This document shows positions 1 to 64,000 of a stretch of DNA of 64,000 nucleotides, piece by piece. A program made the translations under genes and the position numbers. Below the pieces are notes generated by a model. It had not been told where the DNA came from. It worked only from the letters and a program-made list of their open reading frames with translations, and ran no database searches. The DNA comes from Candidatus Tisiphia endosymbiont of Nedyus quadrimaculatus (GTDB lineage: Bacteria > Pseudomonadota > Alphaproteobacteria > Rickettsiales > Rickettsiaceae). Location of the stretch: assembly GCF_964059235.1 (NCBI RefSeq), contig NZ_OZ060452.1, forward strand, positions 1,426,001 to 1,490,000. Direction: 5' to 3'. How positions within the stretch are numbered: position 1 is the stretch's first letter; each line of letters opens with the position of its first letter.

Positions 1-1
1 T

Positions 2-1804
2 GCAGAAGGACCTAAAACAACTGTTAAACAAATCTATTTCAGTGGAAATAATAATTACCGTAGTACAGAACTACAATCTGTTATCCTAACAAAACAGTCA
101 AAATGGTTTAACTTTTTAGAAACAAATGATACCTACGATCCAGACCGCTTAGAGTATGATAAAGAATTGTTAAAGGAATTCTATCAGTCAGTAGGATTTG
201 CCGATTTTCGTGTTATTTCTGTTACAGCAGAACTCAATCCAACCAAAGAATATTTTACCATCACTTACTCTATTGAAGAAGGGGCAAAATATAATTTTGG
301 CAACATTACTATTGACAATAAATTACCTAATATTGATATAAATGAAATTAAAAAATATATTAATGTTAAGTCGGGTGATACATTTAATATTAATAGTTTG
401 AATAAAATAGCAAATAAAATCTCTTCACATTTTGCAAGTAAAGGTTATCCAGGAATTAATGTTTACCCTGATATAAGTAGTAAAAACCCTGATCATACTG
501 CCGATATTAAATTCGTTATAGATAAGGCAGAAAAAGTATTTATTAATCAAATTAATATTACGAATAATCTAAAAACTGAAGATAAAGTTATTAGACGAGA
601 ATTTAAAATCTCTGAAGGAGATATATTTAACCGTTCTTATATAGAAAAAGGTAATCAGAATTTACGCAATTTGGATTATTTTGAAAAAGTACTTATTAGC
701 GTTACACCAACAACACGAAAAGACAAATATGATATTAATATTGATGTTGAAGAAAAATCAACATCTTCAATTAGTTTTGATGCTGGCTATAACACAGCGG
801 GAGGACCATTTGGACGTATATCATTTTTAGAACGCAATTTTATTGGTACTGGAAAAGTGTTAAATGCTGGAGTACAAGTAGGAAAAAAGAGTATTAGTTA
901 CTATGGTGGCATAACCGAACCTCATTTTCTTGATAAAGATTTATCGCTAGGTTTTAATGTTTTCAATAATTATAGCGGTCGTGGGACTTCATTTCTTTCA
1001 CAAGTAGATCAAAATTATACGTTAAAATCTATAGGACTCAAAACTTCTCTTGGTTATGATATTGCGGAAGACTTAAGTCATGAAATTGACTATACTATTA
1101 AGAGAGATGTATTAAGCTCTCCAGGCAATTCAAGTTCTATATTCTTAACTGAACAGATGGGAAAATTTATCACATCCGCCATCGGACATACTATCACTTA
1201 TGATCAGCTTGATAGTAGGATTATTCCTAAAAATGGTTATGTTATTAGCGGCACTCAGGAATTTGCTGGGGTTGGGGGTAATAATAAATATTTAAAACAT
1301 GAACTAGACGGTAAATATTTTAAATCTTTTATCAATAATAAACTCACTTTAAAACTTTCAAGTAGTGTCGGTGATATTATGGGTGTAGGAGGTAAAACTG
1401 TAAGAATTTCTGATCGGTTTAATTTGGGTGATTATAGCCTTAGAGGATTTGCTGCTAGTGGAATAGGTCCTAGAGAAAAAACAACAAATGAAGGTCTTGG
1501 CGGAGAAAAATATTATACATTTTCAACAGAACTCAACTTTCCAACTGGTTTACCAGAAGATTTTAATTTGACTGGAGCTGTTTTTATGGATGCTGGTAGT
1601 CTTTGGGGTGTAGGATTAAATTCTAAAAGTATTTATAAATCTGATAGTTTTTATAATGATAAGTCACTTCGTGCTTCTGTTGGGGTGGGGTTTATATGGG
1701 TCACTCGCTTTGCCCCTATCAGAATGGATTGGGCTTGGCCAATTAAAAAGAGACCTTATGATGAAAAGCAAATTTTTCATCTAAAGTTTTCTACACATTT
1801 TTAA
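2..1804 (+). CDS. bamA: Outer membrane protein assembly factor BamA (5' end outside window)
   Basis: The core of the BAM machine, which folds beta-barrel proteins into the outer membrane. The frame is open from base 2, so the first POTRA domains lie upstream of the window and about 600 residues are visible. Further POTRA-like repeats run to about residue 250, followed by the 16-strand barrel. The barrel carries the conserved loop-6 motif (LRGF, near residue 480) and ends in an aromatic-rich strand with terminal Phe (KFSTHF), the usual outer-membrane beta signal. An internal ATG at 167 is not the start, because POTRA sequence continues above it. The gene is followed by repeat sequence rather than another gene. 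Confidence 0.95.
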   Translation, partial: AEGPKTTVKQIYFSGNNNYRSTELQSVILTKQSKWFNFLETNDTYDPDRLEYDKELLKEFYQSVGFADFRVISVTAELNPTKEYFTITYSIEEGAKYNFGNITIDNKLPNIDINEIKKYINVKSGDTFNINSLNKIANKISSHFASKGYPGINVYPDISSKNPDHTADIKFVIDKAEKVFINQINITNNLKTEDKVIRREFKISEGDIFNRSYIEKGNQNLRNLDYFEKVLISVTPTTRKDKYDINIDVEEKSTSSISFDAGYNTAGGPFGRISFLERNFIGTGKVLNAGVQVGKKSISYYGGITEPHFLDKDLSLGFNVFNNYSGRGTSFLSQVDQNYTLKSIGLKTSLGYDIAEDLSHEIDYTIKRDVLSSPGNSSSIFLTEQMGKFITSAIGHTITYDQLDSRIIPKNGYVISGTQEFAGVGGNNKYLKHELDGKYFKSFINNKLTLKLSSSVGDIMGVGGKTVRISDRFNLGDYSLRGFAASGIGPREKTTNEGLGGEKYYTFSTELNFPTGLPEDFNLTGAVFMDAGSLWGVGLNSKSIYKSDSFYNDKSLRASVGVGFIWVTRFAPIRMDWAWPIKKRPYDEKQIFHLKFSTHF

Positions 1805-1816
1805 TATTGTATGAGT

Positions 1817-1884
1817 TCGATGACATCCGAGGGTACAGGGATGACACCCTAGGCTATTAAACCGATATCTTACATCGAATTGAG
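1817..1884. repeat. Truncated copy of the TTAACCTCA palindromic repeat family
   Basis: The stretch ending in CATCGAATTGAGGTT is the reverse complement of the left half of the elements at 10559-10756 and 40053-40250. It shares the core CCTAGGCTATTAAACCGAT and the flanking ACATC. Only one arm is present, so this is a decayed or truncated copy behind bamA. Confidence 0.7.
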
Positions 1885-1960
1885 GTTTTTTAGGGAAGCA
1901 AAGACGTGGTGTAATTAAAGAATATATAGAACTCAGGTGAAAGATAGGTATAGTTTGCCC

Positions 1961-2160
1961 CATAGTACCCTACATTTTTTATATAACCACTATTAAAATG
2001 TCTACTGATCGTCTATTAGCGAGGAGTCGCTGAAAGCGGCGACGCGGCAATCTAGGATATGCGAAGCGTACTAGAAAAAACAGCTTCGCTGTTTACCTAG
2101 ATCGCCACGGCATCTAAAGAGCCTTGCTATGACGATTATAGAAAAATGTAGGGTACTATG
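1961..2160 (+). mobile_element. 200-bp MITE-like element, copy 1, with 9-bp target duplication
   Basis: The ends are CATAGTACCCTACATTTTT and its exact reverse complement, forming terminal inverted repeats of about 19 bp. The interior is itself palindromic (GCGAGGAGTCGC / GCGACGCGGCAATC and a mirror arm). The element is flanked by the direct repeat AGTTTGCCC at 1952-1960 and 2161-2169, a 9-bp target-site duplication. It has no coding capacity. The second copy at 51922-52125 lies in the opposite orientation. This is a non-autonomous transposable element that must have used a transposase encoded elsewhere. Confidence 0.88.
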
Positions 2161-2171
2161 AGTTTGCCCTA

Positions 2172-2957
2172 TTACTCATTAAATTGTTCCTTAATAATTC
2201 GATTTTCAAGGCTATTTTTTTTATCAAATAGTAACTTTATCTTCTTGTTTTTTACAGATTTAATTAATACTGACTTAATATTATCAAACTCTTGAAAATC
2301 TGCAGCTGCATTTACTGGTCTTTTATTACTTTCTAAGATTTCAAACTTTATAGTAGTAGAAAATGGTAGTAACGCACCATGCCAGCGTCTTGGACGGAAA
2401 GGACAAATTGGTGTTAGGCATAATACGTTTGACTCAAGTGGCAAAATAGGACCTCCAGCAGATAAGTTGTACGCACTACTGCCAGCTGGGGTTGCAACCA
2501 TTGCCCCATCGGCTACTAATTCACTCATACGCTCAACTTGATCAATTTCGATCCTAAATTTAGCAGCTTGGTTGGTTTTACGAAATATTGATACTTCATT
2601 AATAGCTAGGGCAGTATAGGTTTTATTGTCTATGCTTTTTGCTTGCATTTTTAAAGGGTATAAATGAGAAATTATAGATTCTTGTAAATTATCCATTAAC
2701 TTTTCAACAATAACTGGATTCATTAAAAACCCAATATTACCAGAATTAATTCCATAAAAAGAAACATCAAGATGCATATAACGGTGTATCGCATGTAGTA
2801 ATTCTCCGTCCCCTCCAACTACAACAATTATTTCTGCTTCTTCTACCTTACAAAACTTATAAACTAGTTCAAGCTGTCTAACTAGTTCTAATGATTTTGT
2901 AGAACTATTATAAACAATCGCAATTTTATTTAAATTAATTTTAGTTTTTGCCAACAT
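2172..2957 (-). CDS. nadK: NAD kinase
   Basis: Phosphorylates NAD to NADP with ATP or polyphosphate in the cytosol. The GGDG motif is at residues 48-51, the NSGNIGFL segment at 71-78 and the DG...ATPAGSSAYNLSAGGP nucleotide-binding block at 150-170. At 261 aa it is near the short end of the family. Its ATG lies inside the 3' end of the PAP2 phosphatase gene on the same strand (28-bp overlap), so the two are probably co-transcribed and translationally coupled. The stop lies 2 bp from the 9-bp duplication of the adjacent MITE, so the element landed directly behind the gene without damaging it. Confidence 0.95.
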   Translation of the reverse strand: MLAKTKINLNKIAIVYNSSTKSLELVRQLELVYKFCKVEEAEIIVVVGGDGELLHAIHRYMHLDVSFYGINSGNIGFLMNPVIVEKLMDNLQESIISHLYPLKMQAKSIDNKTYTALAINEVSIFRKTNQAAKFRIEIDQVERMSELVADGAMVATPAGSSAYNLSAGGPILPLESNVLCLTPICPFRPRRWHGALLPFSTTIKFEILESNKRPVNAAADFQEFDNIKSVLIKSVKNKKIKLLFDKKNSLENRIIKEQFNE

Positions 2958-3598
2958 AAATACAATAAATGATTAATTGTTAATATAACAACACAAGAAG
3001 CCAGTACATCACTTAAAAAATGTCCTCCCATTAATATACGACTTAGCCCAACTAATGTACCAAAAATCAATGTGATACTGTAAATTCTTGAGAAAAATAT
3101 CAAAGGAGCAACATAAGCAAGACTAGTTAAGCTATACCCCATAGCTGCATGGCCTGATGAAAATGAGCAATTATGTAAACATTCATTAGAGATTGAGAAG
3201 GCTCTAGTAAAATTTTTTGTACCATTAAACTCTTTAATCTGCAGCGGACGAGCCCTACCAAAATTTTCTTTAAATATATAATTTACTAGTAGTCCAGGAC
3301 CTATTGCTGTAGATAAAATTATATAAAAGCCCCCTGAAATAATAAGCCTATTAAAAGTTTTGTACTTAACAATTAAGTAAAGTAGGTATAATAATATTAC
3401 TATAGTCAGTAGTTTACTTAATATTGGAATAACTTCAAATAATAATTGTACAATATTATTGTTACGATAGATAAATCCATTATTGCTGTCGTAGAATAAT
3501 TTTGAGAAATCTATATCCAAATTAGGAAATAGTATAGTTAATAATAAAACTATACCAAAGGTGAATATACTAGTATAAACTAAATTAGTATTAATCAT
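2930..3598 (-). CDS. PAP2-family membrane phosphatase
   Basis: A membrane phosphatase of the type-2 phosphatidic acid phosphatase superfamily. Members act on undecaprenyl pyrophosphate, phosphatidylglycerol phosphate or lipid A; the substrate here is unknown. All three signature motifs are present in order: K110...RARP (115-118), FSSGHA (147-151) and SR186...H193...D197. About six hydrophobic segments are visible, including 10-25, 55-77, 86-106 and 170-186. It is first in a two-gene minus-strand operon with nadK and is divergent from RNase J, sharing a 63-bp promoter region. Confidence 0.85.
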   Translation of the reverse strand: MINTNLVYTSIFTFGIVLLLTILFPNLDIDFSKLFYDSNNGFIYRNNNIVQLLFEVIPILSKLLTIVILLYLLYLIVKYKTFNRLIISGGFYIILSTAIGPGLLVNYIFKENFGRARPLQIKEFNGTKNFTRAFSISNECLHNCSFSSGHAAMGYSLTSLAYVAPLIFFSRIYSITLIFGTLVGLSRILMGGHFLSDVLASCVVILTINHLLYLCWQKLKLI

Positions 3599-3661
3599 AG
3601 ACTACAAGCCAAAAATAAGTTATAAAAGTATACTCAAACCCTACATAATATAGAAGTTAAT

Positions 3662-5341
3662 ATGCCATTCAACATTAAAAACCATAAAAATGATTTACTA
3701 TTTTTACCACTTGGTGGTGCAAATGAAATAGGCATAAATGTCAATCTATATCATTATCAAGGAAAATGGTTGATGGTTGATTGCGGTAGTGGTTTTCCCG
3801 ATGAATATTTACCAGGTGTTGATATGATAATTGCTGACATTAGCTTTATTAAAAAACACAAAAAAGATTTGTTGGCTTTAGTGTTAACTCACGCTCATGA
3901 AGACCATTTGGGGGCAATCCAATATTTGTGGAGTAGCCTAGAATGCCCAATATATGCCACTACCTTTACAGCCAATTTTCTAAAACTTAGATTAGCAGAA
4001 TATGATTTTGCTAAAACTATAAAAATTCATGAAGTAAAACCTTCGGCAAAAATAAATCTTGATCCATTCCAGCTAGAAATGATACCATTAACCCATTCAG
4101 CTCCAGAAATGCAAGCAATTATGATACGTACAGAAGCTGGCAATATTCTCCATACAGGAGACTGGAAATTTGATGATGATCCAGTACTTGGTAAGAAAGC
4201 TGATGAAAATCTACTAAAATCTTATGGTGATGAAGGGGTTCTAGCTTTAGTCTGTGACTCAACTAATGTATTTAATGAAGGAACTTCTGGCTCAGAAGGA
4301 GAAGTACGTAAAAGTTTAGTAGATATTATAGCAGGTTGTCCTCAAATGGTCGTGGTAACAACTTTTGCCTCAAATTTGGCTCGTCTTGAGACTCTAATTC
4401 ACGCAGGTCAGATGGCAAAAAGAAAAGTTGTCCTATCAGGAAGAAGTTTGCATAGAATTTTGCTTGCAGCACAGGAAAGTGGTTATATGAAAGATATTGC
4501 CCCTTTGATCGATGAACGAGATATAGCAAGATTTAAAAGGCAAGAACTTTTAGTTATTGCTACTGGATGTCAAGGTGAACCTCTAGCAGCTACTGCAAAA
4601 ATGGCAAATAATAGTCACCATAGTATAAAGTTAGCTCCTAAAGATACAATTATATTTTCTTCAAAAATTATTCCTGGCAATGAAAAGAAAATTTTCCGTA
4701 TGTTTAATATTTTTGTAAGGTCAGGAGTTGAAGTGATAACTGAACGAGATCACTTTGTACATGTTTCTGGGCATCCATCAATTGACGAACTCAAACACAT
4801 GTACTCCCTAATTAGACCTCAGATTTGTGTGCCAGTGCATGGTGAACCAGTACATATACATGAGCAAGCAAAATTAGCTCGTAAAAATGGTATAAAACAC
4901 GCTATTGAGGTGGAAAATGGTAGCTTATTATTACTTGATCCTCATAACCCTCATATTTTATCCAAGGTAACAACAGGCTATTTAGCCGTTGACGGCAATT
5001 ATCTTTTACCAGCAGAATCATCAATTTTTAGAACTCGTAGACGTATGCGTGATGCTGGTATAGTAGTGGCAAGTTTGGTAATAAATAAAAATGGTAGACT
5101 TAGTTGCAAACCTATTTTATCTATGCCGGGGCTTCTTGACTCTGACGATGATGCACAGCTAATTAATATGATTAAAGATGATATTACTGAAACGATAGAA
5201 ATTCAGAGAAAATCAAAAGGTAGCATTCTCAATGAACAGATTGAGAATGCTGTAAGGTCGGCTATTCGTAAAACATTGAAACATGAGATAAATAAATCAC
5301 CCATTATCATAGTCAATGTGGAAAAAACTATTGAAAACTAG
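3662..5341 (+). CDS. rnj: Ribonuclease J
   Basis: A metallo-beta-lactamase/beta-CASP ribonuclease, the main mRNA-decay and rRNA-maturation nuclease in many alphaproteobacteria. The zinc motif HAHEDH is at residues 77-82. Further metal ligands are seen near 144-165 (THSAPEMQ, HTGDWK), and the beta-CASP region and GHPS motif follow at about 370. At 559 aa it has the normal family length and includes the C-terminal dimerisation domain. ATG at 3662 directly follows the divergent promoter region. Confidence 0.93.
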   Translation: MPFNIKNHKNDLLFLPLGGANEIGINVNLYHYQGKWLMVDCGSGFPDEYLPGVDMIIADISFIKKHKKDLLALVLTHAHEDHLGAIQYLWSSLECPIYATTFTANFLKLRLAEYDFAKTIKIHEVKPSAKINLDPFQLEMIPLTHSAPEMQAIMIRTEAGNILHTGDWKFDDDPVLGKKADENLLKSYGDEGVLALVCDSTNVFNEGTSGSEGEVRKSLVDIIAGCPQMVVVTTFASNLARLETLIHAGQMAKRKVVLSGRSLHRILLAAQESGYMKDIAPLIDERDIARFKRQELLVIATGCQGEPLAATAKMANNSHHSIKLAPKDTIIFSSKIIPGNEKKIFRMFNIFVRSGVEVITERDHFVHVSGHPSIDELKHMYSLIRPQICVPVHGEPVHIHEQAKLARKNGIKHAIEVENGSLLLLDPHNPHILSKVTTGYLAVDGNYLLPAESSIFRTRRRMRDAGIVVASLVINKNGRLSCKPILSMPGLLDSDDDAQLINMIKDDITETIEIQRKSKGSILNEQIENAVRSAIRKTLKHEINKSPIIIVNVEKTIEN

Positions 5342-5379
5342 TTTATTGTGACATAACATGAGTTAATTAAGGAAGTATT

Positions 5380-6702
5380 ATGAAATCACATAGTTTTACA
5401 TCTGATGATGCTATACAAAATACAGATAAAGTCTTACAATATATAGCAGAGTCCTTTGATCCTAAACATGACAAAGATTATCGAGAAAATCCTAGATCTA
5501 GTGAAAAACAGGTTAACAAGGATATAAACCGCGGTGTCTTTTATCTTGAAACCCAAGGTGGAGAGCTAGTAAACTTACTAGCTAAGTGTAAGTTAGGTAA
5601 AGATCCGGACTATAAGGTAACTTATCAAGATATGCATGATATGTTAACAAAAGATTATCATTTATCAAAAAAACAAACAGAATATATTTTAGCTGCAAAT
5701 CACCAAGGTAGTATAGCTGGTGCTATGGCTGGATTCACTGAACTAAAAGTGAAAGCAGTTAATAATGATAGATATGATCTTGGGAGTGAATGGATAAGAG
5801 ATGGTAGTATGTCCAAGATCACTATAGATAAAGATCATAACGTATCATATATCGGCGGACAAAATTTCATATTTGATTGTAGTATGGATGCTTTCTCCCC
5901 ACATAGTGACCTTAGGAAGATGATGGGTACGAAATTTAATAGCCAAGATTATATGGCTGTAAATATTACCGCTTCGTTGGGAACAGTAGGATATCCTGAC
6001 CCAAAAACGCAGGTAGTAATTGATGTGGCTGGTACTGGTAAGATTGCTGATCGATTTATTAGTGATATACAAGCAATCCAAACAAAGTGTGAGCCAAAAG
6101 ACCCTCAAGCAATTATTGATAGTAATAAGGCTTTATCAAAAGAATTATTAACTCCTCCTTTTACTGATGAACAATATAAAACTTATTTGGAAGAAAGAGT
6201 TTCAGAAATCATATCCTCTGAGGAAAATAAGCCTAAAGTAATACCCACATTTAAAAAAGCAGAGGGTGCTACAGAGGCTTTAGCTGACATATTGATAGAG
6301 CAAGTTGATCAAGCAATCGCAGCTCAAAAAGATACAAAGACAGGGAAATTAAGTTCACAGTCCATTAATGACATTGCTAAAAAAGCTGCGGAACAGTTAA
6401 ATAAGTTTATCGATAATCCAAATAAATATACAGTAAAGAAATTTACTAAGCAATTAGTAAATGATCAAGCTAAATTATCGAAGACGATAATGCCAAGGAA
6501 AAATTTTATTAAAAGAATTTGTGAATATTTAAAAGATAAATGGCATGGATATTCTGATGACAAGAGCAAACTACCATTGGCTGAACAATTGAAGAATGAA
6601 GCAAAATTTGTCGGACAAAAAGCAAAATCACATATGTCATCTAAAGCACCAACGTTACCACCTCCACATAATGAAAAAACGGAAGGTAAAGGAAGAAGTT
6701 AG
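5380..6702 (+). CDS. Unrecognised 440-aa protein
   Basis: I do not recognise a family. The 440-aa product has no signal peptide or obvious membrane segment. The N-terminal 100 residues are charged. A region at 90-215 looks globular with beta-rich, Gly-containing stretches (AANHQGSIAGAMAGF). The C-terminal half is Lys/Gln/Glu-rich and helical, ending in a basic tail with PTLPPPH and GKGRS. Start ATG 5380 is preceded by AAGGAAG, a good ribosome-binding site. Composition (soluble, low complexity, Pro-containing tail) would fit a secreted or host-interacting protein, but that is inference only. It stands between RNase J and the convergent tsaB. Confidence 0.8.
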   Translation: MKSHSFTSDDAIQNTDKVLQYIAESFDPKHDKDYRENPRSSEKQVNKDINRGVFYLETQGGELVNLLAKCKLGKDPDYKVTYQDMHDMLTKDYHLSKKQTEYILAANHQGSIAGAMAGFTELKVKAVNNDRYDLGSEWIRDGSMSKITIDKDHNVSYIGGQNFIFDCSMDAFSPHSDLRKMMGTKFNSQDYMAVNITASLGTVGYPDPKTQVVIDVAGTGKIADRFISDIQAIQTKCEPKDPQAIIDSNKALSKELLTPPFTDEQYKTYLEERVSEIISSEENKPKVIPTFKKAEGATEALADILIEQVDQAIAAQKDTKTGKLSSQSINDIAKKAAEQLNKFIDNPNKYTVKKFTKQLVNDQAKLSKTIMPRKNFIKRICEYLKDKWHGYSDDKSKLPLAEQLKNEAKFVGQKAKSHMSSKAPTLPPPHNEKTEGKGRS

Positions 6703-6736
6703 GAAATTTTTTAATAGACTTCTTGTAGCAGTAGAA

Positions 6737-7414
6737 TTATGTAAGAAGTCTAATCTTCGCATCAGCTGGTCTAATATATAACGGCTCTATGGAGTTAGAA
6801 AAATTGTGCTTCCTTATTTTATCATCTATATATTTACATATATGCAGTGCCTTAACTCTAGTAAAACGAGGTAAAATTGTTAAATTTTTTATATCCCTAA
6901 TCTTGTCGTATATCATCTCTACCCCGCTACCTGCACAGACATTAATAGTAGCATCTTCTGTATTTAATAACTCCACAGCTTGGTCATAATTTATCAGTGA
7001 AGGAATAGAAGCTTGTTCATTTTGGTCAAAAACTTGGCTATATAATTGCCCTCTATATGCATTGAGAAAAATAAAAATTTTATTATAATTTTTTACTTGC
7101 CTGCTAGCCATCCACCAGGAAAACTCAAAATTAGATATAGTAGTGCCTATTATATCTGTACTTAGCAAAATGCCTTTTGCCACTGATAACCCTATTCTAA
7201 TGCCTGTAAAACTGCCAGGACCGTTTGTAACGACCAAATAGTCTAGGTCATGATAAGAAAGCTTTGCTATTTTCAGAGCTTCTTCAATCATTGGCACTAT
7301 AGTTTCAGCCTGCATAGAAGACCTTAATTCCTCAATATAGGCTAGAATAATCTGATCTTCAGAAATTGCAACAGATGCACTATTATTTGCCGTATCAAAT
7401 GCTAAAATTTTCAT
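6737..7414 (-). CDS. tsaB: tRNA threonylcarbamoyladenosine biosynthesis protein TsaB
   Basis: The partner of TsaD and TsaE in making the universal t6A modification at position 37 of ANN-decoding tRNAs. The ASKHA-fold N-terminus is clear (MKILAFDTA, then NGPGSFTGIRIGLSVAKG at 64-81, the family hallmark). Length of 225 aa is normal. It is divergent from the phosphohexomutase gene, separated by 47 bp, and convergent with the unknown 440-aa gene. Confidence 0.93.
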   Translation of the reverse strand: MKILAFDTANNSASVAISEDQIILAYIEELRSSMQAETIVPMIEEALKIAKLSYHDLDYLVVTNGPGSFTGIRIGLSVAKGILLSTDIIGTTISNFEFSWWMASRQVKNYNKIFIFLNAYRGQLYSQVFDQNEQASIPSLINYDQAVELLNTEDATINVCAGSGVEMIYDKIRDIKNLTILPRFTRVKALHICKYIDDKIRKHNFSNSIEPLYIRPADAKIRLLT

Positions 7415-7461
7415 TTATAATATAATCAATATTTCAAGTTTTGTAAGTATACTCAATTATA

Positions 7462-8880
7462 ATGACAATGGAAATAAATAGAACAATTTTTAGACTGTAC
7501 GACATTCGTGGCAGCAGTCTAATAGATATTAATCCAACTATTGCTTATAAAATTGGCTTTTGTTTTACCAAAATGCATATATCCAAGCAAGGGAACGAAA
7601 TATTTATAGGACGTGATGGTAGATTAAGCTCCCCTGCCCTTTACCATGCTTTGGTTAATGGCATTATTTCAGCTAAGGGAAAGGTTACCTCAATAGGCAT
7701 TGTCCCCTCCCCTGTTTTATATTTTGCTGATAAAATATTTAAGCCACAAGCTAGCATAATGATAACAGGATCCCATAACCACAAAGATGATAATGGCTTT
7801 AAGTTGTTATCACAAGGAAAGTCTTTTTTCGACCAACAAATACAAGCTTTACTGAATAATATTCTAAGTCAAGATTGGTCCACCAATCTTATTATACCAA
7901 AAAAATTTTTAGCACTAAGTAATATACGCAATTTAAATGTTACCGATAAATATCTAGATAGGATTTTGCAAGGAATAACTATAGATCCTCAAATAAAAGT
8001 CGCATGGGATCCTGCCAATGGTGCGGCTGGAAATATTATTGACTTATTAGCGTTAAGGTTACCTAACAAAAATATCGTTATCAATTCACAAATTGATGGT
8101 AATTTTCCTAATCACCATCCAGATCCAACTATTCCCAAGAATCTAGAACAACTAATAGAGATAGTTAAGACTCAGGATTGCGATATTGGTATTGCATTCG
8201 ATGGGGATGGAGATCGTATAGGCATTATAAGTAAGAAAGGAAGAATAATTTTAGGCGACCAAATCCTTGGTATATTGGCAAAAGATGTAATTGATCAAAA
8301 TCCAAATGCCACTATTATAATGGATATCAAATCAAGCAGTAGCATATTTAATCAGATTAAGTCATATGGCGGAAACGTGATAATGTGGAAAACAGGTCAT
8401 TCCTTTATCAAAGATAAGATGCAAACAACTAAGGCGTTACTTGGCGGTGAAACTAGTGGTCATATATTTTTTGCTGATAAATATTATGGATATGATGATG
8501 CAATTTATGCCGCCCTACGGTTTGTTGATTTACTATCAAGGTCAAAAAAAACTTTGGACGATATGATAGATGAGTTACCTAAATGTTATAGTACCCCTGA
8601 AATTAAGATTTCTGTACCAGATAACCTTAAATTTGATATTATTCAGCAAATAAAAGAGGATTTAAACAGCAGAAATATCACTTTCAACGATATTGATGGT
8701 ATAAGGGTTGACTCACATAATATACCCAATGAATTTCAAGGATATGCATGGTGGTTACTAAGAGCTTCGAATACTGAAGCTAACATTATTGCTAGATACG
8801 AATCAGATAGTTTGGAAAAACTAAATAGTATAAAATTAGAGCTTTCATCTTTACTAGCCAAATATGGTTTGAAGCTATAG
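7462..8880 (+). CDS. Phosphomannomutase/phosphoglucomutase family (alpha-D-phosphohexomutase)
   Basis: Interconverts hexose 1- and 6-phosphates for envelope sugar synthesis. The four signature loops are visible: the phosphoserine loop TGSHNHKDDNG (Ser about 104), the metal loop DGDGDR (about 247-252), the sugar-binding loop GGETSGH (about 328-334) and a C-terminal phosphate-binding segment RASNTEANI. Two ATGs at 7462 and 7468 are possible starts. The TAG stop (8878-8880) lies inside a dispersed repeat whose end CTATAGCTAACCCGAAAA begins at 8875, so the last codons and the stop are supplied by a mobile palindrome. Confidence 0.92.
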   Translation: MTMEINRTIFRLYDIRGSSLIDINPTIAYKIGFCFTKMHISKQGNEIFIGRDGRLSSPALYHALVNGIISAKGKVTSIGIVPSPVLYFADKIFKPQASIMITGSHNHKDDNGFKLLSQGKSFFDQQIQALLNNILSQDWSTNLIIPKKFLALSNIRNLNVTDKYLDRILQGITIDPQIKVAWDPANGAAGNIIDLLALRLPNKNIVINSQIDGNFPNHHPDPTIPKNLEQLIEIVKTQDCDIGIAFDGDGDRIGIISKKGRIILGDQILGILAKDVIDQNPNATIIMDIKSSSSIFNQIKSYGGNVIMWKTGHSFIKDKMQTTKALLGGETSGHIFFADKYYGYDDAIYAALRFVDLLSRSKKTLDDMIDELPKCYSTPEIKISVPDNLKFDIIQQIKEDLNSRNITFNDIDGIRVDSHNIPNEFQGYAWWLLRASNTEANIIARYESDSLEKLNSIKLELSSLLAKYGLKL

Positions 8881-8946
8881 CTAACCCGAAAAACGCGAAT
8901 TTGGGATAAGAATTGACAAATTCTTATCCCGAATTCGCGTAGGTTA
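8875..8946. repeat. Palindromic repeat with GGGATAAGAATT core
   Basis: A near-perfect hairpin: CGCGAATTTGGGATAAGAATT (8894-8914) faces AATTCTTATCCCGAATTCGCG, within outer arms TAACC/GGTTA. Other family members lie at 12000-12035, 54777-54812 and 55199-55244, with a half at about 34569-34580. It could act as a transcription barrier between the phosphohexomutase and rnhA genes, although no long T-run follows. Confidence 0.75.
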
Positions 8947-8953
8947 AATTACA

Positions 8954-9667
8954 ATGAATCTACAAGACCCAAATATTTCAAAGAGTCAAGCTACTTTGCC
9001 TAAGGTTATCATATACACTGATGGAGCTTGCTCAGGTAATCCTGGACCAGGTGGCTGGGGGGCATTGTTACAGTTTCATGGAGCTAGTGTAGAGCTAGAC
9101 CCAAATGCTTTGAAGAATTGGTATAGCAAAAAAAAGTTAAACGTGTTAGATATATGTGAGAACTCCACGAAGTTTTGTGATATAGTCAATTCAGGAGAAT
9201 TTGATGCTAGGAACGATGGAGCGAAGCCTATAGATAATAGGCGAGCGACGAGTGACGACGTCACCAAATTCTCATCAATTGACTATAGCTTTTCTTTAAA
9301 GCAGAAGAGCATATTTGGTCATGAACTATATACCACTAATAATCGCATGGAAATGACAGCAGTAATTGAAGCATTAAAAGTTCTTAAAAAATCATGCTAT
9401 GTAGAACTTTACACAGATAGTAAGTATTTACAGCTTGGAATAACACAGTGGATTAACACATGGATAAAAAATAACTGGCATAAAAACAACAATGATCCTG
9501 TCAAGAATGTTGATTTATGGAAAAAATTGTACGAAGAGTTAAGTAAACACTATATTATTTGGAATTGGGTTAAAGGTCACAATAATAATGAAGGTAATGA
9601 AATGGCTGATAGACTAGCTGTGAAAGGAAAAGAAACTGCTATAAAAATACTTAAATGTCATTCATAG
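8954..9667 (+). CDS. rnhA: Ribonuclease HI with an in-frame palindromic-element insertion
   Basis: Degrades the RNA strand of RNA:DNA hybrids. Catalytic signatures are present: YTDGACSGNPGPGGWG (Asp about 23), NNRMEM with the catalytic Glu, YTDSKY with the second Asp, and GHNNNEGNEMAD with the C-terminal Asp. The family is usually about 150-155 aa; this protein is 237 aa. About 73 extra residues sit between the first strand pair (LQFHGAS, about 41) and IFGHELYTTNNRM (about 117). That insert is encoded by a palindromic element (9179-9290) and its flanks, and lies at a surface loop in known RNase HI structures, so activity may be kept. The 3' end overlaps the next gene by 13 bp. Confidence 0.92.
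   Translation: MNLQDPNISKSQATLPKVIIYTDGACSGNPGPGGWGALLQFHGASVELDPNALKNWYSKKKLNVLDICENSTKFCDIVNSGEFDARNDGAKPIDNRRATSDDVTKFSSIDYSFSLKQKSIFGHELYTTNNRMEMTAVIEALKVLKKSCYVELYTDSKYLQLGITQWINTWIKNNWHKNNNDPVKNVDLWKKLYEELSKHYIIWNWVKGHNNNEGNEMADRLAVKGKETAIKILKCHS
9179..9290. repeat. Palindromic element inserted in frame inside rnhA
   Basis: Left arm GATATAGTCAATTCAGGAGA (from 9179) pairs with a right arm ending TCAATTGACTATAG (9276-9289). Between the arms lie AGCGAAGCC and GCGAGCGACGAGTGACGACG. This matches the behaviour of rickettsial palindromic elements, which stay open in the host gene's frame and add residues to the product. Confidence 0.85.
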
Positions 9668-9996
9668 ATAATTTTTTTATACCTATTTTCTCTAAGGAAA
9701 TTGGAAAAGATCAATTTGGTAACAAATATTATCAAAGTAAAAAGCAGAATTATTTAGGTCAAGCTAGAAGACAGGTGGTTTATAAAGGTAAAGTGGAAGC
9801 ATCGAAAGTTCCTCCTATGTGGCATGCTTGGTTACATTATATGACTAATGAAGTGCCAACTAACAATAATAAATTTGACTGGCAACAAAATTATCTCCCT
9901 AATATCACTGGCACTAGCTTATCTCATAACCTAATAAAAAATAGTACAACTGAAGCTAAATATAGTAGCTGGAAACCTTTAGATAAATCAAAATAA
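9655..9996 (+). CDS. NADH:ubiquinone oxidoreductase subunit NDUFA12 family protein
   Basis: The bacterial form of the complex I 17.2-kDa accessory subunit, found in alphaproteobacteria and mitochondria. Diagnostic residues are DQFGNKYY (20-27), the RRQVVYKG segment (39-46) and VPPMWHAWLHY (52-62). It is 113 aa. It overlaps the end of rnhA by 13 bp and shares its final base with the mlaD start (TAATG), so the three are tightly packed. Confidence 0.9.
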   Translation: MSFIDNFFIPIFSKEIGKDQFGNKYYQSKKQNYLGQARRQVVYKGKVEASKVPPMWHAWLHYMTNEVPTNNNKFDWQQNYLPNITGTSLSHNLIKNSTTEAKYSSWKPLDKSK

Positions 9997-10451
9997 TGAA
10001 ACAGAATGTTATAGAAACTTTAGTTGGCTTTATAGTAATACTAGTTGCTTTAGGCTTTTTTGTTTTTGCTTATAAAATTGGTAACTCATCAAAAGTTGAA
10101 TCTGGGTATATACTTAAGGCAAATTTTCAGAATGCAGAAGGGATAGTTCAAGGCAGTAGCGTGATGTTAGCTGGTATAAAAATCGGATCAGTAACCAACA
10201 TAACTCTAGATAAAACTAGCTTTTTTGCCTTATTAACCATTAGCATCAATAATGATATAAAGTTACCTAAAGACACTAGTGTAGCAATAGTCACAAGTGG
10301 AATACTTGGTAGTAGATACATATCCGTAACTCCCGGTTCATCTGAAGAAAATTTGGCTGGAGGTGATCAGATAAAATACACCCAATCAGCAGTTAATATT
10401 GAATCCTTAATAGGTAAATTAATTTATTCCTTTGGTAGTGGTCGTAAGTAA
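9996..10451 (+). CDS. mlaD: Lipid-asymmetry ABC transporter substrate-binding protein MlaD
   Basis: The periplasmic, inner-membrane-anchored subunit of the Mla phospholipid transporter. One N-terminal membrane segment (about 8-26) is followed by a single MCE domain with the typical run FQNAEGIVQGSSVMLAGIKI (43-62), then GSVTNI and the TSGILGSRYISV segment (about 101-112). The length of 151 aa is normal. It is the last gene of the rnhA-NDUFA12-mlaD run. Confidence 0.92.
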   Translation: MKQNVIETLVGFIVILVALGFFVFAYKIGNSSKVESGYILKANFQNAEGIVQGSSVMLAGIKIGSVTNITLDKTSFFALLTISINNDIKLPKDTSVAIVTSGILGSRYISVTPGSSEENLAGGDQIKYTQSAVNIESLIGKLIYSFGSGRK

Positions 10452-10558
10452 TATTTTTGAATTATGACAAATAACCTATTAGTGTAGCTCGAAATTAGTG
10501 TATACTGCAAAAATATTGAGAATTGATGAATTATATTGTCAATGTTTTTGTTATTAAA

Positions 10559-10756
10559 TTAACCTCAAGTATTGATGTAAGACATCGGTTTAATAGCCTA
10601 GGGTGTCATCCCAGCGAAAGCTGGGATCTGAAAAAAGTAGATCGAGGTTGTTGAGCATTTTTAGACCCCGCTACTTTCGCCGGGGTGACATCACCCCTAA
10701 AAGGGATGATTACTTGAGCCTACTATTAATTTATTACATCAATACTTGAGGTTAAA
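10559..10756. repeat. 198-bp palindromic repeat (TTAACCTCA family), full copy
   Basis: The ends TTAACCTCAAGTATTGATGT and its reverse complement are perfect inverted repeats. Inside are GTGTCATCCCAGCGAAAGC and CCCCGCTACTTTCGCCGGGG. It has a full relative at 40053-40250 and a fragment at 1817-1884. It fills most of the 381-bp gap between mlaD and virB8. That gap otherwise holds only the virB8 leader, and I see no lipoprotein gene of virB7 type there. Confidence 0.85.
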
Positions 10757-10832
10757 TTAAGTTATGATCATAATGTTTGAATTAATTTATTCACTAACTT
10801 GTCTTAGGTTTTACAAGTAGTGGGGATGTATA

Positions 10833-11552
10833 ATGTTTAAGTTAGCTAATATATTAAATATACTAAAATCACCTTCTAATGCGGTAGAGGCTCAAAGCGT
10901 TCAGTCTAATAACTTTGTTAAAGTTACTAGGAATTGGTACGAAGAAAGATCTGATAGGTTAATTGTACAACGTAATATCTTGTTGGTATTATCTATATTA
11001 CTAATAATACTTATAATGGCATCTATAGCAGCGGTAACTATAGTAGTAAATTCAAGAGAGTTTAGTCCTTTTGTTATCCAAATTGATGATAGTACGGGGA
11101 TGGCAACGATTGTAAATCCAATATCTTCGGAGATACTAAACGGTGATGAGGCACTTTCAAGGTATTTTATTAAAAAATACCTCATAGCTAGAGAAACATA
11201 TAATCCTGTTGATTTTGATACTGAAGCAAGGAAAAGCGTTAGATTATTATCTTCAAGTTCAGTATATTATAACTATCTCGGATATATACAAAATAAAGAG
11301 GTAAATCCAGTTTTAATGTATGGTCAAAACAACACAACTTTTTTAATAATTAAATCTTGGTCAGGAGTAGAAAAAAATAAATATATGGTTAGGTTCTCTA
11401 TTAATGAAACAGCAGGCAATAAAACGGTTTTCAATAAAATAGCCGTGGTAAGTTACGCATATATTCCAATGGAATTAACAGATGCAGATCGAGATATTAA
11501 CCCAGTAGGTTTTCAAATTAATGATTATAGGGTAGATGATGATAATAGTTAG
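10833..11552 (+). CDS. virB8: Type IV secretion system protein VirB8
   Basis: An inner-membrane assembly factor of the VirB/D4 (rvh) secretion system. The 239-aa protein has a short cytoplasmic N-terminus with the NWYEERSDRLIVQRN segment typical of VirB8, one membrane helix at about 47-70 and a periplasmic NTF2-like domain. Start ATG follows a GGGGATGTATA leader. Its 3' end overlaps the virB9 gene by 17 bp. Rickettsial genomes usually carry two virB8 paralogs; only one is in this window. Confidence 0.92.
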   Translation: MFKLANILNILKSPSNAVEAQSVQSNNFVKVTRNWYEERSDRLIVQRNILLVLSILLIILIMASIAAVTIVVNSREFSPFVIQIDDSTGMATIVNPISSEILNGDEALSRYFIKKYLIARETYNPVDFDTEARKSVRLLSSSSVYYNYLGYIQNKEVNPVLMYGQNNTTFLIIKSWSGVEKNKYMVRFSINETAGNKTVFNKIAVVSYAYIPMELTDADRDINPVGFQINDYRVDDDNS

Positions 11553-11991
11553 ACTTCTTTTCGTAGCGGCAATATTAGTACATTCGGTTATTGCCAACGC
11601 TTGTGCAGGTAATATGCATATAGATAATGATATAGATGATCTAGCCATAACTACTGATAACAGAATTAAAACTTATATACATAATCCTAATGAAGTTTAC
11701 TTATTAGTTCTGCATTTTGGTTTTCAGTCAAGTATAGAATTCGCCAAAAATGAGGAGATCCAAAATATTGTTCTAGGAGAATCCTACGCTTGGAAAATGA
11801 CTCCGTTGGCAAATAGATTATTCATTAAACCATTGGAAAAAAACATTAGAACAAATATGACTATCATAACTAATAAAAGGACTTACCAATTCGATGTTGT
11901 GTCCAAAGAATTAGAAGAAGGACGTGAAAAAGACTTGGTGTATGTAGTTAGGTTCTATTATCCTAAAAAAAGGTTTAGTACTTCACAATAA
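11536..11991 (+). CDS. virB9: Short VirB9-like protein (N-terminal domain only)
   Basis: An outer-membrane-complex component of the type IV system. It has a signal-peptide-like N-terminus (about 1-21, ending VIANA). The domain matches the VirB9 N-terminal beta-sandwich (YLLVLHFGFQSSIEFA, then KPLEKNIRTNMTIITNKRTY). At 151 aa the protein lacks the C-terminal VirB7-binding domain of a full VirB9 (about 250 aa or more). It therefore corresponds to the short second VirB9 of the rickettsial rvh system. It might compete with or replace full VirB9 at some positions, but this is inference. Confidence 0.85.
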   Translation: MMIIVRLLFVAAILVHSVIANACAGNMHIDNDIDDLAITTDNRIKTYIHNPNEVYLLVLHFGFQSSIEFAKNEEIQNIVLGESYAWKMTPLANRLFIKPLEKNIRTNMTIITNKRTYQFDVVSKELEEGREKDLVYVVRFYYPKKRFSTSQ

Positions 11992-11999
11992 TACCCCAG

Positions 12000-12035
12000 T
12001 TCGGGATAAGAATTAGTTAATTCTTATCCCGAATT
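12000..12035. repeat. GGGATAAGAATT palindrome between virB9 and virB10
   Basis: TTCGGGATAAGAATT faces AATTCTTATCCCGAA around a 5-base loop. It lies 8 bp after the virB9 stop. It is the same family as 8875-8946 and 54777-55244. Confidence 0.8.
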
Positions 12036-12051
12036 GGCTTTAATATAAGGA

Positions 12052-12160
12052 AAAATGCATTCTTAAAGTGGCTAACGCGAATGCATTTTAAACCTTTCTA
12101 AAGCTAAAAATATTAATTTAACAATCAGATGCAGAGCCGTCTCAAATCTGATTGTTTCTA
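12052..12160. other. Two further hairpins in the virB9-virB10 gap
   Basis: AAAATGCATTC (12052-12062) pairs with GAATGCATTTT (12079-12089). AACAATCAGAT (from 12120) pairs with ATCTGATTGTTT (ending about 12157). The second hairpin lies inside a 13-bp direct repeat ATATTAATTTAAC (12110-12122 and 12179-12191), as a small insertion with target duplication would. These structures separate virB10-virD4 from virB8-virB9 and could attenuate transcription. Confidence 0.6.
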
Positions 12161-12192
12161 TAATTTCGCGTAATAATGATATTAATTTAACT

Positions 12193-13650
12193 ATGGCAAA
12201 GCAAAATAATACCTCTTCTCAAATCAGTACACAGAGTGCAGAGGAACAAGACATACCAGAAGTTCAAAATGAACTATCAAAAGTTGCCACTAATCCTAAG
12301 CAAAGCATTCTGATTCTACTTGTCATTTCTGCTGTCTTTATATTTATTTTTTTTAAACTTTTTATTACTGATAATAAACCAGCTGAGGTGGTAGCTCCAT
12401 CAGCACCTACTGATATTATTAAACCGACACAAGATAATTCTCAAAATCTACCAGAGATTCCAAAATTACCAGAAGCACCTAAACTCGAAACACCTGTGGA
12501 GCTTCCACCGCCTCCACCACCACCTCCCCCTAAGGTTGCTGATGTACCAAAGCTTCCTTTACCTACTGCTTCAGTAGATAATAATAGTGCTGACAAAGCT
12601 TCTCTTCCTTCCGTTGTATCATCACCCCTTCCTGGAGGAGCTGAAAGTGACGAGGAAAAGAAACGCCGTGAAGCAAAGAGAAAATCTTCTATAGTATTAA
12701 TTGCAGGAGTTCCAGAGAAAAAAACACCAAGTCAAATTGCCGAAGAAGCAAATTTTCAAGATCGTGGAGATATGGCATTTGTTCTTGGTCGTGGTAAGAT
12801 AATTGAAGCGGTACTAGAGACTGCTATTAATAGTGATTTAGGTGGGGAAGTAAGGGCAATAATTAGCAGAGATGTATTTTCTGAAAGGGAGAAGATTATT
12901 TTAGTTCCTAAAGGATCAAAAATTTTTGGTACTTATACAACTGGTATTAATGGAGCGTATGGTCGAATTGCAATAATATGGAATCGTATTGATCTGTCAA
13001 ACGGTTATACCATTACCTTAGATGCTGTAGCTGTTGATAATCTTGGAAGGAAAGGTGAGCAAGGAAGAGTAGATAATAAATATAGAGAACGATTAACCAA
13101 TGCTGTATTATTATCGGCATTTAATATTGGACTTGCCAATGCCCTTGACAAAGTGGTAGCTCCGCCAGTTAATTCACAAGCTGCTGCCGCTAATACTGCT
13201 GCCGCTACTAATATACAAAATTTAGCACAAAGTATTAATAATGGTCCTGGTACTGAGGATGTTAAAATTTCACAGATATGTTCTGCTGTCATGAACGCCA
13301 TTCCCGATAAGACCTCAACAGCCTATACTGCTATGATGCAGGCTTGTAATACTGCACAAAATCCAACTGGATCACAGCCTGGTCAAAGGATTATTGCATT
13401 AATGACTGCAGTAACTAATGCAGCAGCTAGTTTGCTAACTAGCACGGCAACTGCTAGCACTCCAACCCAGGCACAAACAGCTTCAAAACAAGCTTTTACT
13501 GATATCAGTGATACTATGAAAGGTATGATTCAGCAACATGAATTTAACCCAACTATTACCATAGATCAAGGTACGGTAATTAAAATTTATGTCAATAAAG
13601 ATTATAAATTTCCTCAAGCTGTACTAAGAAAATCAAGATTGATAAAATGA
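12193..13650 (+). CDS. virB10: Type IV secretion system protein VirB10
   Basis: Spans both membranes and couples the inner-membrane ATPases to the outer-membrane core. It has a cytoplasmic N-terminus, one membrane helix (about 36-56), then a proline-rich periplasmic stretch (about 65-125, with PPPPPPPPP) and a TrbI/VirB10 beta-barrel domain from about 195 (RGKIIEAVLETAINSDLGGE). An Ala/Thr-rich insertion at about 318-435 looks like the antenna region and is long for the family. It overlaps virB11 by 4 bp (ATGA). Confidence 0.94.
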   Translation: MAKQNNTSSQISTQSAEEQDIPEVQNELSKVATNPKQSILILLVISAVFIFIFFKLFITDNKPAEVVAPSAPTDIIKPTQDNSQNLPEIPKLPEAPKLETPVELPPPPPPPPPKVADVPKLPLPTASVDNNSADKASLPSVVSSPLPGGAESDEEKKRREAKRKSSIVLIAGVPEKKTPSQIAEEANFQDRGDMAFVLGRGKIIEAVLETAINSDLGGEVRAIISRDVFSEREKIILVPKGSKIFGTYTTGINGAYGRIAIIWNRIDLSNGYTITLDAVAVDNLGRKGEQGRVDNKYRERLTNAVLLSAFNIGLANALDKVVAPPVNSQAAAANTAAATNIQNLAQSINNGPGTEDVKISQICSAVMNAIPDKTSTAYTAMMQACNTAQNPTGSQPGQRIIALMTAVTNAAASLLTSTATASTPTQAQTASKQAFTDISDTMKGMIQQHEFNPTITIDQGTVIKIYVNKDYKFPQAVLRKSRLIK

Positions 13651-14639
13651 GTGATAATTTTGCTGCATTAGAGACTTTTCTATTACCATTTAAAGAACTG
13701 TTCGCAGAAGATGGTGTTAATGAGATCATGGTAAATAAACCAGGAGAAGTATGGATTGAGAAGAAAGGAGATCAGTTTTGTAAATTAGTACCTGAACTTG
13801 ATTTTGAACATCTTATATCGCTTGGTAGGCTTGTAGCTCAGTCAACTGATCAGACAATTTCTGAGGAGAAACCTTTACTTTCTGCATCCCTACCAAATGG
13901 CTATCGTATCCAAATAGTGTTTCCTCCTGCTTGTGAACCAGGTCATGTCGGGTATGCTATCAGGAAAGGTAGTGCAATGAATCTTACATTAGATCAATAT
14001 GATAAAATGGGAGCTTTTGATTCAACATCTACTGGAGAATTAATTGACGAGAATGCAAAAATCTTAAACAATTATTTAAAAGAAAATAAAATAAAAGAAT
14101 TTATTCGACATGCTGTAATTTCTAAAAAAAATATTATTATTAGTGGTGGTACATCAACTGGTAAAACAACCTTTACTAACGCTGCTTTAGCAGAAATTCC
14201 AGATAGCGAGCGATTAATTACTGTTGAAGATGCTAGGGAGGTAATCTTAGCAAATCACCCTAATAAATTACATCTCCTCGCTTCAAAAGGGGGGCAAGGT
14301 CGTGCAAAAGTTACTACTCAGGATTTGATTGAGGCGTGTTTACGTCTAAGACCTGACAGAATTATTGTAGGTGAACTTAGAGGAGCTGAAGCATTTAGTT
14401 TCTTACGAGCAATTAATACAGGCCATCCTGGCTCTATATCTACTTTACATGCTGATGCACCAGCAATGGCTATAGAACAACTTAAGCTAATGGTTATGCA
14501 AGCTAGTTTAGGCATGCCACCAGATGAAGTGAAAAAATATATATTAGCGGTAGTCGATATTGTGATACAATTAAAACGTGGTAGTGGTGGGAAGAGATAT
14601 GTCTCAGAAATATATTATAGTAAGAATAGGCAAGACTAA
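13647..14639 (+). CDS. virB11: Type IV secretion ATPase VirB11
   Basis: A hexameric traffic ATPase at the cytoplasmic face of the secretion channel. Walker A is GGTSTGKTTF (about 166-175), an Asp box VEDAREV follows, then the RLRPDRIIVGELRGAEA block (about 232-248) and the His box GHPGSISTLHAD (about 257-268). The 330-aa length is standard. It overlaps virB10 by 4 bp and shares 1 bp with virD4, so the three are one operon. Confidence 0.96.
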   Translation: MSDNFAALETFLLPFKELFAEDGVNEIMVNKPGEVWIEKKGDQFCKLVPELDFEHLISLGRLVAQSTDQTISEEKPLLSASLPNGYRIQIVFPPACEPGHVGYAIRKGSAMNLTLDQYDKMGAFDSTSTGELIDENAKILNNYLKENKIKEFIRHAVISKKNIIISGGTSTGKTTFTNAALAEIPDSERLITVEDAREVILANHPNKLHLLASKGGQGRAKVTTQDLIEACLRLRPDRIIVGELRGAEAFSFLRAINTGHPGSISTLHADAPAMAIEQLKLMVMQASLGMPPDEVKKYILAVVDIVIQLKRGSGGKRYVSEIYYSKNRQD

Positions 14640-16411
14640 TGATGGGATTGGAGAGAATAGTAAACCTTGCCCGTAACCTCTTGGGTCATTTTATAATACA
14701 TCCTTTGGTAGTATTTTGTACGATATGGATTAGTGGAGTACTAGTTGCATTTACTACTAACGAGATTAGAGCTATAAATATTGACTTAACAGCCATAGAT
14801 ATAGCTTATAAGTGGGCTTATTGGCTAGTTAGTGTATGGTCTCAATTAACTTTTCAAGCATATAACTACTTAAAAGTTAAGTTAATATTATCCCTTACTA
14901 TACCGACAATTACAGTTATCATATTTTACTGGAAAAATTTTAAAAGAATAAAGAATTTACAATTTTTTATTCAACCGGAAAAAGTTTATGGTGATGCTAG
15001 TTGGGCTACTGAAGCTGATGTAGATAAAGCTGGTCTACGTTCAAAACATGGTATGTTGCTTGGTACCAATAGCGGAGGATATTTTGTTGCTGATGGATTT
15101 CAGCACGCTTTGCTTTTTGCCCCAACTGGTTCAGGTAAGGGTGTAGGATTTGTAATTCCTAATTTATTATTTTGGGAACACTCTATTATAGTACATGACA
15201 TTAAGCTAGAAAATCATGGTCTTACAAGTGGCTGGCGGCAGAAACAAGGACAACGAGTATTTGTTTGGGAACCTTCCAATCCTGATGGGATAACTCATTG
15301 TTACAATCCTATAGACTGGGTAAGTACCAAACCAGGTCAAATGGTGGATGACGTACAAAAAATCTCAAATCTGATTATGCCTGAAAAAGATTTTTGGAAT
15401 AATGAAGCACGCAGTTTATTTCTTGGTGTGGTACTATACTTAATTGCTGACCCGACAAAAACTAAATCCTTTGGCGAAGTGGTCAGGACAATGCGTAGTG
15501 ATGACGTGGTGTACAACTTGGCAGTAGTTCTAGATACTTTAGGCAAGGTAATACATCCTGTGGCCTATATGAATATTGCTGCATTTCTACAAAAAGCAGA
15601 TAAAGAACGTTCAGGTGTCATCTCTACAATGAACTCTTCTTTAGAATTATGGGCAAACCCGCTAATCGACTCAGCTACTGCATCATCTGACTTTAATATA
15701 CTTGAGTTCAAGAAGATTAAAACAACAGTTTATGTTGGTTTAACTCCAGATAATATACAGCGTTTACAAAAATTGATGCAGGTTTTTTACCAGCAAGCTA
15801 CAGAGTTTTTAAGCCGCAAAATGCCTGATTTAAAAGAAGAACCTTATGGGGTTATGTTCCTGCTTGATGAATTCCCTACTTTAGGCAAAATGGATACATT
15901 TAAGGCTGGTATCGCATTTTTCAGGGGATATAGAGTTCGCCTATTCTTGATTATACAAGATACTCAACAGCTCAAAGGAACTTATGAGGATGCTGGAATG
16001 AACTCGTTCTTGTCAAATGCTACATATCGTATTACTTTTGCAGCTAATAACTATGAAACAGCTAACCTAATATCACAGCTAGTGGGTAATAAAACAGTTG
16101 AACAACGATCTTATAGTAAACCACTATTTTTTGATCTTAATATTTCAACAAGAACGCAGAATGTATCCCAAGTTTCAAGGGCTCTGCTTTTGCCTCAAGA
16201 AGTAATTCAATTACCAAAAGATGAACAAATCGTTTTAATTGAATCTTTTCCACCTATTAAATCTTTAAAAATTAAGTATTATGAGGATAAGTTCTTTACA
16301 AATAGGTTATTACCGCCTACATTTGTTCCAACTCAAAAACCTTATGATCCTAATAAAAATAATGTAGATGAGGAGAAAGAAAATACAGATTCTACTACTA
16401 AAGAAGATTAA
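14639..16411 (+). CDS. virD4: Type IV coupling protein VirD4
   Basis: The ATPase that recruits substrates to the type IV channel. Two N-terminal membrane helices are visible (about 18-38 and 75-100). Walker A is APTGSGKG (about 161-168) and the Walker B region is FLLDEFPTLG (about 409-418). The C-terminus is acidic (NNVDEEKENTDSTTKED), as is common for substrate receptors. It is the last gene of the operon. Confidence 0.96.
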   Translation: MMGLERIVNLARNLLGHFIIHPLVVFCTIWISGVLVAFTTNEIRAINIDLTAIDIAYKWAYWLVSVWSQLTFQAYNYLKVKLILSLTIPTITVIIFYWKNFKRIKNLQFFIQPEKVYGDASWATEADVDKAGLRSKHGMLLGTNSGGYFVADGFQHALLFAPTGSGKGVGFVIPNLLFWEHSIIVHDIKLENHGLTSGWRQKQGQRVFVWEPSNPDGITHCYNPIDWVSTKPGQMVDDVQKISNLIMPEKDFWNNEARSLFLGVVLYLIADPTKTKSFGEVVRTMRSDDVVYNLAVVLDTLGKVIHPVAYMNIAAFLQKADKERSGVISTMNSSLELWANPLIDSATASSDFNILEFKKIKTTVYVGLTPDNIQRLQKLMQVFYQQATEFLSRKMPDLKEEPYGVMFLLDEFPTLGKMDTFKAGIAFFRGYRVRLFLIIQDTQQLKGTYEDAGMNSFLSNATYRITFAANNYETANLISQLVGNKTVEQRSYSKPLFFDLNISTRTQNVSQVSRALLLPQEVIQLPKDEQIVLIESFPPIKSLKIKYYEDKFFTNRLLPPTFVPTQKPYDPNKNNVDEEKENTDSTTKED

Positions 16412-16441
16412 TTTTTTAAGTAAAAAATAAGATAAACCTCT

Positions 16442-17875
16442 ATGCGTTCAGCCATTATTGATATTGGCTATAATGCCATAAGAGCTGTAGTTTATGAATG
16501 TGATAGACTTGGAGCTCCAGAAATTTTCAATGATAAATTTAAAAGTGATGTTATCAATTTACTTAATCTAGATGACCTAGAAGTAAAGCATCAAGCATAT
16601 CTGTCACTACAATATTTTGTACATATTTTTGATAGGTTATCAGTAACAGATGTTAAATGCGTTGCTACTGCTGTACTTAGAGGCCATCCAAGAGCTGAAG
16701 AATTTAGAGAAATAGTTAAAAGAAAATTTAATATTAATATTGAAATTATTTCTGGTGATCGCGAGGCCTATCTTACAGCTGCCGGATTAATTTCTGGTAT
16801 CAATGATGCTTGTGGTATAGCAGCAGACCTAGGTGGAGGCAGTCTTGAGCTTGTCCAAATCAAAGACAGAAAAGTGGGTATCTTAAAGTCTCTACCTTTA
16901 GGCACTAGCCTAATCACTAATAATCATTTTGATGATATTAATATAATTAGCCAAATAATCAACAAAGAATTTGGAGAGGTATACTCAAGTCATTCGGGTA
17001 TACAACAATGTCAACAAGGGTATCATTGTCCAAACTTATACTTAATAGGAGGAGCTTTAAGGCTAATTGGACGTTCTTACATGGAGTTTGTTCATTATCC
17101 TCTTAAGAACTTACATAACCTTGAAATAAATCGTAGAGAATTTGAACTATATCTCGAAAAATTGGCTCATGCTCATAGTATGAGAACACAATATAAATCA
17201 AGAATTCATTCTAACGCAATTTTGGTGGCAAAATCTATGCTAAATGTCTTTTTACCTGAAAAGGTAATAATTTCAAATTATGGTTTAAAAGAAGGTGTTA
17301 GATTTACTTGTCTCCCTAAAGAAGAACAGGAGAAAGATATTATTTATGAAAGAATCAAGACATTAGTAAATTTTGATGAAACTACTTGTAATATCAAAAA
17401 TTATACAGAAGTCATTAAGCCTATCTTAATTCAACCAAATACAACAACAATTAGTATAATTACTTTGGTCATAATGCTTGCACAATATAATAAAAATATA
17501 GATAAAACTCTTCGCTCTAATTTTATTGTTGAATTTATTTTAGCTTCAGATATTCCTTTTAGTCATCGTCAAAGGTTGATGCTTAGTATTGCTCTTGCAC
17601 TTACCTATACAGCAAGAAGTGATACATATATTAATAGATTAGCAAAAAGAATGATTAATTCATACGATTATTGTAACAGCCATATAATAGGTAATTTTAT
17701 AAAAATTGCTAGGGCAATTGATGGCCCAAGATTTCAGTCACCATCTTTTTCTCTTGAGTTAAAAGATAATAGATATATTGAAATTTCTACACTAAATATT
17801 TTACCAAAAGCGATGTTTGAAAAAGTGTGCGAACGTCTGAAAGCTATAGGTTTCGCCCGAAAAAATATTTATTGA
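16442..17875 (+). CDS. Ppx/GppA family phosphatase (exopolyphosphatase-like)
   Basis: Hydrolyses polyphosphate or pppGpp. N-terminal ASKHA motifs are seen (AIIDIGYNAIRAVVYE at 4-19) with the phosphate-binding block AADLGGGSLELVQI (about 127-140). A C-terminal helical HD-like region follows, giving 477 aa. The catalytic segment SGDREAYLTAAG is at about 104-115. It begins 30 bp after virD4 and could be read through from it, a neighbourhood also known in rickettsiae. Whether it acts as Ppx or GppA cannot be told. Confidence 0.88.
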   Translation: MRSAIIDIGYNAIRAVVYECDRLGAPEIFNDKFKSDVINLLNLDDLEVKHQAYLSLQYFVHIFDRLSVTDVKCVATAVLRGHPRAEEFREIVKRKFNINIEIISGDREAYLTAAGLISGINDACGIAADLGGGSLELVQIKDRKVGILKSLPLGTSLITNNHFDDINIISQIINKEFGEVYSSHSGIQQCQQGYHCPNLYLIGGALRLIGRSYMEFVHYPLKNLHNLEINRREFELYLEKLAHAHSMRTQYKSRIHSNAILVAKSMLNVFLPEKVIISNYGLKEGVRFTCLPKEEQEKDIIYERIKTLVNFDETTCNIKNYTEVIKPILIQPNTTTISIITLVIMLAQYNKNIDKTLRSNFIVEFILASDIPFSHRQRLMLSIALALTYTARSDTYINRLAKRMINSYDYCNSHIIGNFIKIARAIDGPRFQSPSFSLELKDNRYIEISTLNILPKAMFEKVCERLKAIGFARKNIY

Positions 17876-17975
17876 AATAAAATGATAACAGCCTTATATT
17901 GCAAGGGTACAAGCTTTTTTAGAGTACGTGAGTCTCTCATTGTCAAAAAACAATTCTTCAAAGCAGAATAGTATA

Positions 17976-18126
17976 TATACTACTCGTAAATGAAGAGTTG
18001 ATAGACGAAGATCAAAATTATGAAGTGCTAGGAGTCGAAGGGTCGAGGTGCTAGGCGTACATTTAGTACGTGAGTACCGAATATCCCTGAAGACGACAAC
18101 GCAATTCTTGATTTTCATCGAGTATA
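17976..18126. repeat. 151-bp palindromic repeat (TATACTACTCG family), copy 1
   Basis: It begins TATACTACTCGTAAATGAAG and ends GATTTTCATCGAGTATA. It is nearly identical along its length to 21624-21774. The centre holds GTACATTTAGTACGTGAG. Just upstream (about 17922-17975) are pieces resembling the element at 52144-52270 (GTACGTGAG and CAAAAAACAATTCTTCAAA), so an older element was interrupted. Together they fill the 297-bp gap before yajC. Confidence 0.88.
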
Positions 18127-18172
18127 CAATAAATAATACAACTACTTTTACATAATACGTCAGGAGATATAT

Positions 18173-18577
18173 ATGTTTATAGAAAATGCCTATGCAGATA
18201 ACAAAGATACAATATCAATAACAGAAACTGAGGAAGTAGCTCCAGTAGCTGAATCATCATCTACTCAATCAATATTAACAAGCCTTGTACCGATGGTATT
18301 AATCTTCGTTGTATTCTATTTTTTTCTAATTAGACCACAAGATAAACGTCGTCGTGAAAAAGAGGCTGTAGTTGGTAGCGTTAAGAAAGGAGAAGAGGTG
18401 GTAACTAATAGTGGAATCTTCGGGGTGGTAAGCAAGATTAACGATGCTGACAACACAGTAGATCTTGAAATAGCTGAAAATATACGAATCAAAATTCTAA
18501 AATCTTCAATACTTGATATTACAAGTCGTCATAAAACAGAAGTTACTGCCAAAAGTAAAAAAGATAAAGGGAAATAA
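18173..18577 (+). CDS. yajC: Preprotein translocase subunit YajC
   Basis: A small accessory membrane protein of the SecDF-YajC complex. It has an N-terminal segment ending around residue 37, one membrane helix (about 38-58, SLVPMVLIFVVFYFFLI) followed by RPQDKRRRE, then the conserved VVTNSGIFGVV block. The start at 18173 is supported by the upstream CAGGAGATATAT. It is 134 aa and is followed after 3 bp by secD. Confidence 0.95.
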   Translation: MFIENAYADNKDTISITETEEVAPVAESSSTQSILTSLVPMVLIFVVFYFFLIRPQDKRRREKEAVVGSVKKGEEVVTNSGIFGVVSKINDADNTVDLEIAENIRIKILKSSILDITSRHKTEVTAKSKKDKGK

Positions 18578-18580
18578 GCT

Positions 18581-20134
18581 GTGTATAATATTCCTAAATG
18601 GAAAATATTCCTTTCTATTTTATGTACAATAGCAGCCTTTATTTGTGCTTTACCTAATTTTACAACTATAGATTCTAAAATACTGCCAAACCATAAGGTG
18701 AATCTTGGTCTTGATCTAAGAGGTGGTGCTCATCTATTGCTAGATGTAGATTTTGATAGTTACTTAAATGATGTAATGGACAGTCTAGCTGACCATTTAC
18801 GGAAATATTTACGGGAAGATAAAATAGGTTATAAAAATCTTGTTGTTAAGAACAAGGCGGTGCAGTTTGAATTAAGAAACCTAGAAGATTATAAACAGGT
18901 CAAAAAGATCTTAGGTAAAGTTGACCGAGAAATTACTGTGGAAAATGATAATACTAATATTAAGTTTAGCTATAGTGATTCGAAGCTTGCTGAATTAAGG
19001 TATCAAGTTATTGCCCAATCAATTGAAATAATCAGAATGAGAGTGGATAGCACCGGCACAACAGAACCTAACATACAAAGGCAAGGTGATAAACATATAT
19101 TACTGCAAGTACCAGGTGAGGAAAATCCACAACAACTCAAAAATATTCTTGGCAAAACTGCAAAACTAACCTTTCATTTAGTAGATGAAACTGCCAACAT
19201 ACAACAAGCATTAAATGGACATTTACCCTTTGGTTCAATTTTAGTGAAAGGGGAAAATGAAAATAAACAAGAATATTACGTAGTTGTTAAGAAAAAAGTT
19301 ATTGTTAGTGGTGACCAGCTAACAACTGCCCAAGCTTCTTTCAATCAAAATTCTCAGCCTGCTGTTGCTTTTTCTTTTAATAATCTTGGTAGTAAATTAT
19401 TTGCAGAAATAACCAAGAATAATTCTGGCAAGAGGCTTGCTATCGTGCTTGATAACAAATTATTAAGTGCACCAGTAATTAATGAACCAATTCTTGGAGG
19501 AAGCGGGATAATTTCAGGTAATTTTACTGTTGAATCAGCAAATGAATTAGCGTTATTACTTAGAGCTGGTTCGCTGCCAGCCCCTTTAAAAATAATAGAG
19601 GAAAGAACCGTAGGGCCAAATCTTGGAGCAGATTCAATAGAGGCGGGCAAGAAAGCAGGTATGATTGGTTTTGTTAGTGTGGTGATATTCATGATTTGGT
19701 CTTACGGAATTCTTGGCATTTTTGCCAATATAGCATTAAGCTTAGCTTTACTTTATATTTTAGCGTTATTGTCACTTTTCCAAGCTACATTAACTCTGCC
19801 AGGAATTGCTGGTATAATCCTAACGATTGGTATGGCAGTTGATGCCAATGTACTCATTTATGAAAGAATAAGAGAAGAACTTAAAAAAGGTGCATCTAAT
19901 CTATATGCTATAAGGATAGGATTTGAATCAGCTTTTGCTACAATCCTTGATTCAAATGTTACAACTTTGATTGCAGCATTTTTACTTTTTATATTTGGAG
20001 TTGGAGCTATAAAAGGCTTCGCAGTAACACTAACTATTGGTATAATATCATCTATGTTTTCTGCGATTATTATTACTAAGTTGTTGATTGATATTTGGAT
20101 TAAGTACCAAAAGCCCAAAAGTCTAGGGTTATAA
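18581..20134 (+). CDS. secD: Protein translocase subunit SecD
   Basis: An RND-type subunit that uses the proton gradient to pull secreted proteins through SecYEG. It starts with GTG, 3 bp after yajC. The sequence shows TM1 (about 8-28), the GLDLRGGAHLLLDV motif (about 43-56), the P1 head domain, and a C-terminal membrane region with TIGMAVDANVLIYERIREE (about 412-430), the proton-path signature. The length of 517 aa is normal. secF does not follow, as in rickettsiae. Confidence 0.95.
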   Translation: MYNIPKWKIFLSILCTIAAFICALPNFTTIDSKILPNHKVNLGLDLRGGAHLLLDVDFDSYLNDVMDSLADHLRKYLREDKIGYKNLVVKNKAVQFELRNLEDYKQVKKILGKVDREITVENDNTNIKFSYSDSKLAELRYQVIAQSIEIIRMRVDSTGTTEPNIQRQGDKHILLQVPGEENPQQLKNILGKTAKLTFHLVDETANIQQALNGHLPFGSILVKGENENKQEYYVVVKKKVIVSGDQLTTAQASFNQNSQPAVAFSFNNLGSKLFAEITKNNSGKRLAIVLDNKLLSAPVINEPILGGSGIISGNFTVESANELALLLRAGSLPAPLKIIEERTVGPNLGADSIEAGKKAGMIGFVSVVIFMIWSYGILGIFANIALSLALLYILALLSLFQATLTLPGIAGIILTIGMAVDANVLIYERIREELKKGASNLYAIRIGFESAFATILDSNVTTLIAAFLLFIFGVGAIKGFAVTLTIGIISSMFSAIIITKLLIDIWIKYQKPKSLGL

Positions 20135-20155
20135 TTAAACGAAGAAAATTATATT

Positions 20156-21619
20156 ATGCTTCAAGCCTTAAAAAGAATGCTATTATCTGTAACAGTTACC
20201 CTAACTACCAGCGTAACATACGCGGATTATAAACATTCATCAGAACTTTCAGGGTTCGAATTAGCTGCTAGCAAATTAGGTTTTACCTCACCAACCCAGC
20301 AAGAAGCTTTGTTAAAGATTTTTTATCTAGCTGGATATTTTGAACCACAAAAATTATGGCACGATCTAGTATGTTTTGACAAGACTAATGCAGACAAAAT
20401 ATTTCGTTTGATTCAGGGCAGTTTGGCTAAAGCTAGTGCTAATCAAAACGTTCCTAGTAAATTCAATGCTAAATCATTGCGTAAAAATTTATTTAAATCT
20501 ACTAATGAGATAAATGTACGAAATGTTGAAGATTGGTTACTATTTATTGCTCAGGATGCGTTTGATCTTAATCCTGGTCAGGAACGAAATGAACTGACCA
20601 CTAAAGATTGGATGACTAAATATAAGTCTCAATATATTGTAGATGCTAGACAATTGGGACTTATTAATGAAATAAAACCTAACTATCAAGAATACGACGA
20701 AGCTTGGATTGCCGGGGCAGCTAGAATTAGGTTATTGACACGTATGATCTATTATAATAAATTAACAGAACAAATTAAAGTTAACGGATCAGTACTAGTA
20801 TTAACAGGAGCAAGACCATTATGGGCTAATCTCGATGGCATTACTCCCAAAACATACACTGAATTGCTAGAAGCATGGCAAGGAAAGGCAGATATTAATA
20901 ATAGATTGGATACTGTACAATTAGTTGGAAATGATTCATCTTGTATTGAGGAAGGTGAAAGGTATATCGAGTCTCTTGCTAAAGATTACGATATTAAGTT
21001 AAATAAAGCTCAGCCATTTATTCAATATAAAACACAAGAAGAATGTCCATTAGGTCTTTTTCCTAGAAGACTCTATCCTAATTATGCAAGCAGCAATGAG
21101 AGAAAAATCACAGAAGACCTGATGAGCAGTGACCTAGTAAACAAGTTCCTTAATAAGGATCAAGTTAAGCGTACTGAAATAATCAATACTAAAGTAGGCA
21201 AGAATAACGAAAGGCCTGATACAGCCACTACTGCTCATGATGCAGCAGTTAATTTTGCTAAAAGAATTTTAAGTAGAAAATTTGGTAGACAAAAAGACTT
21301 TGTTATTTTGTTTGTCAGTAACAATCCTCATATTGAACGCCAAACAATTGTTACTCAAAGAGAAGTTGATAAAGTATTACAACAATATGGATTAGATAAA
21401 CAGGGTTATCATATTAAAATTGCAGGGGTAGGTGCTAGTGCCGTACCGGATATTCCAGTTATTCATTCTGAGCTGGGTAAATTGATAATGGCAAAATGGA
21501 TAAATAAAAATCTACTAAGCACTGATAAATTTGGGCATTCTATTGATCAATTAATGTTCCAAACTCGTAAATGCCCTGATCCTAAATCAATACCTCCAAT
21601 ACCAAAAATTCAAGAATAG
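20156..21619 (+). CDS. Exported protein of unknown function
   Basis: I cannot assign a function. The 487-aa protein has an N-terminal signal peptide (about 1-24, ending TSVTYA). A central segment KVNGSVLVLTGARPLWANLD (about 203-222) and a C-terminal segment HDAAVNFAKRILSR with ILFVSNNPHIERQ (about 360-395) look like a Rossmann-type fold. They loosely recall DUF218/YdcF-like envelope proteins, which is only a guess. It follows secD by 21 bp, so it is probably co-transcribed, and is followed by a palindromic repeat. Confidence 0.85.
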   Translation: MLQALKRMLLSVTVTLTTSVTYADYKHSSELSGFELAASKLGFTSPTQQEALLKIFYLAGYFEPQKLWHDLVCFDKTNADKIFRLIQGSLAKASANQNVPSKFNAKSLRKNLFKSTNEINVRNVEDWLLFIAQDAFDLNPGQERNELTTKDWMTKYKSQYIVDARQLGLINEIKPNYQEYDEAWIAGAARIRLLTRMIYYNKLTEQIKVNGSVLVLTGARPLWANLDGITPKTYTELLEAWQGKADINNRLDTVQLVGNDSSCIEEGERYIESLAKDYDIKLNKAQPFIQYKTQEECPLGLFPRRLYPNYASSNERKITEDLMSSDLVNKFLNKDQVKRTEIINTKVGKNNERPDTATTAHDAAVNFAKRILSRKFGRQKDFVILFVSNNPHIERQTIVTQREVDKVLQQYGLDKQGYHIKIAGVGASAVPDIPVIHSELGKLIMAKWINKNLLSTDKFGHSIDQLMFQTRKCPDPKSIPPIPKIQE

Positions 21620-21623
21620 ATAA

Positions 21624-21774
21624 TATACTACTCGTAAATGAAGAGTTGATAGACGAAGATCAAAATTATGAAGTGCTAGGAGTCGAAGGGTCGAGGAGCG
21701 GAGCGTACATTTAGTACGTGAGCACCGAAGATCCCTGAAGACGACAACGCAATTCTTGATTTTCATCGAGTATA
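21624..21774. repeat. 151-bp palindromic repeat (TATACTACTCG family), copy 2
   Basis: It is a near-identical copy of 17976-18126, differing mainly around the loop (GAGCGGAGCGTACATTTAGT here). It starts 4 bp after the stop of the exported-protein gene. Confidence 0.9.
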
Positions 21775-21858
21775 TAGGGCTAATTGAAGGTATAATTGGA
21801 TTAATGAAATTAATCCTAAACTGAGGTTAAAAAGAATCAATTCACAGGTACTCCCAAA

Positions 21859-22365
21859 TTATATTTCTAAATAACGCCAAAGTCTGTCTGTACCTTTGCT
21901 AATACCAATCCTAGGAGTACTAATAAATTTAGGGGTATTACCTACATCAATAATACAAAAAGACTTATTACTAGTTACATCTTGACCATTTTGGGTTTTA
22001 TTAATTCCAAGAGTACGACATAATTTACCAGGTCCATCAAGTAAAACTTGTAAAGGGCTATATTGATACACTCCCCTAATTAATACAGCAGCTGGAAATC
22101 CCTGTTTTTCTGTTACTATATTTAAACAATAATACATACCATAAATCAAATATACATATGCATGACCTGCAGAACCATACATAATCTTTGTACGGGGCGT
22201 TATACCCTTTGCTGCATGACAAGCAGGATCATCTTCTCCAACATAAGCTTCTGTTTCAATAATTCGTGCTTCTATATTACCAAAACACAAAACCTTTCCA
22301 AGTAACTCTTGTGAGACAATAAGCGTATTTCTTTCATAAAATGTTTTTGGAAGTATTTTAAACAT
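21859..22365 (-). CDS. mpg: 3-methyladenine DNA glycosylase (AAG/MPG family)
   Basis: Base-excision repair enzyme removing alkylated purines. Diagnostic stretches are IETEAYVGEDDPACHAAKG (about 37-55, with the catalytic Glu), RTKIMYGSAGHAYVYLIYGM (about 58-77) and LLDGPGKLCRTLGI. At 168 aa it is slightly shorter than typical bacterial members (about 180-200). Confidence 0.93.
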   Translation of the reverse strand: MFKILPKTFYERNTLIVSQELLGKVLCFGNIEARIIETEAYVGEDDPACHAAKGITPRTKIMYGSAGHAYVYLIYGMYYCLNIVTEKQGFPAAVLIRGVYQYSPLQVLLDGPGKLCRTLGINKTQNGQDVTSNKSFCIIDVGNTPKFISTPRIGISKGTDRLWRYLEI

Positions 22366-22442
22366 CTTAGTGGTTTAATAAAATATGATATAATTGTAGT
22401 GATACACTATAATTCACTATTACATCATTTCACAGCTTTTTC

Positions 22443-22470
22443 TTGACAAATATTAAAGGTGAGATATTTT
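22443..22470 (+). promoter_or_regulatory. Sigma70-like promoter
   Basis: TTGACA (22443-22448), a 16-bp spacer and TATTTT (22465-22470). It lies 49 bp upstream of the ATG at 22519. Confidence 0.5.
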
Positions 22471-22518
22471 GTACTTAGGTTTGTATATTATAGAAAAATA
22501 TTTGAGATTATTACATAT

Positions 22519-22722
22519 ATGTCAAAAGCTAAAACAGCGTCTAAAAATAACCCAACCTCTAGAGAACAGGCAAAGGAGTATTTTCATAATGGACAAAAAA
22601 TTAGGCCTGTAAAACTTATATCAGGTAAATCTTCTTTTTTAGCAGCAGAATATGATGTATCAGGAGATTTGGTAGTTGGATCTGATGGCAAGGCATTACC
22701 TTGGGACAGAACAAAAATTTAG
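22519..22722 (+). CDS. Small conserved-type protein, 67 aa
   Basis: I do not recognise a named family. The likely start is the ATG at 22519 (MSKAKT); the 20 codons upstream overlap the promoter and look non-coding. The product is basic at the N-terminus, then has a compact beta-rich core (KLISGKSSFLAAEYD, VVGSDGKALPWDR). It lies between mpg (divergent) and tRNA-Ala. Confidence 0.65.
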   Translation: MSKAKTASKNNPTSREQAKEYFHNGQKIRPVKLISGKSSFLAAEYDVSGDLVVGSDGKALPWDRTKI

Positions 22723-22802
22723 CCTAAATATTAAGTTTTCAAACAAGTTTGTTGACCTTGCCTGTAAAAAGGTATATAAGCTACCTATCATTAATACGGT
22801 TT

Positions 22803-22877
22803 GGGGATGTAGCTCAGGGGTAGAGCATCTGCTTTGCACGCAGAGGGTCGGGGGTTCGATTCCCTTCGTCTCCACCA
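22803..22877 (+). tRNA. tRNA-Ala (anticodon TGC)
   Basis: A full cloverleaf: acceptor GGGGATG pairs with CGTCTCC (G-T at two positions), the D-arm is AGCTCAGGGGTAGAGC, the anticodon loop TTTGCAC carries TGC, and the T-arm GGGGGTTCGATTCCC precedes an encoded CCA end. A replication-initiator island begins immediately downstream, a common integration position. Confidence 0.96.
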
Positions 22878-22910
22878 ATACTTATGCCCCTTCTAGGGTT
22901 TTCTTACTTT

Positions 22911-22985
22911 ACTAAAAATTTCATATGTAATTTATATGTAACTTCTCAGACAAATTTCCTGAAATTTGACCTACAAAAAAATCTA
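22911..22985 (+). other. Candidate left attachment/flank repeat after tRNA-Ala
   Basis: The block ACTAAAAATTTCATATGTAA and its downstream part TTCCTGAAATTTGACC resemble 39658-39727 (ACTAAAAAATCCATATGTGG ... TTCCTGAAATATTGCC) in the same orientation. Tandem TATATGT units in both copies recall iterons. It sits in the 138-bp gap before the DnaA_N-type initiator. Confidence 0.45.
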
Positions 22986-23014
22986 TTTTTAACCCTATTA
23001 CAAGGGGAGGAAAT

Positions 23015-24838
23015 ATGACAGAATCGTTAACTTTTTCTCGCTCTGTAGTTGAAAATCAAGATATTATCTTTTATAACATAGTCGGTAATTTTGTCCCGCC
23101 TGAGTGGCGGAATCTTACCGACAATTGTGGTAAGCAATTAAGTAAAACTTCTCGTCAACTTTTATCGTTGATAGTTTCTTGCATGAAAACTAGTAATTAT
23201 AGAAATTCGGATGAATTACAAGAAGGCTATCATTTTTTCGAGAAAGAACTAGAAGTTTGTCAAAAACGGGTTAAACAATGTCTAACAGAATTACAAGAAA
23301 GTGGATTTATTGCTTTTACTTTAATTACTACTACGATCAAACATAACGTGAAATGCCGTAATATTTTATCTATCAAACTCCTTAAGAAATTTATGAATTT
23401 TCGTAAAGCTAATAATAGTTCTTATCACTTTAATTACACAAATATTCAATCTAGCCATAAAAAAATTTCAATTCAACCGGAAAAAAATTACCACCCAACT
23501 GTAAAAAATTTTCAAAAAAACGCATCTATAGATATATCTATAATATCTAGATATGGAAAAAATCAAGAAAATTGTGGACAAGTCTGTGGACAAACTGTGT
23601 CAAAGCCTGAATCAACTGAGGAACACAACATTAATTTTCCGCTTGAGGTAACGGCAAAAAGAGGTGAAAAAAATGTGTCAGAATCTGCGTCAACTACGGA
23701 GCAAATCTTTGATTCATCGCCGGAGATAACGGTAAGTTCAAGTGAAAAAAGTTTACCAAAACCTGAGTCAACTGAAGAAAAAAGTTTTAATTTACCTATG
23801 GAAACAAAGGTAAACTCAGTAAATGAAACGTTACCCTGCAATTCCACAGACGACAATTCCTCTGAGGCAGCTCCAACTGATGACGAGTCAGACTGCGATT
23901 CAGATTCTGATTCAACAGATGGGTATTCAGGAGGTAGCGGGTCTGAGCAAGAAGCTAGTGGGAAATTGCCTAGGTGGCTCAGTGATATTACCAAACAGGC
24001 TAAAGGCTGGTATTCACGTAGGAAGCTAGAGATGTTTTACCCATTGACCGAAGAAGATGCTGCTTGGTTAAGAAAGACAACAGGTCGTAATTACGAATTG
24101 AGTTTTATCAACAAGCTATTGATTAAACATAGCTTGGACTCTCCTAATAATCTCTTTCCCTGCAAGCAAGCAGTACTGAATTACATGAAGATAACTTTGA
24201 TTCATGAAAGGCGTCCACCAGCTAAGGCAAATAACCCAAATTTTAACTTCGATCTGAACAATGCTACTAGTGCAAGAAAGGCTTATTTGCAAAAGGTAAA
24301 AGATAGTAAGGGCGTTAAACCACTGAATCAATTGAAACGTAAGATTGTTGAAGCTTTTGAGGAGCATCAGCCTAGTACTGCTTATCAATTGCTGAAGAGG
24401 TGCAGTTTTTTTGGAGTATGTGACGATGAATACAAGATTGATCTAGCGGATATCTCTTTGTCAGAAACTGACAAATGCACATTGCTCAAGACAGTGCAAG
24501 AGGTATATGGCAAAGATGTTCAGCAATTGCGTATTACCAACAAAAGAGAGGTATCGGATTATCATTTAGAGCTAAGTGGGCTAAATCCAGAGTCAGTATG
24601 GTATAAAGTAAGGAAATATTTGTTAAAATTATACGGTGAACACTTGGACAAAGCTTGGTTTAGCAAGTTAGAAGCAATTGAAGAAGATACGACTTGCAAT
24701 AAGCTTATTCTCAAACCAGCTACTGCCTTTATTGGGGATTGGATTAAGAATAAGTACAGCAAAGATTTGGAATATGCTTGCAGTAAACTGAATTATACTT
24801 TTGAGTTTATGAAAGTCGATAGAATGGCTGGGCTGTAA
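23015..24838 (+). CDS. Plasmid-type replication initiator with DnaA N-terminal-like domain
   Basis: Probably initiates replication of an extrachromosomal or excised element. The 607-aa protein has an N-terminal helical, winged-helix-like region (about 25-125, with KRVKQCLTELQESGFIAF). A low-complexity Ser/Thr/Glu/Asp linker follows (about 190-320) with degenerate repeats of the type PESTEEKSFNLP. The C-terminal domain (about 520-607, VWYKVRKYLLKLYGEHLDKA ... ATAFIGDWIKNKYSKDLEYA) has the pattern of the DnaA_N fold. Rickettsial plasmids encode DnaA_N-containing initiators. AGGGGAGGAAAT forms a strong ribosome-binding site. Confidence 0.72.
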   Translation: MTESLTFSRSVVENQDIIFYNIVGNFVPPEWRNLTDNCGKQLSKTSRQLLSLIVSCMKTSNYRNSDELQEGYHFFEKELEVCQKRVKQCLTELQESGFIAFTLITTTIKHNVKCRNILSIKLLKKFMNFRKANNSSYHFNYTNIQSSHKKISIQPEKNYHPTVKNFQKNASIDISIISRYGKNQENCGQVCGQTVSKPESTEEHNINFPLEVTAKRGEKNVSESASTTEQIFDSSPEITVSSSEKSLPKPESTEEKSFNLPMETKVNSVNETLPCNSTDDNSSEAAPTDDESDCDSDSDSTDGYSGGSGSEQEASGKLPRWLSDITKQAKGWYSRRKLEMFYPLTEEDAAWLRKTTGRNYELSFINKLLIKHSLDSPNNLFPCKQAVLNYMKITLIHERRPPAKANNPNFNFDLNNATSARKAYLQKVKDSKGVKPLNQLKRKIVEAFEEHQPSTAYQLLKRCSFFGVCDDEYKIDLADISLSETDKCTLLKTVQEVYGKDVQQLRITNKREVSDYHLELSGLNPESVWYKVRKYLLKLYGEHLDKAWFSKLEAIEEDTTCNKLILKPATAFIGDWIKNKYSKDLEYACSKLNYTFEFMKVDRMAGL

Positions 24839-25381
24839 GCTATGGTAAATAGCATTTAAAGCTATTTTAAATATGTTTATAAGAGGATTTAATTTTTAGT
24901 TAGGGGAAATATTAAAAACAAATAACGCTATTGTACGAGTCTATATTTGCGAAATTTTAAGGTATTATTGCAATAACAAACGAAAATTTGAATTGGTAGT
25001 TAAGTTGATGAAACTAATTGTATCAGTTGAGAAAAAAGAATGATTACAAAGAAGTTAATAATAATCAACCAGTTACTGAAGGTTGAAGAGTACATAAAAA
25101 TCACATATGAAATTGTAAGGATTTGGAAAATATGAGAGTAATGCAGGTTACAAAGGTCGAACCTCTGCCGGCTAGGCAGAAGCTCGCCCTTAAATTCACC
25201 ATCTATAGCTATTTTGCTGAGATTTTTAGCAGTTTTTGTCACTTTTTTACATTTTTTGGCAAAAATTGTTCGCGGAATCACCCGGGGGGTGTACGCGTCG
25301 CAAAATGGGGTATAGGGGGCGTCACGCGAAAAATTTTTTTGAGGTAATTAATCAGTTAGTATTAAAATCTCATTTTTAATA
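24839..25381. other. 543-bp gene-free region with GC-rich hairpin
   Basis: Most of it is AT-rich without a credible gene. A small hairpin CTGCCGGCTAGGCAG lies at about 25153-25167. At 25261-25338 a 14-bp inverted repeat (AAAAATTGTTCGCG / CGCGAAAAATTTTT, one mismatch) encloses a strikingly GC-rich centre with CACCCGGGGGGTG and GGGGTATAGGGGGCG. The composition is unlike the surrounding DNA. Confidence 0.6.
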
Positions 25382-26152
25382 CTAAGCAGCTAATTCGCTC
25401 TTAAAATTATCTCGTTTACTCCACGGTACAGGGATAATTTGATAATTTTTTAAAGCATCTTGAAAATTTTCTGGTATAGGTTTCTCATTATCATTTATGA
25501 AAGTATATGCTTTTGCGTCGGATGAACGTACTTCTCTCGTATCAAACCAATCTCCCATAATACTAGTTGCTTTATTTTTATTTGGAGTATTTACTGTCTG
25601 AATCATACGCTCAGGGGCATATTTTGATTTTGGAATAAGAAAATCAAAATGTCTAAGGTAACCGGATTGACCTAAAAATGCAACTCTTTCAGAATATCGG
25701 ATATCACAAGCATCTAGCCACATTTGTACATCTTCATAAAATAACGAGGCAATGTTAGGTCTTGCTAAGTAAAACATATCGTTAACGGCAAGAATTGCTT
25801 GAATGAGATTATGTTTGGCTAAAGCAAAATTTTGCTGATTGGTTTTAACAAACATTTCATTATTATTTTTATGTACACCAAAACCATTAAGAGTCATTTC
25901 TAAAAATTTCTGTCGTCTGTCAGAGTCCAGCAAACATCCTGATTGTTCTAAATCATCAATAGTCCAACTATCATCAGTCAAGATATAACTATTCCCCTCT
26001 TGTTTTAGATAAATTTGTATGTAGTCATTATGGCGGTCAAGATAAGGGGTAGTTATCTCAAGCCAATCTTTTAATTGTTTCCATGCTGTTTTATCTCTTA
26101 ACCATTTATAGTAATTTTCTAAAAGATGTTCTATATTTAAGCTTGAAGTCAT
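25382..26152 (-). CDS. DUF1828/DUF1829-like protein
   Basis: The 256-aa soluble protein resembles DUF1828-DUF1829 proteins of phages and accessory regions, a recognition from memory. The DUF1828-like part is at about 35-130 (ITTPYLDRHNDYIQIYLKQ, ILTDDSWTIDDLEQSGC). The C-terminal part (about 140-240) has SGYLRHFDFLIPKSKYAPER and DTREVRSSDAKAYTFI. Its ATG overlaps the stop of the upstream gene by 4 bp, giving a translationally coupled pair. The function is unknown; the pair occupies a position where phage-defence or toxin-antitoxin modules occur. Confidence 0.65.
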   Translation of the reverse strand: MTSSLNIEHLLENYYKWLRDKTAWKQLKDWLEITTPYLDRHNDYIQIYLKQEGNSYILTDDSWTIDDLEQSGCLLDSDRRQKFLEMTLNGFGVHKNNNEMFVKTNQQNFALAKHNLIQAILAVNDMFYLARPNIASLFYEDVQMWLDACDIRYSERVAFLGQSGYLRHFDFLIPKSKYAPERMIQTVNTPNKNKATSIMGDWFDTREVRSSDAKAYTFINDNEKPIPENFQDALKNYQIIPVPWSKRDNFKSELAA

Positions 26153-26595
26153 GAGAATAATCCTTTTGAAAAATTTGGAACTTCAATAATTTCACAATAC
26201 CCCATAAAATCATGTAAAGTTTGCCAAAAATCATTTATATCTCGAAAAATATTATTTGGGATAGCAAATGCCCATTTATCACCATATCCTTCTCTATATA
26301 AGTGCAAATGCGGTATACCTACTTCTTCACCATCAGGATTTCTATGACTACTCCCTAAATCTAAGCGTGCCAATATTATGACTTCTCTAGAACGATTTTG
26401 ATATTTTTGTCTTTTCATATCTAATCTTCCTCTACTAACATCCAGTATAAAATGTTCCCTTTTATCAAGAGATATCAAAGGTACTGCTATTTTACCGCCA
26501 AGATCCGGAAGACTCCAAATATTATTATCCGTTTTAATTTTTTTCATTTTAAACAGAAAATCAGCTTCATCTTGTGTAATGTTAATCTGTGTCAT
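26149..26595 (-). CDS. DUF6978-like partner protein
   Basis: The 148-aa protein is likely to belong to the DUF6978 group found beside DUF1828 proteins; this is from memory, and I am moderately sure. It is beta-rich with RLDMKRQKYQNRSREVIILA (about 58-77) and HLHLYREGYGDKWAFAIP (about 97-114). It is the first gene of a two-gene minus-strand operon and is divergent from the terminase genes across a 237-bp AT-rich gap that should hold its promoter. Confidence 0.6.
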   Translation of the reverse strand: MTQINITQDEADFLFKMKKIKTDNNIWSLPDLGGKIAVPLISLDKREHFILDVSRGRLDMKRQKYQNRSREVIILARLDLGSSHRNPDGEEVGIPHLHLYREGYGDKWAFAIPNNIFRDINDFWQTLHDFMGYCEIIEVPNFSKGLFS

Positions 26596-26832
26596 TTAAA
26601 AATCTAATTATTTTTATAAAAAAATTAGTTGCTAATATTTATTTATTCTAAAAACAATATATAAAAAATTCAGCAAGAATAATATATAAAATAGAAAATA
26701 ATTAATTAATAAGCACTAATAAGTAGAAAATAATAATGCAAGATATCTAACCTATTTTAATTAATAGACTGGAAAAAAGACTGAAAAAGAGCTATAATAA
26801 GGCTAATAGCAAAGAAATTTCAAAGAACAGAA

Positions 26833-27369
26833 ATGACTACAAATTATAGCTTATTTGAAAAATATTTAGCAAAGATATCATCTAGCACTATCAACAAGTT
26901 TGGTTCAATCAATAATATCTCTAGTTTTCTGTTGCATCTTTGTGAGTGTGGCAACATTGTTACTGCTATTAGCAAGGTTGATTGTATCTCGCCTCTTATG
27001 TTACATCGGATCATTCACAATGATAAATACCTAAAAAAATGCGTCAATTTAGCTTTAGCCATTGCAGTAGATAGAGCAGAAGGGGTGTTATATGACAGGG
27101 CAATTAACGGTTATGAGGAAGTGACCTATGACAAGGATAATCAGGCAATAGCTACTAAGAAAAAATATTGTTCTAAGTCATTGTTGGAATATCTTAAAGC
27201 CAATTCGCAAAAATATCAAACGAGGAAGCATGATGCTAGTTACCATAGGAAAAATAGTGATGAAGCTGAACAAGTAACCAAAGCCCGAGAAATGTCAAAA
27301 ATGATAGATGTAGCTAATTTTGAAATAGAATCGTATGAAGCAGAATATGCACTTGCCAAAGGACAGTAA
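26833..27369 (+). CDS. Phage terminase small-subunit-like protein
   Basis: Probably recognises phage DNA and presents it to the large terminase subunit. The 178-aa protein has an N-terminal helical DNA-binding region (about 25-65) and the block DRAEGVLYDRAINGYEEVTY (about 82-101) followed by CSKSLLEYLKANSQKYQTRK, typical of small terminases. It lies 10 bp upstream of the large-subunit gene, the standard order. Confidence 0.75.
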   Translation: MTTNYSLFEKYLAKISSSTINKFGSINNISSFLLHLCECGNIVTAISKVDCISPLMLHRIIHNDKYLKKCVNLALAIAVDRAEGVLYDRAINGYEEVTYDKDNQAIATKKKYCSKSLLEYLKANSQKYQTRKHDASYHRKNSDEAEQVTKAREMSKMIDVANFEIESYEAEYALAKGQ

Positions 27370-27379
27370 GACCAAAGTG

Positions 27380-28777
27380 ATGAAAACTACTAGTGAAACT
27401 AAAGGCAGCAAAGAGGTTACTAGCTCTGCCTCTAAAAGTCTTAAATTCCCGGTGGATTGGTCACCCTATCCATTTCAGTTGCCTTTGTGGAGATATTTAT
27501 ACTCGGGTGGTAAGAAAGCTATAGCCATTTGGCATAGAAGAGCTGGTAAGGATATTATGGGTATTAACTGGATCACTGCTAGTGCTATTCGAGAAGTTGG
27601 CATTTATTGGTATGTCTATCCTACCTATAATCAAGCTAAAATGAGCATATGGGATGGTATGACATTATCGGGGCGTCCTTATATGTCATTTATTCCTAAA
27701 GGGATTATTGCTCGTAGTCAGCAATATAAGCAACGGATATTATTTAAAAATGGTTCAGTGATTCAGTTTGTTGGTAGCGATCGTTATGCGACTATCAGGG
27801 GTAGTGGTATTAAGGGAGCAGTTATCTCGGAGTATTCTTATCATGATCCACGAGCTATGAGTTGCGTTATAGAGCCGATGGTAATTCGTAATAATGGTTG
27901 GTTGCTTTATTTGTATACTCCTTCCGATAATCCGAAATTAACACATGGTGAAGAATTATACCGAAAATATCAAGATAGCCCGGAAGTATTTTGTCAAATA
28001 AAAACTATCGAAGATACTACTGATCATGAGGGGCAGCCATTAGTTGATAAAAACAAGTTGACTTCAGTCGACATGAGTAACGAAGAGATTCAAAGAGAGT
28101 TTTATTGTGACTTTGCTGCTTATCGCTATAAGAGAGCTGATCAAGGTGGTACTTTTGTTGAACAGTTACGACTAGCTGAAAGTCAGGGGCGTATTGGCTA
28201 TGTACCATATGACCCAGCCTATCAGGTTCATACTTACTGGGATATAGGGATTGTTGATTATACGGTTATTTGGTTTGTTCAAGAAAAAAAAGATTCTATC
28301 GATATTATTGACTTTTATATGAACAGGGGTAAGGATTTAGAGTTTTACTTGACGCATTTAAGAACTAGACCTTATCAATATGGACGCAATGTATTGCCCC
28401 ATGATATGAGTCGAAGACAAATGCCAACTTTGGATACAAGATTACAACAAGCTAATGAGGTAGCAGAGAAAGTAGGCTTCTCGCCTTTTGCTATTGGTCG
28501 GAAATATTTACGGGAAGAAATGATAACCAAGGCAAGAATACTACTGGGTAAATGCCGCATCGACGCCCAAAAATGTCAACGTGGCATTAACGGACTTTTC
28601 GAGTTTGATGCTACCAAAAGAGGAGTGCATTCTAATTCATCTAGAGCAACTGATATAACCGAGAGCTTTTGTTATTTAGCGATGGATGTAAAAACTGGTA
28701 ATGAGCAACAGCAATCCCAATATAATATATTACAGTATCGTAAAGTAATGAATGATTACAATGCGTTGGAAAGATGA
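27380..28777 (+). CDS. Phage terminase large subunit
   Basis: The DNA-packaging ATPase and nuclease of a tailed phage. A variant Walker A WHRRAGKDI is at about 50-58 and a Walker B-like GAVISEY at about 145. The nuclease domain begins with TYWDIGIVDYTVIWF (about 284) and includes LPHDMSRRQ. I take ATG 27380 rather than 27335, because the latter overlaps the small subunit by 35 bp and adds a poorly conserved tail. No capsid, portal or tail genes follow, so this is a prophage remnant. Confidence 0.85.
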   Translation: MKTTSETKGSKEVTSSASKSLKFPVDWSPYPFQLPLWRYLYSGGKKAIAIWHRRAGKDIMGINWITASAIREVGIYWYVYPTYNQAKMSIWDGMTLSGRPYMSFIPKGIIARSQQYKQRILFKNGSVIQFVGSDRYATIRGSGIKGAVISEYSYHDPRAMSCVIEPMVIRNNGWLLYLYTPSDNPKLTHGEELYRKYQDSPEVFCQIKTIEDTTDHEGQPLVDKNKLTSVDMSNEEIQREFYCDFAAYRYKRADQGGTFVEQLRLAESQGRIGYVPYDPAYQVHTYWDIGIVDYTVIWFVQEKKDSIDIIDFYMNRGKDLEFYLTHLRTRPYQYGRNVLPHDMSRRQMPTLDTRLQQANEVAEKVGFSPFAIGRKYLREEMITKARILLGKCRIDAQKCQRGINGLFEFDATKRGVHSNSSRATDITESFCYLAMDVKTGNEQQQSQYNILQYRKVMNDYNALER

Positions 28778-28835
28778 TGGAGCAGAAGAAGCAAGAATTG
28801 ATGATGAAATAATTGAAATGGTAATTAATAAATAA
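28752..28835 (+). CDS. Possible 27-aa overlapping peptide
   Basis: ATG at 28752 lies inside the end of the terminase gene in another frame. It encodes a 27-residue acidic peptide (WKDDGAEEARIDDEIIEMV) ending just before the coiled-coil gene. Its position between packaging genes fits a small phage gene, but there is no independent support. Confidence 0.3.
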   Translation: MITMRWKDDGAEEARIDDEIIEMVINK

Positions 28836-28852
28836 TTAAGGCAAAGTAATAT

Positions 28853-29806
28853 ATGTGGCCAATATTAGGTTTACTAGGACTTGGTGCTTTAGCGGTTGGT
28901 GCATCTAGGAACAGGTACATTACTGGAGCTGATACATCAAGACAGAAGCGTCTCTATAATGAGTCACGAGATCGTTATAGTAGTTATGCGAGTGAAGCAC
29001 AAAATACTATCAATAATTTGTCGCAGCAATTGCAACAATCTCAGCAGGGCTTACACTCTCTAGAAGAGCAACAGTATCAAGCTAGCATGAGAAGCTATGA
29101 TATGCAACACCAACTAGATTATCATACTCGACAATATGATAGTGGCTTAAGAAACATAGAATCACAAAGAGCTAGTTTGTCTGCATCAGCCAATCAACTA
29201 AAACAAGCTTTTGAAAGCTTGAAACAAAAAGCTCCCGCCCTTGATTTCAAAATAAGTGAGGTAGAGCAATTACCGGGTCAGTTTCAAAACCTGTATGATC
29301 AAGTAGCCCAGCGAAGAGAAAGCTTGAAAGGTTTAACCGAAGAGGAAGCCGGTAGCCATATTACTCAATATCAGCAAGACGTTGAATTGTTAAAAAAGCA
29401 ACGTAGTGAAACAGAAAGTAAAATACGCCATTCGATGGATAGCATCACCAAAGAGCATCAACAGCTAACAAGGGAAAAAGCTAATCTTGAACATCAGCTT
29501 ACTAACTATCAATCACAGCAAAATCGATTGTCGCAGGATACTAGTAACTTTGATAATGCTAGACAACAATTGCTCAGCATGATTGAACAATACAAACAAG
29601 AACAGAATAGACAAGAGCAAATCACTGCTGACTATACAAGGCAGCGATCGCATGCTGAAGGGTTGCAAAACCAGTTAAGAAGTTATGGGGAAGCTGCTCA
29701 AAGCCAGTTGGATAGCTATGGCAGGGATTTAGAGTGGCGAGCTGGTAAGTATCAAAAATCGGCTCTGTCCAAAAAACTGTGTAAATTCGAAAAAATAGGT
29801 CATTAA
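28853..29806 (+). CDS. Phage-type coiled-coil protein, 3' end cut by IS256-family element
   Basis: Genuine sequence runs to base 29760; the last 15 codons lie in the insertion sequence. The protein has a short hydrophobic N-terminus (about 3-18, PILGLLGLGALAVGA) and then almost continuous Gln/Ser/Glu-rich coiled coil with heptads (about 35-300). It resembles internal virion or tail-associated coiled-coil proteins that follow terminases in some phages, but I recognise no specific family. It is probably non-functional if the missing C-terminus mattered. Confidence 0.6.
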   Translation: MWPILGLLGLGALAVGASRNRYITGADTSRQKRLYNESRDRYSSYASEAQNTINNLSQQLQQSQQGLHSLEEQQYQASMRSYDMQHQLDYHTRQYDSGLRNIESQRASLSASANQLKQAFESLKQKAPALDFKISEVEQLPGQFQNLYDQVAQRRESLKGLTEEEAGSHITQYQQDVELLKKQRSETESKIRHSMDSITKEHQQLTREKANLEHQLTNYQSQQNRLSQDTSNFDNARQQLLSMIEQYKQEQNRQEQITADYTRQRSHAEGLQNQLRSYGEAAQSQLDSYGRDLEWRAGKYQKSALSKKLCKFEKIGH

Positions 29807-31097
29807 ATTTTGTTAAGCCTATCCTCAAATTTAACCATCAAATGAGCCATAGCTTCATTCCAGTTTGGAATGGGCATAGTCCATTTTTTGGTCATATAGT
29901 CAATTGTCAAATATAAACTTTTAAAAACAGCATTATCATTAGGAAAAACCCGCTTATTATTTGTTACTTTACGCAATTGACTATTGACAGATTCAACTGA
30001 ATTAGTTGTATAAATTACCTTTCTAATTGACTCAGGATACCCTAGAAAAATCATTAGATTGTCCCAATTATTATACCATGATTTGGCAATTTGTGGATAT
30101 TGTTTATTCCATTTTTCTTCAAAAGATACTAAAGCTAAATGGGCTTGTTCTTCCGTTACTGCAGTATATATCGGCTTTAAATCGCTAGACAGTTGCTTCC
30201 TATCTTTATACGACACATATTTTAAACTATTTCTAATCTGATGTACAATACACAATTGATGTTCTGTTTTTGGATAAACTGCTTCTATTGCCTCAGACAT
30301 ACCAGTAAGATTATCGCTACAGGCAATCAGTATATCTTTTAGCCCTCTATTTTTCATTTCGGTAAAATTACCGAGCCAAAATTTTGCCCCTTCATTTTCA
30401 CTGATCCATAATCCCAATATATCTTTTTTACCAGATAAATCAATTCCTAATGCAACATATACTGCCTTATTGATTATCCTTTTATCTTGCCTGACTTTTA
30501 CTACTAAACAATCAAAAAATACTATCGGATATATCTCTTCTAATGGTCGACTCTGCCAAGCTTTAACCTCATCCATTACATCATCAGTAATTTGGCTGAT
30601 TAAGCCTTCACTTATTTCAACACTGTATAACTCCTGTAACTGAATCTTAATATCAGATATACTCATGCCTTTAGCATATAATGATAGTACTTTATCGTCA
30701 AAACCATCAAAACGTTTCTGGCGTTTTGGTAGTATTGCGGGTTCAAAGGTATTATGCCTATCCCTTGGTACTTCTATTTCTACAGCTCCATGTTCGGAGA
30801 TCAGTTTTTTGCTAGTTATACCATTACGAGCATTATCATTATCTGCACAACTGTATTTATCATAGCCTAGATGATTATTCATTTCTGACTGCAGTGCCTT
30901 CTCTATTAAACGTTTGGTCAATTCTTTTAATAAACCTCCTTCTTTCAGTATTGTACTTACATCTGTATCATTATCTATTAATAAATCTACTGCTTGCTTT
31001 ATTGATTCATTAGTTTTTTTATTCATGTAATTTCCTTTTTTGTTATACTTTTATATATAACCTATTTCGAAATTTACACAGTTTTTTGGACAGAGCC
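29761..31097 (-). mobile_element. IS256-family insertion sequence
   Basis: It is bounded by inverted repeats GGCTCTGTCCAAAAAACTGT (29761-29780) and the reverse complement at 31078-31097; the similarity extends about 35 bp inward. The 1337-bp element contains one transposase gene. The 8 bp on either side (TCAAAAAT and GGAACATT) do not match, so no target-site duplication is visible. Confidence 0.9.
29803..31026 (-). CDS. IS256-family (mutator type) transposase
   Basis: A DDE transposase of 407 aa, full length for the family. Visible landmarks are LEGYDKYS-like HLGYDKYSCADNDNARNG (about 53-70), the first Asp region PIVFFDCLVVKVR, ACSDNLTGMSEAIEAVYP (about 236-253) with the second Asp, CIVHQIRNSLKYV, and the Glu motif TTNSVESVNSQLRK (about 343-356). 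It appears intact. Confidence 0.95.
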   Translation of the reverse strand: MNKKTNESIKQAVDLLIDNDTDVSTILKEGGLLKELTKRLIEKALQSEMNNHLGYDKYSCADNDNARNGITSKKLISEHGAVEIEVPRDRHNTFEPAILPKRQKRFDGFDDKVLSLYAKGMSISDIKIQLQELYSVEISEGLISQITDDVMDEVKAWQSRPLEEIYPIVFFDCLVVKVRQDKRIINKAVYVALGIDLSGKKDILGLWISENEGAKFWLGNFTEMKNRGLKDILIACSDNLTGMSEAIEAVYPKTEHQLCIVHQIRNSLKYVSYKDRKQLSSDLKPIYTAVTEEQAHLALVSFEEKWNKQYPQIAKSWYNNWDNLMIFLGYPESIRKVIYTTNSVESVNSQLRKVTNNKRVFPNDNAVFKSLYLTIDYMTKKWTMPIPNWNEAMAHLMVKFEDRLNKI

Positions 31098-32387
31098 GGA
31101 ACATTCCTTGAGTATTTTGATCTGATGTTATATGTACATATGGCTGTATTGTTGAACGAGTTATTTTTTCCAAAAACTGATGCTCATACGGCAACTATTT
31201 ATTCCGCTGCCGCTTTCTGCTCTACATTCGTTTTCAGACCGTTTGGAGCTTTGTTATTTGGTTGGGTAGGGGATAATTACGGTCGCAAATCATCAGTTGT
31301 TATTACAACTTTTTTGATGGCTATATCTTGTGCTATTATGGCGACTCTTCCAACCTATGCTCAAATAGGTATAACAGCTACTTGGCTGATTACAATATGT
31401 CGTATTGTTCAAGGTGTGTCATCATTAGGAGAAATAGTAGGAGCAGAGCTTTACCTCACAGAGCTAATAAAAAATCCGGCTATACAATATCCTGTTGTAG
31501 CAATAATCTCCTGTTTTGCTGGTTTTGGCAGTGTCGCTGCTTTAGGTGTAGCATCCATTGTTACTTCCCAAGGTTTTAGTTGGCGTATAGCTTTCTTCAT
31601 CGGTACTGTAATCGCAATAACTGGTGGTATTGCTAGAATTAGATTGAGGGAAACGCCTGATTTTGTCGATGCAAAACGCCAAGTCCAAAGTAGTTTCAAT
31701 AAAGCTAAAGTGGATATTAATATCCTTGAACATGATCCTGTTTGGAAAGAAAAAGTTAATTGGAAAACGTCCTTAGCTTATCTTTTAATACAATGCTCTT
31801 GGCCCGTATCTTTTTTTCTTGCGTATATATATTGCGGTGACATTCTAAAAAAACTTTTTAATTATCATACTGAAGAAATTATAAGACACAATCTTATTGT
31901 TGCAATAGTACAATTAGCCGGTGGATTAATATTGAGAACTTACCTAAGTAGCAAAGTACACCCTCTAAAAATTCTTCGTTTGTTTTTAGTAGTATTTTCA
32001 TTATTTATAGTAGTATGTCCTTATTGGCTAAATAATATTCACAGCCCGTTTGAATTACTTTTAATACAATCGATCATAGTTGTGTTTGGTTTAGGAGATG
32101 CACCAGCTGTGCCGATTTTTTTCAAATATTTTCCTGTTTTCAAACGATTTTCTTACTCAAGTTTTTTATATGCTCTATCACGTGCTTTAGTATATGTGGT
32201 TACATCTTTTAGTTTTGTTTATCTTGTAGAGCATTTTGGCAATTGGGGAATATTAATTATTACTATTCCTTTAAGTATAGGCTACAGATTCGGGATACTG
32301 CATTTTGAGCAGTTAGAAATGGATAACGATAATTATTCTGAAAAGAAATTTGTTGAACAGCTGACACCTCTAAATCCTGTACAGTAG
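31098..32387 (+). pseudogene. ProP-like MFS transporter, 5' end removed by IS256-family element
   Basis: A major facilitator protein resembling rickettsial ProP-like osmolyte transporters. The family's first-helix motif is visible as GTFLEYFDLMLYVHMAVLLN immediately inside the junction, and the loop-2 motif is GWVGDNYGRKSSVV (about 60). About 430 residues and most of 12 helices remain, but the first 20-30 residues and the native start are gone. A TTG at 31086 inside the insertion sequence could initiate a fusion. The 3' end overlaps the convergent SpoT-like gene by 125 bp. ProP-like and SpoT genes are typical passengers of rickettsial amplified genetic elements. Confidence 0.8.
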
Positions 32388-32913
32388 ATATCGATTGTAA
32401 ATAAATCTCCATAAATTCATCTTTTATTTCTGGCATACCTAGATACATACTAAGAGTAATAAAGCTCTTTAACGTTTCTAGCAATACCTTCTCTCTTTTC
32501 TCCGGAGATTTAGCCCCTATTGTTTGCAAGTTATGCTTTCTGTCAAATAATTTAATCAAAGCCACATCATATTTTTTTTGTTGAACTAATAAAGCTAATG
32601 TTTCTGCCGAGCTAATCTTACCGTGTGGCTTGTTCCTACTTAAAGATTCTACTTGACTAGCAACCTGATCCCCAAAAATATAAGCAATCATTTTTTCGGT
32701 AAGTTTTGTATCTTCGAGGGTATCATGTAGTATGCTGGTAACAATAATGTCAGTGCGGTAAAGATAATCAGAGATCATATATGCCACCTCTATTGGATGA
32801 GAGTAATAAGGCTCACCTGACTGCCTCATTTGGCTACCATGATATTTCTTGGCGTAATAAATAGCCTTTCTAACCTCATCAATATCTATTGGTCGGTTTA
32901 CTTCCTCATTCAT
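32263..32913 (-). CDS. SpoT-like (p)ppGpp hydrolase, HD domain only
   Basis: Predicted to degrade (p)ppGpp. The HD-domain motifs are KYHGSQMRQSGEPYYSHPIE, then LHDTLEDT (the HD pair) and LIKLFDRKHNLQTI. There is no synthetase or TGS domain; such short hydrolases are common in rickettsial integrative elements. I choose ATG 32913 (MNEEVNRPIDIDEV). A TTG at 32952 would add 13 residues. The start overlaps the stop of a 29-codon reading frame as ATGA. The tail runs through the end of the ProP-like gene on the other strand. Confidence 0.82.
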   Translation of the reverse strand: MNEEVNRPIDIDEVRKAIYYAKKYHGSQMRQSGEPYYSHPIEVAYMISDYLYRTDIIVTSILHDTLEDTKLTEKMIAYIFGDQVASQVESLSRNKPHGKISSAETLALLVQQKKYDVALIKLFDRKHNLQTIGAKSPEKREKVLLETLKSFITLSMYLGMPEIKDEFMEIYLQSISTVQDLEVSAVQQISFQNNYRYPFLTAQNAVSRICSLYLKE

Positions 32914-32999
32914 CTTACGTAATTTGTCCAGTAATCTAGTGCATATTGACAAGATTCATACTGTGAGTTGTCCCAATAATTAATCTCTTCTTCTTCCAT
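32910..32999 (-). CDS. Possible 29-aa leader peptide coupled to the SpoT-like gene
   Basis: ATG at 32999 encodes a 29-residue acidic, Tyr/Trp-rich peptide (MEEEEINYWDNSQYES...) whose TGA overlaps the ATG of the hydrolase gene. The 4-bp ATGA arrangement suggests translational coupling. It may instead be the remnant N-terminus of a longer protein after a frameshift. Confidence 0.35.
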   Translation of the reverse strand: MEEEEINYWDNSQYESCQYALDYWTNYVR

Positions 33000-33241
33000 A
33001 AAAAAACTATAATATTTTAAATCACTATACAAGTTAAACTAAAAATTAGAATATTACTAGGAATTTATTATATTTTTTTGAAAAAGATGAATATTTTTGC
33101 ATTTTGTTGTATAAATAGACAGCTACTCCCTTTATATTCACATACCCTACAAATCGTTGTGTAAACGTGACTAGACAAGAAAGTACCAGTAAAATTTATA
33201 TTATAGAACTCTTGCTAGAAAAAACTAGAATAATATTTTAA
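33000..33241. other. AT-rich spacer, no gene seen
   Basis: About 240 bp, very AT-rich, between the SpoT-like gene and the relic that follows. I see no gene, hairpin or promoter worth naming here. Confidence 0.5.
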
Positions 33242-33481
33242 TTTACAATATATAGTAGTTGTTCGAATGTAAACTATATTAAGTTTGTAATTAACGATTA
33301 TGAAAGAATTCTTACTGAAAAACCTTCTAAAGAGATTCGGGATGCTATTCGTTCCCATTCACTCAAATGGAACAGATTGCGGGAAGAATGGTATGGATAC
33401 GTTACAAATCTACCAGCTTTAAAAGATGCCCTTGCTGAGGTTAAGTACGATCTGCAAATTATTAAAGATTCACTTAACTAG
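33242..33481 (+). pseudogene. Gene relic (C-terminal fragment, 79 codons, no start)
   Basis: The frame is open from 33242 to TAG 33479-33481 but has no start codon. The better half reads EIRDAIRSHSLKWNRLREEW then YGYVTNLPALKDALAEV. The FKWNxxREEWYG-like pattern is reminiscent of proteins that end plasmid-borne mobilisation or methylase genes, but I cannot name the family. It is probably the tail of a deleted island gene. Confidence 0.45.
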
Positions 33482-33665
33482 TATGTCATTAATCTACATA
33501 TCCTCTAATATCTAATTCTACTAATAGCTATAATTTATCATATATAATTATACTGTTGTTATTTTGCATCAATCAGTAAATATAATAATTTTTTTATAAA
33601 ATATCCAATAAATGTATTGTATTGTAATGTATTATTAGTAAGTAAGATAATTTAGGAGTAATACT

Positions 33666-33989
33666 ATGAACAACAATATTGAAAAATATTCAGAAGAAGA
33701 TGAAAAATTTTTTGCTGAAATGTCACATCAAGAAGCTACAGCAGCTTGGCTTGAAATTTGCTCTCAAGATCCGGATTACATCGAAGCTTGGGAAGAAATT
33801 CAAAGAGAAGAAGTAGTAGAAAAGCAAATGATGCAAAAAATAGTATATCTAGAAAAATCTAGAGGGAACGAGGTTGACCATTGTCTTATTCACACTATGA
33901 CTTTTGATTATAGCCAATACGATCTCGAAACCAATTTACCTTACGTTTTTTCAACAAAAACTAAGCTTCACTCTTTTTTAAAGAATTAA
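33666..33989 (+). CDS. Hypothetical acidic protein, 107 aa
   Basis: No recognised family. It is acidic and helical at the N-terminus (KYSEEDEKFFAEMSHQEATA) with Trp-containing helices, and has a basic tail. TTTAGGAGTAATACT ahead of the ATG is a strong ribosome-binding site. It lies 32 bp upstream of the ribbon-helix-helix gene on the same strand, so the two may form a module, possibly of toxin-antitoxin or partition type (inference). Confidence 0.65.
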   Translation: MNNNIEKYSEEDEKFFAEMSHQEATAAWLEICSQDPDYIEAWEEIQREEVVEKQMMQKIVYLEKSRGNEVDHCLIHTMTFDYSQYDLETNLPYVFSTKTKLHSFLKN

Positions 33990-34021
33990 GCATTTTTAAC
34001 AAAACATGTAAGAGCATTAAC

Positions 34022-34402
34022 ATGGCTAATGATATGCAGAACAAGAAACCACTTAATTGTACACTTAGTACTTATTTAAGTGGTTCTTTACTTAATCAGT
34101 TAAAAAATATTATTATTTCAAACAAAGCAGCCGGTAATTATCAGTATACTAGTGTTTCTGATCTATTACGTAATGCACTTGTAGCCCACAAAAATGGCAT
34201 GACATTAACTGCTCATGATATAAAAGAGAGTACGAAAAATAAACTCACTTATTCTTTACGAGTTCCACAAGAATTATATGACTTCTATTTGACTTTCCCT
34301 CAAAATGTTAAATCAGAAATCTTTGAAAGAGCAGTTAGGACATATATCAAACTTTATGAAAATAAACCCGATGAATGCCAATGGCATTCATCCTTGAATT
34401 GA
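34022..34402 (+). CDS. Tandem ribbon-helix-helix-like DNA-binding protein
   Basis: The 126-aa protein shows two repeats of the beta-helix-helix pattern: LNCTLSTYLSGSLLNQL ... TSVSDLLRNALVAH (about 10-57) and LTYSLRVPQELYDFY ... SEIFERAVRTYIKLY (about 75-115). It is probably a regulator that binds DNA as a pseudo-dimer unit. Its last codons (DECQWHSS) are encoded by the palindrome GATGAATGCCAATGGCATTC, found again at 38379-38402. A terminator hairpin follows directly. Confidence 0.65.
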   Translation: MANDMQNKKPLNCTLSTYLSGSLLNQLKNIIISNKAAGNYQYTSVSDLLRNALVAHKNGMTLTAHDIKESTKNKLTYSLRVPQELYDFYLTFPQNVKSEIFERAVRTYIKLYENKPDECQWHSSLN

Positions 34403-34404
34403 AC

Positions 34405-34428
34405 TTATAGCGGAGCTATAACTTTTTT
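34405..34428 (+). terminator. Rho-independent terminator
   Basis: TTATAGC pairs with GCTATAA across a GGA loop, followed by CTTTTTT. It lies 2 bp after the stop of the ribbon-helix-helix gene. The rest of the gap to 34737 is AT-rich, with a half palindrome at about 34569-34580, and holds no gene. Confidence 0.75.
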
Positions 34429-34737
34429 GAAATGCATACTCTTTTGCTTTAAAGAATTGGTATACGATAGAATCAACATCAAAGAAGTACTAAGGTTCAC
34501 AGTAGCCGTGACGTATAAAAATACTCTTCCTCTATGTTTGATTTATGGGAGTAGGATTATTTTTGTTTCTTACGCAAATTCGGGATAAGGTAAGAGAGAA
34601 TAGTTGATATATAATAGGGGTTGCAAGGATTTTAAGCCTGTGATAAATAGTTGATTTGAAAAAAAATAAATAAACACAGGTATAATAAGCTTGTTAATTT
34701 TTATTTTAAGTATTCTGATGATATAAGAAGACAGCGA

Positions 34738-35265
34738 TTAACAAAAGAGGGAGTAAACATTGCCATCCCTCTGTCTTAATTTTAGCTTTATAAATTCAGC
34801 CTTATAGCTATCAGTAGTCATAAAAAGTTCTTTCAAAATAGCTAAGGCGTTAAATTTAGATTCAACCCCTTCTTGTATGAAGTTTGCTACTATACTTTTA
34901 AAATGTTTGGGATCATCTTCTATTTTACAAGCATTAATATATGCATCTATTAACTCTTGCTGCATAGGTGAGTATATATGAAACTCAGCAAGATTCGTTA
35001 AAAACAACAAATTTGTAGGGTGATATTTTAACCCTAAAACTAACAGTTTTTTTAGCTGATTATTTGCTTGTTTAAAATATCTTATCATAAGAGGAAAATT
35101 TGGTGTCTTAGAAATAGTCTCGAGAGCAAAATCCCTCACGATATCATATTCCGGATCACTATCACTAGAAAAATAAGAAACTAAATGTTCTTGTCTATGA
35201 TTGAGAGGAATGGCGTTTACTTCCTTTTTTGTTAATCGCTGTCTTTTTGTCATCATAATACTCAA
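34738..35265 (-). CDS. Hypothetical helical protein, 175 aa
   Basis: No recognised family. It is all-helical in appearance, with repeated hydrophobic/charged helices (LMIRYFKQANNQLKKLLVLG, LLFLTNLAEFHIYSPMQQEL), suggesting a HEAT- or TPR-like protein-interaction fold. The N-terminus is basic. MSIM or MMTK are alternative starts. Confidence 0.6.
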   Translation of the reverse strand: MSIMMTKRQRLTKKEVNAIPLNHRQEHLVSYFSSDSDPEYDIVRDFALETISKTPNFPLMIRYFKQANNQLKKLLVLGLKYHPTNLLFLTNLAEFHIYSPMQQELIDAYINACKIEDDPKHFKSIVANFIQEGVESKFNALAILKELFMTTDSYKAEFIKLKLRQRDGNVYSLFC

Positions 35266-35653
35266 AATAAAGATTAATAAGCTTATTATACAACAACCTT
35301 GATTTCAACAAAGCAATAGTTTTACTGAATCCACCTTATGACACCCCTGACAGCCTTAAGCTCAGAAAGGATAATTATCATTGCCAGCCAAAAGCACGGA
35401 CTAACGATAGTAGAAATTATCCAATCTGAAGAACCCTTTACTCTTGACCAATTAATCTGCCAAGCAATGGTTTGTAGTGATAAACCTGACACCATAGACA
35501 TCTAGCTTTGTGTTATGAAAAAGAGGATATCTCCTTTCTATGCTTTTGCTGCTATCAAATCACACTGTTACCTTAAATATCACCGATTTAAAAAATAAAT
35601 ACAAGTAATTTTACTAAAATTTACCAGCTAAAGCATCGATAATCACTTTATTA
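35266..35653. other. 388-bp gap with short coding relics
   Basis: A frame 35338-35505 (+) encodes 55 residues (SSERIIIIASQKHGLTIVEI ... DQLICQAMVCSDKP). A neighbouring frame overlapping its start reads KAIVLLNPPYD, recalling the NPPY motif of N6-adenine methylases. Neither is convincing as a live gene; the region looks like decayed coding DNA. Confidence 0.35.
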
Positions 35654-35983
35654 TTAATTAGTATTAGACCTAGCAAATACTCTAAATTCATCAAGTAGCA
35701 TTTTAAGATGCAGATTTATATCTTCTAACTGAAAGGTAGCATGCAATATGTGATGTTCTTTCTTAGCTGTACTGTTAGCTAGCTCTGTGGTTTTTTGATA
35801 CAGACTTGCTATTTCATTTTGTGCTTTAATGTAGATATTAGAGAAATCCTTGCAAATAACCTCGATCTCGCTATAGGCTAATCTGATATTATTAAGCCAT
35901 TTTATCGATATTAGGAGTAAGAGTATCTGTCCGATGATTATGCTGAATGCTAAAATAGCCAAGGCCAATATTTGGTAATTCAT
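35654..35983 (-). CDS. Small single-pass membrane protein, 109 aa
   Basis: No recognised family. One N-terminal membrane helix (about 6-28, LAILAFSIIIGQILLLLIS) is followed by a long helical, coiled-coil-like cytoplasmic part (about 35-105). It lies next to the structured RNA candidate and is divergent from it. Confidence 0.55.
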   Translation of the reverse strand: MNYQILALAILAFSIIIGQILLLLISIKWLNNIRLAYSEIEVICKDFSNIYIKAQNEIASLYQKTTELANSTAKKEHHILHATFQLEDINLHLKMLLDEFRVFARSNTN

Positions 35984-36079
35984 ATGTTACTTCCTTTGTT
36001 GCCTAGGATTGTGCTTGTTTGCTATAGCCTTTCGCTTGGCTGATTGATTGCTGCTATAGAACTGTAAAAATAAAGGGGG

Positions 36080-36108
36080 TTGATTTGGCTAAGAAATTTG
36101 TATATGAT
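36080..36108 (+). promoter_or_regulatory. Promoter of structured RNA copy 1
   Basis: TTGATT (36080-36085), exactly 17 bp, then TATGAT (36103-36108). The same arrangement is conserved in copy 2 at 44335-44363 although the spacer has diverged. Confidence 0.7.
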
Positions 36109-36114
36109 CATAGT

Positions 36115-36297
36115 GATACCTCAATAAAAAGGTTGTTATTTAAATAGCATTTGATGCTATTTGATTAATTTCACTGGTAAGTACTTTTGAGCCTGCAAAA
36201 CTTTGAGTACTTACCAGTATATTATTCCCCAATGTAACATTTAAGTTTTGGCTTTATTAATAAGCTTAATACTTAAGTATTACACTGGGTTTTTTTA
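36115..36297 (+). ncRNA. Candidate structured small RNA, copy 1
   Basis: A predicted transcript of about 180 nt with three hairpins. P1 is AAATAGCAT/ATGCTATTT (36142-36162). P2 is ACTGGTAAGTACT/AGTACTTACCAGT (36173-36218). P3 is TGTAACATTTAAG/CTTAAGTATTACA (36233-36285), followed by CTGGGTTTTTTT as a terminator tail. Copy 2 at 44370-44541 keeps all three with paired changes (P2 GG/CC versus AG/CT; P3 TTAAG/CTTAA versus TCAAG/CTTGA). It has no reading frame of note. It ends about 170 bp before the tandem-XRE gene. Confidence 0.65.
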
Positions 36298-36418
36298 GTT
36301 TGAGATTTAGCAAAGTATATTCTTTGCTTTAAAAAATTAATCAATAATCACAGATCTTTTTTTTAATGATCTCATCCTATTTTGCTAGTTTATTATAATT
36401 ATTTTGGGGTGTCAAGAG

Positions 36419-36441
36419 AAATGAACAATGTTTGTTCATTT
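36419..36441. promoter_or_regulatory. Perfect 23-bp palindrome, probable operator of XRE gene 1
   Basis: AAATGAACAA-TGT-TTGTTCATTT, two perfect 10-bp arms, centred 41 bp upstream of ATG 36471. A TATAAT at 36394-36399 lies just upstream, so a repressor bound here would sit at the transcription start region. The paralog has a different palindrome at the equivalent place (44827-44839). Confidence 0.7.
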
Positions 36442-36470
36442 TTTATTAGAAATATTAAATTATTTAAAGT

Positions 36471-37019
36471 ATGGCTCTTGTTCATCAAATACAAATATTT
36501 TTAACACATAAATTAAAAGATAATAATTTAAAACGTAAAACTTTCGCACAAAATAGTAATATTTTATATAAAACCGTATGTAATATTATTAATTCTGTAC
36601 GATCTAATCCGGAATTGGAAACTATATTGAAAATTGCTAATTATTTTAAATGTTCTATGAACGAAGTAATTGGTAGAAATGAATATGTTTCTATAAATCA
36701 AAAAGATTATAACTTTCAAATAATTAGTTCAGAAGACATAAATACTAATTTAAGACACTTTCTTAATAAAAAACTTAAAGAGAAAAATATTAATCCATCT
36801 CAATTAGGTATAACTATTGGTTTTAGCCAAGAAGTCATTCCCAAATTCTTAAAAGAAAGTAATCCTAAGAAGACACTTAGTAGTACAGTTACTGTAGCCC
36901 TAGCAGATTATTTTCAAGTATCACTAGATGAAATGGTTGGTAGAATTGCCCCTACTAAAGATACTGACAAATCTTCTGAGCAAAGCTCCAATAGTGATTC
37001 TGATCTGAATAATTTATAA
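36471..37019 (+). CDS. Tandem XRE-type helix-turn-helix regulator, copy 1
   Basis: The 182-aa protein contains two XRE-like domains in a row. The first (about 4-65) ends KIANYFKCSMNEVIGRN. The second (about 86-152) ends VALADYFQVSLDEMVGRI. A Ser/Asp-rich tail follows (SSEQSSNSDSDLNNL). It is a paralog of 44876-45442, including the first six residues MALVHQ/K. Two fused domains could bind a palindrome as a monomer. It probably represses its own promoter through 36419-36441; the upstream small RNA may be a further control. Confidence 0.82.
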   Translation: MALVHQIQIFLTHKLKDNNLKRKTFAQNSNILYKTVCNIINSVRSNPELETILKIANYFKCSMNEVIGRNEYVSINQKDYNFQIISSEDINTNLRHFLNKKLKEKNINPSQLGITIGFSQEVIPKFLKESNPKKTLSSTVTVALADYFQVSLDEMVGRIAPTKDTDKSSEQSSNSDSDLNNL

Positions 37020-37114
37020 CGACTCCAACAAACTGATTATATCAGCGTAGTTATCTCTCTTCGCACACATTAAGACTGTCCTATTAAATTTGTATTTATG
37101 TCAAGGATATTTCT

Positions 37115-37471
37115 TTATTCATGTAAATATTTTGTCTTTATTTCTCGCTGTTTTCTATAATGTTTGATTATCTCATGAAATTCAAGTGGCTTCAGTATAA
37201 ATTTGGTAATCTTACATTTTGGCTTTTTAATTAGTTCAATAATTTTAGTGTCTTGGAATATCTCTAAAGCTTGATAGACCATAGGTCTAGAGACATTTGA
37301 CATTTTATAAAGCTTTGTAATACTAACTATTACAACATCATCTATAGCCAACTTAACAAGCGTCTTTAATACTTTACGATAACTTGGTGCATATAAATCA
37401 TAATTATCAATTGCTTCTAGCAACAATCCTAATTCTTTATCATCTATTTCACTCATACTATTTCTTCTCAT
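37115..37471 (-). CDS. Small winged-helix-like protein, 118 aa
   Basis: No named family recognised. Residues about 40-85 have a helix-turn-helix pattern (VSITKLYKMSNVSRPMVYQA, then EIFQDTKIIELI), as in replication-associated or plasmid regulatory winged helices. MRRNS and MSEID are alternative starts. The tail is basic. Confidence 0.6.
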   Translation of the reverse strand: MRRNSMSEIDDKELGLLLEAIDNYDLYAPSYRKVLKTLVKLAIDDVVIVSITKLYKMSNVSRPMVYQALEIFQDTKIIELIKKPKCKITKFILKPLEFHEIIKHYRKQREIKTKYLHE

Positions 37472-37745
37472 TTTTTATAATTGTTATTATTTATAATATA
37501 GTCTAGGTGACAAAGAGCCTAAAAATAATTCCTATAGTCAACTGATTATATCAATTATCTTTTCACCTAATTCAATGTGCTTAATTATAATAGTTATTGT
37601 TAAAATTGTCTAGATTATAAATATTTACAAGAAATCAGAAAATAAGTTACTATTCTATTTATAACTTCATTAACTATGTTGTTAATTTGCAAGTCTATTT
37701 ATTGAACTTTAATACCAATTAAGAACTAAAAGAGGAAGGAAGTTA

Positions 37746-37850
37746 ATGCAAAATGAAAGTTATTTACCCTGCATTAACTCCGGTTTCAGAATATCTTGCT
37801 CTAGGGCTGAAATACTTCTAGAGCAAAATACCGAAAAACATAAATATTAA
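37746..37850 (+). CDS. Possible 34-aa peptide
   Basis: ATG 37746 follows a strong ribosome-binding site (AGAGGAAGGAAGTTA). The 34-residue product contains CINSGFRISCSRAEILLEQN. It overlaps the 3' end of the convergent gene by 4 bp. The inner hairpin GCTCTAG/CTAGAGC may instead be the real function, as a bidirectional terminator. The rest of the gap 37472-37745 is AT-rich with no gene seen. Confidence 0.3.
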   Translation: MQNESYLPCINSGFRISCSRAEILLEQNTEKHKY

Positions 37851-38326
37851 ATACCAAGTGCTTGTCGTACTCTGTTGGTTACATCTTTTCCTACCACATA
37901 TTCAAAATATTTGTCACCTTGATTATCTTTAGAAAAGAATGTACTACATCTATCAATCGTATTATGTACTAAGACTTGATAAGCATCTAATTTAGGCGAC
38001 AAATTCATACCGCACCCCGATAAAGCTAACATATCTATTCCCTTATAAGTAAAAGGTGTTAGCCCACATTCTAAAGCTACTTTCTCATCAAAAATTAAAG
38101 GCTTAAAATATGTAGACCAGTAGCTCAAATTATCCCAAAATATCTCCTCCACTGCGTCCCACTTATCATTCTCATCCTTATACTCTTCAAGATCAGGGGC
38201 ATAATATTCCATTAGTAATTCCATATTATATTCTATATCCTCGATAATAGTATCAGTGTGATAGTCTATTTCATGTTTGGCATAAAATGTCAGTTCATAA
38301 AGCCCACTATTAAAATATTTAGTCAT
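37847..38326 (-). CDS. Hypothetical acidic protein, 159 aa
   Basis: No recognised family. Strongly acidic N-terminal half (HTDTIIEDIEYNMELLMEYY, DLEEYKDENDKWDAVEEIFW), with a compact C-terminal part ending TNRVRQALGI. Its acidity and island setting would suit a DNA-mimic or immunity-type protein, but that is speculation. Confidence 0.6.
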   Translation of the reverse strand: MTKYFNSGLYELTFYAKHEIDYHTDTIIEDIEYNMELLMEYYAPDLEEYKDENDKWDAVEEIFWDNLSYWSTYFKPLIFDEKVALECGLTPFTYKGIDMLALSGCGMNLSPKLDAYQVLVHNTIDRCSTFFSKDNQGDKYFEYVVGKDVTNRVRQALGI

Positions 38327-38378
38327 AAATCACCTCAAAAAAATGTTAAAATTTAATAAAAAAATAGAAATAAATCAG

Positions 38379-38402
38379 ATGAATGCCTTTGGCATTCATC
38401 CT
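38379..38402. repeat. GATGAATGCC...GGCATTCATC palindrome
   Basis: The same short palindrome as at 34370-34392, again followed by CTTGA. Here it is intergenic; there it encodes the end of the ribbon-helix-helix protein. Confidence 0.6.
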
Positions 38403-38416
38403 TGAGGAGACCTTTT

Positions 38417-38486
38417 CAGCATAGTATCCATGGAAACTCAATGCATTTATAGCGTAGCGTGCATTGAATTTTCATGGATACTATGC
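38417..38486. other. 70-bp long hairpin upstream of Rpn gene 1
   Basis: AGCATAGTATCCATG pairs perfectly with CATGGATACTATGCT, and inside it CTCAATGCA faces TGCATTGA. It ends 11 bp before the Rpn promoter and could insulate it from read-through. Confidence 0.65.
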
Positions 38487-38496
38487 TATTAATTTT

Positions 38497-38525
38497 TTGC
38501 ATTATATTACTTAGTGCTTTATAAT
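38497..38525 (+). promoter_or_regulatory. Promoter of Rpn gene 1
   Basis: TTGCAT (38497-38502), 17 bp, TATAAT (38520-38525), 53 bp before the ATG. The sequence ATTATATTACTTAGTGCTTT around it recurs at 45528-45547 upstream of the second Rpn gene. Confidence 0.7.
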
Positions 38526-38577
38526 TTCTGTGCTATACTATGCTAAATAAAATATGATATAATTTTGATTATCTAGT

Positions 38578-39504
38578 ATGGCTATTTCCCGTTTTCTCGA
38601 TCCAAAAAATGATTTTTGCTTTAAGCAAATCTTTGGTACAGAGAAAAATAAAGATATATTAATTCACTTCCTTAATGATATTTTGGGATATCAAGGAAAA
38701 GATCAAATCATTGAGGTTAGTTTTCTTAAAACTATACAAGACCCTGCTATTGCAGCATATCGGCAATCTATAGTAGATGTTTTGTGTAAAGACCAAAATG
38801 GCACGCAAGTAATTGTCGAGATGCAAGTTAGTGAACATGCTGGTTTTGAAAAAAGGGCTCAATATTACGCAGCTAAAGCCTATTCACAGCAAATACTCAA
38901 AGAAGATGAGAATCATAAGAAGTTAGCAGTATATGCTAAACTGAAAGGAGTGATATTTTTGGCTATTGCTGATTTCATCATGTTTCCTGACAAAAAAGAT
39001 TGGAAATCAACCCATCGAATGTTGGACAGCAAGACGCATGAGCATGATCTCAAAGATTTTTATTTTATCTTTGCTGAACTAAAAAAATTCCATAAAACCA
39101 TTGATCAGTTAGAGAATATTGAAGAAAAATGGATGTACTTTTTCAAGCATGCTCATCATAGCACTTTAGCTGAAATGGAACATTTAATTGGCCATGATAT
39201 TATCATTAAAAGAGCTTTTCAAGCGATAGACCAAGCCTCTTGGACGGAAGCAGAGTTAAATACCTATGATAAAATAACCAAAACCCAGCTAGACAATCTA
39301 GCAGTAGAACAGTTTAAAATTGCACAAGCTGAAAAAGCTGCTGAAGCTAGAGGTAGGGAGGAAGAAAGAAAAATCAGTGAAACTAAATTAAAAGAAGAAA
39401 GAATAACTATAGCTAGAAAATTACTTAAAGAAAATATGACATCTGAGCATATAGCTAATATTACTGGTTTAAGTATTGAAGAAATCAACAAACTACTAAA
39501 ATAG
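38578..39504 (+). CDS. Rpn family PD-(D/E)XK nuclease/putative transposase, copy 1
   Basis: A recombination-promoting nuclease-type protein, abundant in rickettsial mobile DNA. It begins with the family hallmark FLDPKNDFCFKQIFGTEKNK (about 6-25). The nuclease core is IVDVLCKDQNGTQVIVEMQV (Asp about 67, Glu-X-Gln about 80-82). The C-terminus is charged, then has a small helix-turn-helix-like motif (ENMTSEHIANITGLSIEEIN). It is 308 aa and looks intact. Confidence 0.88.
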   Translation: MAISRFLDPKNDFCFKQIFGTEKNKDILIHFLNDILGYQGKDQIIEVSFLKTIQDPAIAAYRQSIVDVLCKDQNGTQVIVEMQVSEHAGFEKRAQYYAAKAYSQQILKEDENHKKLAVYAKLKGVIFLAIADFIMFPDKKDWKSTHRMLDSKTHEHDLKDFYFIFAELKKFHKTIDQLENIEEKWMYFFKHAHHSTLAEMEHLIGHDIIIKRAFQAIDQASWTEAELNTYDKITKTQLDNLAVEQFKIAQAEKAAEARGREEERKISETKLKEERITIARKLLKENMTSEHIANITGLSIEEINKLLK

Positions 39505-39590
39505 TATATTAGCCATATGGTTATTGGAAGTTTTATGGTTGCGTGCTGGCATAATATAGATGCTGATTTATAGCAATTCTTACATCGATT

Positions 39591-39727
39591 TGGGTTCGTA
39601 AATCATCCACTAGGGTCCACCATTCTTCTATTAGGGATTCAGAATTTTTCTAATTTCACTAAAAAATCCATATGTGGTTTATATGTGGTATTCAAGCTAA
39701 AATTCCTGAAATATTGCCCCCTAAAAA
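39591..39727 (+). other. Degenerate tRNA 3' end plus flank: candidate distal island boundary
   Basis: TGGGTTCGTAAATC resembles a T-arm and GGGTCCACCATTCTT resembles the 3' end of tRNA-Ala with CCA and flank (CGTCTCCACCAATACTT at 22867-22883). From 39658 the sequence follows 22911-22985 with similar spacing. The gap continues to 40052 without a live gene apart from the relic at 39842-40006. Confidence 0.4.
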
Positions 39728-39841
39728 GTCCATCCGACAAACTGTTTCTGATGGATAAACATATTGATAACCTGACTTTAGCTTTTTTATTTTTATTCTA
39801 TAACTTAAATTATACCATATTCATTCTATATTGAAAGCTAA

Positions 39842-40006
39842 TTAGTATTAGCAGCCTTGTACATACTAAACCCAAATTTAGAACTTTTAGCAAATAAAAT
39901 GCTTGAGCAAACAACAAAAGTAGAAGTTAAAGAAGCTGAGGAAAAGCTGAGTTTAAAGTTTATCAAGCCAATCATAAGAACAACTGGTTTTGTCAAAAAT
40001 TGGTAA
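39842..40006 (+). pseudogene. Unidentified C-terminal gene relic
   Basis: A 54-codon open stretch without a start, reading ILNPNLELLANKMLEQ then KVEVKEAEEKLSLKFIKPII. I do not recognise the parent gene. Confidence 0.3.
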
Positions 40007-40052
40007 ATTAAAATATTGTTAAAACCTAAATTAAGTACTATAATAGGTACAT

Positions 40053-40250
40053 AATTAACCTCAGTTTGATGTAATACATCGGTTTAATAGCCTAGGGTGT
40101 CATCCCTGCTTCGGTGCGGGATCTAAGAAAGTAGATCGAGGTACTGTTGAGCATTTTTAGACCCCGCACTGAAGCAGGGGTGATATCACCTCTGATGGGG
40201 ATGATTACTTGAGCCTACTATTAATTTATTACATCAAACTGAGGTTAATT
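40053..40250. repeat. 198-bp palindromic repeat (TTAACCTCA family), full copy 2
   Basis: The ends AATTAACCTCAGTTTGATGT and their reverse complement form perfect inverted repeats. The interior aligns with 10559-10756 except for the two hairpin tips (CCCTGCTTCGGTGCGGG here). It stops 22 bp before the antitoxin ATG, so the module's promoter must lie in or at the edge of the repeat. Confidence 0.88.
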
Positions 40251-40272
40251 AAATATTAATCACGGTATAACA

Positions 40273-40524
40273 ATGCACCATATTTATACTAATCTTACCG
40301 ACAGTATATCAGAATTTAAAAAAAGTCCTACAGCATTGCTGGCTAAATCTAGCGGTGAGCCAATTGCTTTATTGAATCATAATAAACCAACGGCTTATTT
40401 AGTTCCAGCTGAGCTATACGAACAAATAGTTGAAATATTAGATGATAGAGATTTACTTAAACTTGCTGAAGAAAGACTAAAAGAAAAGAAAGAAGCTATA
40501 GCAGTTAATCTAAATGATTTATAA
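40273..40524 (+). CDS. Phd/YefM-type antitoxin
   Basis: The 83-aa antitoxin has the Phd/YefM N-terminal fold (TNLTDSISEFKKSPTALLAK, then GEPIALLNHNKPTAYLVPAE at about 28-47) and a charged C-terminal toxin-binding tail. It overlaps the toxin gene by 11 bp. The complex would be expected to repress its own promoter. Confidence 0.88.
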   Translation: MHHIYTNLTDSISEFKKSPTALLAKSSGEPIALLNHNKPTAYLVPAELYEQIVEILDDRDLLKLAEERLKEKKEAIAVNLNDL

Positions 40525-40834
40525 ACTTGAATTTGTTCCTGCTGCAAAGAAAGAATGGGATAAATTAGGTGAAGTTATTAAACAACAATTCAAAAAGAAA
40601 TTATCAAGCAGGTTAATTAATCCTCATATACTAAAAGATGCCCTAAGTGGAGGGACTAATTTATATAAAATAAAGCTAAAATATGCAGGATATAGGTTAG
40701 TTTATGAAGTTGATGACATACGAATAACAGTACTTGTTTTAAGCATAGGGAAAAGAAACCGTAATGAAGTATATAAAAAATTAACTTCTAGGCTGGAAAA
40801 AACAAGTAAGTACGGGAATCTTAAAAACACTTAA
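40514..40834 (+). CDS. RelE/ParE-family toxin
   Basis: The 106-aa protein has the RelE pattern: YKLEFVPAAKKEWDKL (3-18), then the strand pair YKIKLKYAGYRLVYEV (about 51-66) and VLVLSIGKRNRNEVYK (about 74-89). Arg and Lys at the usual catalytic positions are retained. It is probably a ribosome-dependent mRNA interferase. It overlaps its antitoxin gene, the usual order. Confidence 0.88.
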   Translation: MIYKLEFVPAAKKEWDKLGEVIKQQFKKKLSSRLINPHILKDALSGGTNLYKIKLKYAGYRLVYEVDDIRITVLVLSIGKRNRNEVYKKLTSRLEKTSKYGNLKNT

Positions 40835-40849
40835 AAAAATCTCGATATA

Positions 40850-41332
40850 TTATGCATTGCCGACTTTATGTAATTCTTCATCATCTGTTGCTTTAGCAGC
40901 ATGCATTATAACGTTAAAATATGAGAAACAGTATTTTAATAAATAATGCTCTGTTATTATGTTACTTGCTAAAAAATTATCAAATTTATCTTTTTCAGTA
41001 TTGGCAGTATGCAATATATTTTCTTGAATATAAAGCCTATTAATCAGCTTAGCTTCTAATAAAGTAGTAATTACCACCCAAGTTACGAAATAACAAATAT
41101 TACCAAATATACTATCATCGATGATTAGATTGATAGGACTATTATAATTATTTTGTTTGCTTACTGTATAAATTAATTCGCGAAGTATACGGTCATCGTA
41201 TTTATTTGGTGTGTCGATAATTTTTATTATTGTAAAATTATTTTCCTTACAAAAATTGATCAAAGATTGCCTTATGAGTTCAAAACGGGCATGTGATGAA
41301 TATAATAAGATAATGGCTTGTTGGTTGTTCAT
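40850..41332 (-). CDS. Hypothetical protein with resolvase-like N-terminal pattern
   Basis: I choose ATG 41332 (MNNQQAIILL) with AGAAGGGG just upstream; the longer frame to 41464 covers the putative leader. Residues about 5-75 loosely follow the serine-recombinase pattern (IILLYSSHARFELIRQSLIN, FCKENNFTIIKIIDTPNKYD, then RILRELIYTV), but the family's usual R/S catalytic residues are not clearly present. This may be a degenerate relative, and the assignment is uncertain. Confidence 0.5.
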   Translation of the reverse strand: MNNQQAIILLYSSHARFELIRQSLINFCKENNFTIIKIIDTPNKYDDRILRELIYTVSKQNNYNSPINLIIDDSIFGNICYFVTWVVITTLLEAKLINRLYIQENILHTANTEKDKFDNFLASNIITEHYLLKYCFSYFNVIMHAAKATDDEELHKVGNA

Positions 41333-41689
41333 ATGCGACCCCTTCTCTAATATTTTAATAATTAAGAGTTTTGATCGCCAAGATAAAATGATAAAAGACA
41401 AGGTTTTATAGGTTATACATAATCTTGGCGATCGGGGGGTAACAACACCGTCAGCAGACAGCACAATAGCTTTTAGGCTTGAGATTTACACCCCAAGCCC
41501 TGAACATAGCTATCATCACCCCGACCATGGCAAATCGAGGGGCATCATTTTTACAGGCTGATGTATACCGCTGCTGAATGGAGGTTGTTACACTCCAAAA
41601 TAACCTTGCAGTTATTTCACTTTTAGTTTTAAACTATAGTTAGCAAAAGTCAACAATAAAATTTTTCAATTACTAAATCATATCTTACG

Positions 41690-41797
41690 GTGATTTCTGA
41701 ACCAACATCATTTACTGCAGGTGAAACTGTCGAGTGGCAACGATATTTAAACAAATATCCTGCTACTGAAGGCTGGAATTTATCTTACAGCTCTTAG
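41690..41797 (+). pseudogene. Phage structural gene fragment
   Basis: The 35-codon frame from GTG 41690 reads ISEPTSFTAGETVEWQRYLN then YPATEGWNLSYSS. This is the pattern that begins a small phage head/tail protein (EP-x-x-x-x-AGDTVxWxRxLxDYPAxxGWxLxY). Only the N-terminus survives; the IS21-family element follows 54 bp later. The rest of the 41465-41850 gap holds no gene. Confidence 0.5.
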
Positions 41798-41926
41798 TAT
41801 GTAAATTGTAATCAGCTATTGACCCCTTTAAGGGAAAAATTGTAATGAAAATTGCCCCCCTAAATAAGTAACAATATCTCCAAAAAATTAATATTTTTAA
41901 TATTTTTTTAAGGAGTTTTTAAAAGG

Positions 41927-43427
41927 TTGTTTATAGTGGAAACAATTGGAAGAATACGTAGAATGTATTACGTTGATGGCAAAGCAATTAAAGCAATTGC
42001 TAGAGAACTGAATATATCAAAGAATACAGTAAAAAAAGTCATTCGCAGCAATCAAACTAAATTTGAGTTAGCAAAATATAGCAAAGGTAAGCCTGTTCTT
42101 GGCAATCATCTTGAAGTACTAAATCAGCTATTAGCAGAGAATAGCAAGGAGTCGGTTCGACGTAGAATGACGGCAGCTATACCAACAGCTTCAGATATCG
42201 GGTTATACAGGAAGTTACGAATCTGTGAATCTAATTGTACGAAACTTCCGTAGAGAATACGAGGCAAGGGGCGGGCAAGTTTTTATTCCATTAAATTTTG
42301 AAGCTGGTCAGGCGTTTCAGTTTGATTGGGGAGAGGAAGAAATATGTTTAAATGGGGAGGTTACTAGAGTTAAAGCAGCGAGAATAAAGCTATGCTATAG
42401 TCGTTATTCTTTGGTAGTGGTTTATCCTAATGAGCAGCTGGAAATGGTTATGGATGCCCATGATCAAGCTTTCAAGTTTTTTGCTGGTTGTTGTAAGAAT
42501 GGTATTTATGACAATATGAAGACGGCTGTCAAAAAAATATTGATTGGCAAGGATCGTATCTTTAACGAGAAGTTTATCCAAATGGTCTCTCACCATTTAT
42601 TTGAGCCACTTGCCTGTAGTCCAGCATCAGGATGGGAGAAAGGACAGGTTGAGAAACAAGTAGGAGACACTAGACGTAACTTTTTTACTCCAATATTGAA
42701 AGGAGATAGTTATGAAGCTATTAACATTCAGCTAAGAGAGATGTCTATAGAGTGGGCTAAAACTAAAAGACATCCTGAATTTACAGAAAGAACGATTCTA
42801 GAAATATATGAGGAAGAGAAGGCATATTTAATAGGATATAGAGGGCAGTTTACCGGTTATAGATTACATCCAACGACCGTATCACCTTTGAGTTTAATAC
42901 AATACGACAGCAATATGTATAGTGTTCCGTGTGAATATGTGGGACTTAGCGTACAGATTAAATCCTATGCTTGGCAAATAGTGATTTTACATAAAAGCAA
43001 GATTATTGCAGAGCATGTTCGTAGTTTTAAACGCTATCAGAAGAATTATAATCCATGGCACTATATAGCAGCTCTAGAACGTAAACCCGGTGCTTTACGT
43101 AATGGTGGACCGTTCAAAGAGTTAATGAGTTTGTTACCTGAGATATTTGGCAAACTACGAAATAAGTTAGAGACTTACAAGGATGGTGATAAACAATTTA
43201 TAGATATCCTGCTACTTGTTAATAAGTATGGATTAGAAAAGGTAACAAATGCTTGTAACCTAACAATTGCTGCTGGCGGCTGTAGCTCTAAATTAGTTGA
43301 GCAATATTTGTTGCAACCAGCAATGAAACTAGATATCCAAGAGACTGAGTTTATTCAGCTAAAAAATCCTCCTGATGCTGATTGTAGTATTTATAGCAAG
43401 TTGCATTTAACAACGGAGGTAAATTAA
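41927..43427 (+). pseudogene. istA: IS21-family transposase IstA, frameshifted
   Basis: The N-terminal part (helix-turn-helix KAIKAIARELNISKNTVKKV) is read in one frame to 42253. The catalytic part (AFQFDWGEEEICLNGE, CCKNGIYDNMKTAV) runs in another from about 42180. Around 42168-42180 the sequence ATGACGGCAGCTATACCAAC appears to have lost bases relative to an expected MTA-x-QLYQQLQISGYTG reading, breaking the frame. IS21 istA normally has a single frame, so this is a mutation rather than programmed shifting. Confidence 0.8.
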
Positions 43428-44138
43428 ATGAAAGACTTAATATTGTTATTAGATAAATTAGGTTTAGTCGGTATGAAGATGCAGTTAGCTGAGTCAAGTA
43501 ATTTAACAAATGATGTTCCTACTACTAGTGTGTATGATGTGTTAAAGAAACTTCTTGAAGCAGAGTGTGAATATAAGAAGTCACGCTCGCTAGGTTATAG
43601 GTTGCAACTAGCTAAGTTCCCAACCATAAAGTTACTATCAGATACATGCCAAGCTAAATTGGTTGAAAATATTGATATACAAAAAGTGATTGATAATCAT
43701 CAGAATATCATGTTCATAGGTGGTTCTGGGTCTGCAAAAACTCATCTAGCAATTGGTTTGGCGTTCACCGCCATTGAAAAAAGTTACAGGGTAAGATTTT
43801 ATACTTTAAATGAATTAGCTAGCCAATTGCTTAATGCTAGAATCCATAATTATGAAAGCAAATTCATCGATTCAGTTAAGAGATTCCATCTGATTGTAGT
43901 AGATGAATTAGGCTATGTACCAATAAAAGGCGAAGCTAGATTCCTGTTATTTGAGTTATTTGCTAAATTGTATGAGCAAACTTCAGTGATCATTACTACC
44001 CATTTGAGATTTGAAGAATGGAATGATATGTTTGGTAATGCTAAGGCAACAAAAGTAATTATCGATAGATTGACACATCATTGTCAAATCATAGAAACTG
44101 GTAATAAAAGTTTTAGAGGAGGGAAAGATGTAGATTAA
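43428..44138 (+). CDS. istB: IS21-family helper ATPase IstB
   Basis: An AAA+ transposition helper similar to DnaC. Length is 236 aa. The P-loop reads GGSGSAKTHLA (about 99-109) with Ala where the family normally has Gly before the Lys. Walker B is LIVVDELGYVP (about 153-163). The C-terminus ends SFRGGKD, as usual. It starts 1 bp after istA. Confidence 0.9.
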   Translation: MKDLILLLDKLGLVGMKMQLAESSNLTNDVPTTSVYDVLKKLLEAECEYKKSRSLGYRLQLAKFPTIKLLSDTCQAKLVENIDIQKVIDNHQNIMFIGGSGSAKTHLAIGLAFTAIEKSYRVRFYTLNELASQLLNARIHNYESKFIDSVKRFHLIVVDELGYVPIKGEARFLLFELFAKLYEQTSVIITTHLRFEEWNDMFGNAKATKVIIDRLTHHCQIIETGNKSFRGGKDVD

Positions 44139-44334
44139 AGATTAAAATAATAGACTACGGTATTAATTAAAAATTACAATGATTTTAGAAAATTCTATCT
44201 GAATTTTAACCAAAATTAACTAATTTTTTTATGTGGTTAGGGGGGGCAATAGCGACGAAGCAATCTAAAGCTTCTCGCAATGACGTCAATATCGTGGTAA
44301 TACTTACGTTATAAGACTGCAAAAATAATAGAGT

Positions 44335-44363
44335 TTGACTAGTGGAGAAAATTTGTGTATGAT
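44335..44363 (+). promoter_or_regulatory. Promoter of structured RNA copy 2
   Basis: TTGACT (44335-44340), exactly 17 bp, TATGAT (44358-44363), matching copy 1 at 36080-36108. Confidence 0.7.
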
Positions 44364-44369
44364 CATAGT

Positions 44370-44541
44370 TACACCTCAATAATGGTTGTAATTTAATAGC
44401 AGTGCTATTGGATTAATTTTTCTAGTAAGTACTTTGAGCACTCAAACTTTAGAGTACTTACTAGTGTATATCCCAAATGTAACATTCAAGTTTTAACTTT
44501 ATTAATAAGCTAAACACTTGAGCGTTACACTGGCTTTTTTA
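44370..44541 (+). ncRNA. Candidate structured small RNA, copy 2
   Basis: It carries the same three hairpins as 36115-36297: AATAGC/GCTATT (about 44395-44409), CTAGTAAGTACT/AGTACTTACTAG (about 44422-44464) and TGTAACATTCAAG/CTTGAGCGTTACA (about 44478-44529), then CTGGCTTTTTT. Sequence differences from copy 1 fall mainly in loops or as paired changes. A 152-bp palindrome (44555-44706) has inserted between its end and the XRE gene. Confidence 0.65.
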
Positions 44542-44554
44542 GTTTGAGACTCAT

Positions 44555-44706
44555 AGCTAATCCGATTAGCATTACTCCGTCATTGCAAGGAGTGCATAAG
44601 CACGACGAAGCAATCCAAATTTAATTTTTCTAGATTGCTTCGTCGCTACTAAAGTAGCTTCTCGCAATGACGCCAATTTATATGGCTAAATACTAATCGG
44701 ATAGCT
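44555..44706. repeat. 152-bp palindromic element inserted in the XRE-2 leader
   Basis: AGCTAATCCGATTAG at the left faces CTAATCGGATAGCT at the right. Inside, GACGAAGCAATCCAAATTT and AGATTGCTTCGTCG form a second hairpin. A related scrap, AGCGACGAAGCAATCTAAAG, is at 44251-44270. The paralogous leader at 36 kb lacks the element, so it arrived after duplication. Confidence 0.8.
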
Positions 44707-44826
44707 AAACCAAAATGTGTATTTTGGTTCTAAAAAAATAGTCAGTAGTTACTGACCTATTTTTTTGCTCTCATCCTATTTTTGGGAGTTTATTACAATT
44801 ATTTTGAGGTGTCAAGAAAAAAATTG

Positions 44827-44839
44827 CGTCATGGTGACG
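44827..44839. promoter_or_regulatory. Palindrome, probable operator of XRE gene 2
   Basis: CGTCA-TGG-TGACG, at the position where XRE gene 1 has AAATGAACAATGTTTGTTCA. The sequence just upstream (GAGGTGTCAAGAAAAA) is conserved between copies, but the palindromes are unrelated. Confidence 0.5.
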
Positions 44840-44875
44840 TGTTTTTATTTAAGTAGCACTTTTTATGTTAATATA

Positions 44876-45442
44876 ATGGCTCTTGTTCATAAAATACAAG
44901 AATTTTTAAAGAAAAAATTCGATGAATTGAACTTAAAAAGAAAGGAATTTTCTAGAAAAAGTGGTATTCCTTACTCTACTGTAATTGATATAACAAAAGG
45001 ACTTAAATTAAATCCTTCTATAAATAGTATACTTAAAATTGCTAATTATTTTAGATGTCCAATTGATGAAGTTATTGGGAGAAATAAATATATTACTTTA
45101 CATAGTTCAAAAGACTTTGAATTTCATGAAATAACTTTAGATGAGGTGACAGCTAATATAAAGCATTTTCTAAAAAATAAAGTCAGTAACCAAAATATCA
45201 ATTTGTATAAACTAAGTATAGATATAGGATTTAGTAATAACTCTTTACATAGTTTTGTTAATAGTAATAGAGAACAAAAAACTTTAAATAATCAAATTAT
45301 AGTAGCCCTAGCAGATCATTTTCAAATATCAATAGATGAAATGGTTGGTAGAATTAAGCCCACTACTGCTGATAATGATGAGGCTTCTCAACAAAACTCC
45401 ATGAGGCTTCTCAACAAAACTCCAATAGTGATTCTGATCTGA
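44876..45442 (+). CDS. Tandem XRE-type helix-turn-helix regulator, copy 2 (frameshifted tail)
   Basis: It is a paralog of 36471-37019. ATG 44876 is chosen because MALVHK matches the paralog's start; the frame further upstream is leader. Two XRE-like domains end KIANYFRCPIDEVIGRN and VALADHFQISIDEMVGRI. A 23-bp tandem duplication (45378-45400 and 45401-45423, unit starting ATGAGGCTTCTCAACAAAAC) shifts the frame. The tail is now MRLLNKTPIVILI instead of the expected NSDSDLNNL, which is still encoded downstream out of frame. Both DNA-binding domains are intact. Confidence 0.82.
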   Translation: MALVHKIQEFLKKKFDELNLKRKEFSRKSGIPYSTVIDITKGLKLNPSINSILKIANYFRCPIDEVIGRNKYITLHSSKDFEFHEITLDEVTANIKHFLKNKVSNQNINLYKLSIDIGFSNNSLHSFVNSNREQKTLNNQIIVALADHFQISIDEMVGRIKPTTADNDEASQQNSMRLLNKTPIVILI

Positions 45443-45468
45443 ATAATTTATAGCAATTACTTTCCTAT

Positions 45469-45529
45469 AGTGAACTACCAAACTGCCAAAAGACACTTGG
45501 TAATTCACATTTTACGATTTTTTTCACAT
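45469..45529 (+). terminator. Hairpin after XRE gene 2
   Basis: GTGAACTACCAA pairs with TTGGTAATTCAC (45469-45508, one mismatch), followed by an interrupted T-rich run TTTTACGATTTTTTT. A plausible terminator. Confidence 0.5.
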
Positions 45530-45565
45530 TATATTACTTAGTGCTTTATAATTTATGTGCTATAC

Positions 45566-45758
45566 TATAGCTAACCCGAAAAGGTTTTAGTTATAGTTAA
45601 TCTTAGTTTAGCTAGAAGCGATGTCATTCCTGCGAAAGCAGGAATCTAAAGAAACAGACAGAAAGGGTGCTTTAAACATTCTAGATTCCCGCCTACGAGG
45701 GAATGACATCAATTCTATTACCATTACTATGCCTTAAACCTTTTCGTGTTAGCTATAG
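45566..45758. repeat. 193-bp palindromic element between Rpn-2 promoter and gene
   Basis: CTATAGCTAACCCGAAAAGG faces CCTTTTCGTGTTAGCTATAG, with inner GATGTCATTCCTGCGAAAGC and CTAGATTCCCGCCTACGAGG. It begins 14 bp downstream of TATAAT (45547-45552), so it sits in the 5' untranslated region of the Rpn gene. Its end CTATAGCTAACCCGAAAA also forms the left end of the repeat at 8875. Confidence 0.85.
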
Positions 45759-45793
45759 CTTTATAATTGATAACTACTAATAGCAGCATATAT

Positions 45794-46729
45794 ATGGATA
45801 AAATAACTCCTAGAGTTGATTTGGCATTTAAGAAAATCTTTGGCGTAGAAGAGAATAAGGATTTGCTGATATCCTTGATTAATTCAATTGTATCTAAGGA
45901 AGATCAGGTGGCAGAACTAACGCTGCTTAATCCATATAATCCAAAGAACTTTAAGAGTGATAAACTCTCAATATTAGATGTTAAAGCCAAATCCGTTGAT
46001 GGCAAAAGGTTCAATATTGAAATTCAAATTAGCGACGAAGCTGATTATGATAAGCGAGCTTTATATTACTGGGCTAAATTATATACTGAACAATTAAAGG
46101 TAGCTCAGGACTATTCTACCCTAAGCAAAGCCATTGGTATTCATATTCTAAACTTTACTTCTATTCCGAATGTAACTAAGTATCACAATGTTTTTCATAT
46201 AGTTGAAAAAGATAGTGGATTGTTGTATTTCAAGGATCTCGAATTACATACTATTGAGCTTAATAAGTTTACTGATAATTCTTATGAGGAATTACCTGAT
46301 ATACTGAAAAAAGTAAAAAACTCTTTAGATATGTGGACAGCTTTTTTAACAAGACATGATCTACTGAACAAAGATAATTTGCCTAAAGAATTAGACAATG
46401 CCTCCTTAAAAAAAGCTCTAACAGTGCTAGATGTTATGAACTTTACTGACGAAGAAAGAGAGGCCTATGAAGACCATCTTAAATGGCTTCGTATAGAAGC
46501 TAACACTCTAAAAAAACAACTGGAAAAAGGTAGAGAGGAAGGTAGAGAGGAAGGCAGAGAGGAAGGTAGAGAGGAAGGCAGAGAGGAAGGTAGAGAGGAA
46601 GGTAAAAAGGAAGGTAGAGAGGAAGAAAGAATATCTATGGCAAAAGAAATGCTATTAAACAATGAGCCGATGGAAAAAATTATTAAATACACTAAGTTAA
46701 GTAAATCTCAAATAGAAAATCTAAAATAA
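45794..46729 (+). CDS. Rpn family PD-(D/E)XK nuclease/putative transposase, copy 2
   Basis: The start ATG 45794 (MDKITPRVDLAFKKIFGVEE) matches the family N-terminus; a TTG at 45767 is less likely. Nuclease core residues are seen in LSILDVKAKSVDGKRFNIEI then QISDEAD. The C-terminal tail contains six or more REEG units encoded by a 12-bp tandem repeat (about 46530-46625), then the RISMAKEMLLNNEPMEKIIK helix motif. It appears intact. Confidence 0.88.
   Translation: MDKITPRVDLAFKKIFGVEENKDLLISLINSIVSKEDQVAELTLLNPYNPKNFKSDKLSILDVKAKSVDGKRFNIEIQISDEADYDKRALYYWAKLYTEQLKVAQDYSTLSKAIGIHILNFTSIPNVTKYHNVFHIVEKDSGLLYFKDLELHTIELNKFTDNSYEELPDILKKVKNSLDMWTAFLTRHDLLNKDNLPKELDNASLKKALTVLDVMNFTDEEREAYEDHLKWLRIEANTLKKQLEKGREEGREEGREEGREEGREEGREEGKKEGREEERISMAKEMLLNNEPMEKIIKYTKLSKSQIENLK
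46530..46625 (+). repeat. 12-bp tandem repeat encoding (REEG)n
   Basis: Units of GGTAGAGAGGAA / GGCAGAGAGGAA repeat about eight times. Length changes in whole units would keep the Rpn frame, so the tail can expand or shrink. Confidence 0.85.
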
Positions 46730-46854
46730 TGACTTACGATCCTCAAACTGTTACTGCTCTAAAATTATTGGCAGAAAATGCCACATTTGAATATATTGCC
46801 AAAGTTATTGGTTTAACTATTGAAGAAATCCAAAAACTAAAATCTTCTAATTGA
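46729..46854 (+). pseudogene. Detached Rpn C-terminal motif, 41 codons
   Basis: ATG overlaps the Rpn stop by one base (TAATG). The product (ALKLLAENATFEYIAKVIGL, TIEEIQKLK) repeats the C-terminal helix motif of Rpn proteins, so it is a leftover of another copy. Confidence 0.5.
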
Positions 46855-47115
46855 TTCAAATAATCTAGGATAGTTGGCGGAGTGTTAGGGAACAAGCGAC
46901 AAAGTGCCAGTTTGATAAAATAAGAATAGAAATATTGCAATTTATAAAGTACCGAGTATAATGCAGTGATAGAATTAGATTAGAAATCTATCAAATATAT
47001 TTTTGCTTATGTCTACAAATCAGGCTTGCAAAATTATAATTATTCTATATCTTGGTTATTAAGTGCCGACATTAGTGGTTCTAGGAACTTAATATAAATC
47101 AACAGAATAACAAAT

Positions 47116-47676
47116 ATGATAACAAAAGTCTCTAATATTTATCAATTTAAAATTACTTTGAAATATACAAAACCTAAAATTTGGCGACGTATACAAGTGC
47201 TAGAAAAATACAGTTTTGAAGATCTACACTTTGCCATTCAAAACTGTATGGGATGGGAGAACTATCATTTACATCAGTTTGAGATAATAAACCCTAAGAC
47301 TGGCCAAAAAGATTTGATTAGTATGCCAGATGATGAAGGGTTTTGCGATGTAATTCTTGAAGATAAAGCAAAAATAGCTAAATATTTTCTATCCCCTAAA
47401 GATAAAGCGATTTATGAGTATGATTTTGGGGATGGATGGAAACATGAAATTGTTTTAGAAGAGATTTTACCTGCAGTTGTTGGTGCTACCTATCCTCAAT
47501 GTCTTGCTGGTAAAATGGCATGCCCACCAGAAGACTGTGGAGGAGTAGGTGGTTATGAATATCTTTTAGAGATTATAGCCAATCCAAATCATGAAGAATA
47601 CGAGGAGCGTATCGAATGGTTAGGTGATGATTTTAATCCAGAAGAGTTTGATCCAAAATTAGTTCAGTTTAAGTAA
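47116..47676 (+). CDS. Plasmid pRiA4b ORF-3 family protein (transposon passenger)
   Basis: The 186-aa protein matches the pRiA4b ORF3-like family: YQFKITLKYTKPKIWRRIQV (about 9-28), FEDLHFAIQNCMGWENYHLH (about 35-54) and YEYDFGDGWKHEI (about 100-112), with the Cys-containing CPPEDCGGVGGYEYLLE segment. The function of the family is unknown. It is carried between the left inverted repeat and tnpA. Confidence 0.9.
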   Translation: MITKVSNIYQFKITLKYTKPKIWRRIQVLEKYSFEDLHFAIQNCMGWENYHLHQFEIINPKTGQKDLISMPDDEGFCDVILEDKAKIAKYFLSPKDKAIYEYDFGDGWKHEIVLEEILPAVVGATYPQCLAGKMACPPEDCGGVGGYEYLLEIIANPNHEEYEERIEWLGDDFNPEEFDPKLVQFK

Positions 47677-47700
47677 TAATACGGATCTAAAATATAGAAA

Positions 47701-50700
47701 ATGCAAAACAATTTATCCCAACATAATAATATTCTTGATAATGAAGCTATTTTTACGTTAGATAGCGAAGAAATTGCTTTGGCACAGGGTAAAAATACTC
47801 AAGAAAATAAATTAGCTTTTGCTGTTATGCTTAAGTTTTTTCAACTGGAAAAACGATACCCTAGGGAGATTGATGTAATACCACAACCAATGTTTAATAG
47901 TCTTGCTATCCAACTAGATTGCCTAGATGTCAGCCTTGATAATTATAACTGGGATAGCAGAAGTTCAAAGCGATTTCGTCAAGCAATTAGGTTGTTATTA
48001 GGGTATAGAAAAGCTAGTGTAAATGATAGCAAGAAGTTAATTGCTTGGTTAATAGAAGATATCTTACCACAAGTACCAACATTACCTCAAATTACAGAAC
48101 AAGCTTATCAATTTTGTACTAAACATCAGTTTGAACCATTTAAACCTGCACAATTAGATCGCTATATTGCATCAGCTTGTCATAGATTTGAGATGCAATT
48201 TTTCTTTAGTATTTCACAGCAATTATCTGTTGATACTATGAACTCTATAGATGCTTTATTAAAAATAGAGGATGACAATGAAACACTAGAGAAAGAGTCA
48301 AATGATGCAACCATCTATAAAGTCAATAATAAAGAAGATATTATTAAAAGATTAAAGCAAATTCAATTAAGGCATCTTAAAAAAGATATAGCAGGAGCTA
48401 AATTAAAAAATGTTAGTGATGAAATAGATAAACTAAAGCGACTAAGAATACTGAATTTACCTAGTATGCTAAGCTTAGTTCCAAGAAAACTAAAGCAAAA
48501 ATACTATACAAGAATTTGTGCTGAGTTACCAAGTGAGATAGAAGATCTTAAGACTGATACTCATTATGCAACTATGGCAATATTTTGTCATTTTCGTTGT
48601 GGATTAATAACAGATAATTTAGTAACAACATTAATTCAGTTAATTCATAAAATAAGAACATCAGCGGAAATATCAGTTAATAAAGATATATTGTCTGAAG
48701 TTAAATGTGTTAATGGTAAATTTGATATTTTGTATACTCTAGCCGACACATCTATAGCCAAACCACATGGTGTAATTCATGATACAATTTATCCAAAAGT
48801 TAGTAAAGAAACGCTGAGTGATCTAGCTAAAGAACTAGTATCTAATAAAAATAGCTGGTATCAATCAGAAGTGCAAAAGAAAATGCATTCAAGTTACTCA
48901 CATGCCAATCGCCGCATATTACTAATGTTATTAGAAATATTTACTTTTCGATCAAATAATCAAGCTTGTAAAGCAATATTGCAAGCTATTGAATTTATTA
49001 AGACTAACAAGAATATTAAGGATAAATATTATCCTGACTCCAAGCTTGTACCAGCTAAAGAGGATATCCCAAGTAAGTGGCAAGCTACGGTAATAGAGGA
49101 ACAAGAAGTAGTTGAAGATAGTAAGAAAAATAATATAAATAAAGTTATAAATGTTAAAATCAATCGAATGAGTTATGAAGTAGCGATTTTAGAAACATTA
49201 CATAATTTATTAGATACTAAGCAAATATGGGTTGAAGGGGCATATCGTTACCGTAATCCAGAAGAGGATTTACCAAAGGATTTTGATTCCAATGCACAAT
49301 ATTATTATCAAAAGTTAGGACTACCAATGGATGGCAATGAATTCATTCAATCATTGCAAGATAGCTTAGATAAGCATTTACAAGAATTTAACAAAAACAT
49401 CTGTGATAATAAAAAGGTAAAAATTGCTATTGCTAAGAATAGTACTAATGGACATATTAAGTTAACTCCATATGATGCTCAAATTGAACCAACTAATTTG
49501 TTAGCATTCCAACAATCAATTAATAAACGTTGGGGAACCATAAATTTAATAGATGTATTAAAAGAAGCAGACTCACGTATTGGTTTTACTAAACATTTTC
49601 ATACAGTAGCAAGTAGAAAGAATATTAAGGAATCTAAACTTCTTAAACGTATACTACTATCATTATATGCTATCGGTAGTAATACAGGATTAAAACGTAT
49701 TAGTGCCGCTAATGATGAAATAAATTACTCCGATTTGCGTTATATTAAGAGACGATATCTCAATACAGCTAATGTACGAGAGGCTACAGCTGAAGTTATC
49801 AATGCTATTTTAGAAACAAGAGATTCTAAAATTTGGGGTGATGCTACTACCGGATGTGCTTGCGACTCAACTAAGGTAAGTAGCTGGGATCAAAATCTAA
49901 TGACAGAATGGCATACACGTTATAAAGGACGTGGTGTAATGATTTATTGGCATGTAGATAAAAATGCCGCATGCATATACTCTCAACTCAAAACATGTTC
50001 TTCCTCGGAAGTTGGATCTATGATCAAAGGAGTACTTGACCATTCGAGTAAAATGGATATGAAAAAAACCTATGTAGATACTCACGGACAAAGTATTATT
50101 GGTTTTGCTTGCAGTTACTTATTAACTTTTGATTTATTACCACGTCTTAAAAACATAAAGAAACAAAAACTTTTTTACTCGCATGCAAAAGATAGAGGAA
50201 ATTATAAAAATTTAACTAGTATTTTAGAATCATCGATAAATTGGAGTTTGATTAAGAAATACTATCATGAGGTAATAAGATACATAGCAGCATTAAGGAC
50301 TGGTCACGTTGAACCAGAGGTTATGTTTAAAATTCTGAGTAACAGCAATAATGATCATCCTGTTTATAAGACGCTAATTGAGATTGGTAGAGCGGTAAAG
50401 ACCATATTTCTATCTCGTTATCTAATGTCCGAAGAATTGCGTATAGAAATCCATGAAGCATTAAATGTTGTTGAGAGATTAAATAGTATAATGGGTTTCA
50501 TATTTTATGGTAAGTTGGGTGAAATCTCTACCAATAACCGAGATGATCAAGAATTAGCCATAGTTTGCCTACATTTATTACAAGTATGTATGGTATATAT
50601 TAATACATTGATTATACAGGAAGTTTTATCAGATCCAGTTTGGCAAAATAAGCTAACTATTGAAGATAAAAGAGCTTTAAGTCCACTAATTCATAGCCAT

Positions 50701-50781
50701 ATTAATCCATATGGCTTATTTCCTTTAGATATGGATAAACGCTTAATCATAGAGCAACCAAAAGTAAAGGTAGCAGCATGA
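47701..50781 (+). CDS. tnpA: Tn3-family transposase TnpA
   Basis: The 1026-aa product is full length for Tn3-type transposases. The N-terminal region has a DUF4158-like domain (about 20-170), and the DDE catalytic domain occupies about 640-1000. Catalytic Asp regions are [15 protein letters not shown] (about 720) and [12 protein letters not shown] (about 783), and the Glu lies in [12 protein letters not shown] (about 922). It overlaps the recombinase gene by 4 bp (ATGA), so both are co-expressed. It appears intact. Confidence 0.94.
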
Positions 50782-51497
50782 TTAATAATACTGGATTAAC
50801 ACGTACTCCTGTCCGTCAAAAGGCTAAGCAATTAGCTAAATCATTAAGACAAGAATATCCAAATTATGATTATTTACGCGAGTTATTTCGGCATTTGCGA
50901 CAAGAATTAAACGTAGAAGTAAATCATAAAGTTAAGAAACTACCATACGTGCCAACTGAAGAGGAGATAGGTAAATATTATAAAGTAGTTTGGCAATCTC
51001 GTAATATGAAACATGTAGTAATAATTAAGACTTTATTATATACAGGTATAAGGGTTAGTGAGTTAGTTAAGGTAAAATTAAGTGACGTTGATTCAGATAG
51101 ATGTCAAATAAGAATCATCGAAGGTAAGGGTAAAAAAGACAGAATAGTTCCGTTTCCTAATAACTTTAAGGAAATACTAGCATTACATGTGGAGACAATG
51201 GAAAAAATAGGGGCACAATATTTGTTCGAATCATCTTGGAAAAAGCCATATACTGATCGAGGTATTAGAAAAATCCTAATGCAGTATACAAAAGAAGCTG
51301 GCATAGAAGAATCCATTTCCCCACATAAATTAAGACATTTTTTATTTACTTGGTTAAAGAAGCAAGGAGTAGAAGATGCTTTAATTCAGCCATATTCAGG
51401 GCATGAAAGTCGTCAATCTTTAGAGATTTATTCAAAATTATCTATAGGGGATGCTCAGAAAGAATATGATAATGTAATTAAGAAATTTCCTGTCTGA
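50778..51497 (+). CDS. Tyrosine recombinase (cointegrate resolvase of the transposon)
   Basis: A XerC/D-like integrase of 239 aa. The catalytic set is visible: Arg in [14 protein letters not shown] (about 90), Lys in [13 protein letters not shown] (about 183-187), GHES (about 205) and Tyr in LEIYSKL (about 219). It probably resolves cointegrates at a res site in the transposon, as TnpI does. The box normally written LLGH is here PYSGH. Confidence 0.9.
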
Positions 51498-51643
51498 AAT
51501 ATAACTGGCACTTTATCGCTTATTCCCTAACACTGGGCCTATTAAGTTAATAAATAAATCAAATGAAAATATGGTGTAAAAGTACTATTTTTTTGTTGGT
51601 TTTCTGTAGTGTAAAAAAAATTTTTGTCTTAATTTTAATCATA

Positions 51644-51672
51644 TTGACAAATATAATAAGTTCAGATAATTT
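51644..51672 (+). promoter_or_regulatory. Strong-looking promoter without a full gene
   Basis: TTGACA (51644-51649), 17 bp, TAATTT (51667-51672). It is followed by an excellent ribosome-binding site AAAAAGGAGGTTTAA before ATG 51747. Confidence 0.55.
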
Positions 51673-51746
51673 GTAACTACTTAAAGAGCAAAAATCTTAA
51701 GAGTATTAGGGTTTCAGAGGCAAAAAAGAAGAAAAAGGAGGTTTAA

Positions 51747-51830
51747 ATGTCAAGTACAAAGCAAGATATTAAGCTAAAATTTGCGGTATTCTCCTACGCG
51801 AGGATGACATCGATGCAAGGACGAGGATGA
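51747..51830 (+). pseudogene. Truncated gene start, 27 codons
   Basis: Begins MSSTKQDIKLKFAVFSYA and then runs into repeat sequence (GAGGATGACATCGATGCAAG, present in two tandem copies at about 51800-51845). The promoter and ribosome-binding site are good, so a real gene has lost its body here. Its identity is not recognised. The rest of the gap to 52308 is filled by the elements at 51922 and 52144. Confidence 0.45.
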
Positions 51831-51921
51831 CATCGATGCAAGGATGATTGCATGGACTTCGTCCATATATGACATCGTTTCTGCCCTTGTAAGTACCATT
51901 ACTTATGTTGGAGGTTTTGAT

Positions 51922-52125
51922 CATAGTACCCTACATTTTTCTATAATCGTTATCGCGAGGCATCTTTAGATGCCGTGGCGATCTAGGTAAACAGCGAAGC
52001 TGTTTTTTTAGATTAACACTTCGCGTATCTTGGATTGCCGCGTCGCCGCTTTCAGCGACTCCTCGCTAATAGACGATCAGCAGCCATTTTAATAGTGGTT
52101 ATATAAAAATATGTAGGATACTATG
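51922..52125 (-). mobile_element. 204-bp MITE-like element, copy 2, with 9-bp target duplication
   Basis: This copy is inverted relative to 1961-2160. Its ends are CATAGTACCCTACATTTTT and AAAATATGTAGGATACTATG. It is flanked by the perfect direct repeat GGTTTTGAT (51913-51921 and 52126-52134). The right terminal repeat has two substitutions relative to the left one. Confidence 0.9.
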
Positions 52126-52143
52126 GGTTTTGATCCACGCTGG

Positions 52144-52270
52144 TATACTCAAATGATTTGAAGAATTGGATTTGAAAATGAATGGCGAGCAAGCGGAGCG
52201 TACATATAGTACGTGAGCATGCGAATCCATGATATTTTCAAAAAACAATTCTTCAAATCATTTGAGTATA
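52144..52270. repeat. 127-bp palindromic repeat (TATACTCAAATGATTTG family)
   Basis: TATACTCAAATGATTTGAAG at the left and CTTCAAATCATTTGAGTATA at the right are perfect inverted repeats. The centre carries GCGGAGCGTACATATAGTAC. Single-arm relics are at about 17949-17970 and 63596-63622. Confidence 0.88.
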
Positions 52271-52308
52271 TACTGCTATGATTTCAAGAGTTAGGTAGTA
52301 TATTCCCA

Positions 52309-53235
52309 TTACCGTATATTAAACCTATCATAACTAATCTTATTCTCTACCGATTCAATCAATGTATCAGAAAATTCTTGCACGAAATCTTGCCTTACTA
52401 TACCAAACCTCTTCTTAAGCCACGATTGTTTAGCAGATATATATTTAATAGTTACATCACCATATTTCTGTTTTATGAAACTATACATATCATCTATACC
52501 ATCAATTAAACCAAAATCAACAGCAGTTTCCCCAGACCAAAATGCTCCATTAAATAAAATATCATCTTCTTGTGTTAACTTACCAATACGACGCTCTTTA
52601 ACATAATCTATAAAATGCCCGTGAATCTGTTTTTGTATATGCTTAATAATTTCAATATCCTCCTCTTGTACTGGTTGAAATGGATCGAGAATAGATTTAT
52701 TTTTACCTTCTGCATAAACCCTCCTTTCTACTCCAAGCTTATTGATAGCAACAGGAAAACCAAAACCAGCCGAAACCACCCCTATACTACCAATAATTGA
52801 ACTCTTAGATGCATATATTTGGTCACCAATGCAAGCAAGCCAATATCCACCAGATGCCGCTACATCTTCTACAAAACTATAAATTGGTATTTTCTTTTCC
52901 CCAGCTAATGACCTTATACGTTTGCTAATCAGTTCAGATTGTACAGGTGAACCACCTGGAGAATTGATAGTTAAACATAAAGCTTTAAGATTTTTGATCT
53001 CAAAAGCTTTGTCAATTAACTCATTTAGTGACTCAATGCTGAGTCCTGATTTTACTGAACTTACTTTACCTATAATCCCACTAAGGCGAAGAACAGCAAT
53101 TACCGGCTTTGATGCCTTAGAACCTATTCCAGGTAGTAATGAAAGTAATTGCTCTAACTTACCTATTTGACGTTTAGCAATTACCTGATCAAATTTTGCC
53201 TCAGCAATTGAATTTTTATTATGTTCTATGTGCAT
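52309..53235 (-). CDS. sppA: Signal peptide peptidase SppA, short form
   Basis: An S49-family protease that degrades cleaved signal peptides at the inner membrane. The single-protease-domain form is 308 aa. NSPGGS is at 91-96, the nucleophile Ser128 in AASGGYW and the general-base Lys180 in AEGKNKSILDPF. No clear membrane anchor is seen, although the segment 43-56 is hydrophobic. It is the last gene of a minus-strand run after the tlpA-like gene (3-bp gap). Confidence 0.93.
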   Translation of the reverse strand: MHIEHNKNSIAEAKFDQVIAKRQIGKLEQLLSLLPGIGSKASKPVIAVLRLSGIIGKVSSVKSGLSIESLNELIDKAFEIKNLKALCLTINSPGGSPVQSELISKRIRSLAGEKKIPIYSFVEDVAASGGYWLACIGDQIYASKSSIIGSIGVVSAGFGFPVAINKLGVERRVYAEGKNKSILDPFQPVQEEDIEIIKHIQKQIHGHFIDYVKERRIGKLTQEDDILFNGAFWSGETAVDFGLIDGIDDMYSFIKQKYGDVTIKYISAKQSWLKKRFGIVRQDFVQEFSDTLIESVENKISYDRFNIR

Positions 53236-53238
53236 TAG

Positions 53239-53934
53239 TTACTCCTTATTATCGTTTTTAGAAGCATTATTTTCCTCATTATTCTGTTGTATTTTTGGTT
53301 TTTCATCTTTGTTTTCCTGCTCTTCAGACTTTAACTGTTTATTAACCGGTTGATTAAGCGTTTGTTCCCGATAACTATTTTTAGGTTCTGGGTGGTTTCC
53401 AGGAATATTTGACAAAATAATATTGCGAATTTCTTCATCATACCAATTAATAGTACCAACAAAACTTACTAACATTTTTCCATCTGGATTAATTAGAATA
53501 GCAGTTGGTAAACCAACTATTGAAAAAGCTTTAAATAGTTGATTCTTAAAATCATGGTAAATTGGCAGATATCTTATATCATAATCTTTATAATATTTTT
53601 GGATAATTTCTATTCCTTGGTAGTCTTGTGATACAGGAATTATCGCAAATGGCAGCTTTCTAAAATCTTTTTGCAATACATCTAAATCAGGCATTTCTTT
53701 AATACAAGATGCACACCATGTTGCCCAAAATACCAATAATATCGTTTTTCCTTCAAAATTATCAAGAGAATATTTTTCTCCTTTATCATCAAAGAAAACC
53801 ACCGTATCAGGAACACTAGATAAATCAAGCATTTTAACACCTGATTTGATCTGATCTAATGCAAAACTATTAGTGCTGATCAACAAATATGTTACAATTA
53901 AAAAAAATCGTTTACTATATTTTTTAATATGCAT
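53239..53934 (-). CDS. TlpA-like thiol:disulfide oxidoreductase
   Basis: A periplasmic thioredoxin-fold protein. I use ATG 53934 (MHIKKYSKRFFLIVTYLLIS), giving a signal anchor at about 8-25; the longer frame overlaps lptM. The active site is WCASC (73-77) and the cis-Pro is in GLPTAILINPDG. A 45-residue Gln/Glu/Lys/Asn-rich tail is unusual for the family. It probably keeps cytochrome c or other envelope cysteines reduced. Confidence 0.88.
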   Translation of the reverse strand: MHIKKYSKRFFLIVTYLLISTNSFALDQIKSGVKMLDLSSVPDTVVFFDDKGEKYSLDNFEGKTILLVFWATWCASCIKEMPDLDVLQKDFRKLPFAIIPVSQDYQGIEIIQKYYKDYDIRYLPIYHDFKNQLFKAFSIVGLPTAILINPDGKMLVSFVGTINWYDEEIRNIILSNIPGNHPEPKNSYREQTLNQPVNKQLKSEEQENKDEKPKIQQNNEENNASKNDNKE

Positions 53935-53974
53935 ATAAATAACAAATATATTTCCAATTAATTTATTTATCATC

Positions 53975-54121
53975 ATGAAAAACAATATTTTTTTATCTCT
54001 AATATTATTAAGCTGCTTAATCTTAACTTCTTGTGGATTAAAAAAACCATTAGAAAACCCACCTTCAGAAAATCCAGTTGCAGAAGATTGTTGCGGAGGG
54101 TGTGAACACTCAAAACATTAA
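53975..54121 (+). CDS. lptM: LptM-like small lipoprotein
   Basis: A 48-aa lipoprotein with signal peptide and lipobox LTSC, then GLKKPLENPP, the LptM (YifL) signature, which follows the lipidated Cys in proteins that help mature the LPS translocon LptD. The tail is unusual in being Cys/His-rich (EDCCGGCEHSKH). It lies between and opposite to the tlpA-like and dioxygenase-like genes and overlaps the latter by 4 bp. Confidence 0.75.
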   Translation: MKNNIFLSLILLSCLILTSCGLKKPLENPPSENPVAEDCCGGCEHSKH

Positions 54122-54744
54122 TATCTTTTGAAAGTTTGTCCCGGCATTACTACGTCAAATTCATACGTTTTAATGCCATCTAGTGCAGTGGACAAAGCAT
54201 GGCTAACTTCTCCGCAATTTTCTAAATTAGCCCTTGAATTAGATAAATATAGCTTTGTTTGTAGCTGTCCAAGATATAGGTGGTCAACTCTAATGTTTAC
54301 ATTAGGCGTTTCACGCGAAACTCCACTAGGATATATAGTAATAAAATAAAATTCCCCTTTATTATTAGTAGTAGCGATGCCAGATCCGGTAAAACTTGAT
54401 TTACTTACAAGGTTTAGCATTTTTTTATTGATACAAGTACGAAGTGGTATGTATGAATATTTTCCGTCACTTCCAACCTGCCATAAATATATTTTTGCAT
54501 CTGCTACTGGAACGCAATCTTGGTCTAATAATCTACCCTTTACTATAATTTTTGTACCACGATAGACTGCTTGTTGTCCTGTCTTTCTAAGTAAGTTATT
54601 GGATAATTGGAATTCTTCCGGTTCGTAATCATTCATTGTACTCTTAGTGATCTTACAACAATTAAGCTTATTAGGATAAAACTTAGATTCACTGGCTATA
54701 GCAATAGTGGAATACAAACAGATTAAAAATAACAAATTTTTCAT
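54118..54744 (-). CDS. Exported intradiol dioxygenase-like protein
   Basis: Resembles the protocatechuate 3,4-dioxygenase beta superfamily. It has a signal peptide (about 1-18) and a beta-sandwich with the core GRLLDQDCVPVADAKIYLWQ (about 70-89), then GEFYFITIYPSG and VNIRVDHLYLGQLQTKLYL. Typical iron ligands (two Tyr, two His) are only partly apparent, so it may have a structural or other role. Rickettsiae carry such a protein. Confidence 0.78.
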   Translation of the reverse strand: MKNLLFLICLYSTIAIASESKFYPNKLNCCKITKSTMNDYEPEEFQLSNNLLRKTGQQAVYRGTKIIVKGRLLDQDCVPVADAKIYLWQVGSDGKYSYIPLRTCINKKMLNLVSKSSFTGSGIATTNNKGEFYFITIYPSGVSRETPNVNIRVDHLYLGQLQTKLYLSNSRANLENCGEVSHALSTALDGIKTYEFDVVMPGQTFKRY

Positions 54745-54768
54745 TTTTTACCATTTATGTTTAATAAC

Positions 54769-55244
54769 TTACCCCAATTCAGGATAAGAATTAACTAATT
54801 CTTATCCCGAATTCGCATAACTTCTATTAGAAGATGGATATTCCACATTTTCTTATAGAGATTTAAATTATCGTATCCTTTATTCTTTTACAACTATATT
54901 ATATTTATTTTGTTAATTAAAGAACGGGGCTATCCTTTACATCACGTGGTTCTTATGGTACACTGAAGCTAAACTACTTGAAATAATACCATTTCCCATT
55001 ATTAACTACGCTATTTAGTGCTACAGTTGTAGTACTAATGTCAAAACAATGTCATCCCAGCGAAAGCTGGGATCTAATAATGTTTAATAGTCTTTTAGGC
55101 TATTTTTTTAGATTCCCGCCGTTGCTAAGAATGATGGCTCTGGGTAGTAACTACAACTGTAGTATTAGCGTAGTTAATAATGGGAAATGGTATAACACGA
55201 ATTCGGGATAAGAATTAACTAATTCTTATCCCGAACTGGGGTAA
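54769..55244. repeat. Nested palindromes: GGGATAAGAATT pair around a 209-bp element
   Basis: Two GGGATAAGAATT-type palindromes (54777-54812 and 55199-55244) enclose the inverted repeat ATACCATTTCCCATTATTAA / TTAATAATGGGAAATGGTAT (54985-55193), which itself holds CTACAGTTGTAGTAC / CTACAACTGTAG and AATGTCATCCCAGCGAAAGC. The outermost ends TTACCCCAATTC and GAACTGGGGTAA also pair. This fills the 523-bp gap between the dioxygenase-like gene and the DUF3576 gene. Confidence 0.85.
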
Positions 55245-55267
55245 ATAGTAAAAAAATAAAATCATTT

Positions 55268-55792
55268 ATGAAAACACATTTAAAACAAACTATTATTGGC
55301 ATAATGTTAGCTTTATTGCTTTTTCCAACTTCTACAATTGCAAGGAATGGAGACTATCCCAAAACTGTGCAAGAAAGAAATATGGATGAAATGGGGTCGA
55401 TAGTTGGAGGAGAAGGTTTGGTGTTTAGACCAAGTAGAATCAAAAATGAATCTACAAAAACTGTGGGCTGTAACGTTAATAAATATTTATGGCAAGCTTC
55501 TATAGAAACCTTAAGTTTTGTGCCTCTTGCTTCAACCGATTCAGTCGGCGGAGTCATTATTACTGAATGGTATAGTCCAAAAGGACAAACAAATTTTCGA
55601 TTTAAAATAAATATTTTTATTAAAGATAACGTTATTAGCCCGGATGCCATCCAAGTAAAAATATTTGAACAAACACTTAAAAATGGTAATTGGCTAGATA
55701 ATCATACTAATTCGAACCTAGCTAATAGCATAGAAGATAAAATTTTAAGAAAATCTAGAGAATTATATATTAGGGCTGAAAGAAAAGAATGA
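55268..55792 (+). CDS. DUF3576 domain-containing exported protein
   Basis: The 174-aa protein has a signal peptide (about 1-25) and the DUF3576 pattern: VNKYLWQASIETLSFVPLAS (about 68-87), DSVGGVIITEWYS (about 89-101) and RFKINIFI. Function unknown; in alphaproteobacteria it commonly precedes leuS, as here (39-bp gap), and is a candidate envelope assembly factor. Confidence 0.88.
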   Translation: MKTHLKQTIIGIMLALLLFPTSTIARNGDYPKTVQERNMDEMGSIVGGEGLVFRPSRIKNESTKTVGCNVNKYLWQASIETLSFVPLASTDSVGGVIITEWYSPKGQTNFRFKINIFIKDNVISPDAIQVKIFEQTLKNGNWLDNHTNSNLANSIEDKILRKSRELYIRAERKE

Positions 55793-55831
55793 TATACTTG
55801 CTACAATAAGGATAGTTTACAATACAAATTT

Positions 55832-58402
55832 ATGAGAGATATTGAAAAGAAATGGCAAAGAATTTGGCTTGAGGAAAAAGCTTTTGCTGCAACAAACGAT
55901 AGCGACAAGCCTAAATATTACGTACTTGAAATGTTACCCTACCCTTCTGGGAAGATTCATGTTGGACATTTACGTAACTATTCTATCGGAGATTGCATAG
56001 CCCGTTTTATGAAATCACAGGGCTATAACGTATTACACCCTATGGGTTGGGATGCTTTCGGCTTGCCAGCAGAAAATGCTGCCATTAATAATAATTCTAA
56101 TCCTAAAGACTGGACTTATTCAAACATCGCAACTATGCGAAATCAGCTAAAATCAATTGGCTTTTCATATGACTGGTCAAGAGAAATAACAACTTGTGAT
56201 CTAGATTATTATAAGCATGAACAGAAATTCTTTTTAGAACTTTATGAGAGAGGTTTAGCATACCAAAAAGAATCTCTAGTCAATTGGGATCCTGTAGATA
56301 ACACTGTTTTAGCTAACGAACAAGTAGTAGATGGTCGTGGATGGCGTTCGGGTGCTTTAGTTGAAAAACGACAGCTAAAACAATGGTTTTTAAAAATCAC
56401 TAATTACGCTGAAGAACTGTTAAATGAGATTACAAAACTGGACTCTTGGCCTGATTCTGTTAAATCTATGCAGGAGAAATGGATAGGCAAATCGGAAGGA
56501 GTAAATTTTAGTTTTAAAATACGCTCCTCCTTATGTCATCTGAGCTACGGCGAGGATCTAGATTCCCGCCACAGCTCGAATGACAGTGCGATAGAAGTGT
56601 TTTCTACTAGACCAGAAACTATCTTTGGAGCAAGCTTTGTTGCGATAGCCTATAACCACCCAATAATTGGGCGGTTAGTAGATAAAAATGATGCTATAAT
56701 ATCTTTTATTGAAAAATGTTCGCAATTAGACACTAATGTTGTCGTAGATAAAGCTGAAAAAGAAGGGGTATGTACTAACCTTTTGGCCATTCATCCATTT
56801 GATCCTAGCATTACTATCCCTGTTATAATAACAAATTTCGTACTAATGGATTACGGTACTGGAGCGGTCTTTGGATGCCCAGCACATGATGAAAGAGATC
56901 ATAAATTAGCCAAACAAATGGCATTACCAATAAAGCAGGTAATAATTAATAAGGATATTCAAATAGACGTATACTCGAAACCTTACACTGGTGATGGTAT
57001 CATGATCAATTCAGACTTTCTGAATGGTCTTGCTGTCCAAGATGCTAAGCAAAAATCTATAGAAGAACTTGAGAAACGTGGTTTAGGCAAACGTACCATT
57101 AACTACCGACTAAAAGACTGGGGAGTGTCTAGGCAAAGATTTTGGGGCTGTCCTATTCCAATAATCTATTGTTTGACTTGTGGAATCACACCAGTACCTA
57201 AAGAACAATTGCCGATAACCCTACCAAACGATGTTACATTTGATGGGCATGGCAATCCTCTTGATTCACACCCTACTTGGAAACATACTAATTGCCCAAA
57301 ATGTCAAAAACCAGCTATTCGCGAAACTGACACGTTAGATACATTTTTTGAGTCTTCTTGGTATTTCACCCGCTATTGTAATGTAGATGCAAAAGATATG
57401 ACTGACAAACAAGCCTGTGATTATTGGTTACCTGTTGATCAGTATATTGGTGGAATTGAACATGCAGTAATGCATCTTCTTTATGCAAGGTTTTTCACTA
57501 AAGTAATGAACGAACAAGGCTATCTTAATATTCGTGAACCCTTTACTAGTTTGCTGACTCAAGGTATGGTATTACATGCTACTTATAAAGATGCCAATAA
57601 TAATTGGTTGTACCCAAATGAGGTAACAAAACAATCTAATAAATGGGTTCATAAAAATACAGGAGAAGAAATATTTCAAGGACGAATAGAAAAAATGAGT
57701 AAATCCAAAAAGAATGTCGTGGATTTAGAATCAATATTAGCAAACCATGGTGCAGATGCTATCCGGCTATTTGTACTCTCTGATAGCCCACCGGAGAAAG
57801 ATTGTGAATGGTCAGCAAATGGTCTTGAAGGGTGCAGCCGTTTTATTAGTAAGTTAGAAAATATGGCTGAAGTAATAATTAATAGTGAAATAACAGAGAC
57901 TCCTAGAAATAGACTGAATAAACTAACAAAGCTTACTCATCACACTATTAAGCATGTTACCAGCGAGATAAGGGAGTTTAAGCTAAATAAAGCCATAGCA
58001 AGGATGCGGGAACTATTTAATGCGTTGTCAGATGAAATATCTAAGGGCAAGGAAGCTGATATTGATAGCATCAAAGAGAGTTTCGGCATCTTGATTATAT
58101 TACTTAACCCATTTATTCCACATATTACAGAGGAAATTTGGCAAAAATTAGGTAAAAAGCAAAGATTATATCAAACCCCTTGGCCTTCTTTCAACGAATC
58201 ATTCTTAGAACTAGAATCTTATACTATGGCCATCCAAGTTAATGGTAGGCTGAGAGCTACGCATGAATTCGCTGTTGTGGCGAGCAATATTGAAATTCAG
58301 AACACAGTAATGCAATTACTAGAAATTCAAAAACACTTAAATGGTAAAGAGCCTAAAAAATTTATTATAGTACCAAAAAAAATAGTAAATATTGTGGTGT
58401 GA
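55832..58402 (+). CDS. leuS: Leucyl-tRNA synthetase with in-frame palindromic insertion
   Basis: Charges tRNA-Leu. The class I motif is [15 protein letters not shown] (HIGH variant, about 36-50), KMSKS at about 620, and the editing domain at about 225-415 with TRPETIFG. The length is 856 aa. About 23 residues ([20 protein letters not shown]...) are inserted before IEVFSTRPE at the edge of the editing domain, encoded by a 52-bp palindrome. The 3' end (AATAGTAAATATTGTGGTGT) is repeated at 60413-60434 beyond the restriction-modification genes. Confidence 0.95.
56534..56585. repeat. 52-bp palindromic element inside leuS
   Basis: TGTCATCTGAGCT at the left faces AGCTCGAATGACA at the right. GGATCTAGATTCCCGCC in the centre matches the inner parts of the elements at 45566-45758 and 54985-55193, so it is a deletion derivative of the same family. 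It keeps the leuS frame. Confidence 0.82.
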
Positions 58403-58408
58403 ATAAGG

Positions 58409-59437
58409 ATGAAAGACAATGTCAATAAAAATGCTACAGTTAAAACAGCAAAACAAAAAGAATCTGCCTCAAACATTACTCTTATTTCATTATTTGCCGG
58501 TGCAGGTGGTATGGATATTGGTTTTGAAAAAGCTGGGTTCAAGACAATTTGGGCAAACGAGTATGATAAAACAATTGCCCCTTCTTATCAAAACTACTTT
58601 CCTGAATCAAAGTTTGATGGGCGTTCTATTTTGGATATTCCAGATGAAGATATTCCACTTGGTGCAACAGGTGTTATTGGTGGACCGCCATGTCAATCAT
58701 GGTCAGAAGCTGGTGCTAGGCGTGGACTTGATGACTTAAGAGGTCAATTATTCCACGAATATATCAGGGTTATTAGGCATGTACAGCCAAAGTTTTGTGT
58801 TGCAGAAAATGTTCATGGAATAATCCATTCAAGAAATATTGAATCCTTTATGAATATCATAGATATGTTCAAAAAAGAAGACTATGAGGTTACTTGGAAG
58901 TTGTTAAAAGCAAGTGACTACGGTGTAGCCCAAGATCGCGAGCGAGTTTTTATAATTGGTTATCACAAATCTTTGAACAAAAAATTTGAATTTCCTAAAC
59001 CTTTGGGAATCAAAATCACTTTAAAACAAGTGATAGGTGACCTAGCTAATCTAAAAGTTGGAACAACTAGAGAAGTTAAAAATCATGAGCTAATTGATTC
59101 AGGCTATTCCCCAATTTTTATGTCGAGAAATCGAGTGCGAGGTTGGGATGAACAATCATTTACTATTTTGGCAACAGATAGACATATTCCATTCCATCCA
59201 CAAGCTCCTAAAATGATAAAAGTTGATGGACAAGAGTTAAGAAAATTCGCCCCTGGTCATGAAAACAAATATCGAAGATTAACAGTCCGAGAATGTGCAC
59301 GAATTCAGACATTTCCAGATGATTATGAGTTCATTTATACCAATATCAGAAACGGCTATAAAATGATTGGTAATGCTGTACCAGTAAATTTGGCGTACTG
59401 GGTAGCCAAATCAATTAGAAAGGACTTGGGGGTATAA
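58409..59437 (+). CDS. DNA (cytosine-5)-methyltransferase, HaeIII type
   Basis: Methylates cytosine in a specific duplex site. C5-methyltransferase motifs are in order: I LISLFAGAGGMDIGFEKAG, IV GGPPCQSWSEAGARRG (nucleophile Cys about 95), VI VAENVHG, VIII region DYGVAQDRERVFIIGY, and IX-X RRLTVRECARIQTFPDDYEF then GNAVPVNLAY. The target-recognition region (MSRNRVRGWDEQSFTILATD, FHPQAPKM) closely resembles M.HaeIII, predicting GGCC. ATG lies 7 bp after leuS, so it may be transcribed from the leuS promoter. Confidence 0.93.
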   Translation: MKDNVNKNATVKTAKQKESASNITLISLFAGAGGMDIGFEKAGFKTIWANEYDKTIAPSYQNYFPESKFDGRSILDIPDEDIPLGATGVIGGPPCQSWSEAGARRGLDDLRGQLFHEYIRVIRHVQPKFCVAENVHGIIHSRNIESFMNIIDMFKKEDYEVTWKLLKASDYGVAQDRERVFIIGYHKSLNKKFEFPKPLGIKITLKQVIGDLANLKVGTTREVKNHELIDSGYSPIFMSRNRVRGWDEQSFTILATDRHIPFHPQAPKMIKVDGQELRKFAPGHENKYRRLTVRECARIQTFPDDYEFIYTNIRNGYKMIGNAVPVNLAYWVAKSIRKDLGV

Positions 59438-60358
59438 ATGGCTACGCAAACAAATAATGGCAGAGCTTTTGAGTGGGCGGTAGGCTTAGTACTTAAATTA
59501 CAAACAAATATGTCAATTGAAGAAAATGCCTATTCAGAAATTAATGAGAAAGCATTTTATGAAATAGCAGATAGGGACAAATCTGATTTCCTGAATGCAG
59601 CTACTATCGCCATCGAACATATTATGTTGAAAGAAAAGGTCTTCTTTGAATCCGGTAACAATGGATTAATTTCATTTAATAGTGATACTGCAGGTAAGCA
59701 GGGTGATGTACGAGATGTGTTGATAACAATAAATGGCAAAACATTCGGCATATCTTGTAAAAATAATCACAAAGCCTTAAAACACCCAAGGTTATCAAGA
59801 ACAGCTAACTTTATTAAAGAATGGAGTATTGATGACTCTGGCTGTAGTGATGAATATTGGCTCATTGTCACAACAATCTTTGATGAGTTAGCTAAAATTA
59901 AAAACGATTCTAATGGAACTGCATTATGGAGGGATGTTATTAATAAACCATCTCGCTTTTATTGGCCGATATTGGATGCGTGGAGCAATGAAATAAGTAG
60001 AGTGTGTGCCATCAGCGAGATAAAAGAGATTGAACTTTGCAAGACAATTATATCTTTTATCGTTGGACGTTTTGATTTTTACAAAATCATTAGAGAAGGA
60101 AAAAAACGGGTTATTGTACAAGGGTTTAATTTAAATAATACCTTATCTATAAAACGTACAAAGCACCCAACATGTATTAATGCAATAAACAATAAGAATG
60201 GTGGTCAATATTCAAAAACCATCGTATTTAACCGTGGTTATAGCATCAACTTTAGAATCCACAATGCAGAAAGCAAAGTAACTCCATCTCTTAAATTTGA
60301 TATAACTGCTATAGGTTTACCAGCAAATGAGATTTACCAGCAAACCTTTGATTTATAA
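59438..60358 (+). CDS. HaeIII-family restriction endonuclease
   Basis: The cognate nuclease of the preceding methylase (adjacent, no gap). The 306-aa product resembles R.HaeIII-family enzymes: NGRAFEWAVGLVLKL (7-21), then GKQGDVRDVLITINGKTFGI (about 90-109) and SCKNNHKALKHPRLS, which carry a PD-(D/E)XK-like D...S-x-K arrangement. It appears intact. Expression of the methylase first is expected for safe establishment. Confidence 0.88.
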   Translation: MATQTNNGRAFEWAVGLVLKLQTNMSIEENAYSEINEKAFYEIADRDKSDFLNAATIAIEHIMLKEKVFFESGNNGLISFNSDTAGKQGDVRDVLITINGKTFGISCKNNHKALKHPRLSRTANFIKEWSIDDSGCSDEYWLIVTTIFDELAKIKNDSNGTALWRDVINKPSRFYWPILDAWSNEISRVCAISEIKEIELCKTIISFIVGRFDFYKIIREGKKRVIVQGFNLNNTLSIKRTKHPTCINAINNKNGGQYSKTIVFNRGYSINFRIHNAESKVTPSLKFDITAIGLPANEIYQQTFDL

Positions 60359-60434
60359 TTATATTACAGGAGAACTTTGGCAAAAAGGAAAGATTATCAT
60401 AATACCCTCAAAAATAGTAAATATTGTGGTATGA
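60359..60434 (+). pseudogene. Duplicated relic of the leuS 3' end
   Basis: The sequence TATTACAGGAGAACTTTGGC (reading ITGELWQK) and IIPSKIVNIVV followed by TGA correspond to two parts of the LeuS C-terminus (ITEEIWQK and [10 protein letters not shown]). The stretch between them is deleted. The last 22 bp match 58381-58402 at 21 positions. Confidence 0.8.
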
Positions 60435-60460
60435 GACTATTAAGTTACAATCATAAGGAA

Positions 60461-60498
60461 TAATTATAAAGTTTTTCAACCAAACTTTATAATAATTA
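60461..60498. terminator. Strong AT-rich hairpin
   Basis: AATTATAAAGTTT pairs with AAACTTTATAATAATT around a TTCAACC loop, followed by ATTATTTT. It may end transcription from leuS through the restriction genes, or the reverse transcript. Confidence 0.5.
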
Positions 60499-60580
60499 TT
60501 ATTTTACACGAGTTGCAATATACTCTCTTAAAATGCATGCTTAAAGGGCAAACTTCTTAGAACATTAAATTGCTAATAAA

Positions 60581-63571
60581 ATGAAAAAATTAACTACGCA
60601 AGAAGCATGTGATGTTTTATCAGCTTGGACTGTCTTGGAAATATTAACGCCTCAATCATTTAATAAACCAGAAGACCTAGTAGGAGGAAATAAAGAATTA
60701 GTTGTTTTATTAGATAATAGACTACCTTGGGAGAATGGCGGCGAAAAATTGCCTCCTTATCTCCAATTATTCTATCAAATAATAATAGGTTCAATTAATC
60801 TTAAGAATGTATTTTCCGCTCTAACTAAAAAATATGGTGACACAAATGTAGAAGCAAAATATGTATCAGGGGAAGCCATTATGGGTGTAATTATTGTAGA
60901 TCAATATGGCCATCTTATTAAAAACGATAGTTCTATTAATATTTCAAGTTTTGCATGGGGTGCTCCTCAAGCTTTAAAAGGAAATCTTAAAAACTTAGGT
61001 AAATGGTCATCAACTGAAAAAGATACTGAAATAGCTCTTGAAACAATCTTGTGTAAAAGAGATAAAAATGGTCAAAAACTTCCCTTGAATAAAGTAGTAA
61101 TAGATGAGGCTCATAATTACCTTACTAATACTTTTGAGATACCAGCAGAAATGCTAATAAATAAACAATTTGCTATCAAAAGTTATGAATCAAGTAAAAA
61201 AGATACCCCTACTAAAACTTTACTACTTAACAGCTTTTACCTAAATGATCTAATTAAAGCTAGTAATTTAATTCAAAAGCCAAATGTTCAAACAAACCTC
61301 TTGCAGTATTTAGGTGTGAATATCCCATTAAAGCGTTATAATATCCTAGATCCTTCTGTTTTACAAAATATTCTTTCTCCCAAAAACATTCCTACAGCAA
61401 GATGGCCTGGATTAGGACGACATCCTTTAGTATTACTTCAACAGGCTGTAGTTAATTTATCCATGACTGAACTAAAAGACAGTGGAATTCTTGCAATTAA
61501 TGGACCACCAGGAACAGGAAAAACAACTTTATTACGTGATATTGTTGCAAAATTAGTCACAGAGCGAGCAGAAGCGTTACTGAAGTTTGCTGATCCTGAA
61601 AAAGCTTTTACCGATTCAGGACACAAAATAAAAACGGGACAGAGTTGGTTAAATCTCTATAAATTAGATAAGAGTCTAAAAGGTTTTGAAATATTAATTG
61701 CATCCTCTAACAATAAGGCTGTTGAAAATATTAGTGCTGAATTACCTAGTTTAAAAGCTATTGCAAACGATGCGAATGATTTGCGTTATTTTACAGTTCT
61801 ATCTGATTTAGTATTTGGATGCAAAAGTTGGGGTTTGATTTCAGCAGTACTTGGAAATATTGCTAATTGTAATAATTTTAGTAAAAATTTTTGGTGGAAT
61901 AATGATTTTGGGTTTTTAACATATTTAGCAGAAGCAAGCGGAATGCCACAGATATTTGAAATTAAAGATCAAAAAACCGGCAAAATCCTTGAACGTAGAA
62001 AACCGAGAATTATTGAAGAAAGTGATCCCCCACATAATCACAGTGATGCTTTAAAACGTTGGAGACAAGCTAGTACAGATTTTAAACATGTATTACAAGC
62101 AAGCCAAACTAGACTCTCTGAATTACAAGAAATAAAAAATCTAGTTCAAGATTTAGCAAATCTAGAAAATGGATCAGAACAGGGGCAAACGTTAGAAGAG
62201 CTTTTATTAGAACATTATAAATCAAAACCACATGTTATTTGGCGTATCCTAAATACTCCTTCATTTCGTGCTTGGCAAAAAGAAGGGCAAAGGATTGCCC
62301 ATAAAGAAAGCCAAAAACTTGTTCATTTTGATTATGTAAAAAGAATTGTACCTACATTTGCTAACAAACTTGGATCTCATTTTATTGATAATAATTTATT
62401 TTCAAAATCCCATGAAGAAAGGCATATAGTTTCCCCATGGTGTGACACGCAAACACAATCCTTACGCGATGAGGTATTTATTTCTGCTATAAAGCTGCAT
62501 AAAGCTTTTATAGACGCAGCAGCAAAACCTTTACGTCACAATCTTGGAGTTCTGATGAGAAATTTTGGTGGCTCTTCTAGTGAAATAGATAAAAAAACCG
62601 TGGAACTTTTGCCAGATTTATGGTCATCTTTTTTCCTTGTAGTACCTAGTGTATCAACAACTTTTGCATCTATAGGAAGAATGTTAAAAGATCTCCCTAC
62701 AAATTCTCTTGGATGGCTTCTTATTGACGAAGCTGGACAGGCTCTGCCGCAAGCTGCTGTAGGAGCTATAATGAGAACAAAACGTGCTATAGTTACAGGT
62801 GATCCTTTACAGATAGAACCAGTGGTTACGTTACCTAACAATTTAACAAAAAGTATCTGTGAACAATTTTTGGTAGACCCAAATCGTTTTAATGCACCAG
62901 AAGCATCAGTTCAAACCCTATCAGATTCTGTAACTTCATATTTTTCTGAATTTAATACCAAAGACGGAAGTCGTTTAGTCGGTGTACCTTTATTGGTTCA
63001 TAGGCGTTGTGCAGATCCTATGTTTAGTATTTCCAATGCAATTGCCTACGAAAATTTAATGGTACAAGCAAAAAGTCCCAACAATTCTCCAATACGTAAC
63101 TGTCTTGGTCCTTCTATGTGGTTTGATGTTCAAGGTCAAGCACTAGATACATGGTGTCTAGAAGAAGGAAAAAAGGTAGTTGAACTATTATATAAACTAA
63201 AGAGTGCCTCAATATTCCCAAACCTATATATTGTAAGCCCTTTTAAACTTGTTGCAGGTAATTTACGCAAAATTATAAAAGATCATCATGTTTTAGATTC
63301 TTGGATAACTATGGATACGAATCTTTGGCTTAATGAACGAATTGGAACAATACACACTGTACAAGGACGAGAAGCTGAAGCGGTAATTCTAGTATTAGGG
63401 GCTCAAGCACCAAACCAAAATAAAACTCGGATATGGGCAGGTAGATCTCCTAATATCTTAAATGTAGCAGTTACACGTGCTAAAGAAGTTATCTATGTTA
63501 TAGGAAATAAGAACTTATGGAAAGAAACAGGAGTATTCAAAGAACTAGACTGTAAAATTAGAATAGATTGA
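60581..63571 (+). CDS. Large superfamily 1 (UPF1-like) helicase
   Basis: The 996-aa protein has an uncharacterised N-terminal half-domain (1-280). Walker A is GPPGTGKTTLLRD (about 308-320), motif II LLIDEAGQALPQAAV (about 711-725), motif III GDPLQIEPVV, and the C-terminal RecA domain has IGTIHTVQGREAEAVILVL (motif V, about 924-942) and NVAVTRAKE (motif VI). The long insertion between motifs I and II is typical of UPF1-like bacterial helicases, several of which belong to defence systems. It lies next to the restriction-modification genes; a defence role is inference. Confidence 0.85.
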   Translation: MKKLTTQEACDVLSAWTVLEILTPQSFNKPEDLVGGNKELVVLLDNRLPWENGGEKLPPYLQLFYQIIIGSINLKNVFSALTKKYGDTNVEAKYVSGEAIMGVIIVDQYGHLIKNDSSINISSFAWGAPQALKGNLKNLGKWSSTEKDTEIALETILCKRDKNGQKLPLNKVVIDEAHNYLTNTFEIPAEMLINKQFAIKSYESSKKDTPTKTLLLNSFYLNDLIKASNLIQKPNVQTNLLQYLGVNIPLKRYNILDPSVLQNILSPKNIPTARWPGLGRHPLVLLQQAVVNLSMTELKDSGILAINGPPGTGKTTLLRDIVAKLVTERAEALLKFADPEKAFTDSGHKIKTGQSWLNLYKLDKSLKGFEILIASSNNKAVENISAELPSLKAIANDANDLRYFTVLSDLVFGCKSWGLISAVLGNIANCNNFSKNFWWNNDFGFLTYLAEASGMPQIFEIKDQKTGKILERRKPRIIEESDPPHNHSDALKRWRQASTDFKHVLQASQTRLSELQEIKNLVQDLANLENGSEQGQTLEELLLEHYKSKPHVIWRILNTPSFRAWQKEGQRIAHKESQKLVHFDYVKRIVPTFANKLGSHFIDNNLFSKSHEERHIVSPWCDTQTQSLRDEVFISAIKLHKAFIDAAAKPLRHNLGVLMRNFGGSSSEIDKKTVELLPDLWSSFFLVVPSVSTTFASIGRMLKDLPTNSLGWLLIDEAGQALPQAAVGAIMRTKRAIVTGDPLQIEPVVTLPNNLTKSICEQFLVDPNRFNAPEASVQTLSDSVTSYFSEFNTKDGSRLVGVPLLVHRRCADPMFSISNAIAYENLMVQAKSPNNSPIRNCLGPSMWFDVQGQALDTWCLEEGKKVVELLYKLKSASIFPNLYIVSPFKLVAGNLRKIIKDHHVLDSWITMDTNLWLNERIGTIHTVQGREAEAVILVLGAQAPNQNKTRIWAGRSPNILNVAVTRAKEVIYVIGNKNLWKETGVFKELDCKIRID

Positions 63572-63595
63572 TATTTATTATTCAGTAGCACTTCT

Positions 63596-63622
63596 CCAAT
63601 TCTTTAAATCATTTGAGTATAC
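63596..63622. repeat. Single-arm relic of the TATACTCAAATGATTTG repeat
   Basis: CAATTCTTTAAATCATTTGAGTATACT matches the right arm of 52144-52270. It runs into the end of the MFS gene, which therefore takes its last codons and stop from the repeat. Confidence 0.65.
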
Positions 63623-64000
63623 TCTTCACCGCCCATATGGTAACTAAAGTAATCATTGCAATATAAACTCCTATGGCTATAGAAGAGCCAGTAAAATGCC
63701 AAAGAGCTATGCACACTGCAGGGGTAAATCGTCCAAATATTGAAGTACCTAAAGCATCACCAATACTGACCAGCATATATTTATCTGAGCCATGGAATAA
63801 GCTATTAAGCCAATAATTTAGTGGACATAAGAAAGTTACCCCTAACGTAATAATCCATAAACGGACAAAATTAATATACCATAAGGAAGCATCAGACATA
63901 TATAACCATAACGGTACTATGCTAATAAATAAAATGCTAGTACTGATGATCATTACATTTGCAGGACGATATTTCTTAACCAAAGACCCTATTATTGGAA
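63609..64000 (-). CDS. MFS transporter, C-terminal part (start outside window)
   Basis: The frame is open to the window edge (continuing PIIGSLVKKYRPANV, the central-loop motif of MFS proteins). About 130 residues and four to five membrane helices are visible (IISTSILFISIVPLWLYMS, LWIITLGVTFLCPLNYWL, IAIGVYIAMITLVTIWAV). It resembles ProP-like MFS proteins. The final codons fall in a palindromic-repeat relic. Confidence 0.8.
   Translation of the reverse strand, partial: PIIGSLVKKYRPANVMIISTSILFISIVPLWLYMSDASLWYINFVRLWIITLGVTFLCPLNYWLNSLFHGSDKYMLVSIGDALGTSIFGRFTPAVCIALWHFTGSSIAIGVYIAMITLVTIWAVKSILK

Follow-up and report, generated by a model that had tools for sequence, protein, structure and literature searches.

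The window analysed here is the whole 64,000-nt stretch of DNA from the Candidatus Tisiphia endosymbiont of Nedyus quadrimaculatus, whose 1.66-Mb genome forms a single contig. At two places in the window, a predicted promoter of the consensus TTGAYT-N17-TATGAT is followed by three hairpins and a T-run, an element that we call RNA1, and then by a same-strand gene for a tandem-XRE regulator (Table 1). The distance from the end of the T-run to the start of this gene is 173 nt for copy 1 (ATG 36471) and 334 nt for copy 2 (ATG 44876). In copy 1, RNA1 consists of a small 5' hairpin, P1, P2 and P3, in that order, and a T-run ending at 36297. A first-pass annotation of the window had already placed both copies, and its coordinates, promoters, stems and T-runs were reproduced when we re-read the sequence. 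The folding z-scores are -7.1 for copy 1 and -5.7 for copy 2, and none of the 200 shuffles of either copy was equally stable. A scan of the window against Rfam 15 at the family gathering scores gave a tRNA as its sole match, and a permissive search of the RNA1 unit reached 18.1 bits at best, against a cut-off of 88. Together with the covariation statistics given below, these results support the earlier view that RNA1 is a structured RNA outside any named family. In the open-licence literature, mostly screened by titles and opening lines of abstracts, we recognised no description of it.

Table 1 Features of the two RNA1–XRE units in the window
Feature	Position	Strand	Remarks
Divergent small protein, hydrophobic N-terminus	35654..35983	-	109 aa; ORF
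RNA1 promoter, copy 1 (predicted)	36080..36108	+	TTGATT 36080-36085, 17-nt spacer, TATGAT 36103-36108; alignment of 28 copies
RNA1, copy 1	36112..36297	+	~185 nt, putative 5' end; fold, covariance model, covariation
P2 hairpin, copy 1	36173..36218	+	GGTAAGTACTT/AAGTACTTACC type; nearly invariant across Tisiphia
P3 hairpin and T-run, copy 1	36228..36297	+	Intrinsic-terminator-like; covarying
Hairpin H4, copy 1	36309..36328	.	Strand unassigned
Hairpin H5, copy 1	36331..36367	.	Terminator-like, A-run on one side and T-run on the other; stem very weak
Predicted reverse promoter, copy 1	36387..36415	-	TTGACA-N17-TAAACT, directed back at RNA1
Hypervariable XRE-leader hairpin, copy 1	36416..36446	+	
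Tandem-XRE (HTH_26) regulator, copy 1	36471..37019	+	182 aa; Pfam
RNA1 promoter, copy 2 (predicted)	44335..44363	+	TTGACT 44335-44340, N17, TATGAT 44358-44363
RNA1, copy 2	44367..44541	+	Fold; covariance model match E 1.8e-34; T-run to 44541
Palindromic repeat element	44552..44707	.	Insertion separating the RNA1 and XRE halves of copy 2
Hairpin H5, copy 2	44731..44767	.	Terminator-like, runs on both sides
Predicted reverse promoter, copy 2	44787..44815	-	TTGACA-N17-TAAACT
Hypervariable XRE-leader hairpin, copy 2	44816..44850	+	
Tandem-XRE regulator, copy 2	44876..45442	+	188 aa; Pfam (scanned from 44879)

The window has several further features. A Phd/YefM antitoxin and a ParE-type toxin gene form a pair at 40273-40834 (Pfam), and an IS21-like transposase with its IstB partner (41927-44138) lies 5' of RNA1 copy 2. 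Two PD-(D/E)XK (PDDEXK_2) transposase-family genes (38578-39504 and 45767-46729) are each preceded by a 49-bp direct repeat (94% identical), and a 12-bp tandem repeat array lies within the second, at about 46503-46646. A Tn3-family transposase, a phage-type integrase and a pRiA4b ORF-3-like gene occupy 47116-51497. Another direct repeat (34360-34406 and 38368-38414, 83%) holds the inverted repeat GATGAATGCC..GGCATTCATC.

RNA1 had been described as a duplicated RNA; both copies exist, but it is more than a duplicate, with four copies in this genome and many more in the genus. The first-pass annotation had proposed a covariance-model search, and the model, built from 28 copies, finds full copies in 11 of the 16 Tisiphia genomes, 30 in all and each with E 3e-19 or better; the weaker rows of this search are mostly opposite-strand echoes at places already counted. 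The underlying alignment omits G013e and G013f of the 30 full copies and has 27 distinct rows. Under stricter filters, 69 other Rickettsiaceae genomes yielded no match to the model at E<=0.01. Besides the full copies, the Tisiphia genomes contain two decayed ones (L081 of G013, near 5642, and L082 of G004, near 2423), which miss P2 and P3, apparently through deletion between two CACTGG sites, and which now precede a transporter-like gene. A blastn search of collections with 72,556 plasmid records and 50,697 phage records, from which close records may be missing, returned nothing, and the idea that a phage or plasmid carries this DNA was rejected on this result. Scanning for the P2 pattern gave no match in viral contigs and six stretches in genome contigs, one from Rickettsia sp. 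nzgw532 and five from Colwellia or uncultured bacteria. Homogenisation of RNA1 within genomes was also considered and is not claimed (p 0.028 for the 30 copies, p 0.21 for the 23 units with an intact XRE gene).

Conserved pairing with covariation, a criterion for structured bacterial RNA, is found in the 28-copy alignment. Paired cells make up 95.3% of it, against 28-51% in slid structures, and 39 cells have changed on both sides, compared with 14.9 in shuffles (0/500) and 1-12 in slid structures. Counted by pair, the excess of two-sided changes is modest (9 against 6.1 shuffled, 27/500), and further pair types are no better than shuffles (232/500). The signal comes largely from P3, in which 7 of 16 pairs show two-sided changes. 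P2 has 7 invariant pairs among its 12, two-sided changes in a single pair (columns 74/115) and 5 unpaired cells. The compensatory changes previously noted between the window copies (CTGG/CCAG against CTAG/CTAG in P2, TTAAG/CTTAA against TCAAG/CTTGA in P3) are indeed present in the alignment; the P3 part of that observation is borne out by the family as a whole, but P2 is mostly invariant, so that its case hangs on one pair. On the sense strand, G-U cells outnumber A-C cells 87 to 26, or 45 to 22 when columns in which G-U is commonest are left out, an excess suggesting that this is the strand read as RNA, although the relatedness of the copies calls for caution. The T-run closing RNA1 reaches 5 T or more in 20 of the 30 copies and 4 or more in 25; in the other 5 it does not exceed 3.

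These data bear on whether the element works as RNA at all. It could consist solely of DNA signals, either inverted repeats that the XRE protein uses as operators or remnants of a mobile repeat, as the nearly invariant P2 arms and the match of the XRE proteins to DNA-binding folds would allow. The sense-strand wobble bias and the covariation of P3 argue against this, as do a P2 loop variable in both length and sequence and the conservation of the promoter, and we regard a DNA-only element as very unlikely.

The genes that follow RNA1 encode proteins with HTH_26 and HTH_3 matches only in Pfam. The structure model of copy 1 (mean pLDDT 83.6) contains two helical HTH blocks; a Foldseek search with it against the PDB gave no match at E<=0.001, the best entries being single-HTH repressors, and a profile search returned 3op9 and CylR2, so that structure comparison is uninformative beyond the label XRE. 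Behind 23 of the 30 full RNA1 copies lies a same-strand ORF of 166-188 aa for a tandem-XRE protein, and RNA1 is full-length in all seven units without an intact XRE gene. The gene is frameshifted in four of these (G001b, G012b, G014a and G002c), keeps an open frame with ATT in place of ATG in G002a, and is absent from G007b and G015b; the last two units are close relatives, and their intact RNA1 therefore says little on selection. RNA1 identity and XRE identity are uncorrelated across the 23 units (Spearman -0.09, p 0.82), as illustrated by the pair G000a/G000c, with 94% identity in the RNA and 54% in the protein. RNA1 thus shows no sign of being tailored to one particular XRE protein. The identity of the XRE leader does follow that of the XRE gene (Spearman 0.38, p 0.0015).

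Between P3 and the XRE gene, the order of elements is a conserved TAGTTTGAGA, an optional palindromic repeat, H4, H5, a reverse-promoter motif and the leader hairpin. A long palindromic repeat separates the two halves in 17 of 28 units examined; the one in copy 2 is presumably of the Rickettsia palindromic-element type. H5-type hairpins with runs on both sides were found by pattern in 23 of 30 units and by eye in 5 more, and H5 is absent from the two units that lack the XRE half. The reverse motif TTGACA-N17-TANNNT, which reads as a predicted sigma-70 promoter, is present at exactly 17 nt in 47 of 50 XRE loci, which are related and not independent, and the second hexamer fits 0-1 of the 50 at spacings of 13-16 and 18-22 nt; a spacing of 12 also fits 30 loci because the stretch is AT-rich. 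The TGTCAA box served as the anchor of this count, in which only the second hexamer and the spacing were tested. Three of 53 loci (G008_333, G087p_1 and G102), without a GTCAA/GCCAA site in the searched stretch, were dropped, and G001a, G008a, G001b and G002a were placed by a rule similar to the one counted. The sequence of the leader hairpin differs between units, and the hairpin is significant alone (p<=0.05) in 27 of 50 loci. Mismatches in 25 distinct leader hairpins comprise 26 G-T and 7 A-C. The correlation between XRE and leader identities would fit a DNA operator, but this mismatch bias favours RNA and suggests that the element is an RNA hairpin.

With this arrangement, RNA1 may also be read as a regulated leader at the 5' end of the XRE mRNA, in which P3, H5 and the leader hairpin would be attenuators and a short antisense RNA from the reverse promoter would set the read-through, much as RNAIII acts on repR mRNA in pIP501. 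This is the main rival to an independent small RNA. RNA1 lies upstream, on the XRE strand, in every unit that keeps XRE, and part of XRE transcription may start at the RNA1 promoter since inspection by eye shows no clear -35 box belonging to the XRE genes themselves. The exact spacing of the reverse motif, the H5-type hairpins and the RNA-like mismatches of the leader hairpin speak for such a leader. So does a layout like that of plasmid pIP501, in whose copR-RNAIII-repR region convergent promoters (predicted here) flank a long structured leader with attenuation, and a DNA-binding repressor and an RNA share one plasmid control region (PMC4981023). In pIP501 and pT181 the antisense promoter is convergent inside the leader, and the predicted TTGACA-N17-TANNNT motif would take this place here; the attenuated gene there is the replication initiator, and here the gene behind the leader is the tandem-XRE regulator itself. 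The likeness is one of layout, the copies that are certain here are chromosomal, and the cassette falls outside the pIP501 group, since it would control a gene other than the initiator. Several observations tell against a leader: RNA1 stays full-length in the seven units whose XRE gene is not intact, including two that have lost the whole XRE half; long palindromic repeats split the halves in most units examined; the similarities of RNA1 and XRE are unrelated; and two-thirds of the copies close P3 with a run of 5 or more T. We judge a regulated leader to be somewhat unlikely and favour a putative independent small RNA.

Alternatively, RNA1 could repress XRE if its 5'-terminal stretch (ACACCUCAA) paired with the beginning of the XRE mRNA. 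The first-pass annotation had raised an antisense role, and complementarity of ACACCUCAA to the putative mRNA start does exist, with runs of at least 9 pairs from RNA position 1-4 in 17 of 25 units. The run is, however, interrupted or truncated with no compensating change in the remaining eight (G012a, G015a, G007a, G001a, G008a, G013b, G013f and G002b), and reaches p<=0.05 in only 9 of 25. The motif matching ACACCUCAA sits in the spacer of the reverse promoter, so a DNA-level reason for its conservation is available. Crude duplex energies of RNA1 with the XRE mRNA are generally no better than shuffles (ranks 1-100 of 100 across the 25 units). Direct pairing of the RNA1 5' end with this mRNA is weakly supported, and repression by this route appears quite unlikely.

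On the other side of RNA1, copy 1 has a divergent gene for a 109-aa protein with no match in Pfam, homologues of which adjoin 11 of the 30 full RNA1 copies. RNA1 might be the antitoxin of this small membrane-type protein, and other small proteins diverge from the unit in several further clades. The gene is missing, however, beside 19 of the 30 units and belongs to no Pfam family, and the complementarity of RNA1 to its mRNA is mostly no better than in shuffles (one of 11 at rank 4 of 100, the others at 9 to 97, where the entry for G008b was a wrong ORF); a test for contiguous runs on the G007 plasmid gave p 0.14. We hold a toxin-antitoxin pair of this kind to be highly improbable. A pairing match to the "left gene" of G088p was discarded, being the RNA's own opposite strand. 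In Type III toxin-antitoxin systems such as ToxIN, a structured RNA and a terminator lie upstream of a protein gene, as they do here, but the protein encoded downstream of RNA1 has HTH_26 domains and no nuclease match: only HTH_26 and HTH_3 appear in Pfam, and a ToxN-like endoribonuclease is absent. Tandem repeats are not visible in the 28-copy RNA1 alignment; the repeat scan covered only repeats of at least 30 nt.

The XRE gene has relatives on plasmids. Its profile matches 50 of 85 Rickettsiaceae genomes, including small contigs of a sister genus (g9). Among the 23 tandem-XRE loci that do not belong to the multi-copy group, 19 show a promoter-like TTG-N17-TA 250-435 nt 5' of the gene, where 2.9 are expected. 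A similar layout is found at the XRE loci of the sister-genus small contigs and of a 77,550-bp Tisiphia plasmid, consisting of the promoter followed by a P2-like hairpin, TGTCAAG and a leader hairpin, the last three recognised by eye in several loci. The XRE gene adjoins both ParA and DnaA_N genes on G088:C2 and, as identical protein starts indicate, on G103:C26; it adjoins a DnaA_N gene on G007:C2 and G002:C139, and a ParA gene on G089:C2, G092:C2 and at a chromosomal locus of G023. The chromosomal Tisiphia RNA1 units have no adjoining parA or DnaA_N genes. On the sister-genus chromosome of G023 (L144), two inverted P2-like hairpins (1430-1476 and 3265-3311) flank ParA and tandem-XRE genes.

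Whether a relative of RNA1 accompanies the plasmid genes is less clear. The RNA1 model gives a full-length same-strand match just upstream of the gene in 4 of 18 plasmid-type loci (E 0.0012-0.073), two of which are nearly identical, and opposite-strand matches at two others (E 0.014 and 0.062). In a permissive whole-genome search of eight sister-genus genomes, the matches near plasmid XRE genes do not rise above the chromosomal background, the best chromosomal ones (27.7 bits, E 0.04) being as strong. Because of these equally strong background matches, the plasmid loci are not put forward as proven RNA1 homologues, and a related RNA at them is putative. Four chromosomal matches in the sister genus (G092:C1:697924-698050, G088:C1:1068502-1068628, G097:C38:2500-2626 and G087:C1:738113-738239; E 0.04-0.64) have the same length of 127 nt and possibly represent one shared hairpin element. 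By eye, the tandem-XRE locus of the Ac37b plasmid has no such RNA, and the single-copy Tisiphia group and some plasmid types seem to have weak terminators or none.

Published work on the Rickettsia monacensis plasmid pRM offers a hint from experiment. When the vector lacked an intact RM_p20 XRE gene together with the sequence upstream of it, transformants were obtained solely in R. monacensis, the carrier of pRM, and a vector with the RM_p20 region transformed all five species (PMC9004397). These deletions imply that the XRE gene or its upstream sequence is essential there; the authors suggested loss of the parA promoter as the explanation, and consider the mechanism of rickettsial parA and dnaA yet to be identified (PMC9004397). 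RM_p19 and RM_p20 resemble our genes in being HTH_XRE genes in a ParA/DnaA-like region, and their proteins are similar to those of Torix (Tisiphia) symbionts; compared through this published description, they differ in that it mentions no RNA for either (PMC9004397). A plasmid copy-control RNA, which the first-pass annotation had listed among its options, receives indirect support from the XRE family, the similar layout in plasmid ParA/DnaA_N regions and the pRM deletions, but not from the RNA model, which stays at background there. Small RNAs have been predicted in the Rickettsiaceae before, as trans-acting species, in a survey that scanned four plasmids and yielded one prediction (R. peacockii) (PMC4683814).

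Taking these lines together, we propose, with a probability of roughly 0.4, that RNA1 is a separate small RNA within a plasmid-derived RNA-plus-repressor cassette that multiplied on chromosomes. The left half of this cassette would comprise the forward promoter and an RNA1 of ~185 nt ending at P3, with the small divergent membrane-type protein gene to its left in the 11 chromosomal units mentioned above; the right half would comprise H5 with its two runs, the predicted reverse promoter, the hypervariable leader hairpin and the tandem-XRE gene. RNA1 is most likely made as a separate terminated small RNA that acts in trans on a putative target, and the neighbouring XRE protein is predicted to bind at the locus, where it would control its own gene and the adjacent promoters. 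On plasmids, by analogy, the RNA1/XRE pair would tune replication or partition genes (those of ParA and the DnaA_N protein), and the copy-control RNA RNAIII and the repressor CopR of pIP501 could serve as a model for their joint action. The cassette probably came from plasmids. On Tisiphia chromosomes it would then have multiplied, its XRE proteins and leader hairpins diversifying more than RNA1. Of this picture, the sequence itself establishes the RNA structure and its conservation, its genomic association with XRE genes, the promoter-like motifs and the XRE relatives on plasmids; a separate RNA1 transcript, XRE binding at the locus, a related RNA at the plasmid loci and the target of RNA1 are inferences.

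A more far-reaching version, which we regard as doubtful, would make this a new plasmid-control cassette of the Rickettsiaceae. It would consist of RNA1 (~185 nt), a convergent predicted RNA2 (~50 nt if it ends at H5) and a tandem-XRE gene with a private, fast-diversifying leader hairpin. Having left plasmids and multiplied on Tisiphia chromosomes, it would wire one shared RNA to many mutually independent repressors, and it may police or tolerate incoming plasmids.

Rickettsial shuttle vectors depend on the parA/dnaA region, and it is in this region of plasmids that protein relatives of the RNA1-linked repressor sit; the RNA and its adjacent repressor therefore offer a concrete control element to test. 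Lastly, the multi-copy chromosomal cassette of Tisiphia suggests that a plasmid control device may have become a host regulator family in these arthropod symbionts.
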